Assembly: GCA_022071955.1 (NCBI GenBank)
Contig: JAJVIM010000004.1
Coordinates: 1-64,000, forward strand
From: Anaerolineae bacterium
GTDB taxonomy: Bacteria > Chloroflexota > Anaerolineae > 4572-78 > J111
DNA: 64,000 nt
Direction of reading: 5' to 3'
This document shows, piece after piece, positions 1-64,000 of this stretch (position 1 is its first letter; the number at the start of each line of letters is the position of its first letter). The notes beneath the pieces were generated by a model. The model was not told where the DNA came from. It worked only from the letters and a program-made list of their open reading frames with translations, and searched no databases. Both the position numbers and the translations under genes were made by a program.

Positions 1-179
1 GGGGGGGGGGGGGCCAAACTGACCACGTAATGTTTTCCCCTCCCCCATTTTGGGGGAGGGGGTAGGGGGTGGGGGTTAATTTGAAAGGTGTTGGGGTTAA
101 ATGGCACGGGAGAGAACATAAATAAAAAAGGCTCGCCTTATGGGCGAGCCGGTAATGATTGGGTTGGGCCGGGGTGGGG
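1..179. repeat. poly-G run and inverted copy of a G/C-run intergenic repeat
   Basis: The window opens with 13 consecutive G and then a block that is nearly the reverse complement of 25776-25853: both share the CCAAACTGACCACGTAATG core, a CCCCTCCCCC run and a GGGGGTAGGGGGTGGGGG run. It is a dispersed intergenic repeat, not a gene. The initial poly-G could be part of the repeat or a sequence-end artefact. Positions 129-150 hold a small dyad (GGCTCGCC / GGCGAGCC) followed by few T residues on either strand, a possible terminator for the regulator gene that ends at 180. Confidence 0.6.
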
Positions 180-1025
180 TTAGGGTTCGGTGTTGAGCAT
201 GTAGCCCCGGTTGCGCAGGGTGCGGATCAGTTTGGGTTTGTCTGCGCCCGGTTCCAGTTTGCGCCGCAGCCGAAAGATATAGGGCCGGATCACGCTTTCG
301 GCCTCAATTTCATCGGCGTCGTAGCCCCAGGCCAACCCAACCAGATCGCGGCAGGTGATAACGTTGTTGGGCCGGCTCATAAACGCAGCCAGCACGGCCG
401 TTTCACCTTTGGTCAGTTCAGCCTGAACGGGGTGAACGCCTTCAACGGTTACCTGCAATAACTGCCGGTCCAGCACCAGCGGCGGCACAATCAGCAGATG
501 ATCGGGCAGGAGATCGGCTTCGGCTTCTGGCTCCGGTTCCGGCGTTGGGGCCGGGTGTTCGGCCTGGTGCAGAGCGTCCATCATTTGAGTCATCGCTTCA
601 AAAACCCGCTCCCGCTGCAGCCGTTGGGCGTTCTTCTGTAAAATGCGGCCTACGGTGCAGGCAATCTCGTGGACGGTGGCCGGTTTGCACAGGAAATCGG
701 CCACGTCTGAGCGGACGGCGGCCACCGCGTTATCCACCGAAGGATGGCCGGTGAGAACCAGGATCAGCAGGTTGGGATGCAGCCGGCGGGCTTCGCGCAT
801 CACCTCAACCCCGTCAAGGTCGGGCATATGCATATCCAGGACCATCAGATCAAAGGGGGTGTGCTGGAGCAGGGTTAGCGCCTCGTAGCCGGCGCCGGCT
901 TCCTGAACGTCGTAGCCTTTCAGGCTTAAGGCGCGGGCCAGCGGCTGGCGAATGTTGGGTTCGTCATCAACAAGCAGTAGCTGGGCGGTATGTTGTTCGG
1001 TGAAGGACTTCATCTCAATCCACAT
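180..1025 (-). CDS. OmpR-type two-component response regulator
   Basis: Receiver domain at about residues 15-130, with the acidic pair in LLLVDDE (residues 20-21), the phosphoacceptor Asp in VLDMHMPDLDG (about 64), the switch Thr in VLTGHPS and the conserved Lys in FLCKPA. After a Pro/Glu-rich linker (PAPTPEPEPEAEAD) comes a C-terminal winged-helix domain (LTKGETAVLAAFMSRP ... RPYIFRLRRKLEP ... IRTLRNRGYML) of the Trans_reg_C family. The ATG at 1025 has AAGG and GGGAGGGG just upstream; an inner ATG at 1013 is also possible. It lies 178 bp downstream of, and on the same strand as, the histidine kinase at 1204-2268, which is its likely partner. It should be a cytosolic DNA-binding transcription factor; its target genes cannot be told from the window. 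Confidence 0.9.
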   Translation of the reverse strand: MWIEMKSFTEQHTAQLLLVDDEPNIRQPLARALSLKGYDVQEAGAGYEALTLLQHTPFDLMVLDMHMPDLDGVEVMREARRLHPNLLILVLTGHPSVDNAVAAVRSDVADFLCKPATVHEIACTVGRILQKNAQRLQRERVFEAMTQMMDALHQAEHPAPTPEPEPEAEADLLPDHLLIVPPLVLDRQLLQVTVEGVHPVQAELTKGETAVLAAFMSRPNNVITCRDLVGLAWGYDADEIEAESVIRPYIFRLRRKLEPGADKPKLIRTLRNRGYMLNTEP

Positions 1026-1203
1026 CAACGCCTTACCCCTCCCGGTTGCTGGCGTTTGGCTGACAACCTGCTCAACTCAGCCTTGTTATTGTGGTCGCTG
1101 GCTAATGCACAAGGACAGCGGGCAGGACAGGTGGCATAATAGATATTATTAAACATTAAAAACATATTAGCGCCATAAAAAGACTATAGGAGAAAAGTTA
1201 GAA

Positions 1204-2268
1204 TTATACCGCCCCCGGCAGGCGAATAGTAAAGACCACGCCCTGGTTGTTGGCCAGGTTTTCGGCCGTTAACGAGCCGCCATGCTGCTGCACCACCATA
1301 TGGCTTACCCACAGCCCCAGGCCGCTGCCGCCGTTTTTGGTGGTAAAGAACGGCTCAAACAGATAAGGCAGCGTGGCGGGCGGAATGGGCGGCCCGTTGT
1401 TGGCAAAGCAGACCACGGCCTGGTCGTTGTCGCCGGTCACCGAAATGTGAAGCTGGCTGGCGCCGGCTTCAATGGCATTGATGGCCATGTTCAAAAAGAC
1501 CTGTAGCAGTTGGGTAGGGGTAACGCGTACTCGCGGCGCCGGCCGGAAATCGGTTAAAACCTGCACCTGGGATTGCTCTAACTGGAGTCTGACCAGGTTC
1601 AGCACCTGGTTGACCATATCGTTGGCCGCAACCAGATGGCGGGTGGTGGGTTGCGGCCGGGCGTAGCTTAACACCCGCTGCGACATATGGCGCAGCCGGT
1701 CGATTTCGTGGCGCACCTTTAGCAGCGATTCGCGAAATTCGGTGGGGTCAACCGGAAAGTCCAGCACCAGGTCAAGGTTGGCCTGGATGGCTTGCAGGGG
1801 ATTATTGATTTCGTGGGCCAGCGCGGCGGCCATCTGGCCCAGCGCCGCCAGCCGTTCGGTGCGGATGGCTTGCAGTTCGGTGGATTTGCGGGCTGTGATG
1901 TCGGTGACCAGCCCATCGTAACTTACCAGCCGCCGCTGCAAGTTGAACTCAGGCACCACAATGTTTTTGATCCAGCGCACGGAACCGTCTTTGTGGATAA
2001 TACGGTGTTCCAGCGGGGGGACCAGTTCGCCGGCCTGCAAGCGGGCCAGTTGGCGCAAAACCTGCGGGCGGTCTTCGGGGTGAACCATGGTGTACCACAG
2101 CTCGCTGTCCCGGTTGTATTCTTCCGGGGTATAACCGGTAACGGCAATACAGCCATCACCGTGGGTGGCCTGCACGGTTTGGCCATCTTGCATGGTTACC
2201 GAATAGACATAATCCGTGGCCGCATGCAAGAGTTGTTGGTAACGCTGTTCATTCCAATGGTGCGTCAT
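1204..2268 (-). CDS. PAS-domain sensor histidine kinase (soluble)
   Basis: A PAS/PAC sensor domain (about residues 8-125, with GYTPEEYNRDSELWYTMVHPED and HKDGSVRWIKN) precedes a HisKA dimerisation domain whose phosphoacceptor is His152 in AALAHEINNPLQ. An HATPase_c domain follows, with the N box NMAINAIEAGA and G boxes NGGSGLGLWVSHM. There is no membrane segment, so it should sense a cytosolic signal. The reading frame is open up to 2358, but the ATG at 2268 has a GGGAGGGA ribosome site directly upstream and gives a normal family N terminus. The response regulator at 180-1025 follows on the same strand. The input ligand is unknown. Confidence 0.88.
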   Translation of the reverse strand: MTHHWNEQRYQQLLHAATDYVYSVTMQDGQTVQATHGDGCIAVTGYTPEEYNRDSELWYTMVHPEDRPQVLRQLARLQAGELVPPLEHRIIHKDGSVRWIKNIVVPEFNLQRRLVSYDGLVTDITARKSTELQAIRTERLAALGQMAAALAHEINNPLQAIQANLDLVLDFPVDPTEFRESLLKVRHEIDRLRHMSQRVLSYARPQPTTRHLVAANDMVNQVLNLVRLQLEQSQVQVLTDFRPAPRVRVTPTQLLQVFLNMAINAIEAGASQLHISVTGDNDQAVVCFANNGPPIPPATLPYLFEPFFTTKNGGSGLGLWVSHMVVQQHGGSLTAENLANNQGVVFTIRLPGAV

Positions 2269-2696
2269 TCGGTTTCCCTCCCAAAGAATGACACAAAGCA
2301 GACTCAACCCCCGACTTGTTCGGCTTTGGGCAATTTTTAAAGTGACAAGTTGAAACAATACTGGTTTGTAAGCCAGCGGTTCCGGTTAGCAAGCTTCAGA
2401 TCGTGGCAGAAAAGCGCTGCGCCCGGTAACGGCCGGCTGAGTTTCTTTTCACAAACTGGCAATCCAGTAATGAACCCCGCGGGAGTAAGCCCAATGGTTG
2501 GTGAGAGGGAGCCGGCTCGAGGCCCGGGCCTGCCGGGCCAGGTCAGCGGCGTCTGACCAGAAAAGCCAGTCCCCCCTCCCCAGGATACTGGTCTGTATCA
2601 GGCGTAAATGCCTCTAAAAATCAACTCCAGTATACTCCCGGCAAGCCATTTTTGTAAAGCGGCAGGCGTGTTTGCCACATTAAAATTTTCTGTTTG
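2269..2696. other. intergenic, no gene seen
   Basis: No plausible coding frame with a ribosome site was found. It must contain the promoter of the leftward histidine kinase and the 3' end region upstream of the next leftward gene's stop, but no convincing -35/-10 pair was recognised. Composition is host-like. Confidence 0.5.
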
Positions 2697-3140
2697 TCAG
2701 CCGGAAACTTGCTGCACCATCCCGGCCAATACGTCGACAGTTTCATACAGCGCCGGGCCGGCCGGGTAGAACACCACGGTTGCCGCCGACAGCAGGCTCA
2801 GGCGGTTCAGCTCGGCTTTTTTGAGACGTTCAATAACAAAGATGGGCTGGTTTTGTTGCACCTGCTCCAGAAAAGCGGCCAGCCGGGGATCGTTTTTGAG
2901 CTGGTGGAGATATTGGCCGGCGCATGGGATGATGAGGCAGCGCACCGAAGCGACCAACCGCCAGGCCTGATCCAGAGTCAGGTCTGGTATGAGCGCCAGC
3001 CCGCGCGACCCTTTGAGGGGCGGCGGAGCAATGCCGACCAGCTTAACCAGCAGGCCGGCCTGGCGCAGTTTTGAAACAAAAATGGCGGCGACTGCTTCAT
3101 CAAAATTATAGCCCCACAGCACCAAAATATGGTGTGCCAT
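2697..3140 (-). CDS. DJ-1/PfpI-like flavodoxin-fold protein, probably non-catalytic
   Basis: 147 residues. The N terminus (ILVLWGYNFDEAVAAIFVSKLRQAGLLVKLVGI) has the first strand-helix-strand pattern of the DJ-1/PfpI (class I glutamine amidotransferase-like) fold, followed by a second strand CLIIPCAGQ where the family usually has a PGG turn. The normal nucleophile-elbow cysteine near residue 100 is not evident (PIFVIERLKKAEL occupies that place), so a peptidase or glyoxalase activity is unlikely. It stands alone, upstream and antisense to the STAND gene. Fold assignment is by pattern only. Confidence 0.5.
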   Translation of the reverse strand: MAHHILVLWGYNFDEAVAAIFVSKLRQAGLLVKLVGIAPPPLKGSRGLALIPDLTLDQAWRLVASVRCLIIPCAGQYLHQLKNDPRLAAFLEQVQQNQPIFVIERLKKAELNRLSLLSAATVVFYPAGPALYETVDVLAGMVQQVSG

Positions 3141-3360
3141 CGGCTGCTATCCTCCCAGATAGGGGGAGCCGGGCCACACGCCCAACTCCCCCCGGCCTGC
3201 GACGACGCTGGTCGTCGACGTCCTCCCAGTTTTTGGACGCACATCCAGTATAGCGCTAAAGCTTTCTCAAAAATTATCACAGCTTCTCCCGATTTCTCAG
3301 GAGCGCTTGTCGCCCAACCGGGGATGTGTTATGCTAGGGCGGAGGCGGGTAGCCATAGGT

Positions 3361-3500
3361 CATTGGTCATTGGTCATTGATCATTGATCATTGATAATTG
3401 ATAATTGATAATTGATAATTGATAATTGGTCATTGATAATTGGTCATTGATAATTGGTCATTGGTCATTGGTCATTGATAATTGGTCATTGTTCACTGGT
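3361..3500. repeat. heptanucleotide tandem repeat, 20 units
   Basis: The tract divides without remainder into twenty 7-bp units of the form (c/a)attg(g/a)t, for example cattggt, cattgat and aattgat, with the last two units decayed (cattgtt, cactggt). It ends 20 bp before the GTG start of the STAND gene. The same heptamer family, in the other orientation, occurs at 23498-23539. Such STRR-type heptamers are known from cyanobacteria and other large genomes; a function here is not known. Confidence 0.95.
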
Positions 3501-3520
3501 GTTGCCCGGGAGGTTGTTCG

Positions 3521-4930
3521 GTGACAACAGAACCATCGTTAGATACGCTGCAAGCCGCACTTCAGGCTGCCTTAAAGGGTTGGTATGGGGCCGAGACGGA
3601 TCCCAACCCGCTGGCCGGCCTGTTTTTGTTTCAGCAGGCCCGGCTTGCCGCCCAGAGCGAGCGTGAAGCGAGTAACAAAGTGCTGCTGGCCGGGCTGGAT
3701 GAGCTGGCCGAAACCCGGCCGGCCGACGCTGACCTGCTGCACCGCTTTTTTCTGAACGGCGACAAAATGCGGGCTATTGCCTACTCGCGCAATATCAGCG
3801 AGCCGACCGCCTATCGCAAAAAAGATGAGGCGCTCAAACAACTGGCTCAATTGTTGCTGGCTCGTGAAGCTCAGACCCGGCTGGACTGGACCAGCCGCCT
3901 GGAACATCGGCTGGACCTGCCGCCGGAAGTGCCGCTGATTGGCGTTGAAAATCGGCTGGCCCAACTGCTGGCCCGGATGACTGCGCCGGCGGAACCGTGG
4001 CTTATCTGCCTGGATGGATTGGGCGGGATAGGCAAAACCGCGCTGGCCAACGCTCTGGTGCGCGCGCCGCAAATTGCCGGCCGTTTTCAGGCGATCGCCT
4101 GGGTGAGCGCCCGGCAGCAGCAGTTTTTGCCGGGCGCCGGCCTGAAAGAGTCGGCCAGCCCGGCGCTCACTCCGGAGGCGATGACCGACAGCCTGCTGGC
4201 TCAACTGGCCGCCGAAGTCTCGCTGGCCCAACCGTTGGCCCAAAAACAGGCCGCGCTGGCCGACCGGCTCAAAAGCAGCCCGGCGCTGATCGTCATCGAC
4301 AACCTGGAAACCGTGCCGGATTATCAGGCCATTATGCCGTTACTGCACAAGCTGGCCAACCCCGGCAAGTTTTTGTTAACCAGCCGCCACAGCCTGAAAA
4401 CCCAGCCCGGCGTGTTCAGTGCCGGGGTCGATGAACTTGGCCCGGACGATGCGCTCAGCCTGCTGCGGCACGATATTGCCGCCCGCGGCCTGGCCGAAAG
4501 CATCAACGCCACCGACGACCAGCTCAAAACTATTTATGCCGTGGTCGGCGGCAATCCGCTGGCGCTCAAGCTGGTGGTCGGCCAGTTGTCCGTGTTGTCA
4601 CTGGCACAGGTGCTGGAAAATCTGAAACAGGCCCAGGGGCAAAGCGTCGATGAGCTATATACCTACATTTACTGGCAGGCCTGGCATATGCTGGACGAGG
4701 CCGGGCAGCGCGTCTTTTTGCTGATGCCGCTGGCTCAAAACGGCCCGCCGGCCCAATTACGCCAGCTTAGCCAACTGCCCGACCCCGAACTGCAAGCGGC
4801 GCTGACCCGGCTGGCCGGCTTATCGCTGGTGCAGGTGCGGGGCGATGTTAGCCAGCGGCGTTACACCATTCACCGTTTAACCGAGACCTTTCTGCTTAAC
4901 GAGGCCATCCGGTGGCAGGCGTCAACCTGA
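3521..4930 (+). CDS. STAND/NB-ARC-type signal-transduction ATPase, N-terminal part
   Basis: 469 residues from a GTG at 3521 that has GGGAGG 7 nt upstream. A longer frame from 3482 would translate the heptamer repeat and is rejected. Residues about 75-125 form a helical, HTH-like region (NGDKMRAIAYSRNISEPTAYRKKDEALKQ is split here only as a description of that region). The P-loop is GLGGIGKTALANAL (Lys172), the Walker B PALIVIDNLETVP, and a winged-helix segment follows (QRVFLLMPLAQNGPP ... RRYTIHRLTETFL). The stop overlaps by 19 nt the next frame, which encodes the TPR repeats expected in such proteins. The two ORFs are probably one protein split by a frameshift, or a tightly coupled pair. Role: NTP-dependent switch of unknown pathway. 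Confidence 0.75.
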   Translation: MTTEPSLDTLQAALQAALKGWYGAETDPNPLAGLFLFQQARLAAQSEREASNKVLLAGLDELAETRPADADLLHRFFLNGDKMRAIAYSRNISEPTAYRKKDEALKQLAQLLLAREAQTRLDWTSRLEHRLDLPPEVPLIGVENRLAQLLARMTAPAEPWLICLDGLGGIGKTALANALVRAPQIAGRFQAIAWVSARQQQFLPGAGLKESASPALTPEAMTDSLLAQLAAEVSLAQPLAQKQAALADRLKSSPALIVIDNLETVPDYQAIMPLLHKLANPGKFLLTSRHSLKTQPGVFSAGVDELGPDDALSLLRHDIAARGLAESINATDDQLKTIYAVVGGNPLALKLVVGQLSVLSLAQVLENLKQAQGQSVDELYTYIYWQAWHMLDEAGQRVFLLMPLAQNGPPAQLRQLSQLPDPELQAALTRLAGLSLVQVRGDVSQRRYTIHRLTETFLLNEAIRWQAST

Positions 4931-6123
4931 ACCTTGCCGGCGACCGGCTCAACTATTTTCAGCAGGGGATTCTGCTCAACCTGCAATACTGGCAGGGCTG
5001 CCTGGCCGAAAACGGCGAAGAGAGCGGCGCGCTGGAGCAGGATTATCCCGGCCTGCTGCGGGCCATTGCCTACGGGCTGGACCTGGCCGCGGCCGGCTGG
5101 CCGCTGACCTTTCCGCTCATCGAGCAGTTGGCGCCGTTTATGGAGCGGCGCGGTTATTGGGAGGCCTGGCGCGAGCTGCTGCAGCCGGCCCTGGCCCTGG
5201 CCGGCCGGTTGGGTGAGCGCGCCGCCGAAGTTAATATGGCGGTGCTGCTGGCCCGGCTGTCGTTTCGGCAGAGCCGGCCCGCCGACACCGTGCATTATTA
5301 CCGCCGGGCCATCCGCCTGGCCCGGCAAACCGGCGATGTGTACAACCTGGCCCGGGCCTGCACTAATTTGGGGTACTCGTATATCGAGTGGGGGTTCCTC
5401 CATCGCGCCGAAATACTCTGCTGCTATGCTCTGGATATTTTTGACCAGCTTGATAATGACCACGGTCGGGCCCATACCAAAAATCATTTGGGCGTACTCT
5501 ATACCCAACAGGGCCGTTGGGCTTTGGCCCGTCAACATCTGGAACAAGCCTGCCAGATTTGGCAATCTCGCCACGATGAATACGGGTCAATGTATGGGTA
5601 TATGAATCTTGGAGTTCTTTTTATTTATATGGAAGATGCGGAAAGTGCGTTACGCCACTCAGAAATGGCCCTGCACTACGCCGAGCAGGTTGGCGAAAAA
5701 CTTGAAGCCGCCACCATAACAATGAATCTCGGGATTGCTTACCGGCTTAAGGAGCAATGGGTTGAGGCCCAGCACTTTACCCGCCAGGCGGAACAGGTTT
5801 TTCAAGACCTTTCACACAACTTTGGCCTGGCTCTGGTTCTTGATAATTGGGCGTTGATCTATATGCAGCAGCAGGATTGGGAAAAAGCAGCGTGGACCTT
5901 GCAGGCAGCTTTAAAAGCGTGGCGCGATCTTGATAATAAATACGGTGAAATCAGAGTGATGACGTATTACGCCGAATATGAACTGAACAGAGGGCAAAAG
6001 AGCGCAGCCCACCGCTGGTTAAGGCAGGCCGAGCACCTGCTCCGGGAGCAGAGTCGAACCAAAGGTTATACACTTTTATTTCAAAGAGCCGATGAAATCC
6101 GCCGCAACTTGACCAAAAATTGA
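4912..6123 (+). CDS. TPR-repeat protein, likely C-terminal half of the STAND ATPase
   Basis: 403 residues read from a GTG at 4912 inside the end of the ATPase gene. After a helical start (LNYFQQGILLNLQYWQGCLAENG) come at least six tetratricopeptide repeats, visible as Y-x(2-3)-A/LG-x-A patterns such as NLARACTNLGYSYIEWGFLHRAE, AHTKNHLGVLYTQQGRWALARQHL and YGYMNLGVLFIYMEDAESALRHSE. TPR arrays bind peptides and in STAND proteins act as the sensor. No strong ribosome site precedes the GTG, and the residues on both sides of the junction (EAIRWQ then AGVNLN) would join smoothly with a 1-nt shift, which argues for a single broken or frameshifted gene. Confidence 0.7.
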   Translation: MAGVNLNLAGDRLNYFQQGILLNLQYWQGCLAENGEESGALEQDYPGLLRAIAYGLDLAAAGWPLTFPLIEQLAPFMERRGYWEAWRELLQPALALAGRLGERAAEVNMAVLLARLSFRQSRPADTVHYYRRAIRLARQTGDVYNLARACTNLGYSYIEWGFLHRAEILCCYALDIFDQLDNDHGRAHTKNHLGVLYTQQGRWALARQHLEQACQIWQSRHDEYGSMYGYMNLGVLFIYMEDAESALRHSEMALHYAEQVGEKLEAATITMNLGIAYRLKEQWVEAQHFTRQAEQVFQDLSHNFGLALVLDNWALIYMQQQDWEKAAWTLQAALKAWRDLDNKYGEIRVMTYYAEYELNRGQKSAAHRWLRQAEHLLREQSRTKGYTLLFQRADEIRRNLTKN

Positions 6124-6194
6124 TCCGGCAAGTTGCGGCGGGTGAGTAGTTAACAACCGGCCACCCCGGCCAGTCAGCGACAATCCCCGCTGAG

Positions 6195-7373
6195 TCAGCC
6201 GTTCTGCGGCCCCAGCCACAACCCCCGGCGCTCGTCCCACTGCCAGCCGGGCAGCGACAGCTTGACCGGGCGCTGCGGCCAACCGGCGGCCAGCCGGGCC
6301 TGCACCATCTCCCAGGCCGGGATACCGCTGACCGAGTCCGCGCTTTCCACATTGCACGCGCCCACGGCCACCGCCGCCCGCAGCGTGTCTTCAATAGACA
6401 AGCCTTTAACCACTCCGGCCAAAAACCCGGCGATGGTGCAATCGCCCGCGCCGGTTGTGCCGGCTACTTTGGCGGCAAAGACCGGGGCCAGCAGCTCGCG
6501 GTTCAGCCAGCCGGCGGGCAAATCAATCGCGCCCAGGTTGGCCAGCCGTTCGGAGTTGGCCGTGGTGCGCAGGTAAGCGCCCTGATCGCCCAGCTTGAGC
6601 AGCACGACCGCCGCGCCCAGTTCAAGCAGTTGTCCGGCCAGTTCGGCCAGCAGCGCGCCGTCAATGTGGGCGTTCAGATCGCCGCCGGCGATGAGCGTTT
6701 CAAAGCGGGGCCGGTCAAGCATAAACAGGATTTCATCCACGCTGGGCACAAACAGGTCAACATAGGGCAAAACGTTGGCCAGCAACGCCGCCCAATCCAC
6801 CCGTCCGGCCTCAGAATTGGGGTCGGGCCGGGCCATATCCAGGCTGGTGGTCAGCCCGGCGGCTTTGACCTGCCGCAGCAGGCCGGCCAGTTCCGCGCCG
6901 TTATCCAGAAACATGCGGCGCATCAGCGGCGGATAGCCAAAGTGGAACAGCCGCGCTCCGGCCAGCCGGCTCAGGTCAACATCGGCGGCGCAAAAAGTAT
7001 CGTTAGCGCCGGGGCAATGGAAAAAGATGCGGTCCACGCCGGGCGGGTTAATGACCAGCGTGTATGATGACGCCTCGCCGGGGCTGACAATGACCGTTTC
7101 GGCCAGCCGTTCATCCTGGCGGCGGATCACATCGAGGATGGCCCGGCCAAACATATCGTCGCCTACTTTGCCCATCAGTTGGGTGGCAAGGCCCAGCCGG
7201 TGCAAGGCCTGGCCGGTATTGCTGACCGCGCCGCCGGTGGCGGTTACGGCCGGGCCAACATGCACCAGCTTGCCAGGGATGAGCATATCGCTCAGATCGT
7301 CGTCACGGACGTCAAAGGTGGGGATCAAATCCAGGCACAAGTGGCCGGCTACAATAATATCTACCGTAGACAT
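6195..7373 (-). CDS. PfkB-family carbohydrate/nucleoside kinase
   Basis: 392 residues. N-terminal substrate-binding motif DIIVAGHLCLDLIPTF, then the glycine pair region TATGGAVSNTGQALHRLGL (a variant of PfkB signature 1), and near the C terminus signature 2 GTTGAGDCTIAGFLAG, whose Asp is the catalytic base and whose GAGD forms the anion hole. It should phosphorylate a sugar or sugar-like alcohol in the cytosol; the substrate cannot be told. It lies downstream of serC on the same strand with a 268-bp gap filled by hairpins and G/C-run repeats, so co-transcription is uncertain. AGGAGAACAA precedes the ATG at 7373. Confidence 0.88.
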   Translation of the reverse strand: MSTVDIIVAGHLCLDLIPTFDVRDDDLSDMLIPGKLVHVGPAVTATGGAVSNTGQALHRLGLATQLMGKVGDDMFGRAILDVIRRQDERLAETVIVSPGEASSYTLVINPPGVDRIFFHCPGANDTFCAADVDLSRLAGARLFHFGYPPLMRRMFLDNGAELAGLLRQVKAAGLTTSLDMARPDPNSEAGRVDWAALLANVLPYVDLFVPSVDEILFMLDRPRFETLIAGGDLNAHIDGALLAELAGQLLELGAAVVLLKLGDQGAYLRTTANSERLANLGAIDLPAGWLNRELLAPVFAAKVAGTTGAGDCTIAGFLAGVVKGLSIEDTLRAAVAVGACNVESADSVSGIPAWEMVQARLAAGWPQRPVKLSLPGWQWDERRGLWLGPQNG

Positions 7374-7399
7374 AAGTTGTTCTCCTTTGAAGATAGAGG

Positions 7400-7540
7400 T
7401 GGTTAACCCTCACCCCCCTGCCCCCTCTCCCTGTCAGGGAGAGGGGGTTTTCTTTTTGTGGGTGACGGCAGGCGCCACGCGCCTGCCGTCACCCACATCT
7501 TTCATTCCCCTCCCCCAAACCTGGGGGAGGGGGACAGGGG
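7400..7540. repeat. G/C-run repeat with a 19-bp perfect hairpin
   Basis: Between serC and the PfkB gene. It contains two C-rich/G-rich dyads (CCCTCTCCCTG / CAGGGAGAGGG around 7422-7446, CCCCTCCCCC / GGGGGAGGGG around 7507-7533). Between them is a perfect stem 7457-7475 / 7479-7497 with a 3-nt CAC loop. No U-tract follows the large stem on the transcribed (minus) strand, so it is not a standard terminator; it could act as an mRNA 3' barrier or a cruciform. Confidence 0.75.
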
Positions 7541-7641
7541 GAGGGGGCAAACAAACGCATTGCCTGATTAATTTCCTGAGAAACAAAAAGCGTGACCCAC
7601 GACTGTGAGAACGGCGGCGTAGCCCAATGCTCGCCCTGTTG

Positions 7642-8733
7642 TTACCCGTACCGGGCCTCAAAGTCCTGCATAAAATTAACCAGCGCCTGCACGCCCTCTG
7701 CCGGCATGGCATTATAAATGGAAGCGCGCAACCCGCCCACCGAACGGTGCCCCTTGAGCGTACTCAGCCCGGCGGCTTCGGCTTCGGCTACAAATTTCTT
7801 TTCCAGCGCCTCATCGCCGTTATTCACCCGGATGATCACATTCATCAGCGAACGGTCCTCTTTAGCAACCGGGCAACTGTAAAAATCGGTGGCGTCGATG
7901 GCCCGGTAGAGCAGGTTGGCCTTGTGCTGGTTGTGCGCCTCCATGCCGGCCAGGCCGCCCTGCTGTTCAATCCAGTTGAGTACCAGCCCGACCATATAAA
8001 TGGTAAAGGTCGATGGGGTGTTGTACAGCGAGTTGTTTTTGCTGAACGTACGATACTGAAGGATGGCCGGCAAAGATTTGGGGGCGCGCTCAACCAACTC
8101 CTGGCGCACAATCACCAGCGTGATGCCGGCCGGGCCGATGTTTTTCTGCGCGCCGGCAAAGATCAGCCCAAAACGAGCCACATCCACCGGCCGCGACAGG
8201 ATATCGGACGACATATCGGCCACCAGCGGAACGTTGCCGGTGGCGGGGAACTCGCGCCACTGGCTGCCAAAAATGGTGTTGTTGGAACAGATATGCACGT
8301 AAGAGGCCTGCGGGTTCAGCGTGATTTCGGCGGGGCGGGGCAGGCGGGTAAAGTGGCTGGCCTCGCCGGAGCCGGCAATGGTACAGGCGGCTACTTTGTT
8401 GATTTCCTCGATGGCTTTCTCTGTCCAGGCGCCGGTGTGGATAACATCGATGGGATTGCCTGCCAGATACAGGTTCATGGGCGCCATCGCAAATTGCAGG
8501 CTGGCCCCGCCCTGTAAAAACAGCACATCATAATCGGCGGGGATGGCCATAAGCCGGCGCAGGCTGGCTTCGGCGTTGGTAATGATGGCTTCAAACGGTT
8601 TGGAGCGATGGCTCATCTCCATCACGCTCATTCCGCTGCCGTGGTAATCGAGCAGGTCATCACGGGCCTGTTCCAGCACCGGTTCCGGCAGCACTGCCGG
8701 CCCGGCGCTGAAGTTGTAAATTCGGTTGGGCAT
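7642..8733 (-). CDS. serC: phosphoserine aminotransferase
   Basis: 363 residues. It converts 3-phosphohydroxypyruvate and glutamate to O-phosphoserine in serine biosynthesis and is PLP-dependent and cytosolic. Diagnostic segments are the N terminus RIYNFSAGPAVLPEPVL, GSGMSVMEMSHRSKPF, the phosphate-binding FLQGGASLQFAM and the PLP lysine in LIFAGAQKNIGPAG; the C terminus GHRSVGGLRASIYNAMP is also typical. Length matches the family. The ATG at 8733 with GGAGGACAAGCT upstream is preferred to the longer frame from 8772. Serine is the carbon precursor of cysteine, which fits the sulfur genes that follow divergently. Confidence 0.95.
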   Translation of the reverse strand: MPNRIYNFSAGPAVLPEPVLEQARDDLLDYHGSGMSVMEMSHRSKPFEAIITNAEASLRRLMAIPADYDVLFLQGGASLQFAMAPMNLYLAGNPIDVIHTGAWTEKAIEEINKVAACTIAGSGEASHFTRLPRPAEITLNPQASYVHICSNNTIFGSQWREFPATGNVPLVADMSSDILSRPVDVARFGLIFAGAQKNIGPAGITLVIVRQELVERAPKSLPAILQYRTFSKNNSLYNTPSTFTIYMVGLVLNWIEQQGGLAGMEAHNQHKANLLYRAIDATDFYSCPVAKEDRSLMNVIIRVNNGDEALEKKFVAEAEAAGLSTLKGHRSVGGLRASIYNAMPAEGVQALVNFMQDFEARYG

Positions 8734-9067
8734 AGCTTGTCCTCCGTTGAAAAATAGGATTATTAGCCCCATCCCCCTATCCCCCTTCCCTGGGGAAGGG
8801 GGATACCCCTGGGGGCACAGGTGGGTTAGGGGAGGGGGTCAAGGATTTTCATTCTTTGGTGTCGCCCCGTAAGGGACTGTCCAATTTTTCATTCATCGTT
8901 CTGCTGCCGGCTAATCATTATACGCATGGAGCCGTGAACTGTTAAATCAGCAGCGAGGTGTGAAATAATCGCTTTGGCAATTTGCTAATTGATAAGTTTT
9001 GCTTATACTATTCGCTAAATATTATTTATGAAACGTTTTATGGCCTGCCAGCCATAAGCAAACTCTT
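8734..9067. other. divergent intergenic region between serC and the sulfur operon
   Basis: It holds a G/C-run repeat (about 8765-8850, CCCCCTATCCCCC facing GGGGAAGGGGG and a following G run) and then an AT-rich stretch with the candidate promoter described separately. No coding frame is supported before 9068. Confidence 0.6.
8982..9009 (+). promoter_or_regulatory. candidate promoter and short dyad for the sulfur assimilation operon
   Basis: TTGCTA (8982-8987) and TATACT (9004-9009) are spaced by 16 bp, giving a plausible sigma-70 type promoter. An inverted repeat ATAAG (8992-8996) - 5 nt - CTTAT (9002-9006) lies across the spacer and -10 box and could be an operator. The transcript would begin about 50 nt upstream of the Cys-rich leader ORF. 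No known regulator box was recognised. Confidence 0.4.
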
Positions 9068-9205
9068 ATGACATCCGCTAACCAGCTTTACCCAACCCAG
9101 AATAGTGTCTCCGCTGCCAGCCGCACCGCGCTCTGTTGTGTGGCTTGTATGTGTTGCCTGGACTGTGCCGGGAAAAGCTCGTTGGCGCGGAGATTGTTGA
9201 CCTAA
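9068..9205 (+). CDS. 45-codon cysteine-rich leader peptide (candidate attenuator)
   Basis: The frame ATG 9068 to TAA 9205 encodes a 45-residue peptide starting MTSANQLYPTQNSVSAASRT. Its centre is LCCVACMCCLDC: six Cys codons (TGT TGT .. TGT .. TGT TGC .. TGT) within eleven codons, residues 23-33. The stop lies 33 nt before a perfect intrinsic terminator, and the terminator lies upstream of the sulfite reductase gene. This is the layout of amino-acid attenuators, and cysteine leader peptides ahead of sulfur genes are known in Actinobacteria. No clear Shine-Dalgarno precedes the ATG; translation might instead start at the internal ATG at 9149, which would keep only the later Cys codons. Expression and function are inferred. 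Confidence 0.6.
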   Translation: MTSANQLYPTQNSVSAASRTALCCVACMCCLDCAGKSSLARRLLT

Positions 9206-9238
9206 GCAAGGTATAGCTGCACACCTTTGTTGTCACAG

Positions 9239-9267
9239 CCCGGCGAGCGCACTCGCCGGGCTTTTTT
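9239..9267 (+). terminator. intrinsic terminator upstream of the sulfite reductase gene
   Basis: Perfect stem GCCCGGCGAG / CTCGCCGGGC with a short CGCA loop followed by TTTTTTG. It stands between the Cys-rich leader ORF and the start of the sulfite reductase gene at 9454, so it would cut off the operon unless anti-terminated. That position makes it the natural regulated element of an attenuator. Confidence 0.85.
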
Positions 9268-9453
9268 GTTGTTTGGGATAGGTAAGCGGCAAAAACAAGT
9301 AGAATTACTCGGCCCCCACCCCCCCCTTCTCCCCAACGGCGACAAAGTACCCGAAGGGTGGAAGGGGGGGTGGGGGGATGAGGGGGAAAAAGTTACCGGA
9401 CTTTTGTGTAGGGCATAGCCGCCCTGCGGGGTTATTTTTCAGAGGAGGAATCA

Positions 9454-11742
9454 ATGCACAACGGACATACATCCCAGCCAACCTGGCGCGATCTGCTGAT
9501 TTACAGCACCGATCCCCGGTTGAGCCAGGAAATTGATGAGTTTGAAACCCAAATGGAGCTGCGCCGGCAGGGCAAGCTCGATGAAAAGGTTTTTGCCGAA
9601 CTGCGGCTGCGGCGCGGCGCTTACGGCCAGCGTTACGACAACGGCCGCCGCCACGACGGCGTGGAATCGCGCGAAATTGAATTTCCCCACCCGGAGCTAA
9701 CCAAAGGCCCCGATACCTTTTGGGACGCGCCCGGCATGCAGCGCATCAAAATTCCTTACGGCGGGTTGACCGCCGCCCAAATGGACGTACTGGCCGATAT
9801 GGCTGAAGAGTACTCCGATAACATTTTGCACGTTACTACCCGCCAGGATTTTCAGCTCCATTTTGTCTCGCTGGAAGACTCGCCGGATATGCACCGCCGG
9901 CTGGCGGCGGTGGGCATTACCACCCGCGAAGCCTGCGGTAATTCGGTGCGCAATGTTACCGCCTGCCCGCTGGCCGGCGTTTGCCGCGACGAAACGTTTG
10001 ACGTGACCGGCTACGCCAACGAGTTTGCCCAATATTTTTTGGGCCACCGCGATGTGCAGGACTTTGGCCGCAAATTCAAAACGGCGTTCTCCGGCTGCAA
10101 GCAGCACCCCTGCGGCCTGACCAATATGCACGATCTGGGGTTGATTGCCGTCACCAAAGTCATCGACGGGGTGGAGAAAAGGGGCTTTGAAATGTACGTT
10201 GGCGGCGGGCTGGGCACAGTGCCGCACCAGGCCAAACTGCTGGCTGTTGTGCCGGAAGAAGAACTGCTGCCGCTGTCGCAGGCCATTGCCCGCATTTTTG
10301 CCCGCTACGGCGAAAAGAAAAACCGCAACAAGGCCCGCATCAAGTTTTTGGTGGCCCAGTTGGGCATCGACGAGTTCCGGCGGCTGGTGTTTGAAGAACG
10401 GGCCAGCCTTGAGAACGACCCGGCCTGGGTCGATTGGCTGGCCAGCCTGCACCACTATGAAGAAGCCGGTTTGCCCCAACCGGCCTCCGGCGAAGCCATC
10501 GAGCTGGGCGAAGAGTTTGAAAAGTGGCGCTCAACCAATGTGTACCAGCAGCGGCAGGAAGGTTTTGCTACCGTTACCATCGCCCTGCCGCTGGGCGATA
10601 TTACCGCGCCGCAACTGCGCCGGCTGGCCGATGTGGCCCGCCGCTTTACCCGCGATACCGTGCGCCTTACCGTGGAGCAAAATATGGTGCTGCGCTGGAT
10701 TCATCAGGCCGATCTGCCGGCGCTGTACGTGGCACTGGCCGAAATTGGCCTGCACCAGCCCGGCGCGCAGTCAATCATTGATGTGACCGCCTGCCCCGGC
10801 ACCGATACCTGCAAGCTGGGCATTGCCAGTTCGCGCGGGCTGGCCGGCGAGCTGCGCCAGCGGCTGGCCGCCAAAGGCTACCAATATAATGAAGCGGTGC
10901 GCGATATTCGCCTGAAGATCAGCGGTTGCTTCAATTCCTGCGGCCAGCACCACGTGGCCGACATCGGCTTTTTTGGCTCCAGCCGCAATGTGGGCAACTA
11001 CCGCGTGCCCCACTTCCAGTTAATTTTGGGCGGCGAATGGGCCAACAACGCCGGCAGTTACGGCCAGGCGCAGGGCGCGATCCCCTCAAAGCGGGTGCCG
11101 GAAGTAGTCGATCATCTGCTGGATTTGTACCTGGGCCAGCACCAGCGCGGCGAGTCGTTCCGCGAGTTTGTTAACCGCTACGGCCGAACCGCCATCAAAG
11201 CCTCGCTCAAGCCGTTTACCGAGGTGCCGGATCACAATGACGACCCCTCGTTTTACACCGACTGGGCCGACGCCCGCGAGTTTTCTATTGGCGACATCGG
11301 CGTGGGCGAATGCGCCGGCGAGGTGGTCAGCCTGACCGAATTTGGCATTGCCGCCGCCGAAGGGCTGCATTTTGACGCGCAGGTGGTGCTGGAAGGCGGG
11401 CGGGATCAGGCCCGGGTCGATAAAGCTGCCACTCTGGCTTACACCGCCATGATCAGCGCGGCCCAGGCGCTCGTTAAGCAGCAAAACGCCGACATCGCCA
11501 ACGATCCGGCGCTGATTGTTGACGAGTTCAAAAGCCGCTTTTACGATACCCAGCTTTTCTTTGACCCGTTTGCCAAAGGCAAATTTGCCCACTACCTGTT
11601 TGACGCCCACCAGCGGCGCAACGGTTCGGTGAGTTTGGACCGCGCTTTGGAGCTGGTGGAAGAGGCCGGGCTGTTTATTGAAGCGGCGCACGCCTGCCAC
11701 TCGCGCCTGCTGGCCGGGCCAACCCAAAGGAGCAACCAATGA
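9454..11742 (+). CDS. siroheme/4Fe-4S assimilatory sulfite (or nitrite) reductase, ferredoxin type
   Basis: 762 residues, longer than usual ferredoxin-sulfite reductases (about 550-600). It has two tandem ferredoxin-like plus NIR_SIR repeats. The second repeat has the standard cluster quartet C447-x5-C453 (TACPGTDTC) and C492-x3-C496 (GCFNSC) that holds the 4Fe-4S cluster bridged to siroheme. The first repeat also keeps four cysteines, C171-x5-C177 (CPLAGVC) and C215-x4-C220 (CKQHPC). An extra helical tail of about 170 residues ends in IEAAHACHSRLL, resembling HEPN-like tails seen on some family members. It should reduce sulfite to sulfide in the cytosol; nitrite reduction cannot be excluded, but cysH nearby favours sulfite. 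AGAGGAGG precedes the ATG. Its stop overlaps the next start (ATGA). Confidence 0.88.
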   Translation: MHNGHTSQPTWRDLLIYSTDPRLSQEIDEFETQMELRRQGKLDEKVFAELRLRRGAYGQRYDNGRRHDGVESREIEFPHPELTKGPDTFWDAPGMQRIKIPYGGLTAAQMDVLADMAEEYSDNILHVTTRQDFQLHFVSLEDSPDMHRRLAAVGITTREACGNSVRNVTACPLAGVCRDETFDVTGYANEFAQYFLGHRDVQDFGRKFKTAFSGCKQHPCGLTNMHDLGLIAVTKVIDGVEKRGFEMYVGGGLGTVPHQAKLLAVVPEEELLPLSQAIARIFARYGEKKNRNKARIKFLVAQLGIDEFRRLVFEERASLENDPAWVDWLASLHHYEEAGLPQPASGEAIELGEEFEKWRSTNVYQQRQEGFATVTIALPLGDITAPQLRRLADVARRFTRDTVRLTVEQNMVLRWIHQADLPALYVALAEIGLHQPGAQSIIDVTACPGTDTCKLGIASSRGLAGELRQRLAAKGYQYNEAVRDIRLKISGCFNSCGQHHVADIGFFGSSRNVGNYRVPHFQLILGGEWANNAGSYGQAQGAIPSKRVPEVVDHLLDLYLGQHQRGESFREFVNRYGRTAIKASLKPFTEVPDHNDDPSFYTDWADAREFSIGDIGVGECAGEVVSLTEFGIAAAEGLHFDAQVVLEGGRDQARVDKAATLAYTAMISAAQALVKQQNADIANDPALIVDEFKSRFYDTQLFFDPFAKGKFAHYLFDAHQRRNGSVSLDRALELVEEAGLFIEAAHACHSRLLAGPTQRSNQ

Positions 11743-12326
11743 ACCTTGATCGATTTACCGTAAAATTCTTTGCCAAACCCGGCCCGGCCGTGGACGAGTC
11801 CATCTTTATCCCCATATTTCACGAGTGGATTCGCTTTGGCCCCATCGATGGCGTGCTGCTCGATGTGGCCGATTACCGCCACGTGCCGGATGGCCCCGGG
11901 GTGATGCTCATTACCCACGAGATCAACTTTGCGCTCGATCACGGTGACGGGCGCTTTGGCCTGCTGGCCCAGCGCAAACAGGGCCGCGATGGCAGCCAAG
12001 CGGCCAAAATATTGGATCTGGTGCGGCAGGCGGTCAGCGTGGCCGATCTGCTGGAAAACGACTGGCGGCTCGACGACAGCCTGCGTTTTGAGGCCGGCGC
12101 GTTTGAGTTTGCGGCCAACGACCGGCTGCAAGCGCCCAACACGCCCGCAAGCCTGGCCGCGTTGCTGCCTCACTTGCAAGCCGTATCGGCTCAACTGTAT
12201 CCCGGCCGGGCGGTGGCTGTTGAGCCGGTAGTCAACGATTCCCGCGAGCGGCTGACGGTGCGTTTTGACGCCGGCCAGTCGCTGCCGTTGAGCGAGTTGC
12301 TGGCACAGGTGGAGGCGCTGGCGTGA
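11739..12326 (+). CDS. conserved protein of the sulfite reductase operon, unknown function
   Basis: 195 residues, translationally coupled to the reductase (ATGA overlap) and to the next gene (GTGA overlap). The N-terminal half is rich in short strands (DRFTVKFFAKPGP ... FIPIFHEWIRFGPIDGVLLDVADY ... GVMLITHEINFALDHGDGR). The C-terminal half is helical. No Cys cluster, signal peptide or membrane segment is present. I do not recognise the family. The strict coupling suggests a role in assembly, electron supply or regulation of the sulfite reductase. Confidence 0.75.
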   Translation: MNLDRFTVKFFAKPGPAVDESIFIPIFHEWIRFGPIDGVLLDVADYRHVPDGPGVMLITHEINFALDHGDGRFGLLAQRKQGRDGSQAAKILDLVRQAVSVADLLENDWRLDDSLRFEAGAFEFAANDRLQAPNTPASLAALLPHLQAVSAQLYPGRAVAVEPVVNDSRERLTVRFDAGQSLPLSELLAQVEALA

Positions 12327-12922
12327 GTCATCACCTGGCCAACCCGCAGCGTTTTGCCCAGGCTATCGCCGGTTTTGACGCGGCCAACGCCGAAGACCCG
12401 CACCTTGAGCGGGTTGAGGGCGAGCCGCAGCCCAAAGAGCTGGCGTACGCCCGGCGGATGACCGCCTGGCTGGCCAAACTGGCCCCGGATGCGTCGGAGG
12501 CGCTGCAACTGGCCGCCCGCAGCCAGCACATTCGCCGCTGGGAAATTCCCCGCAGCGATTACCCGTTGGGCCGCGAGGGGTACAACCAGTGGCGGCGGGC
12601 GCTGTATCGCTTTCACGCCGAAACCGCCGGCCGGATTTTGCGCGCGGTGGGCTACGATGACGAGACGATTGAGCGGGTGCAAACACTGCTGCAAAAAAAG
12701 CGGCTCAAGCTGGACCCGGAGGTGCAACTGCTGGAAGATGTGATTTGCGTGGTCTTTTTGGAGCATTACTTTGCCGATTTCTCGCAGCAGCACGAGCCCG
12801 AAAAGGTGATTGATATTGTGCGCAAAACGTGGCGCAAAATGTCGCCGCAGGGACACGCCGCGGCGCTAACACTGGAGCTGTCGCCGGCGGCGGCGGCGCT
12901 GGTAAAAGAGGCATTGAAATGA
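12323..12922 (+). CDS. DUF4202 family protein
   Basis: 199 residues, GTG start overlapping the previous stop. Features typical of DUF4202 are the N-terminal RFAQAIAGFDAANAEDP, the HxxRW motif SQHIRRWEIPRSDYP, YNQWRRALYRFHAE, and EDVICVVFLEHYFADF near the C terminus. The all-helical, His/Asp-bearing pattern resembles HD-type folds, and the family is often found beside sulfur assimilation genes. A catalytic role is not established. It is cytosolic and the third gene of the operon; a perfect 18-bp hairpin follows its stop. Confidence 0.8.
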   Translation: MSHHLANPQRFAQAIAGFDAANAEDPHLERVEGEPQPKELAYARRMTAWLAKLAPDASEALQLAARSQHIRRWEIPRSDYPLGREGYNQWRRALYRFHAETAGRILRAVGYDDETIERVQTLLQKKRLKLDPEVQLLEDVICVVFLEHYFADFSQQHEPEKVIDIVRKTWRKMSPQGHAAALTLELSPAAAALVKEALK

Positions 12923-12925
12923 GGG

Positions 12926-12964
12926 TGCGCGTTGGCCGGCGGCTTTGCCGCCGGCCAACGCGCA
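12926..12964. repeat. perfect 18-bp hairpin after the DUF4202 gene
   Basis: TGCGCGTTGGCCGGCGGC (12926-12943), TTT loop, and its exact complement (12947-12964). No T-run follows, so it is not a canonical terminator. It sits between two co-directional genes and may trim or stabilise the operon mRNA. Confidence 0.9.
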
Positions 12965-12989
12965 GCCAATTACTTAATACGGAGGAACA

Positions 12990-13445
12990 ATGGTCAAAAA
13001 AGTAGACACAACGGCGCTCAAATTTAATCAGGCGTCAATTGTAACGCTGACATTGCTGGGCTTTGTGCTCAACCAACCCTGGTTGGTGCTGCTGGTGGGG
13101 CTGGTGCTGGCTGTTGGCACCATTTGGCCCGGCGTGGCGCTGTTCAAACTGGTGTATTCCCGGCTGCTCAAACCGGCCGGCCTGCTCAAAGCCAACGTGA
13201 TTACCGATGACCCGGCGCCGCACCAGTTTGCGCAGGGCGTTGGCGCGCTGTTTTTGCTGGCCGCGAGCGCGTTTCTGTTTGCCCTGCCCGGGGCGGTGAT
13301 CGGCTGGGTGCTGGCCTGGATTGTGATTGTGCTGGCCGCGGTTAACCTGATTTTTGATTTTTGCGCCGGTTGCTTTGTTTATTATCAGCTCGACCGGCTG
13401 GGGCTGCTGCCGGCCCGGAGCAAACAGGGGGGGCACAATGGATAG
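12990..13445 (+). CDS. DUF4395 integral membrane protein
   Basis: 151 residues with an ATG preceded by GGAGG. Four hydrophobic segments (about residues 15-30, 32-50, 78-97, 99-118) make it polytopic. A cysteine pair in DFCAGCFVYYQL (CxxC at the end of the last membrane segment) matches the DUF4395 family pattern. It overlaps the next, thioredoxin-like gene by 8 nt, so the two probably work together, for example in membrane thiol or sulfur-compound chemistry. That role is inference from the paired CxxC motifs and the sulfur operon context. Confidence 0.8.
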   Translation: MVKKVDTTALKFNQASIVTLTLLGFVLNQPWLVLLVGLVLAVGTIWPGVALFKLVYSRLLKPAGLLKANVITDDPAPHQFAQGVGALFLLAASAFLFALPGAVIGWVLAWIVIVLAAVNLIFDFCAGCFVYYQLDRLGLLPARSKQGGHNG

Positions 13446-13824
13446 ATTGCTCATCACCCTGATGATTGTGGGCGGGCTGGCCCTGCTGTGGCTGGCCTGG
13501 CAGGCGCTCAAACCCCGGCTGGCCCGGGCCATCGACGCCGGCAGTGAAGCCACCGGCAAACCGACCCTGCTCTATTTTACCGGCGAATACTGCACGGTCT
13601 GCAAGTTTCAGCAGGCGCCAATTGTGGAACTGCTGGCGGCCAAACTGGGCGGCGCGGTGGCCATTAAGCGGGTTGATGTTTCGGCCGAGCCGGAACTGGC
13701 CAGCAAATATCGGGTGCTGACTCTGCCCACTACCGTGGTAGTGAACCAGCAGGGGCAGGTGGCGGCCATCAATTACGGCCTGGCCGACCAAACCAAACTG
13801 GAATCGCAGCTTTTGGTTGCTTGA
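13438..13824 (+). CDS. membrane-anchored thioredoxin-like protein
   Basis: 128 residues from the ATG at 13438. An N-terminal hydrophobic anchor (LLITLMIVGGLALLWLAW) is followed by a thioredoxin domain with the active site GEYCTVCK and the cis-Pro segment VLTLPTTVVV. The dithiol CTVC differs from thioredoxin's CGPC, suggesting a more oxidising or specialised disulfide enzyme. It would face the side of the membrane set by the single anchor, probably outside. It overlaps the DUF4395 gene by 8 nt and ends the operon that starts with the sulfite reductase. Confidence 0.85.
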   Translation: MDRLLITLMIVGGLALLWLAWQALKPRLARAIDAGSEATGKPTLLYFTGEYCTVCKFQQAPIVELLAAKLGGAVAIKRVDVSAEPELASKYRVLTLPTTVVVNQQGQVAAINYGLADQTKLESQLLVA

Positions 13825-13904
13825 GGGATTAATGATGGTTTCACTATGTTGCATCTGTATCCAGCGGAGATATTAGCCGAGGCTTATTAACCAGTCACGT
13901 ATCT

Positions 13905-14030
13905 GTCATTCCGAGCGACCGCCTGGAGCGACACTTGCGCCTGCGCGCAGTGCAGGTGAGAATCTCCGGTTTCGGGCTGAATTGGGCGGGGGTAGCGGCG
14001 ATTCTTCGTCGCTCCGCTTCTCAGAATGAC
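13905..14030. repeat. MITE/REP-like inverted repeat element
   Basis: The ends GTCATTCCGAGCGAC and GTCGCTCCGCTTCTCAGAATGAC are imperfect inverted repeats about 126 bp apart, with inner GAGAATCTCC and GATTCTTCGTC also facing each other. This GTCATTC...GAATGAC form is a very widespread miniature repeat type in bacteria. It fills most of the gap between the thioredoxin-like gene and cysH; the rest of the 370-bp gap shows no coding frame. Confidence 0.7.
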
Positions 14031-14193
14031 CAACTGTGGCTGTAACCTGCACCGCTGCCGGCTGATGTCTCCGCGAAATTATGGTATGGTTCGCCTTTAT
14101 CCGGGCGACGTTGTGCCGATACCTATGATAACGCGGTGCCCAGTTTAATGGGTGCAGGTTTTTTATTGCAAATTTTCAGAGGACATGCTCAAA

Positions 14194-14952
14194 ATGGCTA
14201 ATAGAGGAACCAGACCGTACGCCCACAACTCAATAGAGCCTTTTGCACCATCTACTTTCACTGCGGAAAGTGATTTTGGCCGGATCAATGATTATTTTGA
14301 ACAGCGCCCGCTGGATCAACTGCTGTTGTGGAGTCTGCAAACGTTTGGCGACAAAGTAGCGCAGGTAACCAGTTTTGGGCCAACCGGGATGGTTATTTTG
14401 GATATGTTGGCCCGGCTCAGCCCCGGCATCCGGGTGATTACGCTGGATACCCAGTTTTTATTTGACGAAACCTATGCCTTAATTGAAGAAGTGCAGCGCC
14501 GCTACCCCATCACGCTCGATATCCGCCGGCCGGCGCTGTCGCCGGAGCAGCAAGCCGAAAGCTACGGCCCGGCGTTGTGGCGCAGCAACCCCGATTTATG
14601 CTGCCACCTGCGCAAAGTGGCGCCGCTGGATTTTGTGATGAGCGGGCTGGACGCCTGGCTAACCGGCCTGCGCCGCGATCAATCCTTTACGCGAGAAAGC
14701 CTGCCGCTGGTGGGGTGGGATAGAAAGTACAATCTGGTAAAAATCAACCCTCTGGCCCACTGGAGCCGGGGCGACGTGTGGAAATACATTGTGGAGCGCA
14801 ATATTCCCTACAACGCCCTGCACGATCGCGGCTACGCCAGCATTGGCTGCAGCCACTGCACCCGGCCCACCACCAACGCCAACGATGAACGCTCGGGGCG
14901 GTGGCAAAACCACGTTAAAACCGAGTGCGGCATTCATTTAGTTGCCGCGTAA
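14194..14952 (+). CDS. cysH: adenylylsulfate/PAPS reductase, 4Fe-4S type
   Basis: 252 residues from the ATG at 14194, chosen because AGAGGA (14178-14183) is 10 nt upstream; the frame is open from 14152. The PAPS_reduct fold shows the PP-loop-like QVTSFGPTGMVIL, then the cysteine pair CC in NPDLCCHLRKVAPL and the second pair in GCSHCTRP. Together these bind the 4Fe-4S cluster that marks the APS reductase branch. LTGLRRDQSFTR binds substrate, and the C-terminal TECGIHL carries the catalytic, thiol-attacking Cys. It reduces APS (or PAPS) to sulfite for the reductase encoded upstream. No ATP sulfurylase is in the window. Confidence 0.9.
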   Translation: MANRGTRPYAHNSIEPFAPSTFTAESDFGRINDYFEQRPLDQLLLWSLQTFGDKVAQVTSFGPTGMVILDMLARLSPGIRVITLDTQFLFDETYALIEEVQRRYPITLDIRRPALSPEQQAESYGPALWRSNPDLCCHLRKVAPLDFVMSGLDAWLTGLRRDQSFTRESLPLVGWDRKYNLVKINPLAHWSRGDVWKYIVERNIPYNALHDRGYASIGCSHCTRPTTNANDERSGRWQNHVKTECGIHLVAA

Positions 14953-14963
14953 GGAGCCGGCGC

Positions 14964-16595
14964 TCAAGCCGTATCAAGCAGTTCGCGCACCCGGCGGTTC
15001 AACACCGTGGCGGAAAACGGTTTGGCCAGAAATTCGTAGGGGCGTTCAATGGTTTGAACGGTGTCGGTATAGCCCGACATCAGCAAAACCTTTAAGCGGG
15101 GATAAAAGGTTTTGAGCGCTTCGGCCAGTTCCAGGCCGCTCATTTCCGGCATAACCACGTCTGTCAGCAGCAAATCGATGGGCGCTGCCCCCCGATTTTT
15201 GAGCAGGCTGAGCGCCTCGCTGCCGTTGGAGGCAATTAGCACAGTGTACCCCTGGGCATGCAGCACCTGGGCCGACAGGTTTCTGACCATCTCATCATCT
15301 TCAACCAGTAAAATAGTTTCCTGACCACCGGCTTCCGGCCTGTCTGTTGTCAGCGTCGAAGCCGGCCCACTGCCGGCGCGGGGAAAACAAATCTTAAACG
15401 ACGTTCCCTGGTTGGGCGTGCTTTCTACCCAAATATGCCCCCGGTTTTGCGTTACCATCCCGTGCACCATCGCCAACCCCAGGCCGGTGCCTTCGCCGGT
15501 GGGTTTGGTGGTAAAAAACGGGTCAAAAATATTTTCCAGCATATCGTTAGCGATGCCCGAACCGGTATCGGTGACTGTAATCTGAACATACTGGCCCGGC
15601 GTTACGTTGAAGTGACGCCGGGTTTCGTTTGCCGATAATTCAATATTGGCCGTGGTGATCGTCAGTGTGCCGCCCCCCGGCATGGCATCGCGGGCGTTAA
15701 TGGCCAGGTTAAGCATAATCTGCCCTATCTGGCTCGGATCGGCTTTAACTTGCCCCAGGTTGGGGTCAAGCTGGAGAGAAATATTGATCTTCTCGCCGAT
15801 GACGTGGCTCAGCAGTTTATAGATATCGCTGAGGGTTTGGTTAAGGTCAATGGCGGTTCGGTGCAGGGTGTTTTGCTGGCTAAATGTGAGGAGTTGGCGC
15901 ACCAGTTCGGCGGCGCGCAACGCGGCCTGTTCAATGGTGATTACCGGTTGCCGGGCCGGGCTGGTTTTATCTAATTGACTCAACGTCAGGCCGCCGTAGC
16001 CCAAAATAATGGTCAACAGGTTGTTGAATTCGTGGGCAATACCGCCGGCCAGCCGGCCGACCGCCTCCATTTTTTGCGATTGGTGCAGTTGTTTCTCCAG
16101 CTCAAGACGCTCTTTTTCGGCCTGGATTCGATGAGAAATATCACGGGCGGTCGCGACAACATACGCGGTGTCGCCAAAATCCACCAGCCGCAGGGTGATT
16201 TCTACAGGCAGGCTGTGATTGGTTTTGGTTTGCAGCAGCGTGGTATAGACGCTGCTTCTTGGGCTGTTTTCAATTTCAGACTCAATCAGGTTGTAGATAT
16301 CAACCTGTAGCGATTCCGGAATAAACCGAAAAATGGGCCGGCCGATCAACTCGTCCATAGAACGGTTGAGCATCCGGGCCGCTGCCAGATTAATATCGAT
16401 AATCCGGCCCGAGGGGGCCTCGGCCACTATAATCGCGTCATCACTCTGATCGAGCAGCGCCTTAAAGCGTTCCAGCTCAAGCAGGCGCTGTTGCAGTTCC
16501 GGGTAATAGTTTTTTTGGATGGAACGCTCGCCCAAACCGATGATTTTGGCGCGTAATTCGTCCCAATGGGCTGAAGGGTCAGATGGCTCGTTCAT
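14964..16595 (-). CDS. hybrid sensor histidine kinase with C-terminal receiver domain
   Basis: 543 residues: a PAS domain ([28 protein letters not shown]), a coiled-coil linker, HisKA with the phosphoacceptor in [20 protein letters not shown], and HATPase_c ([29 protein letters not shown]). The C-terminal receiver domain has DD in [11 protein letters not shown], the Asp in [21 protein letters not shown] and FLAKPF. There is no membrane segment. The start overlaps by 17 nt the end of the iron alcohol dehydrogenase gene, so the two are likely one transcript. The output partner is not in view. Confidence 0.9.
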
Positions 16596-17730
16596 AAATC
16601 AGCTCGATGTCCTCTTGGGTTGGCGGCCGTGGGTTGGTAACAATGCAGGCATCTTGCATGGCGTTTTGGGCCAATTGGGGAATGTAACGCGGGTCTAGCC
16701 CCAGGGTGGTAAGGGTGTCGGTAAAGCCGGCGGTCTGCCGCATGTCAAACAATGCCTGTAACAACTCCTCTCTTTCATTACCGGGGGTCGGCGTTATGCC
16801 CATCGCCTGAGCCAGAGCCAGATAACGACCGGGCGCGGCTTCAAAATTATATTCGACAACATAAGGCAGCAAAATGGCGTTGGTCGCGCCGTGCGGAAAA
16901 TCAAGAAATCCGCCCAAACTATGAGCCATTGCGTGCACCGCGCCCAAACTGGCGTTAGAGAAAGCCATCCCGGCGTACAAACTCCCCTGCATCATCGCCG
17001 CCCGAATGGCCGGGTCGGTGGGCCGCTGGGTGGCCGCAATCAGGTGTTTGGACACAAGCCGAACTGCTTCCAGCGCATGCAAATCAGTAATGGCCGATTG
17101 CGCATTTGAAACGTAGGCTTCAAAAGCGTGGCTGAGCGCATCAATACCGGTGCAGGCGGTAATGTACGGGTTCATCGTAGTGGTTGTTTCGGGATCAATC
17201 AGGGCCACGTCCGGCACTACAGCTTTGCTGATGATAGCTATTTTTACCTTGCGGGTGGTGTCGGTAATAATGGCAAACTGCGACACATCCGCCGAGCTGC
17301 CGGCGGTGGTTGGAATGCAGAACAATGGCGGTGGGGGCGTGATAACGTTGTCTACCCCCTCAAAGTCCAGAATGTGCCGCCGGCTGCTGCTGACAATACC
17401 AATGCCTTTGGCGCAGTCCATTGGGCTACCGCCGCCGACCGCTACAATGGCGTTGCAGCCCTGCTGCAAATAGAGTTCTGCACCGGCCATAACTTCGTGA
17501 TCGCGGGGATTGGGGGTAACTTCATCAAAAACCGTGGTTTGAATACGCTTGCGGCGCAGGCTGGCGAGTACGTCGTCAACCCAGCCGGCAGCAATTACGC
17601 CGGGATCGGTCACAACCAGTACATTGCGCGCCCCCAGATTCCTAGCGTATTGACCCGCTAACTGGCGCGCCCCATTGCCAAAGATAAATTCAGGTGCCAG
17701 GAACTTTCGTAGTTCGTGCGCTTGGGACAT
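16579..17730 (-). CDS. iron-dependent (group III) alcohol dehydrogenase
   Basis: 383 residues. It carries the NAD-binding GGGSPMDCAKGIGI near residue 100, the PTTAGSSADVSQFAI segment and the metal-binding signature HAMAHSLGGFLDFPHGATNAILLPYV, which supplies the His ligands of Fe2+. It should oxidise or reduce alcohols or aldehydes with NAD(P)H in the cytosol; the substrate is unknown. The ATG at 17730 is preceded by AAAGGT. It is followed immediately, with overlap, by the hybrid kinase. Confidence 0.9.
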   Translation of the reverse strand: MSQAHELRKFLAPEFIFGNGARQLAGQYARNLGARNVLVVTDPGVIAAGWVDDVLASLRRKRIQTTVFDEVTPNPRDHEVMAGAELYLQQGCNAIVAVGGGSPMDCAKGIGIVSSSRRHILDFEGVDNVITPPPPLFCIPTTAGSSADVSQFAIITDTTRKVKIAIISKAVVPDVALIDPETTTTMNPYITACTGIDALSHAFEAYVSNAQSAITDLHALEAVRLVSKHLIAATQRPTDPAIRAAMMQGSLYAGMAFSNASLGAVHAMAHSLGGFLDFPHGATNAILLPYVVEYNFEAAPGRYLALAQAMGITPTPGNEREELLQALFDMRQTAGFTDTLTTLGLDPRYIPQLAQNAMQDACIVTNPRPPTQEDIELIYERAI

Positions 17731-17834
17731 AAACTATGACCTTTATCCGGTTGTCTGATACCGATATTGTACCATAGATTTGGCTGATAGCTGGCATGGT
17801 AATTCCTACCCAATTTTGCTGGGTGGAGGAATTA

Positions 17835-17872
17835 ATTCTTTCGCCTGAAGAATTTGATTCTTTCGCCTGAAG
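17835..17872. repeat. 16-bp direct repeat in a divergent promoter region
   Basis: ATTCTTTCGCCTGAAG occurs at 17835-17850 and again at 17857-17872, a 22-bp period, i.e. two helical turns. It lies between the divergent alcohol dehydrogenase and glycosyltransferase genes and could be a tandem regulator site. Confidence 0.7.
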
Positions 17873-17952
17873 TTACCAACCCGCGTCCGGGCAACAAAGG
17901 CCGGGAGTGTGAGGAGCAACCGCCACCGCCAATATGACAATCTTTTCGGCAT

Positions 17953-17965
17953 GGTATAAAATACC
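17953..17965. promoter_or_regulatory. dyad over a possible -10 box upstream of the GT4 gene
   Basis: GGTAT-AAA-ATACC is a perfect dyad that covers TATAAA (17955-17960). With an ATGACA-like box about 15 bp upstream, transcription would start only about 5 nt before the ATG at 17972, giving a nearly leaderless mRNA. Weak evidence. Confidence 0.35.
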
Positions 17966-17971
17966 AGCTCT

Positions 17972-19324
17972 ATGCGCATACTGATCATCAACTACGAATT
18001 TCCCCCCATTGGCGCTGGCGGGGGTAAAGCCAGCCAAAAAATAGCCGGCTGCCTGGTCGATATGGGCCATCAGGTGCGGGTAATCACCAGCCGTCCCACC
18101 CAGCTTTATACGCTGTTTGGCAACCTGTCGCTGCTGTTGGGTGTTGGTTTTTGGATTTATCTGACCTACATTAAATTTGCTTTTAACAAAGACATCAGCG
18201 ACCACGGTTTTACCATTTTGGGCACGCTGCTGCTGCTGACCGGCTTTATTTTGCGCAACACCGGCCTCACCTGGGAACTGACCAACCCCATCCGCGGCCT
18301 GAAATCGCTGGAATTTGTGGACGGAGCCGAAGTGCATCGCATTCCGGTGTTGCGCCAGCGGCAGGATTACTGCTCAACCTTTGAAATGGGCACTTTTATG
18401 CTCAGCGCCATGTGGTTTGGTATGTTTCATGTCCGCGAGTTCAACCCCGATGTCGTCCACGTTTTTTTTGGCATTCCCGATGGCCCTATCGGCTGGTTTT
18501 TGAAGCGAATGTACGGCGTGCCGTATCTCATCTCTTTGCGCGGGGCCGACGTGCCTTCGGAAGAGGTGAAGCGCTTTGCCAAACATTACAAGGTGCTCCG
18601 TCCGCTGGTGAAAGCGTTGTGGAAGGATGCCGATGCCGTGGTGGCGGTCTCCAACGGGCTGCGCGAGTACGCCACCCAAACCACGCCGGATCTGCCCATC
18701 GAGGTCATCCCCAACGCCATCGAGTTGTCTGTTTTTATGCCGCCGTCCCACAAAAATAGCGATGGCCCAACCCGGCTTTTGTTTGTGGGCCGCTTCAACG
18801 CGTTTAAAAATGTAGAGACGCTGGTCAATGCCGCCGGCCAACTGTTGCAGGCCGGCGAAACCAATTTTGAGCTGCAACTCATTGGCGAGGGCCAGCGTCG
18901 GGCCAACGTCGAACGGCTGGTCATCGAGCGCGGGTTAACCCGTCACGTGCAACTGCTGGGCTGGGTTGAGCGGGATCGATTGGTGGATTACTACCGCCGG
19001 GCCGATGTCTTTGTGACCGCCACCACCTGGGAAGGTATGCCCAACACCGTGCTCGAAGGCATGGCCTGCGGGCTGCCGGTGGTGGCCACCCGCGCCTCCG
19101 GGCTGGAAGAACTGGTGCGCGATGGCGTCAACGGCTATCTGGTTGACCTCAACGATACCAACGCCCTGGCCAACAAGCTGGCGGCGCTGATCAACAACCC
19201 CTACGAGCGGCAGCGCATGGGCAAAGAAAGCCGCAAAATCGCCGAGCGCGAGTTTGCCTGGGAATACATCGCCGCCCAGTACGTAGAAATTTACCAGCGG
19301 ATTACCAGCGCCCAAGCCTCGTGA
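17972..19324 (+). CDS. GT4-family glycosyltransferase with inserted membrane hairpin
   Basis: 450 residues. The GT-B fold is seen from the N-terminal ILIINYEFPPIGAGGGKASQKIA, the central PYLISLRGADVPS and PIEVIPNAIELSVF, and the C-terminal nucleotide-sugar site (TTWEGMPNTVLEGMACGLPVVAT, the E-x7-E type motif). Residues about 45-108 form an insertion with two hydrophobic helices (LFGNLSLLLGVGFWIYLTYI and FTILGTLLLLTGFIL) between the first and second strands of the N domain. That is not usual for GT4 enzymes and would tether it to the membrane. It overlaps the next gene by 4 nt and heads a four-gene cluster of envelope glycosylation genes. Confidence 0.85.
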   Translation: MRILIINYEFPPIGAGGGKASQKIAGCLVDMGHQVRVITSRPTQLYTLFGNLSLLLGVGFWIYLTYIKFAFNKDISDHGFTILGTLLLLTGFILRNTGLTWELTNPIRGLKSLEFVDGAEVHRIPVLRQRQDYCSTFEMGTFMLSAMWFGMFHVREFNPDVVHVFFGIPDGPIGWFLKRMYGVPYLISLRGADVPSEEVKRFAKHYKVLRPLVKALWKDADAVVAVSNGLREYATQTTPDLPIEVIPNAIELSVFMPPSHKNSDGPTRLLFVGRFNAFKNVETLVNAAGQLLQAGETNFELQLIGEGQRRANVERLVIERGLTRHVQLLGWVERDRLVDYYRRADVFVTATTWEGMPNTVLEGMACGLPVVATRASGLEELVRDGVNGYLVDLNDTNALANKLAALINNPYERQRMGKESRKIAEREFAWEYIAAQYVEIYQRITSAQAS

Positions 19325-21444
19325 TGCGACTGCCAACCTTTGTTTTGATCATTCTTATCCTGGCCGGGCTGGCCCTGCGGCTGTTCTACCTCACCTCCAG
19401 CCACCCTTTTTTTGACGAATACACCACCGTGCTGGCGGCGCGGCAGATTTTGCGTTTTGGTTGGCCGTTGTTGCCCTCCGGCCTGTTTTACGAACACGGC
19501 CTGCTGGCTACCTACCTGGCTGCCCCGTTCACCGCGCTGTTCATCAACCAGCCGCTCGCCGAATGGCAGCCGGCTCAGTGGGGGCTGATGCTGGCCCGCT
19601 GGCCGAGCCTGCTGGTCAGCGTGGCGACCATCCCGCTGATTTTTGCCGCTGCCCGCCGGTTGCTGGCCCCGGCAGGCCCCCAATTGGCCGGCGCGGTTGG
19701 ACTGCTGGCCGCCGGTCTGTTCGCCCTCAGCCCGGAAGGGATGGTGTGGGGCGGGCGGGCGCGAATGTACGCCCTGGCCACATTTTTAGTGCTGCTCACC
19801 GTGTTGTGGGCCTATCGCGGCGCGCTGTTCCCGGCCCCGGCCCGCTATCGCTGGCTGGCGCTGGCGGCGCTGCTGGCCGCCCTGCTCACCCAGTTTGGCG
19901 CGCTGATGCTGGTGCCGCCGCTGGTTGTGGCCATGCTTGTTGTTGGCTACACCTCGCAACGGGCCGCCCAGCCTTCGCCCCCTGCCGCCTTCCGCCTTCA
20001 TCCTTCATCCTTCCGCCTTCATCCTTTTTTAGCCCGCCCCTGGTTTTTGCAGCCGGCGGTTTTAGGTGAGGGGCTGGCGCTGGTCGCCATCATCGGCCTG
20101 GCCGTTTGGGTTAAACGGCTGGGCCAGCCGCTCGGCGCGCCGGCGCTGGCTGAAGCCGATGGCGATCTTTTCAGCGAACTGGCCGGTACAATCACCTATC
20201 AAACGGCGTTTTACTTTAGCTGGCCCGAGACCGAAAAATTTTTGGCCCGCCAGTTTGGTGTGCCGCACCACCTGTGGCTGGCGCTGCTGGCCGTGGCCGG
20301 TCTGCTGCTGGCGCTGGTAGTTTTTGCCCGCCGCCAAAAGTCCATCGCGCTGCCGCTGCTGCCGGGCGGTGTTTTTGTGTGGCTTGTTTTTGGGCTGCTG
20401 GTGGTGCAGATGGTCTCTCTGCTGGAGCCGTTCCGGCGCAACCCGCGGTATATGGTGATGGTTTTACCGTTGTTTTATCTGCTTGCTGCCGCGACGGTCA
20501 TCTTTCTGTTGCGGCAGGCCGGGTCTCTTTTGGGCCGGCGCGCAAACCTGGCCGCTCACCCGCTGGCCGCGCTGGCGCTGGCAGCGTTCTTTGCCGCCGC
20601 CGGTTGGCGTGATGTGCGGGTGGCGCTGGCCACCCCGGAGCCGGCCTACGAGCAGGCTTTTGCCCGCATTGCCGCCGACTGGCAGCCCGGCGACACGTTG
20701 CTGACCATGAACGCGCCCGCCGCCGAGCTGTATTTGGGCCGGCTCGATGGCTTTACCGTGCAAAATGACGCCGACCAGTTTTTGCTCAACGCCGGCGCCG
20801 CCCCAATTGACCGTTGGGTGGGCGCGCCGTGGCTGGGCAGCGCGGCCCAATTTAACGCCGCGCTCAACGCCTCGCCTCGCGTCTGGTATGTTACCGACAC
20901 CATCCGCCAGCCGGTTTATTTTCGCGGCGACTGGCAGGCCGTGGTTAACACCCAACTGGAGCCGGTTTGGGCCGGCGACAACGCGCTGCTTTATCGCACC
21001 GCGCCCAACCGCATGCCGCTGCCTGCCAGCCCGGCCGCGCGGCTTAACGCCAACTTTGATAACGCCATTCGGCTTTTGGGCGTTACGCTCAACAAAAGCC
21101 AACTCGCCACTCGCCACTCGCCACTTGCTATCGTTTTATTCTGGCAGCCCCAAATTCCAATCCACGTCGATTACACTGTTTTTCTCCACCTGCGCAACGC
21201 CGCCGGCCAAACCGTGGCCCAACGCGACAGCCAGCCGCTCGATGGGGCGTACCCCACCAGCCAGTGGCAGTCCGGCGAAACGGTCATCGATCCGCTGACC
21301 CTGCCGCTGCCGCCCGATTTGCCGCCCGGCCCGTACCGGCTGGTGGCCGGCTTGTACCGGCTCGACACCGGCCAACGGCTGCCCGTGGCCAACGATACCT
21401 CCGGTGAAAACGCTGTCGATTTAGGGGAGGTGACGCTGCCATGA
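19321..21444 (+). CDS. GT39/ArnT-like membrane glycosyltransferase
   Basis: 707 residues, GTG-ATG start overlapping the GT4 stop. It has an acidic motif in the first external loop (HPFFDEYTTVLAARQI), as expected for the GT-C fold, and about ten hydrophobic segments. A soluble C-terminal domain begins at about residue 440. It should transfer a sugar from a lipid-linked donor at the outer face of the membrane; donor and acceptor are unknown. Two low-complexity inserts are encoded by heptamer repeats: FRLHPSSFRLHP (about residues 227-238) and SQLATRHSPLA (about residues 594-604). Confidence 0.85.
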   Translation: MMRLPTFVLIILILAGLALRLFYLTSSHPFFDEYTTVLAARQILRFGWPLLPSGLFYEHGLLATYLAAPFTALFINQPLAEWQPAQWGLMLARWPSLLVSVATIPLIFAAARRLLAPAGPQLAGAVGLLAAGLFALSPEGMVWGGRARMYALATFLVLLTVLWAYRGALFPAPARYRWLALAALLAALLTQFGALMLVPPLVVAMLVVGYTSQRAAQPSPPAAFRLHPSSFRLHPFLARPWFLQPAVLGEGLALVAIIGLAVWVKRLGQPLGAPALAEADGDLFSELAGTITYQTAFYFSWPETEKFLARQFGVPHHLWLALLAVAGLLLALVVFARRQKSIALPLLPGGVFVWLVFGLLVVQMVSLLEPFRRNPRYMVMVLPLFYLLAAATVIFLLRQAGSLLGRRANLAAHPLAALALAAFFAAAGWRDVRVALATPEPAYEQAFARIAADWQPGDTLLTMNAPAAELYLGRLDGFTVQNDADQFLLNAGAAPIDRWVGAPWLGSAAQFNAALNASPRVWYVTDTIRQPVYFRGDWQAVVNTQLEPVWAGDNALLYRTAPNRMPLPASPAARLNANFDNAIRLLGVTLNKSQLATRHSPLAIVLFWQPQIPIHVDYTVFLHLRNAAGQTVAQRDSQPLDGAYPTSQWQSGETVIDPLTLPLPPDLPPGPYRLVAGLYRLDTGQRLPVANDTSGENAVDLGEVTLP

Positions 21445-23510
21445 GCCAGTTTCGCCGCCCCGGTTTGATCGCCGGGCTGCTGTTTGGGCTGGCGCTGCTG
21501 CCCCGGCTGCCCGGTTTGGGCCGGTTTCTCACCACCGATGAGAGTTATTTTATCGCCAATGCGGGTGGGAACGTGCTCAGCGCCCTGCTGCACGGTAATT
21601 TTCGCGGCACCTATTGGCATTTTTACCCCGGCGTAACCATTAGCTGGCTGACCAACGCCGGGCTGCTGAGCCAGTATGCCGTTGAAAAGCTGCTCGGCCA
21701 GCCGCTGCCGGCCCTGCTCGATTTTGTTCGCAGCGATGTGTTGACCCTGCTGGTGGCGGCCCGGCTGCCGTTTGTGCTGCTGTCGGCGTTGGGGGTGGCG
21801 CTGGTTTATTGGCTCGCCCGCCGCCTCTTCAGCGAGCCGGTGGCGCTGTTGGCTGCGCTGCTGCTGGCGTTTGAGCCTTTCTTTGTGGCCCATTCGCGGG
21901 TGGTCCACGGCGATGCCCCCGCCGCGGTGTTTATGACCCTGTCGCTGCTGGCCCTGCTGGTCTTTGTCCAGCAGCCTTCCGCCTCCCTGCCCCCGGCACG
22001 GGGGGCATCCTTCATCCCCTGCCCCCTGCAAGGGGGTCATCCTTCATCCTTTTTGTTGCTCTCGGCGGTGAGCGGCGGGCTGGCCGCGCTGACCAAAGCG
22101 CCCGGCCAGTTTATGGCCGTGTTTGTGCTGGGTTTGAGCCTGCTGCTGGCCGCGCTCCAAATCTGGCGTGAGGGCCAGCCGGCCCGGCCGGTGCTGCTGC
22201 GCTGGCTGGCGGTGGTTGGCATCTGGGGTGGGGCGTCGTTGGCTACGTTTGTGCTGTTGTGGCCGTCAATGTGGGTCGATCCGCTGGGCACGTTGCGCCA
22301 AATGCTCGCCGAAACCTTTGGCAAGGTTGAGGCCGGCCATTTGGTTTACTTTTTGGGCCAGCCGGCGCTCGATCCCGGCCCGTGGTTTTATCCGCTGGTC
22401 ATTCCGCTGCGGCTGTCGCCGGTGGTGCTGGTGGGCGTGGCGCTGTCGCTGCTCTTTTTTGCCCCCAAACTATATTCGCGTAGCGAGATTGCTGCGCCAA
22501 ACGAGCCACAGCGCGGATTGTCACCGCTGGCGCTGCTGTGGGTGTTTGTGCTCTCGCTGCTGCTGTTTGGCACCCTCAGCCCCAAAAAGCAGGATCGCTA
22601 TCTGCTGCCGCTTTTTCCTGCGCTCGATCTGCTGGCGGCGGTCGGTTGGGCCGGGCTGATCAACCTGGCAGTGGCCAGCCTGCCGCGCCGCCCGGTGGTG
22701 CGAGCGGTAGCAGCATTGGGGCTGGTGCTGTTGCACGCGATCCCGGTGATCACCTACTACCCGTATTATCTGGCCTATTTCAACCCGCTGCTGGGCGGGC
22801 CGCGGGCCGCGGCTCAAATCACGCTCATCGGCTGGGGCGAGGGCATGGAGCAGGTGGCGGCCTATCTCAACACCAAACCCAACGCCGACCAACTCTACGT
22901 GGCGGCAACGCCGTCGCAAACACTGCTGCCCTATTTCAAAGGCAGCGGCGAAAATTTCTACACCAACGACATCGCTTTTCGGGCCGATTATGTGGTACTG
23001 TACATCGCCCAAATGCAGCGGTTGGCTCCCAGTCCGGAGATTGTGCGCTATTTTGAGGCCCAGCCGCCGGAAAAAGAGATCGAGATTGCCGGGTTGACTT
23101 ACGCCAAAATCTACCCCAACACCCGTCGCATTTTGCCGGACATCCCGCCCACGGCCACGCCGGCCAATATTGGGCTGGGCGATAAAATCCGGCTGGCCGG
23201 CTACACCATCGGCTCGCAGTCGCTATCGCTGACGCTTTATTGGCACGCGCTGGCCCCACTCAGCACCGATTACACTGTTTCGGTGCGGGCTTACGCCGCC
23301 GACGGTCGCCGGCTGGCTCAGCGGGACCAATGGCCGGTTGATGGCCTGCTGCCCACCAGCCAGTGGCGGCAGGGTGACTACGTAGCCGATACCCACCTGC
23401 TGGAATTTGCCCCGGCCGATACGCCGCTGGTTGATCGTTGGGAGGTGGTTGTTTACGATGCCGCTACCGGCCAGACGCTCGGCCAGTTGGAAATTACGAA
23501 CGACGAATAA
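21441..23510 (+). CDS. GT39-like membrane glycosyltransferase
   Basis: 689 residues, overlapping the previous gene by 4 nt (ATGA). The GT-C hallmark is the acidic TTDESYFIANAGGNV in the first large loop; many membrane segments follow and a soluble C-terminal domain ends the protein. It is paralogous to its neighbours, with a shared C-terminal pattern (LPTSQWRQGD here, YPTSQWQSGE upstream). A Pro/Ser-rich insert at about residues 183-206 (LPPARGASFIPCPLQGGHPSSF) is encoded by G/C-run and heptamer-like repeat DNA. The stop codon lies in a heptamer tract shared with the next start. Confidence 0.85.
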   Translation: MSQFRRPGLIAGLLFGLALLPRLPGLGRFLTTDESYFIANAGGNVLSALLHGNFRGTYWHFYPGVTISWLTNAGLLSQYAVEKLLGQPLPALLDFVRSDVLTLLVAARLPFVLLSALGVALVYWLARRLFSEPVALLAALLLAFEPFFVAHSRVVHGDAPAAVFMTLSLLALLVFVQQPSASLPPARGASFIPCPLQGGHPSSFLLLSAVSGGLAALTKAPGQFMAVFVLGLSLLLAALQIWREGQPARPVLLRWLAVVGIWGGASLATFVLLWPSMWVDPLGTLRQMLAETFGKVEAGHLVYFLGQPALDPGPWFYPLVIPLRLSPVVLVGVALSLLFFAPKLYSRSEIAAPNEPQRGLSPLALLWVFVLSLLLFGTLSPKKQDRYLLPLFPALDLLAAVGWAGLINLAVASLPRRPVVRAVAALGLVLLHAIPVITYYPYYLAYFNPLLGGPRAAAQITLIGWGEGMEQVAAYLNTKPNADQLYVAATPSQTLLPYFKGSGENFYTNDIAFRADYVVLYIAQMQRLAPSPEIVRYFEAQPPEKEIEIAGLTYAKIYPNTRRILPDIPPTATPANIGLGDKIRLAGYTIGSQSLSLTLYWHALAPLSTDYTVSVRAYAADGRRLAQRDQWPVDGLLPTSQWRQGDYVADTHLLEFAPADTPLVDRWEVVVYDAATGQTLGQLEITNDE

Positions 23511-23539
23511 CCAATGACGAATGACCAATGACCAATGAC
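23498..23539. repeat. heptamer repeat bridging a stop and a start codon
   Basis: Six 7-bp units (gaacgac, gaataac, caatgac, gaatgac, caatgac, caatgac) run across the stop of the upstream GT39 gene (TAA 23508-23510) and the ATG (23528) of the next. Caatgac is the reverse complement of the gtcattg phase of the 3361-3500 tract, so both belong to one repeat family. Confidence 0.85.
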
Positions 23540-25615
23540 CCGTTTAAACCAGCCGGGGTGCAATTATTCACACCCGCACGAGGCGCTGGCCCAACTCATC
23601 GCTATTTACAAATCGCCATTCTGCTGATTCTGCTGCTGGCGGCGTTTGTGCGGTTTTATCACCTGCCAACCCTGCCGCCCGGCCTCAATTTTGACGAAGC
23701 CGGCAACGGCGTGGCCGCGCTCGATGTGCTGCACGGCGATTTCAAAATCTGGTGGCGAATTGGCGGCGGCAAAGAGCCACTGTGGCCCTATCTGATCGCT
23801 GCCAGTACGGCGCTGCTGGGCCGCGTGCCGCTGGCGCTGCGCTGGCCGGCGGCGCTTACCGGCGTGCTGACTGTGGCCGCGGTTTACCCGCTGGCGCGCG
23901 TGCTGTTTCCCCGCCGCCGTGAGCTGGCGCTGTGGGCGATGCTCGGGCTGGCGTTATCGGAGTGGCCTTTGCATTTCAGCCGGCTCGGTTTTCGGGCGGT
24001 GTTGCTGCCGCTGCTGAGCGCGCTGGCCATCTATTTTCTGTGGCGCAGCTTTATTCAGCACCGAAAGGGCGCGTGGCTGGCGGCCGTTTTTTTGGCCGCG
24101 GCGGTTTACGCCTACCTGGCCGGCCGCATGTTGCCGCTGGCGGTTGCCGGTTTTGCCGCGCTGCTGTGGCTGGCCGATTGGCGGCAGAGGACGGTTCGCC
24201 GCTGGACGCCGCTGCTCCGGTTGGCGCTGGCCTTTTTTGTGTTGCTGCTGCCGTTGATCATCTACTTTGCCCGTTACCCCGCCGATTTTTCGGCGCGGGC
24301 CGGCACGGTCTCTATTTTTAACCCGGTTTGGAATCAGGGCGATCTGACCGGTACGGCCGGGCGGGTGCTGGCGTTGTCGCTGGGGACGTTTGCCGGGCTA
24401 ACCGGCGACGCCAACCCGCTGGTCAATTTGCCCGGCCAGCCGGCCGTATCGCTGCTGCTGGCTCCGTTTTTGTTAGTGGGGCTGGGGCTGAGTCTGTGGC
24501 GCGCCGTTCGCCTGTTTACCCCGGCCGGCCGCACTAAAAACCCGACCTATCTGCTGCTCATCGTTTGGGGGTCGGTAATGCTGCTGCCGGCGTTGCTGGC
24601 TCCGGAAGGTGCGCCCCACCACCTGCGATTGCTCGGTGCAATGATCCCGGCCTATTTGCTGGTGGCGCTGGGGCTGGTCACTGTTGCCGATGGTTTGGCT
24701 CGATGGCTGGCCGGGCGACCGGCACGTTTGCCAGTTGTCGCGCGCTTTGTGCTGCCGGCTGTTCTTTTTGCCGCCGTCGGCTGGCAAACCGGGCAGAATT
24801 ATTTTGTTCGCTGGCCTCAAACCGATTTCACCCTGCCGTTTGATCTGTACGCCACCCGGCTGGCCGCAGACATTGCCCGGGCCGATGCCCGCGCCGGCTA
24901 CGTGCTGCCAATGGACATTCGCGCCGGAGCCGAAGCCCGCCATTACACGCTGGATTATTTGCTGGCCGATACGCCCGCCGCTTACACCTACCTGCCGGTT
25001 GGTGATGATGCCGGCGCTATTTTGAGCCGGGCCGCGGCTGGCAAAGACCAGCTCAAAGTTGTGCGCTGGACCGCCGACAAGCACCGCGAGGCCGATGCCA
25101 AAGAGATTGTCACCTTTTTGCTGGCGCAGGCCGGCCGGTTAACCGGGCAGGAGTCGTTTCCGGTGTACAACATTGAAACCTACGCCCTGCGGCCCGGGGC
25201 CACGTTTGTGCTGCCGCAGCCCAACCGGCCCATCGGCGCTAATTTTGACAACCTGTTGCAACTCGATGCGGTTTATCTGCCGCCGGCCGCCGCGCCGGGC
25301 GGCTGGCTGCCGCTGGCGATGACGCTGTCGCCGCTGGCCAAAATGGACACCGACACCAAAGCCTCGGTGCGGCTGGTCTCACCCGCCGGCGAGCGGCTGG
25401 CTCAAATTGACCGGACGCTGTTGCACAATTTCCATCAGGGCACGTCGCTCTGGCCGCCGGAGCCGGTCACCGAATATTACCTGCTGCCCGTGCCGCCCGA
25501 TGCCGCGCCCGGCGATTACGCCGTGACAGTAGTTTTTTATCGACCGGATACGCTGGCGCCGCTGGTGGCCGCCGGCCAGGCCGAAGTGGCGCTCGGTACG
25601 GTGCGGGTTGACTAA
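23528..25615 (+). CDS. GT39-like membrane glycosyltransferase
   Basis: 695 residues, third of three tandem GT-C enzymes. The first loop carries LNFDEAGNGVAALDVLHGDF, then FKIWWRIGGGKEPLWPYLIA, and roughly ten membrane segments follow. A soluble C-terminal domain (from about residue 430) ends with a beta-rich part (WPPEPVTEYYLLPVPPDAAPGDYAVTV) like that of the upstream paralogues. The ATG lies inside the heptamer repeat and has no Shine-Dalgarno, so translation may depend on coupling to the upstream gene or start at a nearby codon. Confidence 0.82.
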   Translation: MTNDPFKPAGVQLFTPARGAGPTHRYLQIAILLILLLAAFVRFYHLPTLPPGLNFDEAGNGVAALDVLHGDFKIWWRIGGGKEPLWPYLIAASTALLGRVPLALRWPAALTGVLTVAAVYPLARVLFPRRRELALWAMLGLALSEWPLHFSRLGFRAVLLPLLSALAIYFLWRSFIQHRKGAWLAAVFLAAAVYAYLAGRMLPLAVAGFAALLWLADWRQRTVRRWTPLLRLALAFFVLLLPLIIYFARYPADFSARAGTVSIFNPVWNQGDLTGTAGRVLALSLGTFAGLTGDANPLVNLPGQPAVSLLLAPFLLVGLGLSLWRAVRLFTPAGRTKNPTYLLLIVWGSVMLLPALLAPEGAPHHLRLLGAMIPAYLLVALGLVTVADGLARWLAGRPARLPVVARFVLPAVLFAAVGWQTGQNYFVRWPQTDFTLPFDLYATRLAADIARADARAGYVLPMDIRAGAEARHYTLDYLLADTPAAYTYLPVGDDAGAILSRAAAGKDQLKVVRWTADKHREADAKEIVTFLLAQAGRLTGQESFPVYNIETYALRPGATFVLPQPNRPIGANFDNLLQLDAVYLPPAAAPGGWLPLAMTLSPLAKMDTDTKASVRLVSPAGERLAQIDRTLLHNFHQGTSLWPPEPVTEYYLLPVPPDAAPGDYAVTVVFYRPDTLAPLVAAGQAEVALGTVRVD

Positions 25616-26027
25616 CTTTTTTGGCCCATCCCCCCTGGTCCTCGTTCGAAGCCTGCCCGAAGGGTGCTTCCCAAAGGGAAGAGGGGAAATGACGCCAAAT
25701 TCCCAAGTTTCCTCTCCCCGCTTGCGGTTTATCGTTACATATAAGTAGGGTAAGTGGAAAATTAAGTAGAATTATGCAGCCCCCACCCCCTACCCCCACC
25801 CCCATTTTGGGGGAGGGGAAAACATTACGTGGTCAGTTTGGGGCGGTTTTGCCGCCCCAAACTGACCACAAAAGTCAAATCCCCCTTCTCCCCGCCGGGG
25901 AGAAGGGGGGTAGGGGGGATGAGGGGCGAAAAAGGTTGCCCGACTTGTGTGTAAGGCATAGCGCTTGCGGGGGCGGGGGTATGCTTACGACGGTTACACC
26001 TTGAGTTGGGCTTTGATAAGCCGATTT
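25616..26027. repeat. intergenic G/C-run repeats and a perfect 18-bp hairpin; left edge of the mobile element
   Basis: No gene seen. It contains the inverted copy of the window-start repeat (25776-25853), a perfect 18-bp stem GTGGTCAGTTTGGGGCGG (25829-25846) with a TTTTG loop and its complement (25852-25869), and a G/C-run dyad at 25879-25920. The attachment site of the serine recombinase should lie here or close to it, but its left end cannot be placed without an uninterrupted relative. Confidence 0.7.
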
Positions 26028-27698
26028 TTATGAGCGGAGCTTGCGTCTCCTTTTGTCAGCCTTTTTTGACCGTGGTATGATGATAGCAATTGACAAATCA
26101 ACAGACTGCGGTTCATTGAATAGTATACATGAAATGTGAGCCGTTTTCGGCTTATTGTCCTCAAATTCGAGTTCTACGGTCAGGCCCAGGGCATCTACCC
26201 ATTTTCTTCTCAATGCAAATGGCTCGTCATCGTATTCCGACAGACCAAATTCAAATGTTTTGTATATCGCACCGAATTCAATCAGTTTGTGGCGGGTTTT
26301 TTCCACTTGCTCCAACTCGGTCGTTAACCGATTACGCTTGGCTATCGCCTCGTCGAGTTCTCTCCGCAGATCAGTTTCCAGCCTGCCGTACACGTCAGGT
26401 GCCATATCTGTTTCAACTAAAGTCCTTGCTAGTTTATCTCGTTTAGCTTGGGTCGTCTTAATTTGCTGTTCGGCGTTCTCTAACTCGCGTTTAAGAGGAG
26501 AAATATCGTGCAGATGGTTGGCTATGTACTCATCTATGATTTGGCATAAATACTCCGGGTCTGACAGCAATCGCTTTATCCAATTCCAGATGGCATTGTC
26601 AATAAGGGTCGCATTGACTCTCGGTGTCGTACATGTTTTTCCGTCAATAGTGTCAATTGAAGAGCCTGAGCAAAAATAGTAGGCGTATACATATTTCTTT
26701 TCCTCACGTGTGATCTGGCGAGTTAAGACATTCATCGCCTTTTTACACTGGCAATTTATGCGTTTTTGAAGAAGATACTCGTGTTTTGTGTTCCGCTTGG
26801 CCCGTTGCTTATTTATGTCCAATTTGATTTTGCATGCCGTAAAAGTTTCATGGTCAATGATGGCCGGGATTTCGACGGGGACCCAACTGTCTCTATCGTT
26901 GTGATTAGTTATGTATTGCGAGCGGCCGTTGACTCTCTGTTTTGTCTTTGTAACATTCCTCTTGCCGAAGTACCACGTTCCAGTGTAGGCTTCCCTAGTT
27001 AATATGTTTCGTACCACGGAAGCACTCCATTGTCCGTATCGACGTTTTTTATTATTAGGTGTGTTTCGACGATCATTATAAGTTGGTATTTTTCTATCGG
27101 ACAAGTGCTTTGCGATGCTTCCAGTATCCATACCCTTCAGGTATAAGGAAAAAATCTCGCGTACAATTTCTGCCTCATTATCAATAACAACAAAATGTCC
27201 GTCCGTTTCCTCGTATCCAAACGGAGGACGGCGCGCCGCCATCGTTCGACCGCCAGATACCTTGTGGCGGCGGCCTGTGTTTAGCCGATTGGCGATAATT
27301 TTTCTCTCTTGTTGAGCATATCTGCCATAGATGTCCTCAATAAGTTGCGCTCCAAAGTCGTCGTTGCGGATAGCGCCGCGCCGAACGTAGTGCAGCTCAC
27401 AACCGTGTTTGGCCAGTTGTTCGCGTATTTGAATGTAATGGGAGGGGTTGCGACTAATGCGGTCTGAGTCTAGTGCGATTAGGGCCGTGATAGGTTCGTT
27501 TTGGATGCGGGTCAGGACAGCTTGAAGACCGGGGCGGTCAATACTGGCACCGGTGAATTCGTCGGCATAATCTCCAACAATGATGAAGCCGTGTTCTTCG
27601 GCATACCTGTCATTCTGCTCCTTTTGGGACTCCAACGATGTCCCTTCTTTGGCTTGGTGCAATGTGGAGACGCGCCGATAGGATAGTGCCTTCTTCAT
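26028..27698 (-). CDS. large serine recombinase (integrase)
   Basis: 556 residues from ATG 27698; a GTG at 27734 with AAGAGG just before it is an alternative start. The N-terminal catalytic domain has the nucleophile Ser in ALSYRRVSTLHQAKEGTSLESQ (YxRVS motif) and the arginines of SDRISRNP. The recombinase domain includes KVSGGRTMAARRPPFGYEE and WSASVVRNILTREAYTG, and a zinc ribbon follows (NCQCKKAMNVLTR ... YYFCSG). A coiled coil of about 70 residues near LKRELENAEQQIKTTQAKRD is the motif that controls integration versus excision in this class. It catalyses site-specific integration of the element and lies at its left end, transcribed outward. Confidence 0.93.
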   Translation of the reverse strand: MKKALSYRRVSTLHQAKEGTSLESQKEQNDRYAEEHGFIIVGDYADEFTGASIDRPGLQAVLTRIQNEPITALIALDSDRISRNPSHYIQIREQLAKHGCELHYVRRGAIRNDDFGAQLIEDIYGRYAQQERKIIANRLNTGRRHKVSGGRTMAARRPPFGYEETDGHFVVIDNEAEIVREIFSLYLKGMDTGSIAKHLSDRKIPTYNDRRNTPNNKKRRYGQWSASVVRNILTREAYTGTWYFGKRNVTKTKQRVNGRSQYITNHNDRDSWVPVEIPAIIDHETFTACKIKLDINKQRAKRNTKHEYLLQKRINCQCKKAMNVLTRQITREEKKYVYAYYFCSGSSIDTIDGKTCTTPRVNATLIDNAIWNWIKRLLSDPEYLCQIIDEYIANHLHDISPLKRELENAEQQIKTTQAKRDKLARTLVETDMAPDVYGRLETDLRRELDEAIAKRNRLTTELEQVEKTRHKLIEFGAIYKTFEFGLSEYDDEPFALRRKWVDALGLTVELEFEDNKPKTAHISCILFNEPQSVDLSIAIIIPRSKKADKRRRKLRS

Positions 27699-27816
27699 TC
27701 GCTCTGGTCGTTTGGAGTTCACTGGGCATATCACCTCTTAGTTTGCTTTCGATCCACATCATATGTTCTGCGAACACTGCCGTGAGAAGTTGTAGAATTT
27801 CGGGCGGCATTTCCAT
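27610..27816 (-). CDS. small ORF overlapping the integrase start, unknown
   Basis: The frame gives about 68 residues from an inner ATG near 27816 (start codons also at 27855), MEMPPEILQLLTAVFAEHM and onward, ending 88-125 nt inside the integrase gene in another frame. Its first half is amphipathic-helical. No strong ribosome site is seen. It may be a real small gene coupled to the integrase, perhaps a directionality factor, or just an open frame; function unknown. Confidence 0.3.
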   Translation of the reverse strand: MEMPPEILQLLTAVFAEHMMWIESKLRGDMPSELQTTRANEEGTILSARLHIAPSQRRDIVGVPKGAE

Positions 27817-27844
27817 TTTAGCACAGGTCCTTGTTTTTTGTAAT

Positions 27845-28048
27845 TTAGTTTCCAAGAATCAGTTCACCCAAATGATTCCGAGTAACTGTAACAACCGTGC
27901 TTTGGCTAAGCGCGGCCAGCAGGTCGAAGTACAGATTTAGCGCCTTGTCAGTGGTTGGCCCCTTACCCTGGTTGGTGGCGGCGTCATACTCGGCCAGACG
28001 GGCAATGGTCTGGTCAGATATAAAAAAGTTTTGGTTGCGTTTGGACAC
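27845..28048 (-). CDS. small protein, possible DNA-binding
   Basis: 67 residues, GTG start at 28048 with GAGGGAG 7 nt upstream. The sequence SKRNQNFFISDQTIARLAEYDAATNQGKGPTTDKALNLYFDLLAAL (shown here only to describe strand-helix-helix order: FFISDQTI, then ARLAEYDAA, then TTDKALNLYFDLLAAL) is compatible with a ribbon-helix-helix fold. It lies directly upstream of and co-directional with the integrase. A regulator or excision factor role is guesswork. Confidence 0.55.
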   Translation of the reverse strand: MSKRNQNFFISDQTIARLAEYDAATNQGKGPTTDKALNLYFDLLAALSQSTVVTVTRNHLGELILGN

Positions 28049-28277
28049 AAGTCACTCCCTCGAAGAAAAATTCGGATAAGGGTAATTTACTTCAAATGTA
28101 TTGGAAAGTCAATAAATAATGAAAATATACAAAATAAAATGATAATCTTGTCATTACAATTAGTAAAACTTGCATTTTATCGTGAAAGTGTGTATTTATA
28201 GTATGATAATAACTTGCATTCTAAAGAGAGTTTCACCCAAAAGTGCGACCCCAGTATTTATGACCGAGGAGGATGCG
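28049..28277. promoter_or_regulatory. AT-rich divergent control region with direct repeats
   Basis: It lies between leftward integrase genes and the rightward repressor gene. AACTTGCATT is repeated at 28167-28176 and 28211-28220 (44-bp spacing). TTGCAT (28171-28176 region) with TATTTA about 17 bp further could be a rightward promoter. The layout is that of a phage-type immunity region; binding by the repressor is inferred. Confidence 0.45.
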
Positions 28278-28673
28278 GTGACACGCAACAATGACAGATT
28301 TTGGGCGTGGTTTGACATGGCTCGCAACGAGACGCCAGTTCGAGCTATAGAAGAATGGGCGAAAGCCAAGCGAGGGCTGATCGGCAATCCCAGATCACAG
28401 CGGCGGCAACCATCGTATAAGGTCTGCGAGGCCATTGCCGTTGGGTTAGACTTGCCATTGCGTGAAGTGCTCGTCGAGGCGGATTTGCTTGATGATGTCG
28501 CTAACCTGGACGCCCAGGCCGAGTCGTTATTGTCGAATTTCAAGCGGTTGGATGAAACAGACCGAGAGGCTGTTGTCACGATTGTGGCGGCGATACGGGC
28601 TTACCGGTCTGGCGATAAGAATGATGGCGAAGCGGTGCGAGTGACGGCACCAGTTAAAGAAGGAACCAAGTAA
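28278..28673 (+). CDS. XRE-like (cI-type) repressor
   Basis: 131 residues from a GTG at 28278 preceded by GAGGAGG with 5-nt spacing, far better than the ATGs of the longer frame (28170, 28260). The N-terminal half (DRFWAWFDMARNETPVRAIEEWAKAKRGLIG ... PSYKVCEAIAVGLDLPLREVLVEADLLDD is described here in two parts) has the layout of a Cro/cI helix-turn-helix domain whose final helices end in a typical LREVLVEADLL segment. The C-terminal part (LSNFKRLDETDREAVVTIVAAIRAYRS) resembles the short dimerisation tail of element repressors. A promoter with a perfect dyad lies just downstream, a likely target. Confidence 0.75.
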   Translation: MTRNNDRFWAWFDMARNETPVRAIEEWAKAKRGLIGNPRSQRRQPSYKVCEAIAVGLDLPLREVLVEADLLDDVANLDAQAESLLSNFKRLDETDREAVVTIVAAIRAYRSGDKNDGEAVRVTAPVKEGTK

Positions 28674-28716
28674 AACCTCTTTTTTTGCCTGAACCGTATA
28701 TTACGTCGTAATCAAA

Positions 28717-28780
28717 CGACCTGCCCCTCTTGACTTCTCAAGAAGTCGCGGTATACTAATCAAGACGCAGGTCGCTTTTT
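28717..28780 (+). promoter_or_regulatory. early promoter with perfect dyad operator inside a nested stem
   Basis: TTGACT (28730-28735), 16-bp spacer, TATACT (28752-28757). A perfect dyad GACTTCT-CA-AGAAGTC (28732-28747) covers the -35 box and spacer, an ideal repressor site. Outside it CGACCTGC (28717-28724) pairs with GCAGGTCG (28767-28774), which is followed by CTTTTTTT, so incoming transcripts from the repressor gene could terminate here. It drives the genes from 28893. Confidence 0.75.
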
Positions 28781-28842
28781 TTATCACCCAAAATTCATTA
28801 AAAAATGGAAAATAACATTAAAAAATGAAGAGAGGATAAAAA

Positions 28843-28885
28843 GAAAACCGTGGCCCGGCCTGGCAGCTCGTGAGCCACGGTTTTC
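28843..28885 (+). promoter_or_regulatory. 12-bp hairpin between Shine-Dalgarno and start codon
   Basis: GAAAACCGTGGC (28843-28854) pairs perfectly with GCCACGGTTTTC (28874-28885). The ATG of the next gene is at 28893, 7 nt after the stem. The only good ribosome site, AGAGAGG (28830-28836), is on the other side, so folding would bring it next to the start. On the minus strand the stem is followed by TTTTTATCC and could also terminate leftward transcripts. Confidence 0.6.
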
Positions 28886-28892
28886 AAAAAAG

Positions 28893-29468
28893 ATGGACAC
28901 CAACACTATACTCGCGGTAAAGGCTTCCGTCAAAGCGGAGGTCGTGTATTTAATCACCGATAACCAGTGGGCGGCAATGACCCGGACCGGCGAGTGTCTG
29001 GGAACATGGCCCGGTCTACCGGCGGGGTGGCGGGCTGCGGCGCTGGCCGTACTCCGGCACACGAATCTAGCAATCTACGAGGCCACATTGTCAGCGGTGT
29101 TTGATCAGTTGACCAACGCCGATGCGGTAATAAGGGCGGCGCTGGCGAAGATTGATGATGGCAGCGTCGAGGCGATGTGGCACGACATCGAGCAGCACCT
29201 GGAGGCCGACCGGCAGCTCAAACCGCGATATTATTTCGTGGTCGCCACCAAGAAGTATGGACGCAATCAGACCTCAAGTGGAGCCGGCGACCCGGTGCTC
29301 TGGTATTACCAGAATGGTGAGCGGCACGAGCCAAAAAAAGGAACGATGACATTTGTCGATTTTCTGGCCTATCTGGACGAGAACGATCTGGTTCTGGCAC
29401 CGGGCAACGAGGGAATGGAAGTTAGAGAAAACATGGTCGTTCGGCGCTATATCAAGAGGGGAGCATAA
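28893..29468 (+). CDS. element protein of unknown function
   Basis: 191 residues, first gene after the repressor-controlled promoter. The N-terminal part (about 1-100) is mixed alpha/beta and begins ILAVKASVKAEVVYLITDNQ; a helical middle segment carries ADAVIRAALAKIDDG. The C-terminal part has PRYYFVVATKKYGRN, WYYQNGERHEPKKG and FVDFLAYLDENDLVLAPG. No known motif recognised. It is followed 2 nt later by the next gene, so they are an operon. Confidence 0.7.
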   Translation: MDTNTILAVKASVKAEVVYLITDNQWAAMTRTGECLGTWPGLPAGWRAAALAVLRHTNLAIYEATLSAVFDQLTNADAVIRAALAKIDDGSVEAMWHDIEQHLEADRQLKPRYYFVVATKKYGRNQTSSGAGDPVLWYYQNGERHEPKKGTMTFVDFLAYLDENDLVLAPGNEGMEVRENMVVRRYIKRGA

Positions 29469-29470
29469 CA

Positions 29471-30283
29471 ATGCTGGTATCCGTAGACGTAACGCAAAAA
29501 CCTCCGCATGGGCGGGGTTGTGGTAAGGACCGCAGCGAGGGCATGCCCTATGCCTGCTGTGGCCTGTCTAAATTCGGGCGGCCTATCGAATTCTTTCTTA
29601 AAGATGAGGCCGCGTTGTGGGCGACGGAATGGAAGCGGGGCAGTCAGGTACTGCCGCGCAACCCAGGCGACCCTAATACCGTGTATGATCTCTACATTTT
29701 CATTAGTAAAAAGGATTATCCCTCCCCCACAGATTTTTGGATGGAGGCCAGCAGGTTCGGGGTGTCACGCAAAATCAGCCCGTCACAAAAGTTTGAGTTA
29801 CTGACCCCTGGCGTCAGCCAGATGCGCTTTGTTCACGCCAGATCTATCCCCAAATTTGATTATGTGTTGTCGCCGCCAGAGAACGGCCAGACCGGACCAT
29901 TGTACGGCTGCAAGTTCCAGCGGGGTGAAGACGCTGATTTCTCGGATAAGACCTGGGCCAATGTCCCGCGGGGGTATCACCCCGATGGGCAACCCTGCAC
30001 TCACGCCCTGCGCGATCTGGCGGTACTGCTGCACCCGGATGCTGTTCCCTGGCAGGGCGGCGACAAGCAGGAGAGTCGCGAATATTTTCAGATCACCAAT
30101 GCCTCGACGACCTACACCGGCCGGTATCCTATTCTGCCGAGCGCGGGCGAGGAACTGGAGTGGGCGACCGGCGTCTTTATGGCGCTACCGTTGACCCATT
30201 TTGAGTTCTGCAAAAAAGCAGACGCCAACACGCAGGAGCGGCTGAACAAGACCGGTTACTCGGCGGTTACGCTGGACTATTAG
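29471..30283 (+). CDS. element protein of unknown function
   Basis: 270 residues, ATG with AAGAGGGGAG upstream. Several cysteines (GRGCGKDRSEGMPYACCGLSKFG near the N terminus, LYGCKFQRGED, GQPCTHALRD) could bind metal. There is no signal peptide or membrane segment. No family recognised. It sits between another unknown and a ParB-like gene and is probably co-transcribed with both. Confidence 0.7.
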   Translation: MLVSVDVTQKPPHGRGCGKDRSEGMPYACCGLSKFGRPIEFFLKDEAALWATEWKRGSQVLPRNPGDPNTVYDLYIFISKKDYPSPTDFWMEASRFGVSRKISPSQKFELLTPGVSQMRFVHARSIPKFDYVLSPPENGQTGPLYGCKFQRGEDADFSDKTWANVPRGYHPDGQPCTHALRDLAVLLHPDAVPWQGGDKQESREYFQITNASTTYTGRYPILPSAGEELEWATGVFMALPLTHFEFCKKADANTQERLNKTGYSAVTLDY

Positions 30284-30292
30284 GGGGTTGCC

Positions 30293-31249
30293 ATGCAACT
30301 GGAATGGATACCTGTTGACAAGATCGTGCGCAATGACCCGGTTGCACAATCAAAGATGCGACGGGAAGCGCTGGCCAATGCCGGGATGTTTGACCCGATT
30401 CGGGTGGTGCCATTGGATAATGGATTTTATTGGCTGCTGGATGGCCGGCGGCGGGTCAATGACTCGATTGAGAACGGGGAGACGGAGGTTCTGGCGCTGG
30501 TCGAAGACCCGAATGAGATCGATACCGGGCGGGCGGCGTTGATTGGATTGGCGCTCAATATGTCCCGCAGTGCAAATTACATGAACGAGGCCCGGATGAT
30601 GCGGGTCTATGTTATGGTGTCGGCCCTCAGAAAAATCTACCGCGACGAAAAGATACCGGTCAAGACGATTAATTACGATGAGCGCGATGGCTATGACATC
30701 GTGCTCAAATCGTCAGCCACACCGGAGCAACAGCAATTAGCCGTGAGCCTGATGACCGGCATGACTTTTGAGAAAGCCAAAAAGATTGTGACCGTGAAGG
30801 AGCTGGTCCTGCTTTTGGGTGTATCTCAGGGAAAAATCAGCCAGCGGCTGCGATTACTTGACCTTATCCCGGCGCTCCAGCACAAGCTAGAAAGCGGCTT
30901 GATGTCCTTTACGGCGGCGCGGTCGGCGTATAAACTGCCACCCGCCGAGCAGGAGAAGCTGGCCAGAGAGACTGAGGTCACGATTGATGCGGCGGTGGAA
31001 GCTGCTCACCGATTTGAAGCGGCCAACCTGCCGGATGACGATTTTGGCGTGGATGTAGGCGAGTTCGTTTTACCCGGCTTGTTTGTGCCGGGGGATGCGG
31101 TCGCGGCCGGGCTGGATGGGTGCGAGCAGGTTGTTGAGTGGAATGGCAAACGGTTAAAAATTTCAATTCAGGAGTTAGGTGATGGCGAACAAGAGCGCGA
31201 AACGGTCAGGCTGGTGCCAGACCGGGAGTGGGGTAGCGGCGTGTTATGA
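30293..31249 (+). CDS. ParB-like partition / DNA-binding protein
   Basis: 318 residues. The N-terminal ParB/sulfiredoxin-type nuclease-like domain is seen in LEWIPVDKIVRNDPV and FYWLLDGRRRVNDSIENGE (the GRRR motif binds CTP in ParB). A central KorB/ParB helix-turn-helix follows: TVKELVLLLGVSQGKISQRL then LRLLDLIPALQHKLESG. The C-terminal 90 residues are acidic and poorly conserved. No parA is visible near, so it may be an orphan ParB that acts as a regulator, or a partition or segregation factor of an element that can replicate. Confidence 0.8.
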   Translation: MQLEWIPVDKIVRNDPVAQSKMRREALANAGMFDPIRVVPLDNGFYWLLDGRRRVNDSIENGETEVLALVEDPNEIDTGRAALIGLALNMSRSANYMNEARMMRVYVMVSALRKIYRDEKIPVKTINYDERDGYDIVLKSSATPEQQQLAVSLMTGMTFEKAKKIVTVKELVLLLGVSQGKISQRLRLLDLIPALQHKLESGLMSFTAARSAYKLPPAEQEKLARETEVTIDAAVEAAHRFEAANLPDDDFGVDVGEFVLPGLFVPGDAVAAGLDGCEQVVEWNGKRLKISIQELGDGEQERETVRLVPDREWGSGVL

Positions 31250-31402
31250 GGCGATTGAGCGCCTTGAATGCAGCCTGTGCGGGGATGGTATTGAACCGGG
31301 GGAGAATTTTACCCGGCGCATGATGGTCGGAGGCCGATCGGTAATGAGTGCGAGATCAGTTTGCTGCTGTGCTGGCGCTGTGAAGTTGTCTTGATTGAGT
31401 GA
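31182..31402 (+). pseudogene. small zinc-finger protein, probably frameshifted
   Basis: The ATG at 31182 has AGGAG 7 nt upstream and overlaps the ParB-like gene's end. The frame encodes LECSLCGDGIEPGENFTRRM, a typical first zinc knuckle, but then runs into a Cys-rich nonsense tail and stops at 31394. One nucleotide out of frame, the same DNA reads GNECEISLLLCWRCEVVLIE and stops at 31402, which supplies the missing second CxxC. So a 1-nt indel around 31330-31345 (real or sequencing) has split a CxxC...CxxC zinc protein. Confidence 0.55.
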
Positions 31403-31991
31403 TCAAATTGACTGTGTGGGTAATCACTAAAAAAGTGAACATTGACTTTGCTGAGTATTGCTGATATATTTCTGGTGCTAGAAGTACAAGAGGAGCGCTC
31501 ATTTGCCGCCTGGAAACCGAAAAATGAGTGCTCCTCTTTTTTGTCAATTTGACCAATTGATACACTACTTCTAAATATTCCCTACTTTCGCGTGCGGGAT
31601 AAGGCCAAATTCAGCGTTAATTTCAGAATCGGTGATTAATTCATCAAATTGCCCTAAATTCAGCAAAATTCATTAAACATTTTGCTAAATTCTGTGGTAC
31701 AATAAAAATTGTCACATTCTTAACATTTTAATAACTGTTCATCAATACCGCAGCCTTATTCCTCTTTGGCCGTCGACTGTTGTATTCCCTTAAATTATTC
31801 CATTCGGTAATATAACCCCATTCAATTGGCATCATTGATACCCCTTTGAGTTTCCACTGCACTTTATAGGTTATTCAAAACCCATAATTACACGCTGATC
31901 CCATTGCAGCCAGACTACTTGTAGAATTGCCACGTGTGTTGCAGGGATACCTGTGACATAGAAAGTAACAAATTACTATAAAGGTCGATAA
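31403..31991. other. AT-rich intergenic region with one terminator
   Basis: No coding frame supported. It holds the terminator at 31488-31542 and an AT-rich stretch (31580-31990) with repeated TTCAGCAAAATTCATTAAA-like words around 31610-31690. The composition shift marks a boundary between the ParB operon and the envelope module. GTGACA (31953) and TATAAA (31977) with 18-bp spacing could be the next gene's promoter. Confidence 0.5.
31488..31542 (+). terminator. intrinsic terminator (strong stem)
   Basis: AAGAGGAGCGCTCATTT (31488-31504) pairs with AAATGAGTGCTCCTCTT (31522-31538), one G-T pair apart from perfect, followed by TTTTG. It ends the ParB-like operon; AAAG upstream on the opposite strand is weak, so it is mainly rightward. 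Confidence 0.85.
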
Positions 31992-32927
31992 ATGTCCTTG
32001 ATAAGTGCGTCTGTTGGACAGGGGGGATTTAATCTTCCTGCGGATGTGAAGACAGTGCAACGCCTGTTAAATCAGCACAATATTCCGCCGCTTCGCTCGC
32101 TTGTCGTCGATGGAATCGCCGGACAAGCTACGATTACTGCGATACGACACTTCCAGTCGACTCATATCGGTATGAAGAGTCCGGACGGCCGGGTTGACCC
32201 CGGAGGACAGACGTTGCGAAAGCTTCGGGATGTTTCTCCCCGGAACACCCCTCTCAATTCCAAACCCCATGCCGAAACTCCGGCAGCGCGGCGAGCGGAT
32301 CAGAAGGATCGACAGCAGTTCGTTCGTGCCCAGGTACGGGAACTTCCAATCACAACCAAGATTATTGACGCCATCCGACCGCATTTTCAGGATGTGAGAG
32401 CTGTCGTTGTTTCTGGTTATTTGAATGACTCTGATCTTTTCTGGAAAGTCAATTATCATTGGGAATATTTGCTCTGGATGACCGACCATGCGATGACCCT
32501 TGGAGTCACCGAAAAGGACAAAAAGAGTCTTATGGCCATTCGGTCCGCTTTATTATCATGCAAGCCTGACCCGGATGTCGGTTATCGGACGAGCCCGACT
32601 CTTGGCAAACCAGAAGACAATTCTACACCAGAGCAGGCTGACCGCCGTTATAAGGTACTCCGGCAGAGCAAACAGGATTTCAAGAAAATCGTCGAGGCAG
32701 CAAACTTAAAACAGAAAAGTCCGCGAGGGGCACAGCCCTTTGATCTTGCGGCGGCTCCAGTGGCACACCCGGGCTCAAGTAAACATTCGACTGGCTACGC
32801 TATCGATATTCAAGGTGATAATGCCCGGATTAAGGCCATCTGCAAGAATCTTGGGGCAACCATGACTTTCGACGAGAAAAGTCATGTACATGTCGAATTC
32901 AAAAACGGTGTTCAGAGCAGTTATTAA
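31992..32927 (+). CDS. peptidoglycan-binding M15-type peptidase (endolysin-like)
   Basis: 311 residues. The N-terminal peptidoglycan-binding domain (PG_binding_1) is clear from VKTVQRLLNQHNIPPL, VVDGIAGQATITAIRHFQSTH. The C-terminal zinc DD-carboxypeptidase/endopeptidase domain (M15) has SKHSTGYAIDIQGDNARI (SxHxxGxAxD, zinc ligands His and Asp) and SHVHVEFKN (third His). No signal peptide is visible, so export would need another route, for example a holin-like or tail-like delivery. AAAGG lies 7 nt upstream of the ATG. It heads the envelope module with DUF2589 and PASTA genes. Confidence 0.85.
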   Translation: MSLISASVGQGGFNLPADVKTVQRLLNQHNIPPLRSLVVDGIAGQATITAIRHFQSTHIGMKSPDGRVDPGGQTLRKLRDVSPRNTPLNSKPHAETPAARRADQKDRQQFVRAQVRELPITTKIIDAIRPHFQDVRAVVVSGYLNDSDLFWKVNYHWEYLLWMTDHAMTLGVTEKDKKSLMAIRSALLSCKPDPDVGYRTSPTLGKPEDNSTPEQADRRYKVLRQSKQDFKKIVEAANLKQKSPRGAQPFDLAAAPVAHPGSSKHSTGYAIDIQGDNARIKAICKNLGATMTFDEKSHVHVEFKNGVQSSY

Positions 32928-33184
32928 AAACCAGGTCAAATCCGGTCTGGCTGTCAGGTTCATCAAGTCGTGTCGGTCAGACCACTTAATCGGCGAGACT
33001 CACCCTCGCAGAAAGGCAAGTGATTTTGACAGAATGCTTTGGTAAAGTGGAGGATGTTTCAATGTGTATTCGCCAGGCTTTGCCGTCAGTTAGGTAGAAG
33101 CTGGCAAGTTAAAACAGATTTCTCGTGGGTGTAAAAAAAGTTCTAATCATTGCGCGTTGTTTGTAGCCACTTTGGGAGGGAAAA

Positions 33185-33844
33185 ATGCCAAACCCAGGAC
33201 AAGAATTAGCCAGTATTGACTTTGAGTCTATGCTCGGCGGACCGTTAGTTGCCGTTATTAACGCTCAAGCCCAATCAGCCATAGCGACGGTCAACTTCAT
33301 CAAAGAAGTTGGCTTTAAGAAGCCATCGAGTGAAGAATCGGCCGGTAGCGACACCAGTACAATGGAGCCAATCTATGTTACCTTCAAATACCCGAAGGAA
33401 ATTAGTCCATATGTACCTGGCGATGCCAACGCCACTCCGCCGGTACCCGAACAGAAGGCGGTTTGGCAGGTTCAGGAACTGACCGTCCCAATCCTGACAA
33501 TTTTACCTATTCCTTTCATCCGCATTGATGATACCACTATCGATTTCAATGCCAAGATAAATTCAGTTGAATATCGAAAGACGGATACGAATTTGAAGGT
33601 CGATGCCTCGCTGGATGCCAGTGCGGGTTGGTTGTGGGGATCAGCCAAGTTAAAGGTATCAACCTCATTCCAACGTTCCACGCAGCAAGGCACCACTGTC
33701 AACCGAACTTATTCAATGGCTGTCCATATTCGAGCGGTTCAGGACGAAATGCCGGCTGGTATGGAGCGTATGCTCGGTATCCTTGAGGGGGTAATCACGT
33801 CAGCCCCCGAAGGTAAAGGCCTTACTTCAAGTTCATCCCCATAA
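33185..33844 (+). CDS. DUF2589 family protein
   Basis: 219 residues, ATG preceded by GGGAGG. The N-terminal SIDFESMLGGPLVAVINAQAQSAIATVNFI is the hallmark of DUF2589. The middle and C-terminal parts are beta-rich (VQELTVPILTILPIPFIRIDDTTIDFNAKI, repeated KVDASLDASAGWLWGSAKLKVSTSFQ). The family has no established function. It is followed by two co-directional unknown genes that look functionally linked. Confidence 0.85.
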   Translation: MPNPGQELASIDFESMLGGPLVAVINAQAQSAIATVNFIKEVGFKKPSSEESAGSDTSTMEPIYVTFKYPKEISPYVPGDANATPPVPEQKAVWQVQELTVPILTILPIPFIRIDDTTIDFNAKINSVEYRKTDTNLKVDASLDASAGWLWGSAKLKVSTSFQRSTQQGTTVNRTYSMAVHIRAVQDEMPAGMERMLGILEGVITSAPEGKGLTSSSSP

Positions 33845-33865
33845 TATTAAAAGAGAGGCAATTCT

Positions 33866-34558
33866 ATGCCTAATCTCGGCGATTTTCTGGGTCATATTCT
33901 AGCTGAGACCACAATTGCTCGTATGCATGCAGATCTGGAAGCACTTCGGGTGGCTGACCTTTATGCCAGCCACCCGTTGTTGCGCCATATGCCTGTACCG
34001 CGATTCCGTCTCTCAGATTTCGAGATTGACCTTCCGGTTGTGATTGATCAAATGGATGAGGCTAAGGATGACAAGCTGTATCTCCGCGGCGGTATTATCA
34101 AAGAACAGATCGACGGAGCCTTTACGCGCGCGCTTTCGGCACAATTACTTAAACACGATATTCGTGTCCCATCAGATCTACTTAAAAATATCGGGGATAT
34201 TGTAAAGCAGCGGATAGAAAGCTTGACTGCCGTGAAGGAAATTGCGGTGGATGCGTCGCGAGTCGCAAGCGATTTGACCAAGTCGGTTACTCAGTTGATT
34301 CTCAAATCGGGCGGAGACTTTGATCGAGAACGACTGCGCTTGTTTAGCGATGAATTGAGAAATGCAGCCAGACTTGAAATTCTTGCAGAACGTACCCCGG
34401 TACCGCGTTTACAAGTGCTAGTGACGACACGGGAGATTAAGGAAGCCGGTTCCCCGGAGATCAATGGTCGACTAAAGTTACAGATCTACGAAGACTGTGT
34501 GGAGTGGGCCCTGATCGAACGCGATGACGAGACGCTTGAGCGGCTAGTTCCAGAGTAA
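33866..34558 (+). CDS. DUF2589-associated protein, unknown function
   Basis: 230 residues, GAGAGG upstream of the ATG. Its N-terminal segment VADLYASHPLLRHMPVPRFRLSDFEIDLPVVI looks like the start of a beta-sandwich similar in style to DUF2589 proteins; the middle is helical (LLKNIGDIVKQRIESLTAVKEIA) and the C-terminus is beta/acidic. No membrane segment. It lies 21 bp after the DUF2589 gene and 7 bp before the next, so the three should be one transcript. Confidence 0.7.
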   Translation: MPNLGDFLGHILAETTIARMHADLEALRVADLYASHPLLRHMPVPRFRLSDFEIDLPVVIDQMDEAKDDKLYLRGGIIKEQIDGAFTRALSAQLLKHDIRVPSDLLKNIGDIVKQRIESLTAVKEIAVDASRVASDLTKSVTQLILKSGGDFDRERLRLFSDELRNAARLEILAERTPVPRLQVLVTTREIKEAGSPEINGRLKLQIYEDCVEWALIERDDETLERLVPE

Positions 34559-34565
34559 TCTGTGT

Positions 34566-35156
34566 ATGCTGAGAATAGTGAATCTTGAAGAAATCCAGGG
34601 GTTGTTGCTTCAGGTTCCCGAGCTAGTCGATAGACTTGATCGATACGACCCAGGCTATGTCGAAGGTTTGAAAGAGTGGTTTCAGAACGTGGAAAGCGTT
34701 CTCGGTAAAAATCGAATAGCGTTTGCCGGTAATGTGGCGGCGTTGCGGGCGATGTTGTACAGTGTGGAGAATGGGGTCATCCCGGAAGGTTATGAGTTCA
34801 AAAAACGCCTCTCTCGACGCAAAATTATCAAGGCGGTTTCATCCGACATCCTACGCCAGGGCACCGAATTAGTTTTACGTGCCATACAGGCAGATAAGGC
34901 GAGGGTAAGTGAAGCAGAACAGTTTGCCTTACAACTCATTGCCTTGGCAACTTACCGAGGATTGATCAAAGATCCAACCAGCGTTGACGACTGGATGGGG
35001 TATCTAAAGACTGTCTGGCAGTCTATGTCAGCCGATCAGGAAACTCAGCCAGGAACAGTTCGTTTGTTAGGGTTGGTCACTCCCAATGACGCTCTGGTTA
35101 TCCTTGACAGGTTAATCACGGCTGCTCTTGTCAATCCTTTGAACAATAACACCTGA
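34566..35156 (+). CDS. unknown helical protein of the DUF2589 module
   Basis: 196 residues, all-helical by inspection (VNLEEIQGLLLQVPELVDRL, VEGLKEWFQNVESVLG, SDILRQGTELVLRAIQADK, DDWMGYLKTVWQSM). No recognisable motif, signal or membrane segment. ATG 34566 follows the previous stop by 7 nt. Function unknown. Confidence 0.65.
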   Translation: MLRIVNLEEIQGLLLQVPELVDRLDRYDPGYVEGLKEWFQNVESVLGKNRIAFAGNVAALRAMLYSVENGVIPEGYEFKKRLSRRKIIKAVSSDILRQGTELVLRAIQADKARVSEAEQFALQLIALATYRGLIKDPTSVDDWMGYLKTVWQSMSADQETQPGTVRLLGLVTPNDALVILDRLITAALVNPLNNNT

Positions 35157-35485
35157 ACACCCGAAGTACTTCTCGCACGTTTTCAAATGGCGCAGAGGGG
35201 TTTAAGCATTGATCTGCGATACCTCGTTGAGATGCCGGGCTTTAATATCAAACCCCTGAAGGTGCCGTGTTGACGTGGCAAACCAGTCTGACTGAAAGCG
35301 GGAAAATGAAGTTGGCGCTGATTAATGATATAGCTGTTCTCCCATATCAATCGGACGCAACTCTATAGTCTGTCCCCGCATACTGCCAATATTGGCCACC
35401 CAAATCACCGCCAATTGGTCGCTGTTGAGTAGTTCATGTTATTCCACGCAAGAACGATATAGAGCTTTTTCGTTCGGGGGTACAT
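35157..35485. other. intergenic, no supported gene
   Basis: A 28-codon ATG frame at about 35191-35277 exists but has no ribosome site and no features. A promoter for the PASTA-domain gene is expected here; none was convincing. Confidence 0.4.
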
Positions 35486-36310
35486 ATGATCGATAATGAT
35501 ACCATCGACGCGGGCACGCCCTCTCACCACCAGCGTTTCGCGGTTGATGAACAAACGGGGAAGGTTTACGAACTCAAAAAAGAGAACCGTGTCGATTATG
35601 TTTTTGCTATTGTCAGTATCATTTACTTATTACTGGTTATGGCCTTCTTTTTCTGGCTGCTATTTGATGTTTGGATTGGCCAATATAGGCTGGCCACTGT
35701 CTTTGGCTATCCTACGGAACTGTTGTCCAGCCCGGCTTTTCGATTGCCCGCATATGCTTTCATTGGTGGGGCCCTGGGCGGCACGGTAAACGGTATCCGC
35801 AGTTTCCTGGTTTGGCACGCCGAGCGTTTCGCGTTCGGGCAGCGTTTCATATGGAAATATGTTACTGCACCCTGGCTTGGAGCTGCACTGGCACTGTTCA
35901 CCTTTGCTCTAATCCGGAGCGGAGTCGTTGTCTTTAACGGCGATAACGCCCCGGATGTTGCGAGTTTCAGTCAGGTGTTAGCTACTTTTGGTATTGGTGT
36001 GCTGGCCGGATACGGTTCGCGTGAAGTCTTTATTTGGCTGGATGCGCAAGTGAAACGCCTCTTTCAGGTGCAACCCTCGGCTAATGTTATTGTTCCAGAA
36101 TTAATTGGAAAAACACGACAAGAGGCCGAAGACATCCTGCGGGCGGTTCGGCTGAACTTGGGCGATGTCGTTGAACAAGACCAGGACGAACCGGGGTTAG
36201 CGGGAAAAGTGATTAGTCAAACCCCTCCCCCAAATACACCTCTTGCCGGCAGTGGTTCAGTTAACATTATCATTGGTCGCCTCGCGGCTACGGAGACCCC
36301 AGATCAGTAA
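35486..36310 (+). CDS. membrane protein with C-terminal PASTA domain
   Basis: 274 residues, GTATATG-type start with GGGGG upstream. Four hydrophobic segments (VFAIVSIIYLLLVMAFFFWLL, LPAYAFIGGALGGTVNGI, APWLGAALALFTFALIRSGV, LATFGIGVLAGYGSREVFIWL). A PASTA domain follows (VIVPELIGKTRQEAEDILRAV ... VISQTPPPNTPLAGSGSVNIIIG). PASTA modules bind peptidoglycan or beta-lactams when outside, but here the topology would need testing. It closes the envelope module that begins with the M15 peptidase. Confidence 0.82.
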   Translation: MIDNDTIDAGTPSHHQRFAVDEQTGKVYELKKENRVDYVFAIVSIIYLLLVMAFFFWLLFDVWIGQYRLATVFGYPTELLSSPAFRLPAYAFIGGALGGTVNGIRSFLVWHAERFAFGQRFIWKYVTAPWLGAALALFTFALIRSGVVVFNGDNAPDVASFSQVLATFGIGVLAGYGSREVFIWLDAQVKRLFQVQPSANVIVPELIGKTRQEAEDILRAVRLNLGDVVEQDQDEPGLAGKVISQTPPPNTPLAGSGSVNIIIGRLAATETPDQ

Positions 36311-36842
36311 TGTCGTGCTAAGAACCTATCTATGCCCATCTCGTGCATCGAGAATGGAGTGTAACAAACCACAGTCGATTTGAAAATCCGACTCTACGGG
36401 CAATTAAGTTGTTTTCAACTCTAAATAGGTACTTTATATTGGACAGGATTAAAAGGATTGATTTGATTTCAACCATTTTAATCCCGAAAATCTTGTAAAT
36501 CCTGTCCATTTGTTTTATGACAATTTTGAAAGTTAGTTCTGAAAATCACTTAATAAAAAACTTCCAGGAAGTCCACAGTCACTCAATAGAAACGATTTTT
36601 GGAACAGGAGGCGACCTTAGTTGAATTTGAGATAGTAACTTTCAGGAAGCTTGCGACTTTGAACTGTCTGCCTTTCCCTTCTTCATTTAGGGCAAACGCA
36701 TCATCTTGAGATTTTTCGGCAACCTTATCAGACGGCCGAAAATTATTCAGCGAATAGATGTTGTGTTATCGTTCACGGGATACAAAATTCCGCAAAATAT
36801 TTGGCTATGCAATCGCCCTGCTTCTTCTTCTTTTGCAAATTG
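36311..36842. other. AT-rich intergenic region with inverted repeat
   Basis: No gene seen. TGGACAGGATT (36440-36450) and AATCCTGTCCA (36498-36508) are inverted repeats; the GGACAGGATT...AATCCTGTCC element is common in many bacterial genomes. The remaining sequence is AT-rich and without dyads of note. Confidence 0.6.
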
Positions 36843-36943
36843 TTGACACAGTTCTGGAAATCTGCTAGTATTTTTATGCGTTCACTCAACCCACTCCGAG
36901 GTTGGAAAGAACCCCCACGCTGGCCCGTGGGGGTTCTTTTTTT
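36843..36943 (+). ncRNA. candidate small RNA: promoter, about 66-nt RNA, strong terminator
   Basis: TTGACA (36843-36848), exactly 17 bp, TAGTAT (36866-36871) form a near-consensus promoter. Transcription starting near 36878 would meet a perfect 12-bp terminator stem AGAACCCCCACG (36908-36919) / CGTGGGGGTTCT (36926-36937) followed by TTTTTT at 36938. No ORF or ribosome site fits between. A small 5' hairpin (AACC / GGTT) precedes the terminator. The elements make a self-contained sRNA gene; its target is unknown. Confidence 0.6.
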
Positions 36944-37027
36944 CTCCCCGAAAAACCCCGCTCACGTCTCACTTTCAAACGCTAACAGAGTTATATAATT
37001 TTAAGGTTTGACTTTTGCCAAAACCAC

Positions 37028-37056
37028 TTGACAAAGCTATATATCTGCGGTAAGAT
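37028..37056 (+). promoter_or_regulatory. consensus promoter for the long element operon
   Basis: TTGACA (37028-37033), 17-bp spacer, TAAGAT (37051-37056). Transcription should start about 37063, 38 nt before the first gene. No ribosome site is visible before the ATG at 37101. Confidence 0.75.
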
Positions 37057-37100
37057 AGGACATCACTAAAAAATGTTTTTTTTCAATATAAGATGAAAAA

Positions 37101-37457
37101 ATGACACGGTTTTTTCACTTCACCACCAAAGCTAATCTGCTCAGGATTTTAAGCGGCGGGCTGCGCCCTGGCTCTGAAACAGGCAACGGCGAAGAGCTGC
37201 CGTTTGTGATGGCCAGCCGTACCTGTCCCCAGGTTACCAGCGGCGGGCAGGCGTTTCTGGAAATCGAACTGGACGAAAACGACCCGCGGCTGACCAGCGT
37301 CAATGCTGACTGGATCGAGTTTCGGGGCACCGTTTCTCCTGATGCGATTGTGGCGGTGGCCAACCCGCCCGCGAGCAATGACGAGGTCATCGGCCTGTTC
37401 AAAAAGGGTGGCGTGGATGCAGTCAACCAGGCGTTTCAGTTCAAAGACAGGAGCTAA
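37101..37457 (+). CDS. DarT/ART-fold-like small protein
   Basis: 118 residues. The start FFHFTTKANLLRILSGGLRPG matches the HxT...N/L-x-IL-x-GGL pattern shared by DarT-type and other ADP-ribosyltransferase-fold proteins (His of the first strand, then the helix). The middle has FLEIELDENDPRL and a Trp/Phe-rich strand. The usual catalytic Glu is not evident, and at 118 residues it is short for the fold, so activity is uncertain. It heads the operon of element genes and may act on DNA or proteins of a host or rival. Confidence 0.45.
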   Translation: MTRFFHFTTKANLLRILSGGLRPGSETGNGEELPFVMASRTCPQVTSGGQAFLEIELDENDPRLTSVNADWIEFRGTVSPDAIVAVANPPASNDEVIGLFKKGGVDAVNQAFQFKDRS

Positions 37458-37459
37458 TT

Positions 37460-37780
37460 ATGGTTATCAGTACCGATCCCCAATTATTCAGCGTGGGAAA
37501 TTTTGTCGATGTCCACGGCGTATTTGCAGAGGATGGAGTTACCGTACCCCCGTTTTACACCCAGGCGGTCGCTTACGAAACCAGCGTGCGGGTGTATGGT
37601 TGGAAGAATCACGTGATGTGGGTCAGAGGCGAAAAAGGCGAGACTGTCCACCGGGACGTGATCGGTTCGGTCAATTTGAAGAAAGACGGCTCGGTTGGCC
37701 AGCGCAGCAAAGGCGAAGTGCCTGACTACGTTTTTTCGCGCAAATGGGCCGCTGGCGACATCGTGGTAGACGGCTGTTAA
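37460..37780 (+). CDS. unknown element protein
   Basis: 106 residues, starts 3 nt after the preceding stop with AGGAG 5 nt upstream. Predominantly beta (NFVDVHGVFAEDGVTVPPFY, TSVRVYGWKNHVMWVRG). No known motif. Its tight linkage to the ART-fold-like gene suggests it could be an inhibitor or partner, but this is inference. Confidence 0.65.
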   Translation: MVISTDPQLFSVGNFVDVHGVFAEDGVTVPPFYTQAVAYETSVRVYGWKNHVMWVRGEKGETVHRDVIGSVNLKKDGSVGQRSKGEVPDYVFSRKWAAGDIVVDGC

Positions 37781-37842
37781 GCCGGTTGGAAATTCGCTGA
37801 CGACGCTTACCGTGCCCGAATTTTTATGGGTAAAAAGGAGAA

Positions 37843-38250
37843 ATGATGAATCCGCAATTGAGAGGTTATCGAGCTTTGATCAGGCTGTGCGGTAGCGGCG
37901 GGCATCCGGTTCGCTATTACGGCGACAGCTCGCGGGAAATCGCCCAGCTTCGCTGGCTGGGTGCGGTCCGGGACAGCGGCCCAACTCAAGCCGAAGTGAT
38001 GCGGCTGCACGGCTTGGCTGTCCAGGTCAATGACAAGGTGGCGCAAAAGTGGGCTTTTGGCCAGATGTTGCGGTTGAAAGTTGTCGCCTTTTGGGCCGAG
38101 GTTTCCGACACTCCTGCAATCGAGCCGCAGGTTGTGGATTATGACGATGAATTGATGAAGGCTATCGCGTTACTGGAAACCAAAAAAATATCGCCGAGAG
38201 AGGCGACTCAGTGTATCCGGGGCGCGTATCGCCGGGCTGTATTGGAGTAG
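37843..38250 (+). CDS. unknown element protein
   Basis: 135 residues, AAGGAG 6 nt upstream of the ATG. It is Arg-rich and helical with ends MRLHGLAVQVNDKVAQKWAF and DDELMKAIALLETKKISPRE. The last part resembles a short sigma-factor or scaffold helix. No motif recognised. A GC-rich 11-bp stem follows its stop (38259-38285). Confidence 0.6.
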   Translation: MMNPQLRGYRALIRLCGSGGHPVRYYGDSSREIAQLRWLGAVRDSGPTQAEVMRLHGLAVQVNDKVAQKWAFGQMLRLKVVAFWAEVSDTPAIEPQVVDYDDELMKAIALLETKKISPREATQCIRGAYRRAVLE

Positions 38251-38258
38251 TGTTTTAA

Positions 38259-38285
38259 GCCCGCGCTGGGTCTTCCAGTGCGGGC
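38259..38285. promoter_or_regulatory. GC-rich intergenic hairpin
   Basis: GCCCGCGCTGG / CCAGTGCGGGC, 11-bp stem with 5-nt loop, no T-run after it. It lies between co-directional genes and may set their relative expression by mRNA processing. A similar hairpin occurs at 45442-45468. Confidence 0.6.
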
Positions 38286-38317
38286 CAACCATAAACTCAC
38301 TTAAAGGAGACAGTGTT

Positions 38318-38701
38318 GTGAACGTCATCAAGAATCCCCAAACCAATCAGTGCTTCGTCGATCTCGCGCAGTATGGCCAGATTTGCGCGTTTGATGGCAC
38401 GCCCTACAGCCGCCCGGCCGATGCCGACACCTGGCCGGTGGTCGGCGGTGATGTCCCGTTTGTAGCGGACTGGATTAAAAACCCGGCGCAGTATGGCACC
38501 GGCGCGACCGTGGCGGTCGTTTATCTGTTCGACGAAGACGGCCAGAAATTCTCGGATGATTTTACCGTTGGCGGCGACCCGGCCAAAGTGCAAAAGTGGT
38601 TGGGCTACATGAGCCATTGCCGGGCGCTGGCGTTTCGCTGGTTTGGCGCGTTTGAGTCCCTGGCCGAGGCGGCGCTGGTCGCGGACCGGATGGTGCAATA
38701 G
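38318..38701 (+). CDS. unknown element protein
   Basis: 127 residues, GTG start with AAAGGAG 10 nt upstream. It contains YLFDEDGQKFSDDF and helices near the C terminus (KVQKWLGYMSHCRALAFRWF). No signal, membrane segment or known motif. Co-directional with neighbours. Confidence 0.6.
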   Translation: MNVIKNPQTNQCFVDLAQYGQICAFDGTPYSRPADADTWPVVGGDVPFVADWIKNPAQYGTGATVAVVYLFDEDGQKFSDDFTVGGDPAKVQKWLGYMSHCRALAFRWFGAFESLAEAALVADRMVQ

Positions 38702-38710
38702 GGTATCCCG

Positions 38711-38935
38711 ATGAAACTTATCGTCTTTATTTCTATGGCCGTGATTGTCGCCGAAGTAGCCTACCTGTTGGCGGTCATCCGCTGGAATTTTCGCAAACCG
38801 CGGATGGTGCCGCTGACCGAAAGGAATGTCTGGCTGGTGATGCTGGGGCTGGTGACGGTGGAGTATCCGCCGCACCGCGCCAAATATTACATATTTTCAT
38901 TTGCGCTGGCCATCCTGTTGATGGTCGCGTTATAG
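38711..38935 (+). CDS. small two-helix membrane protein
   Basis: 74 residues. Two hydrophobic helices, LIVFISMAVIVAEVAYLLAVI and YYIFSFALAILLMVAL, flank an Arg-rich loop (RWNFRKPRMVPLTERN). It would be a small inner-membrane protein, possibly a holin-like or regulatory peptide; no family recognised. Confidence 0.6.
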   Translation: MKLIVFISMAVIVAEVAYLLAVIRWNFRKPRMVPLTERNVWLVMLGLVTVEYPPHRAKYYIFSFALAILLMVAL

Positions 38936-38949
38936 TCGAGGATTTGGCG

Positions 38950-39444
38950 ATGCAATTTACGGTCAGGACATTTATGACCGTCAACGCGGAGGGGGAGCCG
39001 GTTTTACTTCGGGCAGGTGACCGGGTGACCGGCTTCCCTGAAACGCGGGACGGAGGGAAGGTGGAAGTCGAGCGCGGCTTCCGTCGTTTTCGGGTGCCGG
39101 ATTGGGTTCTTTGGCCAGACTTTGCGGCCATCTCGCTGGCCTGCCATCCGGTGGCGCAGATGCAGGCGCAAGGGGTCCAGCTCGTGCGGTTCAACGACAA
39201 CAGCAGTTTGGTCTGGTTGCGGCCGTCGATGCGCTATCCCGGCCTATGGGCTGAGAAAGTTATCCTGTGGCGTTGGGATGAGCCGGGCTTCTGGTACACA
39301 GGCGAGGAATGGTATGTTTCCGCCCTTTTCCCGGAGCATTACGGCCGGACGCCAAAGAGCGTTTACTGGTTGCCGTGGGTTAACGAAGCTGAGCGGCGTA
39401 GACTGGCTGGATACCGGTTCGGAATAATGGAGGGCGGAGCATGA
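38950..39444 (+). CDS. unknown element protein
   Basis: 164 residues from the ATG at 38950 with GAGGA 7 nt upstream. Tryptophan-rich strands (VPDWVLWPDF, VILWRWDEPGFWYTGEEWYV). Its stop overlaps the next start (ATGA), so the two are translated together. No motif recognised. Confidence 0.6.
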   Translation: MQFTVRTFMTVNAEGEPVLLRAGDRVTGFPETRDGGKVEVERGFRRFRVPDWVLWPDFAAISLACHPVAQMQAQGVQLVRFNDNSSLVWLRPSMRYPGLWAEKVILWRWDEPGFWYTGEEWYVSALFPEHYGRTPKSVYWLPWVNEAERRRLAGYRFGIMEGGA

Positions 39445-39872
39445 TCTATTTCTATTTTGCTCATGACACGGTTCGGTGTTCGCTGGCAGACCTGGAAGCG
39501 CTGGCGGTCGAGCCGTGCAAGATTGCCTGGACGACCTGGGGCGCTCACGTTCACCGGCCCGATGGCGAGACCATCGCCTATTGGGTCAACCTGGCCAGCG
39601 TTGACCCTGATTTTGTCGCAAACCGGCACATGATCGCCTACACGCTGGTCAAGTTGAAAAACCACGGCGGCGGGCCGTATCACATTGGCGCTCATTGTTT
39701 CGCCTGTGGCCACAGATTCGCAGCCGGTGACCCCTTGCCCTGGTACGGCGTTTTTCGGCTGCGGGCCAACCCACTCAACGAGGAGTCGCATCTGGTGTGC
39801 GCCGGGTGCGCCGCCGAGCGAAATGAAGGAGGCGACAGGTGGAACTTTCGGCTGTTGAACGACGCGAATTAG
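39441..39872 (+). CDS. zinc-ribbon element protein
   Basis: 143 residues, ATGA-coupled to the preceding gene. A C-terminal zinc knuckle pair, HCFACGHRFAAGD and LVCAGCAAERNE (CxxC ... CxxC), points to a small zinc-binding, perhaps nucleic-acid-binding protein. Its end overlaps the next gene by 34 nt. Confidence 0.6.
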   Translation: MIYFYFAHDTVRCSLADLEALAVEPCKIAWTTWGAHVHRPDGETIAYWVNLASVDPDFVANRHMIAYTLVKLKNHGGGPYHIGAHCFACGHRFAAGDPLPWYGVFRLRANPLNEESHLVCAGCAAERNEGGDRWNFRLLNDAN

Positions 39873-40222
39873 ACGTCTGGCTGGCGGTCAACCTGTTTGG
39901 CTGGAGCGAGATTGAGCCGTTTCACAATCTGCTGGGACTGGAGCGGGTAGGCTGGCCGCCAAAGATGTCTGAGGCCGGAAAACAATTGGGTAAGATGCAG
40001 GTGCCGCGTTACAGCGAGGATTTGAATGCGGCACAGCAGGTGGTCGCCAGAATGAACGAGACGTTGACGCTGCGGGAGTATCCTTACAAACGGGCCTATG
40101 CCACGTTTGGCGACTGGGATGACGAAAGCCAGGTGGTTGAAGCCAATGGGCGCTACTGCGCCGCGACGGCCATTTGTCTGGCGGCCAAGAAAATGTTTGA
40201 ACAACAAGGAGAAACGATATGA
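39839..40222 (+). CDS. phage ABA-sandwich domain protein
   Basis: 127 residues, GTG start with AAGGAGG 7 nt upstream, overlapping the previous gene. The arrangement VPRYSEDLNAAQQVVARMNET, then ATFGDW and AATAICLAAKK at the C terminus, matches the phage ABA sandwich domain found in many phages. A DNA- or nucleotide-related function is likely but undefined. It overlaps the next start by 4 nt. Confidence 0.6.
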   Translation: MELSAVERRELDVWLAVNLFGWSEIEPFHNLLGLERVGWPPKMSEAGKQLGKMQVPRYSEDLNAAQQVVARMNETLTLREYPYKRAYATFGDWDDESQVVEANGRYCAATAICLAAKKMFEQQGETI

Positions 40223-41154
40223 GTAACGATTTAGGCAGTTTCAAATTCTGCCCGGTGACCGGGCAGCCGCACGAGCCGATGTATGAGGGCGACCATGCGT
40301 ACGCCTACGGCTACGAAATCAACCGGGTCGAATTTGACGAGGACGGGTTTGTGGCCGATCTGGATGGCGACCGGTTTTGCCGCGATTACATCTCGTTGCC
40401 GGGGATGACGCTGTTGTGGGGTGCGTTGCAGATGCGGGAGCAGTTGCGCCGGGCCTTGCCGCTGCTGGAGCGGCTGGCGGTGGAGGAGGAGGCGCTGCGT
40501 CGGGGCGTGGCAGGGGAGCCAGCGCCGGTCCAGGCGCTGGCCAATGAGATCGGCCATTACCTGCGCACCGAATTGCACGAACCGTTGCCAGCGGATGACG
40601 ACCTGTTTTTGGAGTATCGCGGAGTCAGGGTTTATCACTGCATCCACGATGACATGCTGGCCCAATACCGGTATACGACGGATAGTGATAACAACGACAT
40701 CGACAATCCCTGGCCGATGGATGGGCCGCGTGATTCGATGTTTGACGTGCGCGACCTGCCGTTTCTGGAGTCGGACCGGCGTGGTGGGGCAGAAGAGGCT
40801 CACCGTGGCACGATTGTGGCGGCGATACACTTCGGCCTGCTGACCGAAGATGGCTACCTGATGCCGGAGACAAAGGTCGTTCATATAGACCGCGCTCAGT
40901 ATGATGTGTACATTGGCCGGGCCAACCCGCGCAAGGGTCTGGCCGCCAGCATCTTCGCCAACCCGTTCAAAATCGGGGAGTTGACCCGGTTCGAGGCGGT
41001 GGAGCGATACGAAATTTATGCCCGTGGCCGGATGGCGGTAGACAAAGAGTTTCGGGACGCGGTCAAAGGCCTGCGCGGCAAACGGCTGGGGTGCTGGTGC
41101 GCGCCGCTTTTGTGCCACGGTCACATTCTGGCCAGACTGGCCGAAGAGGAGTGA
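40219..41154 (+). CDS. protein with C-terminal DUF4326 domain
   Basis: 311 residues. The N-terminal 200 residues are specific to this protein (acidic, with FCPVTGQPHEPMYEGDHAYAYG). The C-terminal 85 residues are DUF4326: VYIGRANPRKGLAASIFANPF, RYEIYARGR and LRGKRLGCWCAPLLCHGHIL, the last with the C-x-C...CH motif. DUF4326 proteins are common in phages and mobile elements. The fusion of a large unknown N-terminal region is notable. ATGA overlap with the preceding gene. Confidence 0.75.
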   Translation: MSNDLGSFKFCPVTGQPHEPMYEGDHAYAYGYEINRVEFDEDGFVADLDGDRFCRDYISLPGMTLLWGALQMREQLRRALPLLERLAVEEEALRRGVAGEPAPVQALANEIGHYLRTELHEPLPADDDLFLEYRGVRVYHCIHDDMLAQYRYTTDSDNNDIDNPWPMDGPRDSMFDVRDLPFLESDRRGGAEEAHRGTIVAAIHFGLLTEDGYLMPETKVVHIDRAQYDVYIGRANPRKGLAASIFANPFKIGELTRFEAVERYEIYARGRMAVDKEFRDAVKGLRGKRLGCWCAPLLCHGHILARLAEEE

Positions 41155-41162
41155 TAAGGGGA

Positions 41163-41220
41163 TTGACACCGCTGCGCTGTCGTGATAGAATTGCCCGCAG
41201 TTATATATGGTATATATACC
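41163..41220 (+). promoter_or_regulatory. promoter with palindromic operator (GGTATATATACC)
   Basis: TTGACA (41163-41168), 17-bp spacer, TAGAAT (41186-41191), near consensus. Just downstream, in the 5' leader, sits the perfect 12-bp palindrome GGTATATATACC (41209-41220). Related palindromes are found at 41919-41932 and 49070-49084. Confidence 0.75.
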
Positions 41221-41247
41221 GTCACACAGCGTAGAAAGTGAGGCAAT

Positions 41248-41571
41248 ATGGAACCTGCAACAAATGTGACAACAGTCCGTGAACAGCGATTGCTCAATCA
41301 GATTGCCGCGACCAGCGACCCCAAAGAGCTGGATAAATTGAAGCTGCAACTGAAAAAGATGCGGATGAAGCCACGGCGGGTGATCAAGCTGGTTCCCCCT
41401 CGCGGCCCGAAGAGCAAATTGCTGCCGATGGACCGACCGACAGAGCTGGCCCTGGAGTTTCTGCTCAGTCCCAAATGCCCGGTTCGCTGCGAGGCGACCG
41501 AGCACATGCGGCAGGCGATTCAGTTTTATGCCGAGGAACTGGGGTGGGAACCCCCGGAAGAAGTTGAATAA
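41248..41571 (+). CDS. unknown basic element protein
   Basis: 107 residues, first gene after a near-consensus promoter and a palindromic site. The middle is very basic (DKLKLQLKKMRMKPRRVIKLV), so it may bind nucleic acid. No known family. It is followed after 11 nt by the next gene. Confidence 0.6.
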   Translation: MEPATNVTTVREQRLLNQIAATSDPKELDKLKLQLKKMRMKPRRVIKLVPPRGPKSKLLPMDRPTELALEFLLSPKCPVRCEATEHMRQAIQFYAEELGWEPPEEVE

Positions 41572-41582
41572 CGGAGACAGCG

Positions 41583-41843
41583 ATGGCGTTTCAGTCGATT
41601 AAAATGTTATCCCCGGCCCAGGTGCTGGAACTGATTGACCCGGTTGATCCTGACAAGCTCATGCAGACCGCGCCGGGTGTGTGGACGGCCCAATGGCACC
41701 CGCCCGTTTTGGGCGGCGATCTGGAGGCGCTGCGCCGCACGCCCGGCATCGACATCGTAAAAGACGAGTACGAGCCGGAAGGGCTGCCGGGCTGGGTGGC
41801 GGTTAAATTTGTAGTGGTCAAAGAGGGCCAATTGGTAAGCTGA
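41583..41843 (+). CDS. unknown element protein
   Basis: 86 residues, GGAGACAGCG upstream of the ATG at 41583. It contains AQVLELIDPVDPDKLM and ends with VAVKFVVVKEGQLVS. No motif recognised. Probably co-transcribed with the gene before it. Confidence 0.55.
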   Translation: MAFQSIKMLSPAQVLELIDPVDPDKLMQTAPGVWTAQWHPPVLGGDLEALRRTPGIDIVKDEYEPEGLPGWVAVKFVVVKEGQLVS

Positions 41844-41880
41844 TTCCCATAGTTCAGGCGACGGCTCACCACTCCACCGC

Positions 41881-41932
41881 CATAGTTATATAGAACTTTT
41901 GCCGACCTATATAACTATGGTATAATATAACC
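41881..41932 (+). promoter_or_regulatory. promoter within a perfect 13-bp inverted repeat
   Basis: CATAGTTATATAG (41881-41893) is exactly complementary to CTATATAACTATG (41907-41919). The stem covers the -35 region TTGCCG (41899-41904) and the spacer of a promoter whose -10 is TATAAT (41921-41926, 16-bp spacer). GGTATAATATAACC (41919-41932), an imperfect palindrome of the 41209 type, overlaps the -10. It is likely a tightly controlled promoter of the clamp operon. Confidence 0.65.
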
Positions 41933-42085
41933 AATCTTCAAATTCTTTTTTTATCCCCTAAATTTCATAAAATATTGAATATTATCACGGCCAGGTGATA
42001 AAGGAGGCTGCCAACCAAAAAACGCGCACAAATGCCCGTGCGCTAATTCGGGCATGGTCAAAATATTACTAAAGGAGTGGTCAAG

Positions 42086-43555
42086 ATGTTAGCCGTGAAC
42101 GCAACGTTAACCGAAGTTGAAATTGACGAAAAAGAAAAGATGTTCACCGAGTTCGTGCGGGACAATCTGGGCAACAAGCCGACCTGGATGGTGACCCCGG
42201 AGATGGCCCGGCAACTGCTGGAAGAGGCCCGTGTGATCCTGAATGGCGACACCGAAGCTTTCCGGCGCTGGTACGCGGCGCGGGAGGGCTTCTCGGTGCA
42301 GGTGCAGGAAATATTGAACCCGCTGTATTTCGTGGTCGAGCAGGCGGGCGAAGCGCCGCCGCCCTTGCCGGAAGAGGTCGAGGTGGCAATAGTTGTCAAC
42401 CGGTCGGTGTTGCTGCGCACCCTGAACAAAGTGATTGGCGCAACGATGGTTAGCCAGTCTATGACGGTTCTGGGGCACGTATTCTTTGACCTGGACGGCG
42501 ACCGGCTGACCTTGCGGGCGACCAACCTGACGGTGACGGCCAGCGCCTCATGTCAGGTTGTTTGCGGCCGGGGGCCGGGCGGGGGAGCGCTGCCTGCCCG
42601 GCTGTTGTTGGATTGGCTGAGTGCGACCAAAGGCGAATATGTCGTGCTGGGGATTGGCGAGGAAGTGCGCTCTCTCAGGAGCAGCTATGTGCCGGTCCGG
42701 TTGCTGTCTTCATTTGAAGATGGCCGGCCGGTGGTGCGCTCGGTTATGCGCGGCAAACCCCTTGATGCCTGGCCGGGGCAGATGGATGATCTGACGGGCC
42801 AGACTGTGACCCTGCCGGCCCGGCAGATTTACACCCTGCTGCGGCGGGTGGCGCATTACATCAGCGATGAAGAAGACCGGGTGTTGAGCGGGGTCTACCT
42901 GTCGCTGCAAAACGGCGATTTGCAGGTGGTGGCGGCCAACGGCTTTGGGCTGGCCGTCAGCGGGGCCGGGATGGAGACCGACGATGTCTCCTGCATCATT
43001 CATCGCAGCGCCTTGAAAATGCTGTCGGATAACCTGAAAGTGAGTGATCAGGTGGCCATCACCATCAGCGACAAGATGGCCAAATTCGAGTTTGGCGGCA
43101 CCACCGTGGTCGGCTATCTCAAAGAAGGCGCGTTCCCGGATTACAGCAAGATTATGCCAAAAACGCATACGTGGCAGGCGCTCATTAACCGCAAAAAGCT
43201 GATCGGCGACCTGAACCGGGCGATAGTTGTCCAGCCGGTCAATAACGGCGTTGAGCTATACCTGGAGCCGGGTCGGCTGACGGTGATGAGCAGCAGCGTC
43301 GAGTTTGGCGATTACTCGTCGGCATTCTCTATCGAGACCGATGGGTTGACCGGCGTTCACGGGGTCAAGGTCGGCAAGCGGCTGCTGGCCAGCGCGTTGC
43401 AGGCGCTCGATGGCGACGAGGTTGTCATCGAGCGGGATGCGACTGCCGTCAATAGCCCGCTGCTGGTTTATTCGGCCGATGAAGTGGAAGGCGAGGCCCG
43501 AACCAAACAATTGCTGATGCCCTGGCGAACTGATAGCTGGCAGATGAGGCTCTGA
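42086..43555 (+). CDS. DNA polymerase III beta-clamp homologue with N-terminal extension
   Basis: 489 residues from the ATG at 42086 with AAAGGAG 8 nt upstream. Residues about 115-489 carry three clamp-fold repeats: AIVVNRSVLLRTLNKVIGAT opens the first, TVTLPARQIYTLLRRVAHYI the second and FPDYSKIMPKTHTWQALINR the third, with the FPDY motif typical of DnaN. The first 100 residues form a helical extension (TEFVRDNLGNKPTWMVTPEM ... ARVILNGDTEAFRRWYAARE) absent from chromosomal DnaN (about 370 residues). The usual clamp C-terminal Met-x-Pro is present in modified form (LLMPWRTDSWQMRL). It encircles DNA and tethers a polymerase, most likely of the element's own replication. Confidence 0.82.
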   Translation: MLAVNATLTEVEIDEKEKMFTEFVRDNLGNKPTWMVTPEMARQLLEEARVILNGDTEAFRRWYAAREGFSVQVQEILNPLYFVVEQAGEAPPPLPEEVEVAIVVNRSVLLRTLNKVIGATMVSQSMTVLGHVFFDLDGDRLTLRATNLTVTASASCQVVCGRGPGGGALPARLLLDWLSATKGEYVVLGIGEEVRSLRSSYVPVRLLSSFEDGRPVVRSVMRGKPLDAWPGQMDDLTGQTVTLPARQIYTLLRRVAHYISDEEDRVLSGVYLSLQNGDLQVVAANGFGLAVSGAGMETDDVSCIIHRSALKMLSDNLKVSDQVAITISDKMAKFEFGGTTVVGYLKEGAFPDYSKIMPKTHTWQALINRKKLIGDLNRAIVVQPVNNGVELYLEPGRLTVMSSSVEFGDYSSAFSIETDGLTGVHGVKVGKRLLASALQALDGDEVVIERDATAVNSPLLVYSADEVEGEARTKQLLMPWRTDSWQMRL

Positions 43556-43558
43556 GCG

Positions 43559-43978
43559 ATGGCTAAAAGCAAACTGGAAGTGACATTGACCGAATATGCT
43601 GCGGCCGAGCGGGCGCGGCGGGAAGCGGCCCGGCCGCTGGAGCAACGCTTGCGCGAGCTGCATGTGCAGATGGCGGCGCTAACCGCCGAGTTGTGGCAGC
43701 AGGTTGAAACGGTGGAAACCCAATTGCGCCAGACGGTGGCCCCGTTTGAGCAAAAAAAGGACGAGTTGCGGCCCGAAATCCTGAAACTGGCCGCCAGGGG
43801 TAAAAAGGCGCGAAAGTTCGTCAAAATCCGGGCCGGGATTAACAGACGGGCCGGCTGGACGGTGACCAGTTGGAATACCAAACGACTGGAGGCGCTGGCC
43901 AGGCAACTGCCGGAAATCAACGAGGCCCGGAAGGATACCCCGGTGCCGCCAAAATACACGATCTATCTGGAGGATTGA
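43559..43978 (+). CDS. coiled-coil Gam-like host nuclease inhibitor candidate
   Basis: 139 residues, 3 nt after the clamp gene. A long helix or coiled coil (ARPLEQRLRELHVQMAALTA) is followed by LAARGKKARKFVKIRAGINR and a Trp-containing end SWNTKRLEALARQLPEINEA...PPKYTIYLED. The pattern (coiled coil, then a KxW strand, then helices) resembles the Mu Gam family that protects DNA ends from RecBCD. Similarity is by eye only. Next to a sliding clamp, a replication/recombination role fits. Confidence 0.4.
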   Translation: MAKSKLEVTLTEYAAAERARREAARPLEQRLRELHVQMAALTAELWQQVETVETQLRQTVAPFEQKKDELRPEILKLAARGKKARKFVKIRAGINRRAGWTVTSWNTKRLEALARQLPEINEARKDTPVPPKYTIYLED

Positions 43979-43979
43979 G

Positions 43980-44645
43980 ATGTACAAGAAAACCAGCAGT
44001 CCCCTCGTCCAACGTTTTCTGGAACGGGTCTATCTGGTTGAGCGCGGTGGGCAGCAGAAGGAAGTCGCGCTGGGCGCGTATCTGGAAGAGGTCAAGCCAT
44101 ACCGGAAGGAGTGGTGGCGAGACGAGTCTGGTGTACCGGTCTATGTAGCATGGTATCGGAATGGCGACGGTGAAATCGGCCTCCATATTCCGCCCGCGGT
44201 TTATTACCACCTGGACTTGCCGGAGTGCGGCCAGCGCATCTATCAGATGCTGAACAGGGCCGTCAAAGCTATGTCTGACATGCCGCCTGACCTGTTCGAG
44301 TCGGGCGGCCTGCGGGCGCGGCGCAAGGACGGCAAGGTAGTTCTGACCAATATGGAGACCGGGCGGGGGTGCAGCATATCGCTGTGGCAGTTTGCCGCAT
44401 TGCGGCGGCTGATGCTGGCGCTGCCGTCCGGCGATGACCTGATTGGTCAGGTGATTACCGGCGTCCGTGAGTTGAGCGAGGCCGAGTTGGAAGACATTTA
44501 CGGCGATGCTTACGGCGTCGGTCAGGACTTGACCGTACTGGAACTGTCCGATGGTTCGACGCTGTTTGCCGCGCAGGACCCGGAACTGAACGGGCCAGGG
44601 GCGCTGCGGCAGTATAAGGCTGGCGAAGTGTACTACTTCTCTTGA
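43980..44645 (+). CDS. unknown element protein
   Basis: 221 residues, starts 1 nt after the previous stop. Mixed strands and helices, with LGAYLEEVKPYRKEWW, CSISLWQFAALRRLMLALP and a C-terminal acidic-to-aromatic tail (GALRQYKAGEVYYFS). No motif recognised. Confidence 0.6.
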   Translation: MYKKTSSPLVQRFLERVYLVERGGQQKEVALGAYLEEVKPYRKEWWRDESGVPVYVAWYRNGDGEIGLHIPPAVYYHLDLPECGQRIYQMLNRAVKAMSDMPPDLFESGGLRARRKDGKVVLTNMETGRGCSISLWQFAALRRLMLALPSGDDLIGQVITGVRELSEAELEDIYGDAYGVGQDLTVLELSDGSTLFAAQDPELNGPGALRQYKAGEVYYFS

Positions 44646-44719
44646 AAATCCTTGACGAAGCCGTTTGTCTCGATTATCATAAAAAAATGAAAAATTTCAC
44701 CGAAAAAGGAATAAACGCC

Positions 44720-45433
44720 ATGCATGACCCACCTATTCGGGAGCGGCGGTTTAACTATACGCCGCTCAGCCGAATCCACCTGTCGGAACATTACCGGCTG
44801 CGGGAATTCTGCATCCATGACCTGTCGTTGATTTACGGGATAAAAAATGTCCCGGCCAAAATCGGTATCGAGCGGGCCAGGCCGATGGCGGAAAAGTTGC
44901 TGGAGCCGTTGCACGACCATTTTGGCGAGTTGCGGATTTTGCAGGGGTATGTCTCCCCTGCGCTCAATGCCAAGCGCATGCAAATGGGAGCGGTGGCCGG
45001 GTCCACCAAAGGCAATCGTCACTGGTGGGACCGCGAGCCGGAACTGGGCCTGAATGCGGCGGTCTGCGTCGATTTCTGTATTCGCGGCCGGGAAGGCAAT
45101 ATCGAGGCCCAACGCGAACTGGTCGAAGCCTGTTACGCGCTGGAAATCCCATTCGATGGCATGCTGATTTTTCCGCGAACTTCGTCTATTGAGATTACCT
45201 ACGACCCCACCAAGTCGCGCAAATATGCGTCGATCAGGATGGAGTATCTGGCACACGGCTATCCCAAGTCAGATTATTTTCAGGTCTGGAACCCGGATAA
45301 TATTCCGTGGCAGTACCTCCAGATGGGGACCTATAGCGCCATTACCGAGGCCAAAGCCTGGATGGCCGAGCGAGGCGAGGGGGCCTATCGCAAAAAGGCG
45401 TCACCGCGCAATTTTCAGGAAAAACTATTCTAA
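44720..45433 (+). CDS. M15/hedgehog-type peptidase-fold protein
   Basis: 237 residues from the ATG at 44720 (AAAAGGA 10 nt upstream). It follows the pattern of phage-type M15 peptidases: LSEHYRLREFCIHDLSLIYG at the start, then ILQGYVSPALNAKRM, HWWDREPELGL..AAVCVDF (His and Asp at zinc-ligand positions) and LIFPRTSSIEITYD, which lacks the third His normally ending the motif. So it may be degenerate or use another ligand. An envelope or capsid-assembly role is uncertain. Confidence 0.5.
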   Translation: MHDPPIRERRFNYTPLSRIHLSEHYRLREFCIHDLSLIYGIKNVPAKIGIERARPMAEKLLEPLHDHFGELRILQGYVSPALNAKRMQMGAVAGSTKGNRHWWDREPELGLNAAVCVDFCIRGREGNIEAQRELVEACYALEIPFDGMLIFPRTSSIEITYDPTKSRKYASIRMEYLAHGYPKSDYFQVWNPDNIPWQYLQMGTYSAITEAKAWMAERGEGAYRKKASPRNFQEKLF

Positions 45434-45441
45434 ATCTGATC

Positions 45442-45468
45442 GGGGCAGCCCGACGCCGGGCCTGCCCC
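45442..45468. promoter_or_regulatory. GC-rich intergenic hairpin
   Basis: GGGGCAGCCCG pairs with CGGG-C-CTGCCCC (one bulge), 4-nt loop, no T-run. Like 38259-38285 it separates two co-directional genes of the operon. Confidence 0.55.
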
Positions 45469-45490
45469 CATCCTACTTGGCAGGGTGGCT

Positions 45491-46222
45491 ATGTATCTAT
45501 ACACACGACGATGGCTGGAAGTTGAGGCGGTTTATCAGCACGCCAGAACCACGCTGGAACTGGCCCGGCACAGATGGGACTCGTCACTGCTGGAACGCCA
45601 GCAGTGGTATGCGGCAGTTATATTGAACACATTGAACCGGCAGGTGAAAATGGAGCCGGTTATGGGGAAGGAGCGGCTTTATGCCTTGAAAATTCTACTG
45701 ATGCGCCATTATTATCAGGCTGGTTGTTGCCGGCAGGTCAACCGGCAGGAGCGGCAGATTCGATGCAATCGGTGCCGGCCGGAAACCCGCTGCCGCTGTA
45801 CGTCGTGCGGCGGGACAGGGTATGTCCGGTTGTATCAGCTCTACGGCTTCGTCTATGAAATCGGCGGCCAGTTGTTTAGCTGGCACATCCCGGATGGACG
45901 ACTGGTGTGGCCGGTCGAGTTAAGCGAAGGCAGGGAAACTGAAGGCGAAGGCGGCCGAATTACGACGGTGCAGCCAGACCTGGGAATGGCGATTTTGTGG
46001 GTATTCCTGGAAAAAGTCGGCGTGAGCCGGACGGAGTTGCCTTACCGGCGCACCTTACGCGATGCCTTGCGTCTGGACGCGCGGGCGGCGCGACGGACTC
46101 TAATTTATCACTTGAAATTACGGGGGTTTTTGAGAAATGAAAATAGACATAACTATTCCGTTGAGAGGGTCGTTCCGGCAGGAATACCGGTTGATGACGG
46201 GCATCGGGAAGCGGTATGCTGA
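45491..46222 (+). CDS. DnaJ-type zinc-finger element protein
   Basis: 243 residues from the ATG at 45491. It has a central zinc cluster IRCNRCRPETRCRCTSCGGTGYV with CxxC...CxC..C-G-x-G, like DnaJ zinc modules, flanked by helices (YALKILLMRHYYQAGCC). The C-terminal part (VFLEKVGVSRTELPYRRTLRDAL) could be a winged-helix. Its end overlaps the asparagine-synthetase-like gene by 86 nt. Confidence 0.6.
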   Translation: MYLYTRRWLEVEAVYQHARTTLELARHRWDSSLLERQQWYAAVILNTLNRQVKMEPVMGKERLYALKILLMRHYYQAGCCRQVNRQERQIRCNRCRPETRCRCTSCGGTGYVRLYQLYGFVYEIGGQLFSWHIPDGRLVWPVELSEGRETEGEGGRITTVQPDLGMAILWVFLEKVGVSRTELPYRRTLRDALRLDARAARRTLIYHLKLRGFLRNENRHNYSVERVVPAGIPVDDGHREAVC

Positions 46223-47342
46223 CGCCGCGCTGGGGATCGACCTGCCGGTCGGCGATGGGGCGGCGATTATCGACAATTCGCTGCCGAAAGGGCTGCTGCT
46301 GGCCAGATCGCACCCGGCGTTTATCCCACTCTTTTACGCGGTCGATGTGGATAAAGGGCTGGTGCGCTGCACGTCTCACAAATTCTTTTTGCCGCGGGCG
46401 ATGACGGTGGCCCCCGGCGAATTTGTGCTGATTGGAGAGAACGGCCGGGAGATGATGCGGCGGCAGTTTGATGACATCGTGGCCCCGCCGGTGGTGCTGG
46501 ACGAAACGATTGAGGAGGCGGCTGGCCGCATCGAGCAGGCGTTTCTCAAGGTCATGCAGCGGGCTTTGAAATTTTATGAAGGCAAACGGCTGGCTTTGGG
46601 ACTGAGCGCGGGAATGGACTCGTCGTTTATGGCCCACCATCTGGTTCACACATTCCGGGTGCCGTTTAAGGCGTATACCGCCTACGTCGATGAGGATGCC
46701 AGCGATCTGGTTGGGGCCAGAAAGGTGGCCGAGAAGCTGGGGCTGGACTGGACGCCGGTTAGGGTCGAGCAGGAGCCGGCCAACATTGTCGAGGCCGCGT
46801 TTTACACCAACACGGCCGAGCATTTGCATCTGGCCATGTCGGTTGCCCGCATGGCGATGGGCCGGGCGGCGCTGGGCGAGACCGATGCCTTTGTGCAGGG
46901 TGACGGCGCAGACGGCGCGTTGGGTGACGGCCCGTGGGAAGGCCGGTCGGCCTGGAGTATCGCCAACCGGGAAGCGATCAGCATTGATGACGCCTGGGCC
47001 AAACAGCGGGCCAAACACATGGCGATTGATATGAGGGCATATTACGAAGCAGAAACTCAATCTTATGGCGCTCTGGGGCTGGACTGGTTCAGCCCGTTCG
47101 CCTTTGAGCCGCTGTTGAGTGTGGCCCTGTCGGTCAGTTACGACAACTGCCCGGAGAAGCCGCGCAAGCTGCCGATGATGCACCTGGCCCGAAAATATTT
47201 CCCGGACATTCCCGACGTTCATAAAAAGGTGGGCTTCATCAAGGGGGCCAAGCTCAGCCGGTCCAAGCCGCTGTTTTCGGAAGCAGCGTTCAGGCGGGCC
47301 TTGAAAGTGGCTGCGGAAATGCGAGGCCAACATGCTGTTTAA
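46137..47342 (+). CDS. asparagine-synthetase-like ATP pyrophosphatase, first of two paralogues
   Basis: 401 residues, starting within the previous gene. Residues about 140-330 are the Asn_synthase (N-type ATP pyrophosphatase) domain: PP-loop LALGLSAGMDSSFMAHHL and FVQGDGADGALGDGP, which matches the SGDGADE motif of AsnB. The N-terminal 135 residues are beta-rich but lack the catalytic Cys2 of the class II glutaminase (it begins MKIDITIPLRGSF), so ammonia or an amine must come from elsewhere. It would adenylate a carboxylate and transfer an amine, making an amide. A second paralogue follows (11-nt overlap). Confidence 0.8.
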   Translation: MKIDITIPLRGSFRQEYRLMTGIGKRYADAALGIDLPVGDGAAIIDNSLPKGLLLARSHPAFIPLFYAVDVDKGLVRCTSHKFFLPRAMTVAPGEFVLIGENGREMMRRQFDDIVAPPVVLDETIEEAAGRIEQAFLKVMQRALKFYEGKRLALGLSAGMDSSFMAHHLVHTFRVPFKAYTAYVDEDASDLVGARKVAEKLGLDWTPVRVEQEPANIVEAAFYTNTAEHLHLAMSVARMAMGRAALGETDAFVQGDGADGALGDGPWEGRSAWSIANREAISIDDAWAKQRAKHMAIDMRAYYEAETQSYGALGLDWFSPFAFEPLLSVALSVSYDNCPEKPRKLPMMHLARKYFPDIPDVHKKVGFIKGAKLSRSKPLFSEAAFRRALKVAAEMRGQHAV

Positions 47343-48552
47343 CGGGACTATCGACTTGCAGAACCCACCGCGACAACGGTATCAGATGCTGCCCGATACC
47401 GGGTACACGCACCGGGAATTGAAGTGGGGCGTCGATTTGCCGCGCAACGATGGCAGCGTTGTGATTCAACCCTCCAAGCATGGCGTGGTCATCAGCCGGG
47501 CCCGGCCGCACATCACCCCGATTTATGTCCAGATCAATCGCAAGGAGCGGGTGCTGCGCTACTCGTCTAATAAGTTTCAGCTCGACCGGCCGAAGGAGTT
47601 GCCGGGCGGACATTTTATGGTGGTCGCCCCGGACGGCAAGATACTGACCAGCGAGGAGTACGACCGCCTGATCCTGCCGGATGTGGTAGTTGGCGAGTCG
47701 CTGGATGAGGCGGCGGCCCGGCTGGAGCGGGGCATCCTGGCCGGGGTTAAGGCCTGCGTTGATTTCCACCGCGGGAAAGTGTGGGGGGTGGGGTTGAGCG
47801 GCGGCATCGATTCGGTGCTGATGACCCACGCCCTGCACCGGCTGGGGGTGCCGTTCAAGGCCTACACCACCTATATCGAGGCCGATAACGACGATTACAT
47901 TGGGGCGCGGCAGATCGCCCAGAAACTGGGGCTGGACTGGACGCCGCTCAAAATCGACCTGAACACGATGTACCCGCACGTGGTCCGGGCCGTCTACGCC
48001 GCCGAATGCAGCGATTACACTAACGCCGGGATGAGCGTCGGGCGGTTGTATATCGGCAATCAGGCCAAAGCCGATGGGGTGCAGGTGGTCATGCAGGGCG
48101 ACGGCGCGGACGGAAACTGGGGGATTTCTCTGGATTGGGGGAACGCCAAACGGTTTATGGCTCAAGGCTACACGGTCCACGAAGCCTGGCAGATGGCGCG
48201 GGCGATTCACATCGAGTCGATGGCCGGGTATCTGTCGGCGGAAACCAAAAGCTATGGAGCGAATGGCCTGGAGTGGATCAGCCCCTACCTGACCCGGCCG
48301 GTGGTTGAGACGATTCTGTCGTTTGACAATGACAATTCGCATTTTTCGCCCAGCAAACAACCGGCCCGGATTCTGGCCGAGCGGTATTTTGCCGATGTGC
48401 GCAGCGTGTTTATGAAGCGGGGTTTTGTGACCGGCAACGGGATGAACGCCCGCAAAAAGGATGGCCTGTTTACGGATGAATTCTATCGCCGGGCGCTGGC
48501 CGCCGCCAAAAAAATGGTGGCCGAGGCCAGAAAAAATGCGGGACAGGTTTGA
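47332..48552 (+). CDS. asparagine-synthetase-like ATP pyrophosphatase, second paralogue
   Basis: 406 residues, 11-nt overlap with the first. PP-loop VWGVGLSGGIDSVLMTHAL (SGGxDS, closer to the canonical form than the upstream copy) and VMQGDGADGNWGI. It also starts without a glutaminase Cys (LFNGTIDLQNPPR). Its N-terminal region repeats the upstream pattern (ELKWGVDLPRNDGSVVIQPSKHG against AALGIDLPVGDGAAIIDNSLP), so the two arose by duplication. Possible roles: amide formation on a small molecule, peptide or nucleotide; lasso-peptide cyclases are distant relatives. Confidence 0.82.
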   Translation: MLFNGTIDLQNPPRQRYQMLPDTGYTHRELKWGVDLPRNDGSVVIQPSKHGVVISRARPHITPIYVQINRKERVLRYSSNKFQLDRPKELPGGHFMVVAPDGKILTSEEYDRLILPDVVVGESLDEAAARLERGILAGVKACVDFHRGKVWGVGLSGGIDSVLMTHALHRLGVPFKAYTTYIEADNDDYIGARQIAQKLGLDWTPLKIDLNTMYPHVVRAVYAAECSDYTNAGMSVGRLYIGNQAKADGVQVVMQGDGADGNWGISLDWGNAKRFMAQGYTVHEAWQMARAIHIESMAGYLSAETKSYGANGLEWISPYLTRPVVETILSFDNDNSHFSPSKQPARILAERYFADVRSVFMKRGFVTGNGMNARKKDGLFTDEFYRRALAAAKKMVAEARKNAGQV

Positions 48553-48655
48553 GCAGATCGCCGCGCAATTTGCCGGCCTGGCAGTGGTGCTGGTCGCCGG
48601 GTTGATCGACATGCACGCGCTGACTTACATCAAATACAACGATAAGCAGCCGTGA
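48536..48655 (+). CDS. very small hydrophobic ORF
   Basis: 39 residues from the ATG at 48536, overlapping the synthetase-like gene by 17 nt, with GAGG about 10 nt upstream. It contains one hydrophobic helix (FAGLAVVLVAGLIDMHAL). It ends the long operon. It may be a membrane peptide or a chance frame. Confidence 0.4.
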   Translation: MRDRFEQIAAQFAGLAVVLVAGLIDMHALTYIKYNDKQP

Positions 48656-48825
48656 CTGTCAACGACCAGAATCGACTGGCCTCGGTTTCGGCGTGATTTT
48701 CTGCCATAGAGCCAGCTTTCAAGCTGGTCTGCTGCTGGCTTGAGGCTGGCGGCCAATCTGGCCTGATGCTGGCATAGTGCTGGCAGCCAACGCGCAGAGA
48801 CGGCTGGAGCGGGCTGGTAAACAGG

Positions 48826-48859
48826 AAAGAGCTACCCTGGTGTGGGCAGCTCTTTTTTT
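48826..48859 (+). terminator. intrinsic terminator of the long element operon
   Basis: AAAGAGCT (48826-48833) pairs with AGCTCTTT (48848-48855), followed by TTTTG. The loop has a GC-rich internal part (ACCCTGGTGTGGGC). Confidence 0.8.
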
Positions 48860-49069
48860 GTGAGTGACAGATGTCATATTAAAGAAGTGACAAATGTCAT
48901 TAGTGATAGGTTTTTGAATATGATATGATAGGTGACGTATTGAAGAAATAACCGTCTGATTGAGGGAAAAACGGTGTGTTTGCGCTGCTCAAATAGTTAA
49001 GGTATGATATTTTTGTACTCGATATAAAGTGGATTGGAATGAAAATATAACGGATTTTGATTTGAGGAT

Positions 49070-49084
49070 ATGGTATAATACCAT
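49070..49084 (+). promoter_or_regulatory. palindromic operator/-10 of the protease-MazF operon
   Basis: ATGGTAT-A-ATACCAT is a perfect 15-bp palindrome and contains TATAAT (49074-49079). The -35 region is weak (CGGATT about 17 bp upstream), fitting a regulated promoter. The gene starts at 49104. Confidence 0.6.
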
Positions 49085-49103
49085 TAAAGGATAAGCTTAA
49101 AAT

Positions 49104-50282
49104 ATGTCTAGGGATCATCGTATAGAACTTATCAGAAAAATTGAACAAAAAAGAAACTCAAAGGTCATAGCCTATGTGACCAGTGACAGACATAATTTAG
49201 CTGGCCAAATTGCTGGAGATACCATATCTATTTTGCATGAGCATATCTTAGCATTGGCGCCGGCAGAACGAGCAAAACTTGACCTGTTTATTTACAGCCG
49301 TGGTGGAAACAGCGATACCCCCTGGTCAATTGTCTCAATGTTTAGAGAGTACAGCAAGGAGGGGTCATTTAGCATTTTGATTCCTTATCGTGCTCATAGC
49401 GCGGCCACCCTTATTTCTTTAGGGGCCGACGAGATTGTTATGACCAAAAAGGCAGAATTGGGACCGATAGATATTACCATCAGTAGTGGCCCGTACAACC
49501 CTAAAGATACTGTAACGCACGAACGTCTTCCGGTTTCTGTTGAGGACGTTATGGGATATTTTGCTTTATTAGAAAAGTTAAATTGTGAGCGCCCTGAAGA
49601 GAAAATGAAGGGGTTTGAACAACTCACAAGAAAAGTGCATCCATTAGTTTTAGGGACAGTGAGCCGTTTATTAGAGCAGACCAAGTTGGTTGCCTTACGC
49701 CTCTTGGGAACAAGAGCTAAGCCTTTTGCGGAAGAAAAGAATAGAGAGATTATTAAAAGACTATCTTCAGAGATCTATTCCCATTTACACACAATAAGTA
49801 GGGCAGAAGCGCGGCAGTTGGGATTAGATCAAGTTGTAAGTGCGGAAGATGCTGGGATTGACGAAGAACTGTGGGATCTCTACAAGGAATATCGAACACT
49901 TTTTTCGCTAGAAGAGCCGTTTGTTCCGGATCAATACCTGATTGCACAAAACTTAGAAGACCACACTTGGAGCAGCTTGAATATGGCATGTGTGGAAAGT
50001 GAGGCTAGATTTGATGTATTTCAGAAGGATATTCGAGTAAAACAGCTTCGTCAAGTCCCTCCGCAAGTGGCAATTAATCTCAACAATATAGCTTTACCCG
50101 CTATAGAAAATATTAATCCTCAGATTGTTGATCAACTGTTACGGGAAATTATCCAACCTGTCATTGAACGAGCAGTAGAAGACGCTAGGAAATCTTTGTT
50201 AGCTTCTTTGCCTATTGCGGGGTTTGAGCATATTGAATATAACGTTGGTTGGAAGACAATAGATGGAGGTATAGAGGTATGA
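49104..50282 (+). CDS. SDH/SppA-type ClpP-fold serine protease
   Basis: 392 residues, AT-rich unlike its left neighbours. The ClpP/crotonase-type core is seen in LDLFIYSRGGNSDTPWSIVSMF (the GGNSD oxyanion region) and IPYRAHSAATLISLGADEIVM, where Ser in AHSAAT is the nucleophile; TKKAELGPIDI likely supplies the Lys. This matches the serine dehydrogenase proteinase (SDH) family, a soluble relative of SppA. The C-terminal 130 residues (from about FVPDQYLIAQNL) are specific and helical. Coupled by ATGA overlap to the next gene. Confidence 0.85.
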   Translation: MSRDHRIELIRKIEQKRNSKVIAYVTSDRHNLAGQIAGDTISILHEHILALAPAERAKLDLFIYSRGGNSDTPWSIVSMFREYSKEGSFSILIPYRAHSAATLISLGADEIVMTKKAELGPIDITISSGPYNPKDTVTHERLPVSVEDVMGYFALLEKLNCERPEEKMKGFEQLTRKVHPLVLGTVSRLLEQTKLVALRLLGTRAKPFAEEKNREIIKRLSSEIYSHLHTISRAEARQLGLDQVVSAEDAGIDEELWDLYKEYRTLFSLEEPFVPDQYLIAQNLEDHTWSSLNMACVESEARFDVFQKDIRVKQLRQVPPQVAINLNNIALPAIENINPQIVDQLLREIIQPVIERAVEDARKSLLASLPIAGFEHIEYNVGWKTIDGGIEV

Positions 50283-50668
50283 GAACCATTTCTTTGAGTG
50301 CTATTACAAAACCAGGAGCGGTAGCGTCTAATGATTTGTCATTTCTTGTGGGAAGATGGGACACTGATTTTGAAGTAAAATTAACCAAACCTCCAACAAG
50401 TATTATAAGGACTGGGAATATTAGCTTTACCCCGTCATATTCACATGTGCGTGACCTTCTTCCTCAAATCAATCCAGTTTTTCGTAAAGCTGAAGAGATA
50501 AAAAATGTATATGAACTTCAGTGGTTTTTTGATCCCAAAGATGCCCTAATGGATACCCCAGAGGTTTTGGCTCAACTTTATCAAGAAGCCGAAGAGGAAG
50601 ATCGATTGCTTGCTCAACTTGGCATAAATCACTATGTTGAGACACTTAAACAAGAGGACAATGAGTGA
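50279..50668 (+). CDS. acidic partner protein, candidate MazF antitoxin
   Basis: 129 residues from the ATG at 50279, coupled to the protease gene (ATGA). The C-terminal third is acidic and helical (TPEVLAQLYQEAEEEDRLLA ... LKQEDNE), as in many antitoxins that block MazF. The N-terminal part (TISLSAITKPGAVASNDLSF) is unlike MazE DNA-binding domains. It overlaps the mazF start by 4 nt. It could neutralise the toxin, be a protease substrate, or link the two. Confidence 0.55.
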   Translation: MRTISLSAITKPGAVASNDLSFLVGRWDTDFEVKLTKPPTSIIRTGNISFTPSYSHVRDLLPQINPVFRKAEEIKNVYELQWFFDPKDALMDTPEVLAQLYQEAEEEDRLLAQLGINHYVETLKQEDNE

Positions 50669-51003
50669 AGCGGGGTGAAGTTTATCTGGCAAATTTAAAC
50701 CCTGTAAAAGGTTCGGAACAGGCTGGTCATCGGCCTGTTTTAATATACCAGGATGATAGACTTATTAGGGTTACGTTAACGGTTATTGTAATCCCATTTA
50801 CGACAAATCTAAAATTACAAAAACTTCCTTCGGCAGTGCTGGTGTCCGCCGGGGAAGGAGGTCTCCAGAGAGACTCTGTACTGTTGTGTCATCAAATCCG
50901 TGCTTTAGATAAATCGGGCATTGTGGATTACTGGGGAGTGATACCGGCAAGTCGAATGGCAATGATCGACTTGGCTGTATTACGTACAATTGGTTGTAGG
51001 TGA
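50665..51003 (+). CDS. mazF: MazF/PemK-family mRNA interferase toxin
   Basis: 112 residues, GTG start overlapping the acidic gene. The MazF pattern is clear: KRGEVYLANLNPVKGSEQAGHRPVLIYQDD at the N terminus, VIVIPFTTNLKLQKLPSAVLVSA, LQRDSVLLCHQIRALDK and a C-terminal helix. It cleaves mRNA at a short sequence when free of antitoxin. The pairing with a ClpP-fold protease gene in the same operon, rather than with a plain mazE, is unusual. Confidence 0.9.
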   Translation: MKRGEVYLANLNPVKGSEQAGHRPVLIYQDDRLIRVTLTVIVIPFTTNLKLQKLPSAVLVSAGEGGLQRDSVLLCHQIRALDKSGIVDYWGVIPASRMAMIDLAVLRTIGCR

Positions 51004-51195
51004 AAAAGATGTGTGACGCTGATCGGAAGTTGTCAAAGATGTCTCAATCTCTTTGTCTCACCAAAGTTACCAATATTTTGCTAATAATAAATTTGTAAAA
51101 AAACTGATTCAGGTGAGGCTCTTTTAATCAAGGGTGCAGTAAAACAGCCCCACTCATTCCTTAGATTTATTCTGTTAAAATAATCAATGAAAGAT

Positions 51196-51238
51196 AGGAG
51201 GTGCTGCTCGACATCTGAGCAGCACCTCCTTATTATTT
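51196..51238. terminator. bidirectional-looking terminator, perfect 14-bp stem
   Basis: AGGAGGTGCTGCTC (51196-51209) and its perfect complement (51217-51230), 7-nt loop, followed by TATTATTT. It separates the rightward MazF operon from the leftward small genes. Confidence 0.85.
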
Positions 51239-51243
51239 GATTG

Positions 51244-51390
51244 TTATTTTCGTTTCAGGAGTCTGGCGCTGAGGCTTAACGCCAGAAAACCACCGAACAC
51301 ATTTGTTCCCGAATTAAACCAGGTGATTTGGTTACTCCAAAGCAGAGCACCAACGACTAGGAAAATCAACGACAACAGCAATCGATTCAT
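51244..51390 (-). CDS. 48-residue membrane protein
   Basis: ATG at 51390, preceded on its strand by GAAAGGA with 9-nt spacing; stop TAA at 51244-51246. The N-terminal helix MNRLLLSLIFLVVGALLW and a second weakly hydrophobic segment (VFGGFLALSLSARLLKRK) make a two-segment small membrane protein. It is not similar to a family I know. Confidence 0.6.
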   Translation of the reverse strand: MNRLLLSLIFLVVGALLWSNQITWFNSGTNVFGGFLALSLSARLLKRK

Positions 51391-51486
51391 AATGTAGAAT
51401 CCTTTCGGAAGTATAATTCAACCAAATTGTGGGGGATGAGATATGGTTGGTACCTCACCGGGAACTGGTTACGAAAGGATGGATGG

Positions 51487-52002
51487 TTAATTAAGCAGTG
51501 CTGTTAGCAAGGGGAATAGCAAATATGGAGATTTGCCGAATGCAAGGTATTGCTGCACCGGCAGAAGGTGGCAAATAAAGTTACCAGAGGCTACGAAAGG
51601 TGCAGCCGGCTGGAAGGTTAATAAAAGTTGGGGATGATGGGAAGCAGTGTGCCAGACCGATACAGCTATGCAAGCAGAAGTGAGGAAAACCAAGGATACC
51701 GGCAGCAATGGGCCAGAGGCAGCAGCAACGAGAACTTGCAGACTAGCCCATAGGATGAGTCCGATGAGCCAACCAAAAGCGTGGCCTATGCCGGCGGAAA
51801 CAAAGCCGATGAGACATAAAACCACGAAAGCGACGCCAACGCCAATCGCGGCACTTAAACCCACTGATAAAAGACGTGCGATAAACTGCCACATGTTAGC
51901 CAGAAAGGTTAGAGATGTAACGCCAAAGGAAACAGCGCCCCAAGTGAGATAATAGGTTTTAGGTGAATTGTCTGCGAAGAATGGCACAGGTGTTCTGAAC
52001 AT
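51487..52002 (-). CDS. membrane protein, probably expressed from a leaderless mRNA
   Basis: 171 residues from the ATG at 52002. Four or five hydrophobic segments (FGVTSLTFLANMWQFIARLL, SAAIGVGVAFVVLCLIGFVS, AFGWLIGLILWASLQVLVAA, LPVSLVFLTSACIAVSVW). The ATG lies only 6 nt after TATACT, with TTGATA 18 bp further up, so the transcript should begin at or next to the ATG. Function unknown. The small gene at 51244 follows on the same strand. Confidence 0.6.
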   Translation of the reverse strand: MFRTPVPFFADNSPKTYYLTWGAVSFGVTSLTFLANMWQFIARLLSVGLSAAIGVGVAFVVLCLIGFVSAGIGHAFGWLIGLILWASLQVLVAAASGPLLPVSLVFLTSACIAVSVWHTASHHPQLLLTFQPAAPFVASGNFICHLLPVQQYLAFGKSPYLLFPLLTALLN

Positions 52003-52008
52003 GCCAGC

Positions 52009-52038
52009 AGTATAGCACAAAGTTACTAAATTTATCAA
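52009..52038 (-). promoter_or_regulatory. promoter of the leftward membrane protein gene
   Basis: On the minus strand TTGATA (52038-52033), 18-bp spacer, TATACT (52014-52009), 6 nt before the ATG. It implies a leaderless message. Confidence 0.65.
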
Positions 52039-52228
52039 CCCTTTTGGACGATGTTGTCACAAACTGGACTCTGGCGTTTTTAAATTATGGTCAAGTTAGC
52101 CACTACATATTGTGATTGAAACATTTGCCAAAGTACTAAATATGGGCATCAAGTTGACAATAACGAATTTTCGCCAGACTCCAGCACAAATTTAAAGTGG
52201 CATTACAATTAAAATAAATTAAAAAAAA

Positions 52229-52336
52229 GCCCCGTTACAATCGGGGCTTGATTCTACCGAGTCAGGCGATGCTGCGCCCTGTCGGTGCTGCTATGGTAGC
52301 ATCTGCACGCCGCTCCGTCAAAAGAGCGGCGTTTTT
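52229..52336 (+). ncRNA. four-hairpin structured element, copy A
   Basis: H1 GCCCCG / CGGGGC with 7-nt loop (52229-52247); H2 CCGA...TCGG enclosing AGGC / GCGCC (52257-52285); H3 TGCTA / TAGCA with outer GTGC / GCAC (52285-52308); H4 CGCCGCTC / GAGCGGCG (52308-52331) followed by TTTTT. A run of eight A before H1 makes a leftward terminator, and H4 a rightward one. It shares order, loop lengths and the GTCAA in the H4 loop with copies B and C, but differs in stem sequence. Confidence 0.75.
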
Positions 52337-52349
52337 GTTGAGGTAACCC

Positions 52350-52673
52350 TTGACCACAAAGATTTACCTATACGGCCCGCCCGAAGAAACAGAAGAATTG
52401 GCCTGCCGGCTCAGCCTCATTGCCGATGTTGGCAACGTGGGCTGCACCAACACCGGCGATGACCAGCTCGTCTGCTGCGAAGTTGAAGTTGTACCCGACG
52501 ATGGCCTGGCCGGGCGATTAACCAGCGCGGCCGCACTACTAACTGCCGTGGCCGAGGAGATCGGTGGCGGCGTGGCCGAACACCTGGAAGCGGCAATCGA
52601 ACACATAACGCGGGCCGCCAATATTCTGGCGGCGGAAGGCGAAGCAGGGCAACACCCGCCAAGTGGATACTGA
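52350..52673 (+). CDS. 107-residue cassette protein, copy 1
   Basis: TTG start (GAGG 7 nt upstream) in sequence context TTGACCACAAAGATTT, identical to the start of copy 2 at 59184. The protein opens TTKIYLYGPPEETEELACRL, has a Cys-containing middle (DDQLVCCEVEVV), and ends with a long helix (EEIGGGVAEHLEAAIEHITRAANIL). Both copies are 107 residues and identical over the last 45 or so apart from the final two residues. I do not recognise the family. It is followed by a structured element (52725-52838) and the helicase gene. Confidence 0.65.
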   Translation: MTTKIYLYGPPEETEELACRLSLIADVGNVGCTNTGDDQLVCCEVEVVPDDGLAGRLTSAAALLTAVAEEIGGGVAEHLEAAIEHITRAANILAAEGEAGQHPPSGY

Positions 52674-52697
52674 CTCGCCAGCGTTACCGAGATATGC

Positions 52698-52838
52698 TAA
52701 AATGTGATTTGTGAAAAATAAAAAGCCCCGGTGACGACGGGGCTTGATCTTGCCGACCAGGCAGCGAGCGCCCAATCGGTACAATACGGTTATTGTACGC
52801 TCGACGCGCTGCCGGGTCAATCCTGGCGCGCGTTTTTT
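52698..52838 (+). ncRNA. four-hairpin structured element, copy B
   Basis: A TGCTAAAAT extended -10 (TAAAAT 52698-52703) precedes it. H1 GCCCCG-7 nt-CGGGGC (52725-52743); H2 CCGA/TCGG around AGGC/GCGCC (52753-52779); H3 GTACAATA / TTATTGTAC (52779-52798); H4 CGCGC-GCC / GGC-GCGCG with a GGGTCAATCC loop (52805-52832) and TTTTTT. Compared with copy C, H3 and H4 have changed on both arms so that pairing is kept. Confidence 0.78.
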
Positions 52839-52980
52839 GTTGTTGGTTGAGAGGAATAGAGGTTGAAGAAAGCATATGGATAAGTATCTATATGTATATG
52901 ATGAGGTTTGGTTATGTGGAAATATATGACATAGTTCAATAATTGTAGCACCCTGAATTTAAACCAGATGGGGGTTATAA

Positions 52981-55900
52981 ATGTCTGACAATACCGAAGT
53001 TTCCTATAAAGATTATTATCTCAACACCATTCTTAAACAGATTCAGGAAGATGATTTTAATGGGTTTAAACCCGTTGTTGGCCCTACCGGAATGGGGAAG
53101 ACCAGTAGGATACCTCCGGTTATTGAAAAGATACGGGAGATGGAAATTGGTAAAAGCTGTATCTATACATCCCATCGTCATTCGTTAATTGAAGAGATGG
53201 AGAAAGAATTAGCCGATAAAAATATCCCATGTGTTTATCTGAAAAGTAATGAAGATGTAGTTCGGGCATTTATCAAAAATGAAGCACGAGATACGTTTCT
53301 TGGAATGCTGGAGGATGGCGGTTTTTTTGAGGATTATGCTGAAATTTCCCTGCGAGAAACCAAAAAATTGATCCGGCAAATAGAGAGGCTGATCCAATCC
53401 TTAAACAGTATTTCAAGTGAGGAGACTATTGCAACCAATTTAGTTCGGGAAAAACTAAGAGGACTATGTTCAAAGTTGTTAAAAGTCTTCAAAACCGGTT
53501 TAAGCAATATGCCATTGGAGAAAAATGAGAAACTTCTTACATCGAGAAGTTTATTTTGGGTTCTATTCCCCTACGCTCAATTTATACATGACCCTGAAAA
53601 ACCTGTATTGCTGGTAACAATTCATAAACTACTATATGGTTTCTTTACTGGTCATCGGGATGAAGGGATTTTGTCTTTGGAAGATAAGATTATCTTTCTG
53701 GACGAATTTGATATGCAAGAAACTGAAATGTTGTCATTTTTATGCCGTAACAATGAGGTACGCAACAGCTTTGAATTTGTCAGATTATTTGTAGAGGAGA
53801 TGCGAGATCAACAACAGATAGGTTATCTAGACTCTTCGAGCGGTGAGACAAAAGCACAACAAAAAGCGAAGTCAACCATTATTAAGATCGTTCAGGATTT
53901 AGAACAGGAATGTGATGATAACAAGTTTGGATTTCCGCGAATAAGCCGGTTTCTTTTAAGAAAAAGTGAATTTAAGCAAGAGACGATTTCAGCCTTCCAA
54001 TCCAATGTTTTGATTTTAACAAAGCCGTTTCACATACGGAATAACAAAATTTATTGGGAAATTGTAAAAGATAAGACTAAGGATACATTCAACGCCAGAA
54101 ATCTGTTTTACACGATTTTTAGAACAACGGAAGCTATTTTAGAGTTTTTTACAATTCTATGGGCCAATGATTTGACGGCAGAATGGCGAAGTTGGATTGA
54201 ACAGAGTTATGACCGAAAGAACGATCATGAGCCGGGTCAGTATCAGAAAATCATCAGGGAGTATGGGGTCTTTAAGAGGCCGGTCAACTTACCCAAAAAA
54301 GTTAAAGATGAAAATGTTCAAAATAGTATTTATTACAAAGGGTACAATTTTTCTCGGCTAAGTCGTGGCGCTTATCCTGCTTCACCGGATGAAGTCAAAA
54401 TTGACCAAAAAACATTGACCGTCTCTCCCGAATACATTCTCTGGCGTTTATGTCGTTCAAATTTGGTTTTTGGGTTATCCGCCACGGGCGACATGAAACG
54501 GTATATCAATTCTTTCGATATAAATTGGCTTGAAGCACATTGCAACTATCTACCTGTAGATGAAAATGACAAAAACATTGTTTTACAACTAAGGCAACAA
54601 AAAGAAGCTGTCAGGAATTATGAACTTGAACTTGGTGAAGCAAAATCATTGCCAAAAGATCATAAATTGAGCCGAATTCTTGATAGTTTGGATATGCCTT
54701 CACAATTTTTTACCGATGATGATGAATCTTACAAAGAGACAGCAGCGGAACATCGCAAAAAAACTGTAAGTCGATTTTTGGAGAGCTTGAGGTGGATTAC
54801 TCAAGAAAGTAACAATCAAGGGCACTTGATTTTTCTCAATTCCTTCAAATACATCAAAAAACTGTTCCAGAAAGAGCATTTGTCAGACCATTATTATGAC
54901 CATATGCAAGCCCAATTAAGAATTCTCCCTGGTGAAAAAGCTCAGGAATATTGGATAACCATAGATGAGAAAGATTGTTATGTCATACTACTTGACGCTA
55001 AAAAAGGCAGAGCTTTAGCAGAGATGCCAGATGAAAACTTTGTTCAGAAGGCTCAAAATATTCCTTTGGTTGTCGTTACACCTTACAAAACATCATCAAA
55101 CGGCGTAAATCTCAAGTGGGTAGCCTCCGAGGACTCGAACCAGACCAGAGATATGGTTACGATAGGCCAAGATTTTGAGGGTATCCATCTTTTAGAGGCA
55201 CCTCATTATTATTTCAGCGATAATCAAGATGATAGTGACGTAGATAGCCAAAAAGTATTCATTTGGCAGGTGTGGAAACTGTATTCAAATCATGAGATTT
55301 CTGAACGGCAATTTATTCAGGCATTGCAAGACCTGAATATTGCTCGCATGAACAAGGCTTATAAAGGAACATCAGATCATCTATTAAACCAAATTGCCTT
55401 GTTTTATCAAGCCCTGGGACGGGTTGACCGGCAATGGCAACCAATGCCGGTTATGGACATTCGTTTGGCTCAGGATGTATTAGGACTTTTTGAAAAATAT
55501 TTGCTGGAAAAAGGTGTCATTGGTAAACAACGCCTTGACCGCGAACCATATACCTCTTCCCTCATTTTGAAACTACACGAGGCGATTAATAATCGTTATC
55601 TGGATAATTTGATTGCAAACCAGTTAGATTATGAGGACATTGGTCGCATTGAGGAGCGTAGTAAAATCTCTCTCCGTAATTTGTTACAAATAAGCAGCGA
55701 GGTGAGAAAAGAGGCATACTCGGAAGAAGATGCCAGAAAAATCATTCAGGCATGGTGGTTTATTAGAGAAGCTGTATTAAAACAAGATTACAAGTTTAAA
55801 CATCAGGCGAACATTTCAAATGAGTCGACAAATCAACCCATCCGAATCGATTTTGAAAAAGATTTCGTCCTTACTACTGCATTTCTTCAAAACGAACACC

Positions 55901-56592
55901 AACTTTACATAGATTGGCAACATCAGCAAATCGTACCCCATCCAACACCGAACACTTCACGTTATGACTTGAATAAATTTTACCGCAATCTTGAACAGAA
56001 CACGGTTATCAACAAGTATTTCCGAAATCGTAATTATAAATTGCGCTATCACCCATCCAACCAAAACTACTTCTTTACGCGGTATGTCTTGCAATCAGTT
56101 CTGGCCGGCGCAGTAGGAGAAACAGCCCTCAAAGCAATACTGGAACATTTAGGAATTTCTCTGGAACACGAATTGGATTGCCCGCCAAGTCTATTTGAAG
56201 TTTTTGATATGAAAGTTGATGGGGCACCAATATACCTTGATGCCAAAAATTTCAGTTGGGTAACTCTCCATCGTTTTGCCGCTAAACCTGATGAGCCAGA
56301 CTTCGATGAAAGATTGAACTCACAGACTTTTTTGAAAGCCGCTCAACGCAAATGGCAATATATTGTTGAAAAGACGGGTCGTTCTGATGCCAAGCTTGTG
56401 TTTATAAACTTGATTTCAGATGATTACCGGCCTAATGAAGGCTGGGATTGCCAGCTAAATAAAATAGAGCCGTATTCTTACGCAGAGAGTGCTATCACCA
56501 TTATTCAGGGTGTTATCCGAAGCGACAATCTGGATGAGTTGCGGGATGAATTCCAAACCTGGATTAATCAAGTCAAAGAGCAATTAGGCTAA
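52981..56592 (+). CDS. SF2 helicase-nuclease, DdmD-like
   Basis: 1203 residues, AT-rich. Helicase motifs: Walker A VVGPTGMGKTS (Lys40), Walker B IIFLDEFD (Asp241-Glu242), motif III GLSAT (500-502), and motif VI YQALGRVDRQ (Gln810 to Arg817). The C-terminal part is a PD-(D/E)xK nuclease: AVGETALKAILEHLG (Glu1047), then FDMKVDG (Asp1076) and YLDAKNF (Asp1087, Lys1089). Fused helicase plus C-terminal nuclease, about 1200 residues, beside a second large gene is the architecture of DdmD, which with DdmE destroys plasmids in Vibrio cholerae. DdmD of V. cholerae is about 1190 residues with its nuclease Lys near 1100, a similar place. The identification is by architecture and motifs, not by alignment. 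Confidence 0.72.
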   Translation: MSDNTEVSYKDYYLNTILKQIQEDDFNGFKPVVGPTGMGKTSRIPPVIEKIREMEIGKSCIYTSHRHSLIEEMEKELADKNIPCVYLKSNEDVVRAFIKNEARDTFLGMLEDGGFFEDYAEISLRETKKLIRQIERLIQSLNSISSEETIATNLVREKLRGLCSKLLKVFKTGLSNMPLEKNEKLLTSRSLFWVLFPYAQFIHDPEKPVLLVTIHKLLYGFFTGHRDEGILSLEDKIIFLDEFDMQETEMLSFLCRNNEVRNSFEFVRLFVEEMRDQQQIGYLDSSSGETKAQQKAKSTIIKIVQDLEQECDDNKFGFPRISRFLLRKSEFKQETISAFQSNVLILTKPFHIRNNKIYWEIVKDKTKDTFNARNLFYTIFRTTEAILEFFTILWANDLTAEWRSWIEQSYDRKNDHEPGQYQKIIREYGVFKRPVNLPKKVKDENVQNSIYYKGYNFSRLSRGAYPASPDEVKIDQKTLTVSPEYILWRLCRSNLVFGLSATGDMKRYINSFDINWLEAHCNYLPVDENDKNIVLQLRQQKEAVRNYELELGEAKSLPKDHKLSRILDSLDMPSQFFTDDDESYKETAAEHRKKTVSRFLESLRWITQESNNQGHLIFLNSFKYIKKLFQKEHLSDHYYDHMQAQLRILPGEKAQEYWITIDEKDCYVILLDAKKGRALAEMPDENFVQKAQNIPLVVVTPYKTSSNGVNLKWVASEDSNQTRDMVTIGQDFEGIHLLEAPHYYFSDNQDDSDVDSQKVFIWQVWKLYSNHEISERQFIQALQDLNIARMNKAYKGTSDHLLNQIALFYQALGRVDRQWQPMPVMDIRLAQDVLGLFEKYLLEKGVIGKQRLDREPYTSSLILKLHEAINNRYLDNLIANQLDYEDIGRIEERSKISLRNLLQISSEVRKEAYSEEDARKIIQAWWFIREAVLKQDYKFKHQANISNESTNQPIRIDFEKDFVLTTAFLQNEHQLYIDWQHQQIVPHPTPNTSRYDLNKFYRNLEQNTVINKYFRNRNYKLRYHPSNQNYFFTRYVLQSVLAGAVGETALKAILEHLGISLEHELDCPPSLFEVFDMKVDGAPIYLDAKNFSWVTLHRFAAKPDEPDFDERLNSQTFLKAAQRKWQYIVEKTGRSDAKLVFINLISDDYRPNEGWDCQLNKIEPYSYAESAITIIQGVIRSDNLDELRDEFQTWINQVKEQLG

Positions 56593-56620
56593 TCTATACT
56601 TTAGGGAGGAAAAGAACAAG

Positions 56621-59005
56621 ATGCCAGCAAAAGAAAAACGTGTACCTGTTACAACCTTAACCATAAATCCTGATGACATTAACTGGCCTCTACTTCAAGA
56701 AAAGTTTCAATTGTACGGTTATAAAGTTCGTCCTAAATACCGTGATGAGAAGAACTACTATGCCAAAATCCATAACTGGTATAAAACTGTTTGTGATGAT
56801 CCATGTTATTTTTATACGCATAATCAACACATTTATGTTTTATACCCCCCTTCCGCAGAAGAGGTAAGTACATTGAAGTATGAGAATGATATTATCGTCC
56901 CACAAAGGGTTAATTTCACATATCCTGATGTACTTCATATCTTGGTCAAAACATTGGTGAGTAATTATTTTCATACACACGAAACTTTTGTCAGTAATAC
57001 GGATTTCTTTTTGCCCGTGGCTAATCTGGACAGCGACTTTATCACAGTGCTTAAGATTCGGATAAATCAAAATTGGAATAATCGCAATGAATTCTTTTTT
57101 AAGGATGAAGCAAAAGTCTTGAGGAAATTACAAGATATTGAGATGGATAGGTTTTGGTCAAATACCAACTATTATGGTGTTAATTATGACCAGAATAACA
57201 ACCCCACATTCAAGCAACTTCGGTATGACTCTATCCGTTTAAGGCAGAAAAGACAGGGAATTTATGTTTTACCCAGAAGGCATAAAAACAGAGCACAGGT
57301 AACTTATCACTCTGTCAAAAGTTTGGAAGACTTACGGGAGTCGAGGTCTTACATTCTTAACAAGTTTTTCAGGGGGTTATTGGATTACTTGAACCAACTC
57401 GGTCTGCCGTTTAAGCATAAAGAGCTTGATATGTGGAACATAGACGCGCTTAAAGGCAAAGAAATGCAAAAACCACAGATTTCTATAGGTGATAAATCAA
57501 TCTATATTGTTGATGACCGGATGAGACCCCACATCAGACCCGAACTTGAAACAAATAATTTTGCCGATGTTTTTTGTACCACCACGCAGTCGCTCTTAAC
57601 AGAGATGAAAGAAGAGTCGCAAGGCGAAATTTTTGATGGTAAGATACCTGCTCTCAATACCGGAACGGCAGCACAATTACCTGCCGGTAGCTATGTTCTA
57701 CGCATCCAAGATAATGAGGAAGGCGATTTTAAAAATACGTATAAAACTGACCCTATAACAAAAGAAGAGATAATAGCTGAGTTTGCACTCTTTAAGGGCT
57801 ATGAAGACCCGTTGCCCAAGTTTTACAAAGCCCATCCAAAACTTGTCATACAAACCCTAAGTATCAACGATAATACAATAGCTCGAAACAAGCAGCAAAA
57901 ACGAAAAAAGAAATCTACCCCACAAGTAATATGGGATTTAAGCAATTATTTGGACTATGGGCAACCTAACCTTGACGATAATTTTAGATATAAACTTGAA
58001 GTTTCTCTCAATCAACTCATTTTGAAAGATGTTGTCATGCATCCACAAAATGCCCAAACTCTTCTACCAGAAGAACAACTCAAAATTATTACAAATAAGG
58101 TTTTTATGTATTTAGAGAGTTTGATGTATTTTGACGGTACTAATCTCACCTTTATGCCGGTAAGTGGTAACTCCAGCCAGGCACAACAGATTATTAAGGA
58201 TGTAACTAACAAGAATTTAAGATTGGATGTGCTCAAACTGGCAATGGAATGGTACGATAAGTATCAATTCTCTGAGGAAGATATAGAGGATGATGATAAA
58301 GTTTCAGGAACTCTCAAGAAAGGTCGATTTATTATTACCGAGGACTATGTTTGGCAAATCGTAGATAGTCCAGAACGCATGCTGTACCCTGATCATGAAA
58401 TTGAATCCCGGCTTGAAAATCTGGCAGAACAAAGGCCAATAAAGGACTTTTACCCTAAATTTCCCCTGACAGGTGACGAACCCTTTAATGAGCAGCAGTT
58501 GAGGGAGTATGAGGCATTTTTAAAGGAATATGTGGATGAGCGATATATTTCATATGACGAGTTGAAGGACAAATATGGATATATCAAGGAAAGAGATGAT
58601 AAGGGAAAATTGGTAAGAATGCAGCAGGGTATTTATCCCATTTTTGGTATTAAAAATGATGCAAAACTTAAGAGATATTTTCAGGACTTCCTGAACCTGC
58701 CATTTGAAAGTGTTCGATCTGATGATGTAATGTCTGTGTATCAAGGTATCTGGTATGTACCCCAAACACACCAATATCTTGTTGGTGATAAAGATAGCCG
58801 CAAACCCGACCAGGAAAAGGGGTTTGTATTGAGGGAGATATTAATTCATCAGGGTACTTTCGATGGAGAACAGCTATTCAATACCTTAAACACTGATTTC
58901 TTTCCGATGTTACAGGCCAACTTCATTCGGCACAAACAATATACAGTTTATCCATTTCCATTTAATCTTATAGAAATATGGAACAAGATTCGTGTCACGA
59001 ATTGA
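56621..59005 (+). CDS. large partner protein, DdmE-like (inactive Argonaute candidate)
   Basis: 794 residues, 28 bp after the helicase gene with GGGAGG upstream. No enzyme motif could be seen. The chain is mixed alpha/beta, with KPQISIGDKSIYIVDDRMRP in the first half and LPAGSYVLRIQDNEEGDF, TPQVIWDLSNYLDYGQPNLD in the second, compatible with but not proof of a MID-PIWI-like fold. DdmE is a catalytically dead prokaryotic Argonaute that guides DdmD with a short DNA guide. The match rests on gene order, size class (V. cholerae DdmE about 690) and partner. Other two-gene systems with an unrelated second protein remain possible. Confidence 0.5.
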   Translation: MPAKEKRVPVTTLTINPDDINWPLLQEKFQLYGYKVRPKYRDEKNYYAKIHNWYKTVCDDPCYFYTHNQHIYVLYPPSAEEVSTLKYENDIIVPQRVNFTYPDVLHILVKTLVSNYFHTHETFVSNTDFFLPVANLDSDFITVLKIRINQNWNNRNEFFFKDEAKVLRKLQDIEMDRFWSNTNYYGVNYDQNNNPTFKQLRYDSIRLRQKRQGIYVLPRRHKNRAQVTYHSVKSLEDLRESRSYILNKFFRGLLDYLNQLGLPFKHKELDMWNIDALKGKEMQKPQISIGDKSIYIVDDRMRPHIRPELETNNFADVFCTTTQSLLTEMKEESQGEIFDGKIPALNTGTAAQLPAGSYVLRIQDNEEGDFKNTYKTDPITKEEIIAEFALFKGYEDPLPKFYKAHPKLVIQTLSINDNTIARNKQQKRKKKSTPQVIWDLSNYLDYGQPNLDDNFRYKLEVSLNQLILKDVVMHPQNAQTLLPEEQLKIITNKVFMYLESLMYFDGTNLTFMPVSGNSSQAQQIIKDVTNKNLRLDVLKLAMEWYDKYQFSEEDIEDDDKVSGTLKKGRFIITEDYVWQIVDSPERMLYPDHEIESRLENLAEQRPIKDFYPKFPLTGDEPFNEQQLREYEAFLKEYVDERYISYDELKDKYGYIKERDDKGKLVRMQQGIYPIFGIKNDAKLKRYFQDFLNLPFESVRSDDVMSVYQGIWYVPQTHQYLVGDKDSRKPDQEKGFVLREILIHQGTFDGEQLFNTLNTDFFPMLQANFIRHKQYTVYPFPFNLIEIWNKIRVTN

Positions 59006-59183
59006 AACCTGATCACCTGTTATGGTTTTTATAAATTCAATAGAGTCTTGTTTCTTTGATTTAAGAAGGGCAATGGTAAGTATTCAAGTTGTGCCCACCG
59101 ATGAAATGACGTTGTCAAGGTGTTCAAAACTTGAAATCCGAAGAAACCGCCTAAAAGCGGCCAGAGAAAAGATAAAATCAAAC

Positions 59184-59507
59184 TTGACCACAAAGATTTG
59201 GCTATACGGCCCACCCGACGAAACGAAAGAACTGGCCTGCCGGCTCAGCCTCATTGCCGATATTGGCAGCGCTGCTGATTGCGCCACCGGCGATGACCCG
59301 CTCGTCTGCTGCGAAGTTGAAGCCGTACTCGACGATGGTCTTACTGGTCAGTTGATCAGCGCGGCCGCACTACTAACTGCCGTGGCCGAGGAGATCGGTG
59401 GCGGCGTGGCAGAACACCTGGAAGCGGCAATCGAACACATAACCCGGGCTGCCAATATTCTGGCGGCGGAAGGCGAAGCAGGGCAACATCCGCCAAGCAA
59501 CCACTGA
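59184..59507 (+). CDS. 107-residue cassette protein, copy 2
   Basis: Second copy of the gene at 52350-52673, same length, starting at the same TTGACCACAAAG context, opening TTKIWLYGPPDETKELACRL and ending in the same long helix. The frame is open from 59022 but the upstream part has no counterpart in copy 1. The proteins differ at about 17 positions, mostly in the first 60 residues. It precedes structured element copy C. Confidence 0.65.
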   Translation: MTTKIWLYGPPDETKELACRLSLIADIGSAADCATGDDPLVCCEVEAVLDDGLTGQLISAAALLTAVAEEIGGGVAEHLEAAIEHITRAANILAAEGEAGQHPPSNH

Positions 59508-59531
59508 CTCGCCAGCGTTACCGGGATGTGC

Positions 59532-59677
59532 TAAAATGTGATTTGTGAAAAATAAAAAAGCCCCGGTTGCGACGGGGCCTTTCTCAATACCGACCAGGCA
59601 GGGTGCGCCCAATCGGAAACTTGACGATATTTTACGTTCAATGCGCCAGCCGGTCAATCCGCTGGCGCGTTTTTTTG
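59532..59677 (+). ncRNA. four-hairpin structured element, copy C
   Basis: TAAAAT (59532-59537) in the same TGCTAAAAT context as copy B. H1 GCCCCG-7 nt-CGGGGC (59560-59578); H2 CCGA/TCGG around AGGC/GCGCC (59590-59616); H3 TTGACG / CGTTCAA (59621-59641); H4 GCGCCAGC / GCTGGCGC (59643-59668) with a CGGTCAATCC loop and a run of T (59670-59677). It sits between the cassette protein and hsdR. Confidence 0.78.
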
Positions 59678-59783
59678 TAGTCGCTAACAGCGGATGAAGA
59701 AGGTCATTTACCGACGGTGCGGATATGTAGCAGGCCGAGTAAGTCCCAGAAGCGTTAATTTTTATGATGAATGAGCATTGCCA

Positions 59784-62741
59784 ATGCTAGAACAACAAAT
59801 CGAACAAGACCTGATCGCCAAACTGGAAGACCTCAAATACATCTACCGCCCGGACATCCACGACCGGGCCGCGCTGGAGCAGAATTTCCGCGAGAAGTTT
59901 GAGGCGCTCAACCGGGTGCATCTTACCGAGAACGAGTTTACCCGGCTGCTGGAGCAGCTTGTTACCCCGGATGTATTCACCGCCGCCCGCACCCTGCGCG
60001 AAAAGAATAGCTTTGAGCGGGATGACGGGACGCCGCTTTTTTTCGAGATGGTCAACCTGAAGGACTGGTGCAAGAACACCTTTGAGGTGGTCAATCAGTT
60101 GCGGATCAACACCGCCAGCAGCCACCACCGCTATGATGTCATCTTGCTGATTAATGGCGTGCCGGTGGTGCAGATTGAGCTGAAAAACCTGGGCGTCACC
60201 CCCCGCAAGGCCATGCAGCAGATTGTGGATTACAAAAACGACCCCGGCAACGGTTACACCAATACCCTGCTCTGCTTTATGCAACTATTCATTGTCAGCA
60301 ACCGCAGCGAGACCTGGTACTTTGCCAACAACAACGCCCGCCATTTCAGCTTTAACGCCGATGAGCGTTTTCTGCCCGTTTACCAGCACGCGGCGGTAGA
60401 TAACAAAAAAATCAGCCACTTGGACGGCTTTGCCGCTGAATTTCTGGCCAAGTGTACGCTGGGCGAGATGGTCAGCCGCTATATGGTGCTGGTGGCCAGC
60501 GAGCAAAAGCTGCTGATGATGCGCCCTTACCAGATTTACGCCGTTAAAGCCATTGTCGAGTGCATCCACCAGAACGCCGGCAACGGCTATATCTGGCACA
60601 CCACCGGCAGCGGTAAAACGCTGACTTCCTTCAAGGCCTCCACCCTGCTTAAGGATAACCCGGATATTGAAAAATGCCTCTTTGTGGTGGACCGCAAAGA
60701 CCTTGACCGGCAGACGCGGGAGGAGTTTAACCGCTTTCAGGAGGGGTGTGTTGAGGAAAATACCAATACCGCCGCGCTGGTGCGGCGGCTGCTGTCCGAT
60801 AACTACGCCGATAAGGTGATTGTCACCACCATCCAGAAGCTGGGCCTGGCGCTGGACGGCAACAACAAGCGCAACTACCAGGAGCAGCTACAACCCCTGC
60901 GCGATAAGCGCGTCGTCTTTATTTTTGACGAATGTCACCGCTCCCAATTTGGCGAGAACCACAAGGCCATCAAGGAATTTTTTCCCCGCGCCCAGCTTTT
61001 TGGCTTTACCGGCACGCCCATTTTTGAGGCCAACGCCACTTACCAGCAGTTTGAGGGGGAGCAGGGTTCCTGGAAAACCACGGCAGACCTCTTTCAAAAG
61101 GAGCTGCACGCCTACACCATCACCCACGCCATCGAAGATAAAAACGTGCTGCGTTTTCACGTGGACTATTTCAAGCCCGAAGGCGAAAACAAGCCGGAAC
61201 CAGGCGAGGCCCTGGCCAAGCAAGCCATTGTTAAGGCCATTCTGGAAAAACACGATGCCGCCACCGCTCACCGCAAGTTTAACGCGCTGCTGGCCACCGC
61301 TTCCATCAATGACGCCATTGCCTATCACGATCTATTCAAGCAAATGCAGGCCGAAAAACAGGCCGCAGATGATACCTTTCGCCCGCTGAATATCGCATGC
61401 GTCTTTTCGCCCCCCGCCGAAGGCAACCCGGATGTGCAGCAAATTCAGGAAGACCTGCCCCAGGAACGGGCCGACAACGCCCAGGAGCCGGACAAAAAGA
61501 AGGCAGCGCTCCAGGCGATTATGGCCGACTACAACGCCCGCTACGGCACCAATCACCACCTGGCCGAGTTTGACCGCTACTATCAGGATGTGCAAAAGCG
61601 CATCAAGGATCAGCAATACCCCAACCGGGATGTGCCGCCCGCCCAAAAAGTTGACCTGGTGATTGTGGTCGATATGCTGCTGACCGGTTTCGACTCCAAA
61701 TACCTGAACACGCTCTACGTGGATAAAAAGCTGCGCTATCACAGCCTGATCCAGGCTTTTTCGCGCACCAACCGCGTGTTGAACGATACCAAGCCCGATG
61801 GTAATATCCTCGATTTTCGCCAGCAGCAGGCGGCGGTGGATGAAGCCATCGAGCTTTTTTCCGGCGAGGCCGGGGAACGGGCCAAAGAAATCTGGCTGGC
61901 CCCGCCCGCCCCGGAGGTCATCAACGGTCTGGAAACCGCGGTGAAAAAGCTCGATCTGTTTATGCAGTCGCAGGGGCTGGCCTGCGCCCCGGAAGATGTC
62001 CCCAACCTCAAGGGCGATGCCGCCCGCAGTATGTTCATCAACCTGTTTAAGGATGTGCAGCGCCTCAAGACCAAACTGGATCAGTACACCGACCTGACCC
62101 CGGACCACACCGCCGCCATCGAGCGGGCCATCCCCGCCGAGCAGTTGCAGGGCTTCCGGGGCGTTTACCTGGAGCTGGCCCAGCGCCTCAAGGATAAGCA
62201 GGACAAAGAGGATACCGACCCGAAGGTGCAGCAGCTTGATTTTGAGTTTGTGCTGTTTGCCAGCGCCATTATTGATTACGATTACATTATGGCCCTGCTG
62301 GCCCGCTATGAGGGGGCCAAACCGGGTAAAGAGACGGTGAGCCGCGAGCAGTTGATTGGCCTGATTGCCGCCGATGCCAAATTTGTGGACGAGCGCGAGG
62401 AGATTACCGCCTACATCAACACCCTAAAACCGGGCGGCGGTCGCAGCGAAGCCGACATCCGCGCCGGGTACGAAGCCTTTAAGGACGAGCAGAACGCCCG
62501 CCGCCTGGCCGAGATTGCCGCCGCCCACGGCCTGGAGACCGCCGCCCTACAACCCTTTGTGGAGGCCGTTATCCGCCGGCTGATTTTTGACGGCGAGCAG
62601 TTGACCGACCTGCTGGCCCCGCTGGGCCTGGGTTGGAAAGCCCGCAAGCAAAAGGAAGATGGCTTAATGGCCGACCTGATCCCCCTGCTGAAAAAACTGG
62701 CCCACGGGCGGGAGATTTCGGGGTTAAAAGCGTATGAGTAA
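59784..62741 (+). CDS. hsdR: type I restriction enzyme HsdR (endonuclease/translocase)
   Basis: 985 residues from the ATG at 59784. The N-terminal nuclease domain has the PD-(D/E)xK type motif RYDVILLINGVPVVQIELKN (Asp, then Glu-x-Lys). The helicase/translocase part has Walker A IWHTTGSGKTLTSF, the DEAD-like motif VFIFDECHRSQFG, FGFTGTPIF (motif III), and VDMLLTGFDSKYLNTLYVDK plus IQAFSRTNRVL (motifs V-VI). The C-terminal 250 residues are the helical region that binds HsdM. It cuts unmethylated foreign DNA at a distance after translocation. Gene order hsdR-hsdS, with hsdM not seen in the window, implies hsdM beyond 64000. Confidence 0.95.
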   Translation: MLEQQIEQDLIAKLEDLKYIYRPDIHDRAALEQNFREKFEALNRVHLTENEFTRLLEQLVTPDVFTAARTLREKNSFERDDGTPLFFEMVNLKDWCKNTFEVVNQLRINTASSHHRYDVILLINGVPVVQIELKNLGVTPRKAMQQIVDYKNDPGNGYTNTLLCFMQLFIVSNRSETWYFANNNARHFSFNADERFLPVYQHAAVDNKKISHLDGFAAEFLAKCTLGEMVSRYMVLVASEQKLLMMRPYQIYAVKAIVECIHQNAGNGYIWHTTGSGKTLTSFKASTLLKDNPDIEKCLFVVDRKDLDRQTREEFNRFQEGCVEENTNTAALVRRLLSDNYADKVIVTTIQKLGLALDGNNKRNYQEQLQPLRDKRVVFIFDECHRSQFGENHKAIKEFFPRAQLFGFTGTPIFEANATYQQFEGEQGSWKTTADLFQKELHAYTITHAIEDKNVLRFHVDYFKPEGENKPEPGEALAKQAIVKAILEKHDAATAHRKFNALLATASINDAIAYHDLFKQMQAEKQAADDTFRPLNIACVFSPPAEGNPDVQQIQEDLPQERADNAQEPDKKKAALQAIMADYNARYGTNHHLAEFDRYYQDVQKRIKDQQYPNRDVPPAQKVDLVIVVDMLLTGFDSKYLNTLYVDKKLRYHSLIQAFSRTNRVLNDTKPDGNILDFRQQQAAVDEAIELFSGEAGERAKEIWLAPPAPEVINGLETAVKKLDLFMQSQGLACAPEDVPNLKGDAARSMFINLFKDVQRLKTKLDQYTDLTPDHTAAIERAIPAEQLQGFRGVYLELAQRLKDKQDKEDTDPKVQQLDFEFVLFASAIIDYDYIMALLARYEGAKPGKETVSREQLIGLIAADAKFVDEREEITAYINTLKPGGGRSEADIRAGYEAFKDEQNARRLAEIAAAHGLETAALQPFVEAVIRRLIFDGEQLTDLLAPLGLGWKARKQKEDGLMADLIPLLKKLAHGREISGLKAYE

Positions 62742-63996
62742 CAAGCAGAACAAACGCGGCGCAACGCCCAAACTGCGCTTCCCTGAGTTTCGGACGTTGG
62801 GAGCGTGGGTGGAGAAAACAGTGGGTCAGATTTCAAAAAATGTTACTGCTGGTGGAACACCCAGTACTTTAAAAAAAGAGTATTGGGAGGGCAGTATTAG
62901 GTGGATGAATTCAGGCGAGTTAAATCACAAAAAAGTCTACGAGGTACAGGGCAGGATTACTGAGGAAGGTTTACAAAATTCAAGCACGAAGTTAATCCCA
63001 AAATACTGTGTACTGATAGGTTTAGCAGGTCAAGGGAGAACTCGCGGTACGGTTGCAATGAACATGGTGGAACTATGCACCAATCAGTCAATAGCAGCTA
63101 TATTTCCAAATGAGAAGATTTTTGATTGTAACTTTCTCTACCACAATTTAGATCACAGATATGATGAATTGAGAAGATTGTCTACCGGAAGTGAGGGGCG
63201 TGGCGGATTAAATTTACAAATTATCAAGTCTCTGAAAATCAACCTTCCAACATTACCCGAACAACGCAAAATCGCCGAGTGCCTGACCTCCCTCGACGAC
63301 CTCATCGCCGCCCACGGCCAAAAGCTCGACGCGCTGCGGGCGCATAAAAAAGGGCTGCTGCAACAACTCTTCCCCGCCGAGGGCGAATCCGTCCCCCGCC
63401 TGCGCTTCCCGGAGTTTCGGGCGTCGGGGCCGTGGGATTTTCGTGAATTAGGGGATTTTATCACCGAAAGAAATGAGTCTCCACAAGAAAAGATACCTTT
63501 ATTCAGTTTAACTATAGAAAATGGTGTTACCGAGAAAACTGAGCGCTATGAGCGATCTTTTCTGGTTAAAAATGAAGAAGATGCTTATAAATTAGTTTTA
63601 CCAGATGATTTTGCATATAACCCGATGAACTTAAGATTTGGAGCAATTGCAAGACACTCCGGTGCCGAAAAGGTTGCACTATCAAAATACTACAATATTT
63701 TCTATTGCGATCAATCTGTAGATTCTAGATTTTGTGAGCACTACTTCAAAAGTGACAAGATGATCAAGTTCTATGACAACATGGCTACTGGGTCATTAAT
63801 TGAGAAAAGGCGTGTGCATTTTAGTGATTTTCTAAAATTCAATATTCGGTTCCCGATTTTGGCCGAACAACGCAAAATCGCCGAGTGCTTGTCCGCCCTC
63901 GACGAGCAGATTGCCGCCCAAGGCCAAAAAATCGCCGCGCTCAATGCCCACAAAAAAGGGTTGTTGCAGCAACTATTCCCTATTCAGGAAGATTAA
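62734..63996 (+). CDS. hsdS: type I restriction enzyme specificity subunit HsdS
   Basis: 420 residues, overlapping hsdR by 8 nt. Two target recognition domains (about 25-175 and 230-375), each followed by the same conserved helix region: EQRKIAECLTSLDDLIAAHG then ALRAHKKGLLQQLFP after the first, and EQRKIAECLSALDEQIAAQG then ALNAHKKGLLQQLFP after the second. PKLRFPEFR and PRLRFPEFR start the two half-sites. The TRD DNA is AT-rich while the repeats and flanking hsdR are GC-rich, a mosaic typical of TRD swapping. It sets the split recognition sequence of the R-M enzyme. Complete, ending 4 nt before the window end. Confidence 0.95.
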   Translation: MSNKQNKRGATPKLRFPEFRTLGAWVEKTVGQISKNVTAGGTPSTLKKEYWEGSIRWMNSGELNHKKVYEVQGRITEEGLQNSSTKLIPKYCVLIGLAGQGRTRGTVAMNMVELCTNQSIAAIFPNEKIFDCNFLYHNLDHRYDELRRLSTGSEGRGGLNLQIIKSLKINLPTLPEQRKIAECLTSLDDLIAAHGQKLDALRAHKKGLLQQLFPAEGESVPRLRFPEFRASGPWDFRELGDFITERNESPQEKIPLFSLTIENGVTEKTERYERSFLVKNEEDAYKLVLPDDFAYNPMNLRFGAIARHSGAEKVALSKYYNIFYCDQSVDSRFCEHYFKSDKMIKFYDNMATGSLIEKRRVHFSDFLKFNIRFPILAEQRKIAECLSALDEQIAAQGQKIAALNAHKKGLLQQLFPIQED

Positions 63997-64000
63997 GAGT

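Follow-up and report, generated by a model that had tools for sequence, protein, structure and literature searches.

The window analysed here is a 64,000-nucleotide stretch of an Anaerolineae contig (JAJVIM010000004.1), in which three copies of a four-hairpin element, hereafter leaders A, B and C, are interspersed with genes in a tandem leader-gene-leader-genes-leader layout. All features lie on the forward strand:

52220..52340, + strand, leader copy A (hairpins H1 to H4 and T-run; 97 bits, E 3e-19), preceding the 107-aa ORF and without the TGCTAAAAT box
52350..52673, + strand, 107-aa ORF with no assigned function, starting 9 nt past leader A; duplicate at 59184-59501
52695..52703, + strand, extended -10 promoter box TGCTAAAAT of leader B (TGnTAnnnT); identical box for leader C at 59529-59537
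52716..52839, + strand, leader copy B (139.6 bits, E 2e-29)
52725..52743, + strand, H1 of copy B (GCCCCG/CGGGGC); two-sided changes at 8/8 pairs in 61 homologues
52753..52779, + strand, H2 of copy B (CCGA/TCGG, inner GGC/GCC), proposed anti-antiterminator; two-sided changes at 7/7 pairs
52755..52766, + strand, strand P of copy B (GACCAGGCAGCG), complement of Q and forming the 5' half of H2 (RNAduplex; partner-swap permutations 0/20000)
52779..52798, + strand, H3 of copy B, variable hairpin with the ATNNTA motif in its 3' strand
52805..52838, + strand, H4 and T-run of copy B, with intrinsic-terminator shape and GGTCAA loop; two-sided changes at 4/4 consensus pairs
52807..52818, + strand, strand Q of copy B (CGCTGCCGGGTC), complement of P and made up of the H4 5' arm with its loop
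52981..56592, + strand, 1203-aa ORF, first gene after leader B, with a P-loop-like VVGPTGMGKT close to the N-terminus
56621..59005, + strand, 794-aa ORF, second gene after leader B, no assigned function
59022..59507, + strand, 161-aa ORF in which the 107-aa protein recurs as a second copy, directly before leader C
59551..59676, + strand, leader copy C (113.5 bits, E 4e-23)
59778..62741, + strand, HsdR, type I restriction subunit, first gene after leader C (PADLOC REase_I, E 0; Pfam HSDR_N, EcoR124_C)
62734..63996, + strand, HsdS, probable specificity subunit, assigned by position and the look of its sequence without a domain scan

HsdM lies beyond the window end, at contig C6:65115. The 107-aa ORF at 52350..52673 had no Pfam or PADLOC match; the 1203-aa ORF was likewise without a match, here in PADLOC, Pfam, NCBIfam and PDB. 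For the 794-aa protein, AlphaFold gave a model too poor for use (pLDDT 45). Homologues of the 1203-aa and 794-aa ORFs form an adjacent pair in two other genomes (G008 and G104). Leaders B and C, each with its preceding 107-aa ORF, constitute one segment of ~90% DNA identity and by this measure are recent duplicates, so that comparing B with C alone is weak evidence.

The first-pass annotation had placed the three elements at 52229-52336, 52725-52838 and 59560-59677, and we recovered them there with the hairpin order, loops and T-runs it described, as well as the TGCTAAAAT box common to B and C and absent from A. Folding energies of A, B and C were far lower than those of shuffled sequence (z = -5.6, -4.0 and -2.5). 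The H3 arms read as reported in A (TGCTA/TAGCA) and B (GTACAATA/TTATTGTAC), while those of C pair imperfectly (TTGA(A)CG/CGTTCAA). Searched with a covariance model built from 13 copies, this genome yielded 15 at E below 1e-9, out of ~16-18 in all, and its relatives yielded many; the curated set comprises about 60 copies, most of them belonging to a single family within Chloroflexota. Model matches in G013, G023, G184 and G413 look like chance. At the gathering threshold, neither the window nor five other loci contained an Rfam family apart from a nearby tRNA, and at E<=5 there was no credible match in 12 loci and no known aptamer among the matches. Two exact patterns scanned against viral contigs gave no match, and thus no sign of phage carriage. 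Judged from their sequences, the three elements are members of one structured-RNA family that is not in Rfam.

Compensatory change, which had been read from the three copies, persisted with more homologues: in 61 of them, two-sided changes occurred at all 19 consensus pairs (151 cells versus 33.5 ± 5.8 in shuffled alignments), none of 500 shuffles matched the real alignment in any covariation measure, and the signal collapsed when pairing partners were slid. The covariation in this alignment is beyond chance; H3, to which the earlier claim had extended, is the least supported helix and lies outside the consensus structure. An earlier set of 36 sequences supported the structure in the same kind of test. 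Consensus H4 pairs were formed in 98% of cells, and GGTCAA, the H4 loop, occurred near the 3' end in 41/61 copies against 0.45 expected, even though a terminator loop needs no fixed sequence. The 3' strand of H3 carried ATNNTA in 46/61 copies (6.4 expected); as an internal promoter this motif is -10-like, but inspection by eye revealed no consistent -35 or spacing. Together with the promoter-like box upstream and the intrinsic-terminator shape at the 3' end, the covariation strongly supports the earlier proposal of a folded RNA, at about 105-125 nt.

A typical copy consists of an extended -10 promoter, H1, H2, H3, the H4 terminator and then a same-strand gene. The TGnTAnnnT box preceded 52 of 58 copies, and the first downstream ORF was on the leader's strand in 48/56, several exceptions being ORF-caller artefacts; the weak model matches G4c, G8e, G10m, G6g and G5c were excluded by eye from these position counts. 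The median distance from leader to gene was 33 nt, and 27 of the same-strand ORFs began at most 60 nt away, leaving little space for another promoter. Covarying structure and a consistent upstream, same-strand position, the two marks of a cis-regulatory RNA, were thus both observed.

The genes behind the leader belong to systems as different as type I and IIG restriction-modification, CRISPR I-B and I-C, Hma, DISARM, BREX, a Thoeris-like (ThsB-like) TIR, HKD-SNF2 and others. Defence genes followed 24/56 copies (PADLOC E<1e-20) in comparison with at most 6/44 upstream neighbours (enrichment versus controls, Fisher p 0.001), and a control of 81 random ORFs gave only kinase, MADS, PD-T4-6, MkoA and desaturase-type families among the matches listed. 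About half of the copies preceded no recognised defence gene, being followed instead by PAS histidine kinases, a protein kinase, secreted propellers and unknowns. Of this genome's four HsdM operons one had no leader, nor had any of those found in G006 and G010. The first-pass annotation had noticed neither that the element stands before defence genes nor, as described below, that H2 and H4 have a mutually exclusive pairing.

Strand P forms the 5' half of H2 and is the complement of strand Q, which spans the 5' arm of H4 and its loop. An antiterminator formed by P and Q would therefore exclude the terminator and vice versa. This complementarity was present in 36/36 of the first copies and 61/61 of the later set, and could partly stem from the GC-richness of both hairpins. 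The copies labelled P and G6c lacked good P:Q pairing. Each copy's own partner was favoured over swapped ones (0/20000 permutations with all 61 copies, related copies being treated as independent; 1/20000 with 26 divergent copies alone), with mean pairing energies of -20.7 kcal/mol for own and -18.7 kcal/mol for swapped partners, which also pair well. Energy alone separated the two, since the longest contiguous run did not (7.08 versus 7.10). The terminator state was the more stable in 33/36 copies; the P:Q state lay a median 6.9 kcal/mol above it, and within 10 kcal/mol in 28/36. An intrinsic terminator before the gene start, recognised by its shape (H4 and T-run), and a mutually exclusive antiterminator pairing, recognised by sequence alone, are both what an attenuator would have. 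Leader-peptide attenuation was considered and set aside, as there was no conserved uORF and only 20/61 leaders held a closed ATG uORF of at least 5 codons.

We consider it likely that the element is a cis-acting transcription-attenuation leader common to a defence regulon. A leader RNA of ~105-165 nt would be transcribed from its own SigA-type promoter, with a conditional intrinsic terminator at its end and a defence or conflict operon immediately downstream. In the default state H2 would be folded, the H4 5' arm would stay available, and the H4 hairpin with its T-run would halt transcription; alternatively, P would pair with Q, H4 would be blocked and RNA polymerase would read into the genes. 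A signal, perhaps linked to phage attack or stress, would choose between these states and, with the same leader before many unrelated defence systems, one signal could release them all together.

The promoter and terminator would equally make up a complete small gene, and the apical-loop GGTCAA could serve as a base-pairing seed, as expected if the element were a stand-alone small RNA of ~120 nt ending at H4 that acts in trans and lies near defence genes through shared islands. We regard this as unlikely, given that the downstream gene follows closely on the same strand, defence effectors show no enrichment among upstream neighbours, each P best fits its own Q, and a trans-acting RNA does not need many divergent copies per genome. 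Slightly less probable still is a fixed, partial terminator with stable hairpins that keeps costly or toxic defence genes at low expression and responds to no signal. The greater stability of the terminator state agrees with such a constitutive attenuator, and restriction-modification and conflict genes benefit from low expression; however, a fixed terminator needs no conserved P, Q or H4 loop, nor a P:Q pairing that favours its own partner.

The first-pass annotation had also allowed for a folded single-stranded DNA site, which found little support. An attC-like or MITE-like mobile or recombination site that captures defence cassettes would fit the tandem layout of the window, the duplicated ORF and leader, and the paired copies in other islands (E/F and G6b/G6c). 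Yet the promoter, the T-run and the strand relation to the genes are conserved, as suits an RNA leader, the copies diverge along with their genomes, and a cursory look found no target-site duplication or recombinase association, so that we find this reading very improbable. An integrase-like ORF, judged by eye, lies on the opposite strand behind the copy labelled Q.

The proposed attenuation leader resembles riboswitches and attenuators generally in placing mutually exclusive antiterminator and terminator pairings in a 5' leader, but its gene set is one of defence rather than metabolism. T-box leaders share the terminator/antiterminator competition, and strand Q contains UGG; a T-box identity was nevertheless rejected, with neither a Stem I nor a specifier loop recognised and no match to the Rfam T-box model. 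The phage put RNA and the EAR element are likewise multi-hairpin RNAs before long operons, which act on polymerase at later terminators, whereas the present leader holds its own terminator and competing pairing. Similar in layout is the abiF RNA motif (RF03085), or RCd22, with a SigA promoter, a leader of ~100-130 nt and a Rho-independent terminator just before a phage-defence gene. In Clostridioides difficile, most transcription ends at the leader terminator of RCd22 before abiF, and riboswitch-like control by premature termination has been proposed (PMC12373285). That motif precedes one gene family, abiF, in contrast to the many unrelated systems here, and cmscan matched RF03085 neither at E<=5 nor at the gathering threshold. 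EAD, TIR, WD40 or FGE-sulfatase domains occur in some of the genes downstream, as in the conflict systems of multicellular bacteria (PMC7159879), although the portion of that work considered here concerns proteins and presents no shared leader RNA. Our searches of the open-access literature turned up no account of a leader shared in this way.

To our knowledge, the coordination of many defence systems in bacteria is poorly understood, the known control being mostly confined to individual systems. The same leader before many unrelated anti-virus systems suggests that much of the immune arsenal of some Chloroflexota shares a single RNA switch. It is possible, and we hold this more tentatively than the attenuation leader itself, that, across one bacterial lineage, a single switch class forms a genome-wide immune riboregulon, with transcription of restriction-modification, CRISPR-Cas, DISARM, BREX, Hma, TIR and other systems jointly gated by one signal linked to infection or stress. 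If so, the leader would be a common RNA-level control point for restriction-modification, CRISPR-Cas, DISARM, BREX and TIR systems, and would offer a direct way to trace the signal arming the defence arsenal. As a search tool, it marks the unknown genes behind it, such as the 1203-aa and 794-aa pair, as candidate new defence systems.

The three four-hairpin elements that the first-pass annotation had placed in the window were borne out, with hairpins H1 to H4 and T-runs as described there, and were much more stable than shuffled sequences in folding energy (z -5.6, -4.0, and -2.5). We refer to these elements as leaders A, B, and C, which lie in the following order:

52220-52340, + strand: leader A
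52350-52673: first copy of the 107-aa ORF
52716-52839, + strand: leader B
52981-59005: 1203-aa gene and adjoining 794-aa gene
59184-59501: second copy of the 107-aa ORF
59551-59676, + strand: leader C
after leader C: HsdR and probable HsdS
beyond the window: HsdM of the leader C operon

Leaders B and C, each with its preceding 107-aa ORF, represent a recent segmental duplication (~90% identity), and therefore other copies were required for a real test of the structure. The 107-aa protein, which had no Pfam or PADLOC match, was found only at these two places in the genome (G000). Elsewhere in the window, we observed ATTGATA/ATTGGTC units of 7-14 bp repeated in tandem (3341-3508) and two neighbouring paralogous ORFs of ~400 aa each, asparagine-synthase-like by eye (46137-48552).

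A BLAST search of G000 (7.9 Mb) revealed ~10 further places resembling the window elements. The covariance-model check proposed in the first pass, run with 13 copies (A3, R1), retrieved 15 copies in G000 at E below 1e-9, a sixteenth at 7e-5, and more in further genomes of this family. With 36 sequences, a second model (R2) added copies in family genomes, including two new in G000; for wider scans we used a third model (R3), built on 61 sequences. Matches were present in 16 of 25 genomes at order level (E<=0.01), 13 of 298 at class level (E<=1e-4), and only 8 of 400 at phylum level (E<=0.001), most of the latter weak. By eye, outliers in another family of the order (G016) and another family of the class (G071) were convincing, and those in G044, G108, G371, and G244 were plausible. 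No Rfam family matches the leader, and we found no description of such a leader family in the open-access literature searched.

Covariation held with more homologues: in 61 of them, all 19 of 19 consensus pairs had pairing-preserving changes on both sides, with 151 two-sided cells versus 33.5 +/- 5.8 in shuffles and 94.0% versus 78.7% paired cells, in an alignment that was fitted to the model and is thus biased towards the tested structure. Sliding partners by 1-3 columns left pairing at only 22-50%, and an earlier 36-sequence set gave the same picture. H1 pairing was kept even where the sequence of a copy differed considerably. Two copies of genome G010 (G10d and G10f; loci L114 and L116) have an H1 lengthened by ~40 nt of additional hairpin, indicating that this hairpin tolerates insertions. 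H3 was the most variable hairpin, with ATNNTA on its 3' strand in 46/61 copies (6.4 expected).

The H4 loop retained GGTCAA in 41/61 copies (0.45 expected), and the 5' half of H2 contains the complement of this loop (GAYC, then AGG or a variant of it). This half (strand P) can pair with the 5' arm and loop of H4 (strand Q); in copy B, GACCAGGCAGCG pairs with CGCTGCCGGGTC at 11/12 positions. Divergent copies G6f and S achieve equivalent pairing by other letters (TTGACCAGG with CCTGGTCAA), as do copy O (CUGAC with GUCAG) and G8 (GACCAA with TTGGTC). Mean P:Q duplex energy was -18.5 kcal/mol for own versus -16.5 for swapped partners in 36 copies and -20.7 versus -18.7 in 61 copies (0/20,000 permutations each). 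This preference appeared in 26 divergent copies alone (1/20,000) and was weak inside G000 alone (556/20,000). Judged by sequence, the layout is that of an attenuator, with H2 as putative anti-antiterminator, P:Q as putative antiterminator, and H4, followed by its T-run, as predicted terminator. In copy G6c (L098 10510-10628), H4 has been replaced by the exact reverse complement of the H4 found in sister copies, which retains the terminator and weakens P:Q; this copy can be read as a naturally occurring mutant of the switch proposed here.

The leader is probably a cis-acting transcription-attenuation leader. Formation of H2 would leave strand Q free and let the H4 terminator form, while pairing of P with Q would exclude it; the sequences show the structure, the complementarity, the promoter box, the terminator shape, and the gene association, and from these we infer termination, antitermination, and a signal that would act on them. 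The terminator state is favoured by a median of 6.9 kcal/mol, which speaks for an attenuator fixed in one state; this reading is unlikely, as strands P and Q prefer their own partners across copies. A trans-acting sRNA is slightly less improbable. An extended -10 box (TGnTAnnnT) precedes 52/58 curated copies, in most cases with 12-22 nt between box and element start, and the first downstream ORF is on the same strand in 48/56 copies at a median distance of 33 nt, with 27 ORFs beginning <=60 nt after the leader. Of the eight strand exceptions, several reflect errors of the simple ORF caller; copy O is followed by a small ORF on the same strand, PH-domain-like by eye, and then HsdM, and copy G1a by a CRISPR I-B operon. 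At L127 (1336-2029), two adjoining leaders point away from each other, one towards an Hma-type helicase and one towards a Ser/Thr protein kinase. A DNA recombination site, a reading to which the folded, duplicated elements might lend themselves, is very improbable beside this promoter and gene arrangement.

Behind the leader, strong PADLOC matches (E<1e-20) occurred among the first few genes for 24 copies, in some cases in second or third place.

Genes behind leader copies, by copy name
type I RM: C, D, G3b; G9b (behind a DUF262-type gene)
type IIG: M, G3c, G6d, G8b, G4b
CRISPR: F (I-C), G1a (I-B)
Hma: G1b, G2a, G6f
DISARM-type: G3d, G9c, R
HKD-SNF2 helicase: I, G6e
BREX BrxC/PglY: G4a
ThsB-like TIR: G6c
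ZorD-like: G8d
PDC-S68: G10h
PDC-S02: G8c
PAS histidine kinases (outside the 24): G, J, N, P, G10b; G10d by eye
protein kinase (outside the 24): G2b

Other copies precede EAD7, WD40, FGE-sulfatase, or TIR domains, typical of conflict systems, and the remaining ones secreted propellers and genes without assigned function. Among 44 genes upstream of leaders there were <=6 PADLOC matches and, with one HKD-SNF2 the exception, no RM, CRISPR effector, DISARM, BREX, or Hma protein. The difference (24/56 downstream versus 6/44 upstream; Fisher p = 0.001) was computed from imperfectly matched counts, as several downstream genes were sometimes scanned per copy, upstream genes were shorter, and classes were analyst-chosen. 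For 81 random G000 ORFs (E<=1e-20), the matches listed (25 of 37 families) were of kinase, MADS, PD-T4-6, MkoA, and desaturase type. The converse held in part: of the four HsdM operons in G000, three have a leader (C, D, O) and the one on C55 has none, and the HsdM operons found in G006 and G010 also lack a leader.

Among described systems, RCd22, which lies ahead of abiF in C. difficile, comes closest: most transcription ends at its leader terminator, and riboswitch-like regulation was proposed (PMC12373285). On paper the present family works in the same way, but its RNA is a different one and its gene set much wider. Large PAS or hybrid histidine kinases stand directly behind six copies (L095, L114, L017, L083, L084, L021), and these kinases may be regulators tied to defence. 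The 1203-aa gene behind leader B, which has a P-loop-like motif, and the 794-aa gene matched nothing in any library used; the same pair occurs side by side, there without the leader, in G008 (L202) and G104 (L203), and may be an uncharacterised two-gene defence system.
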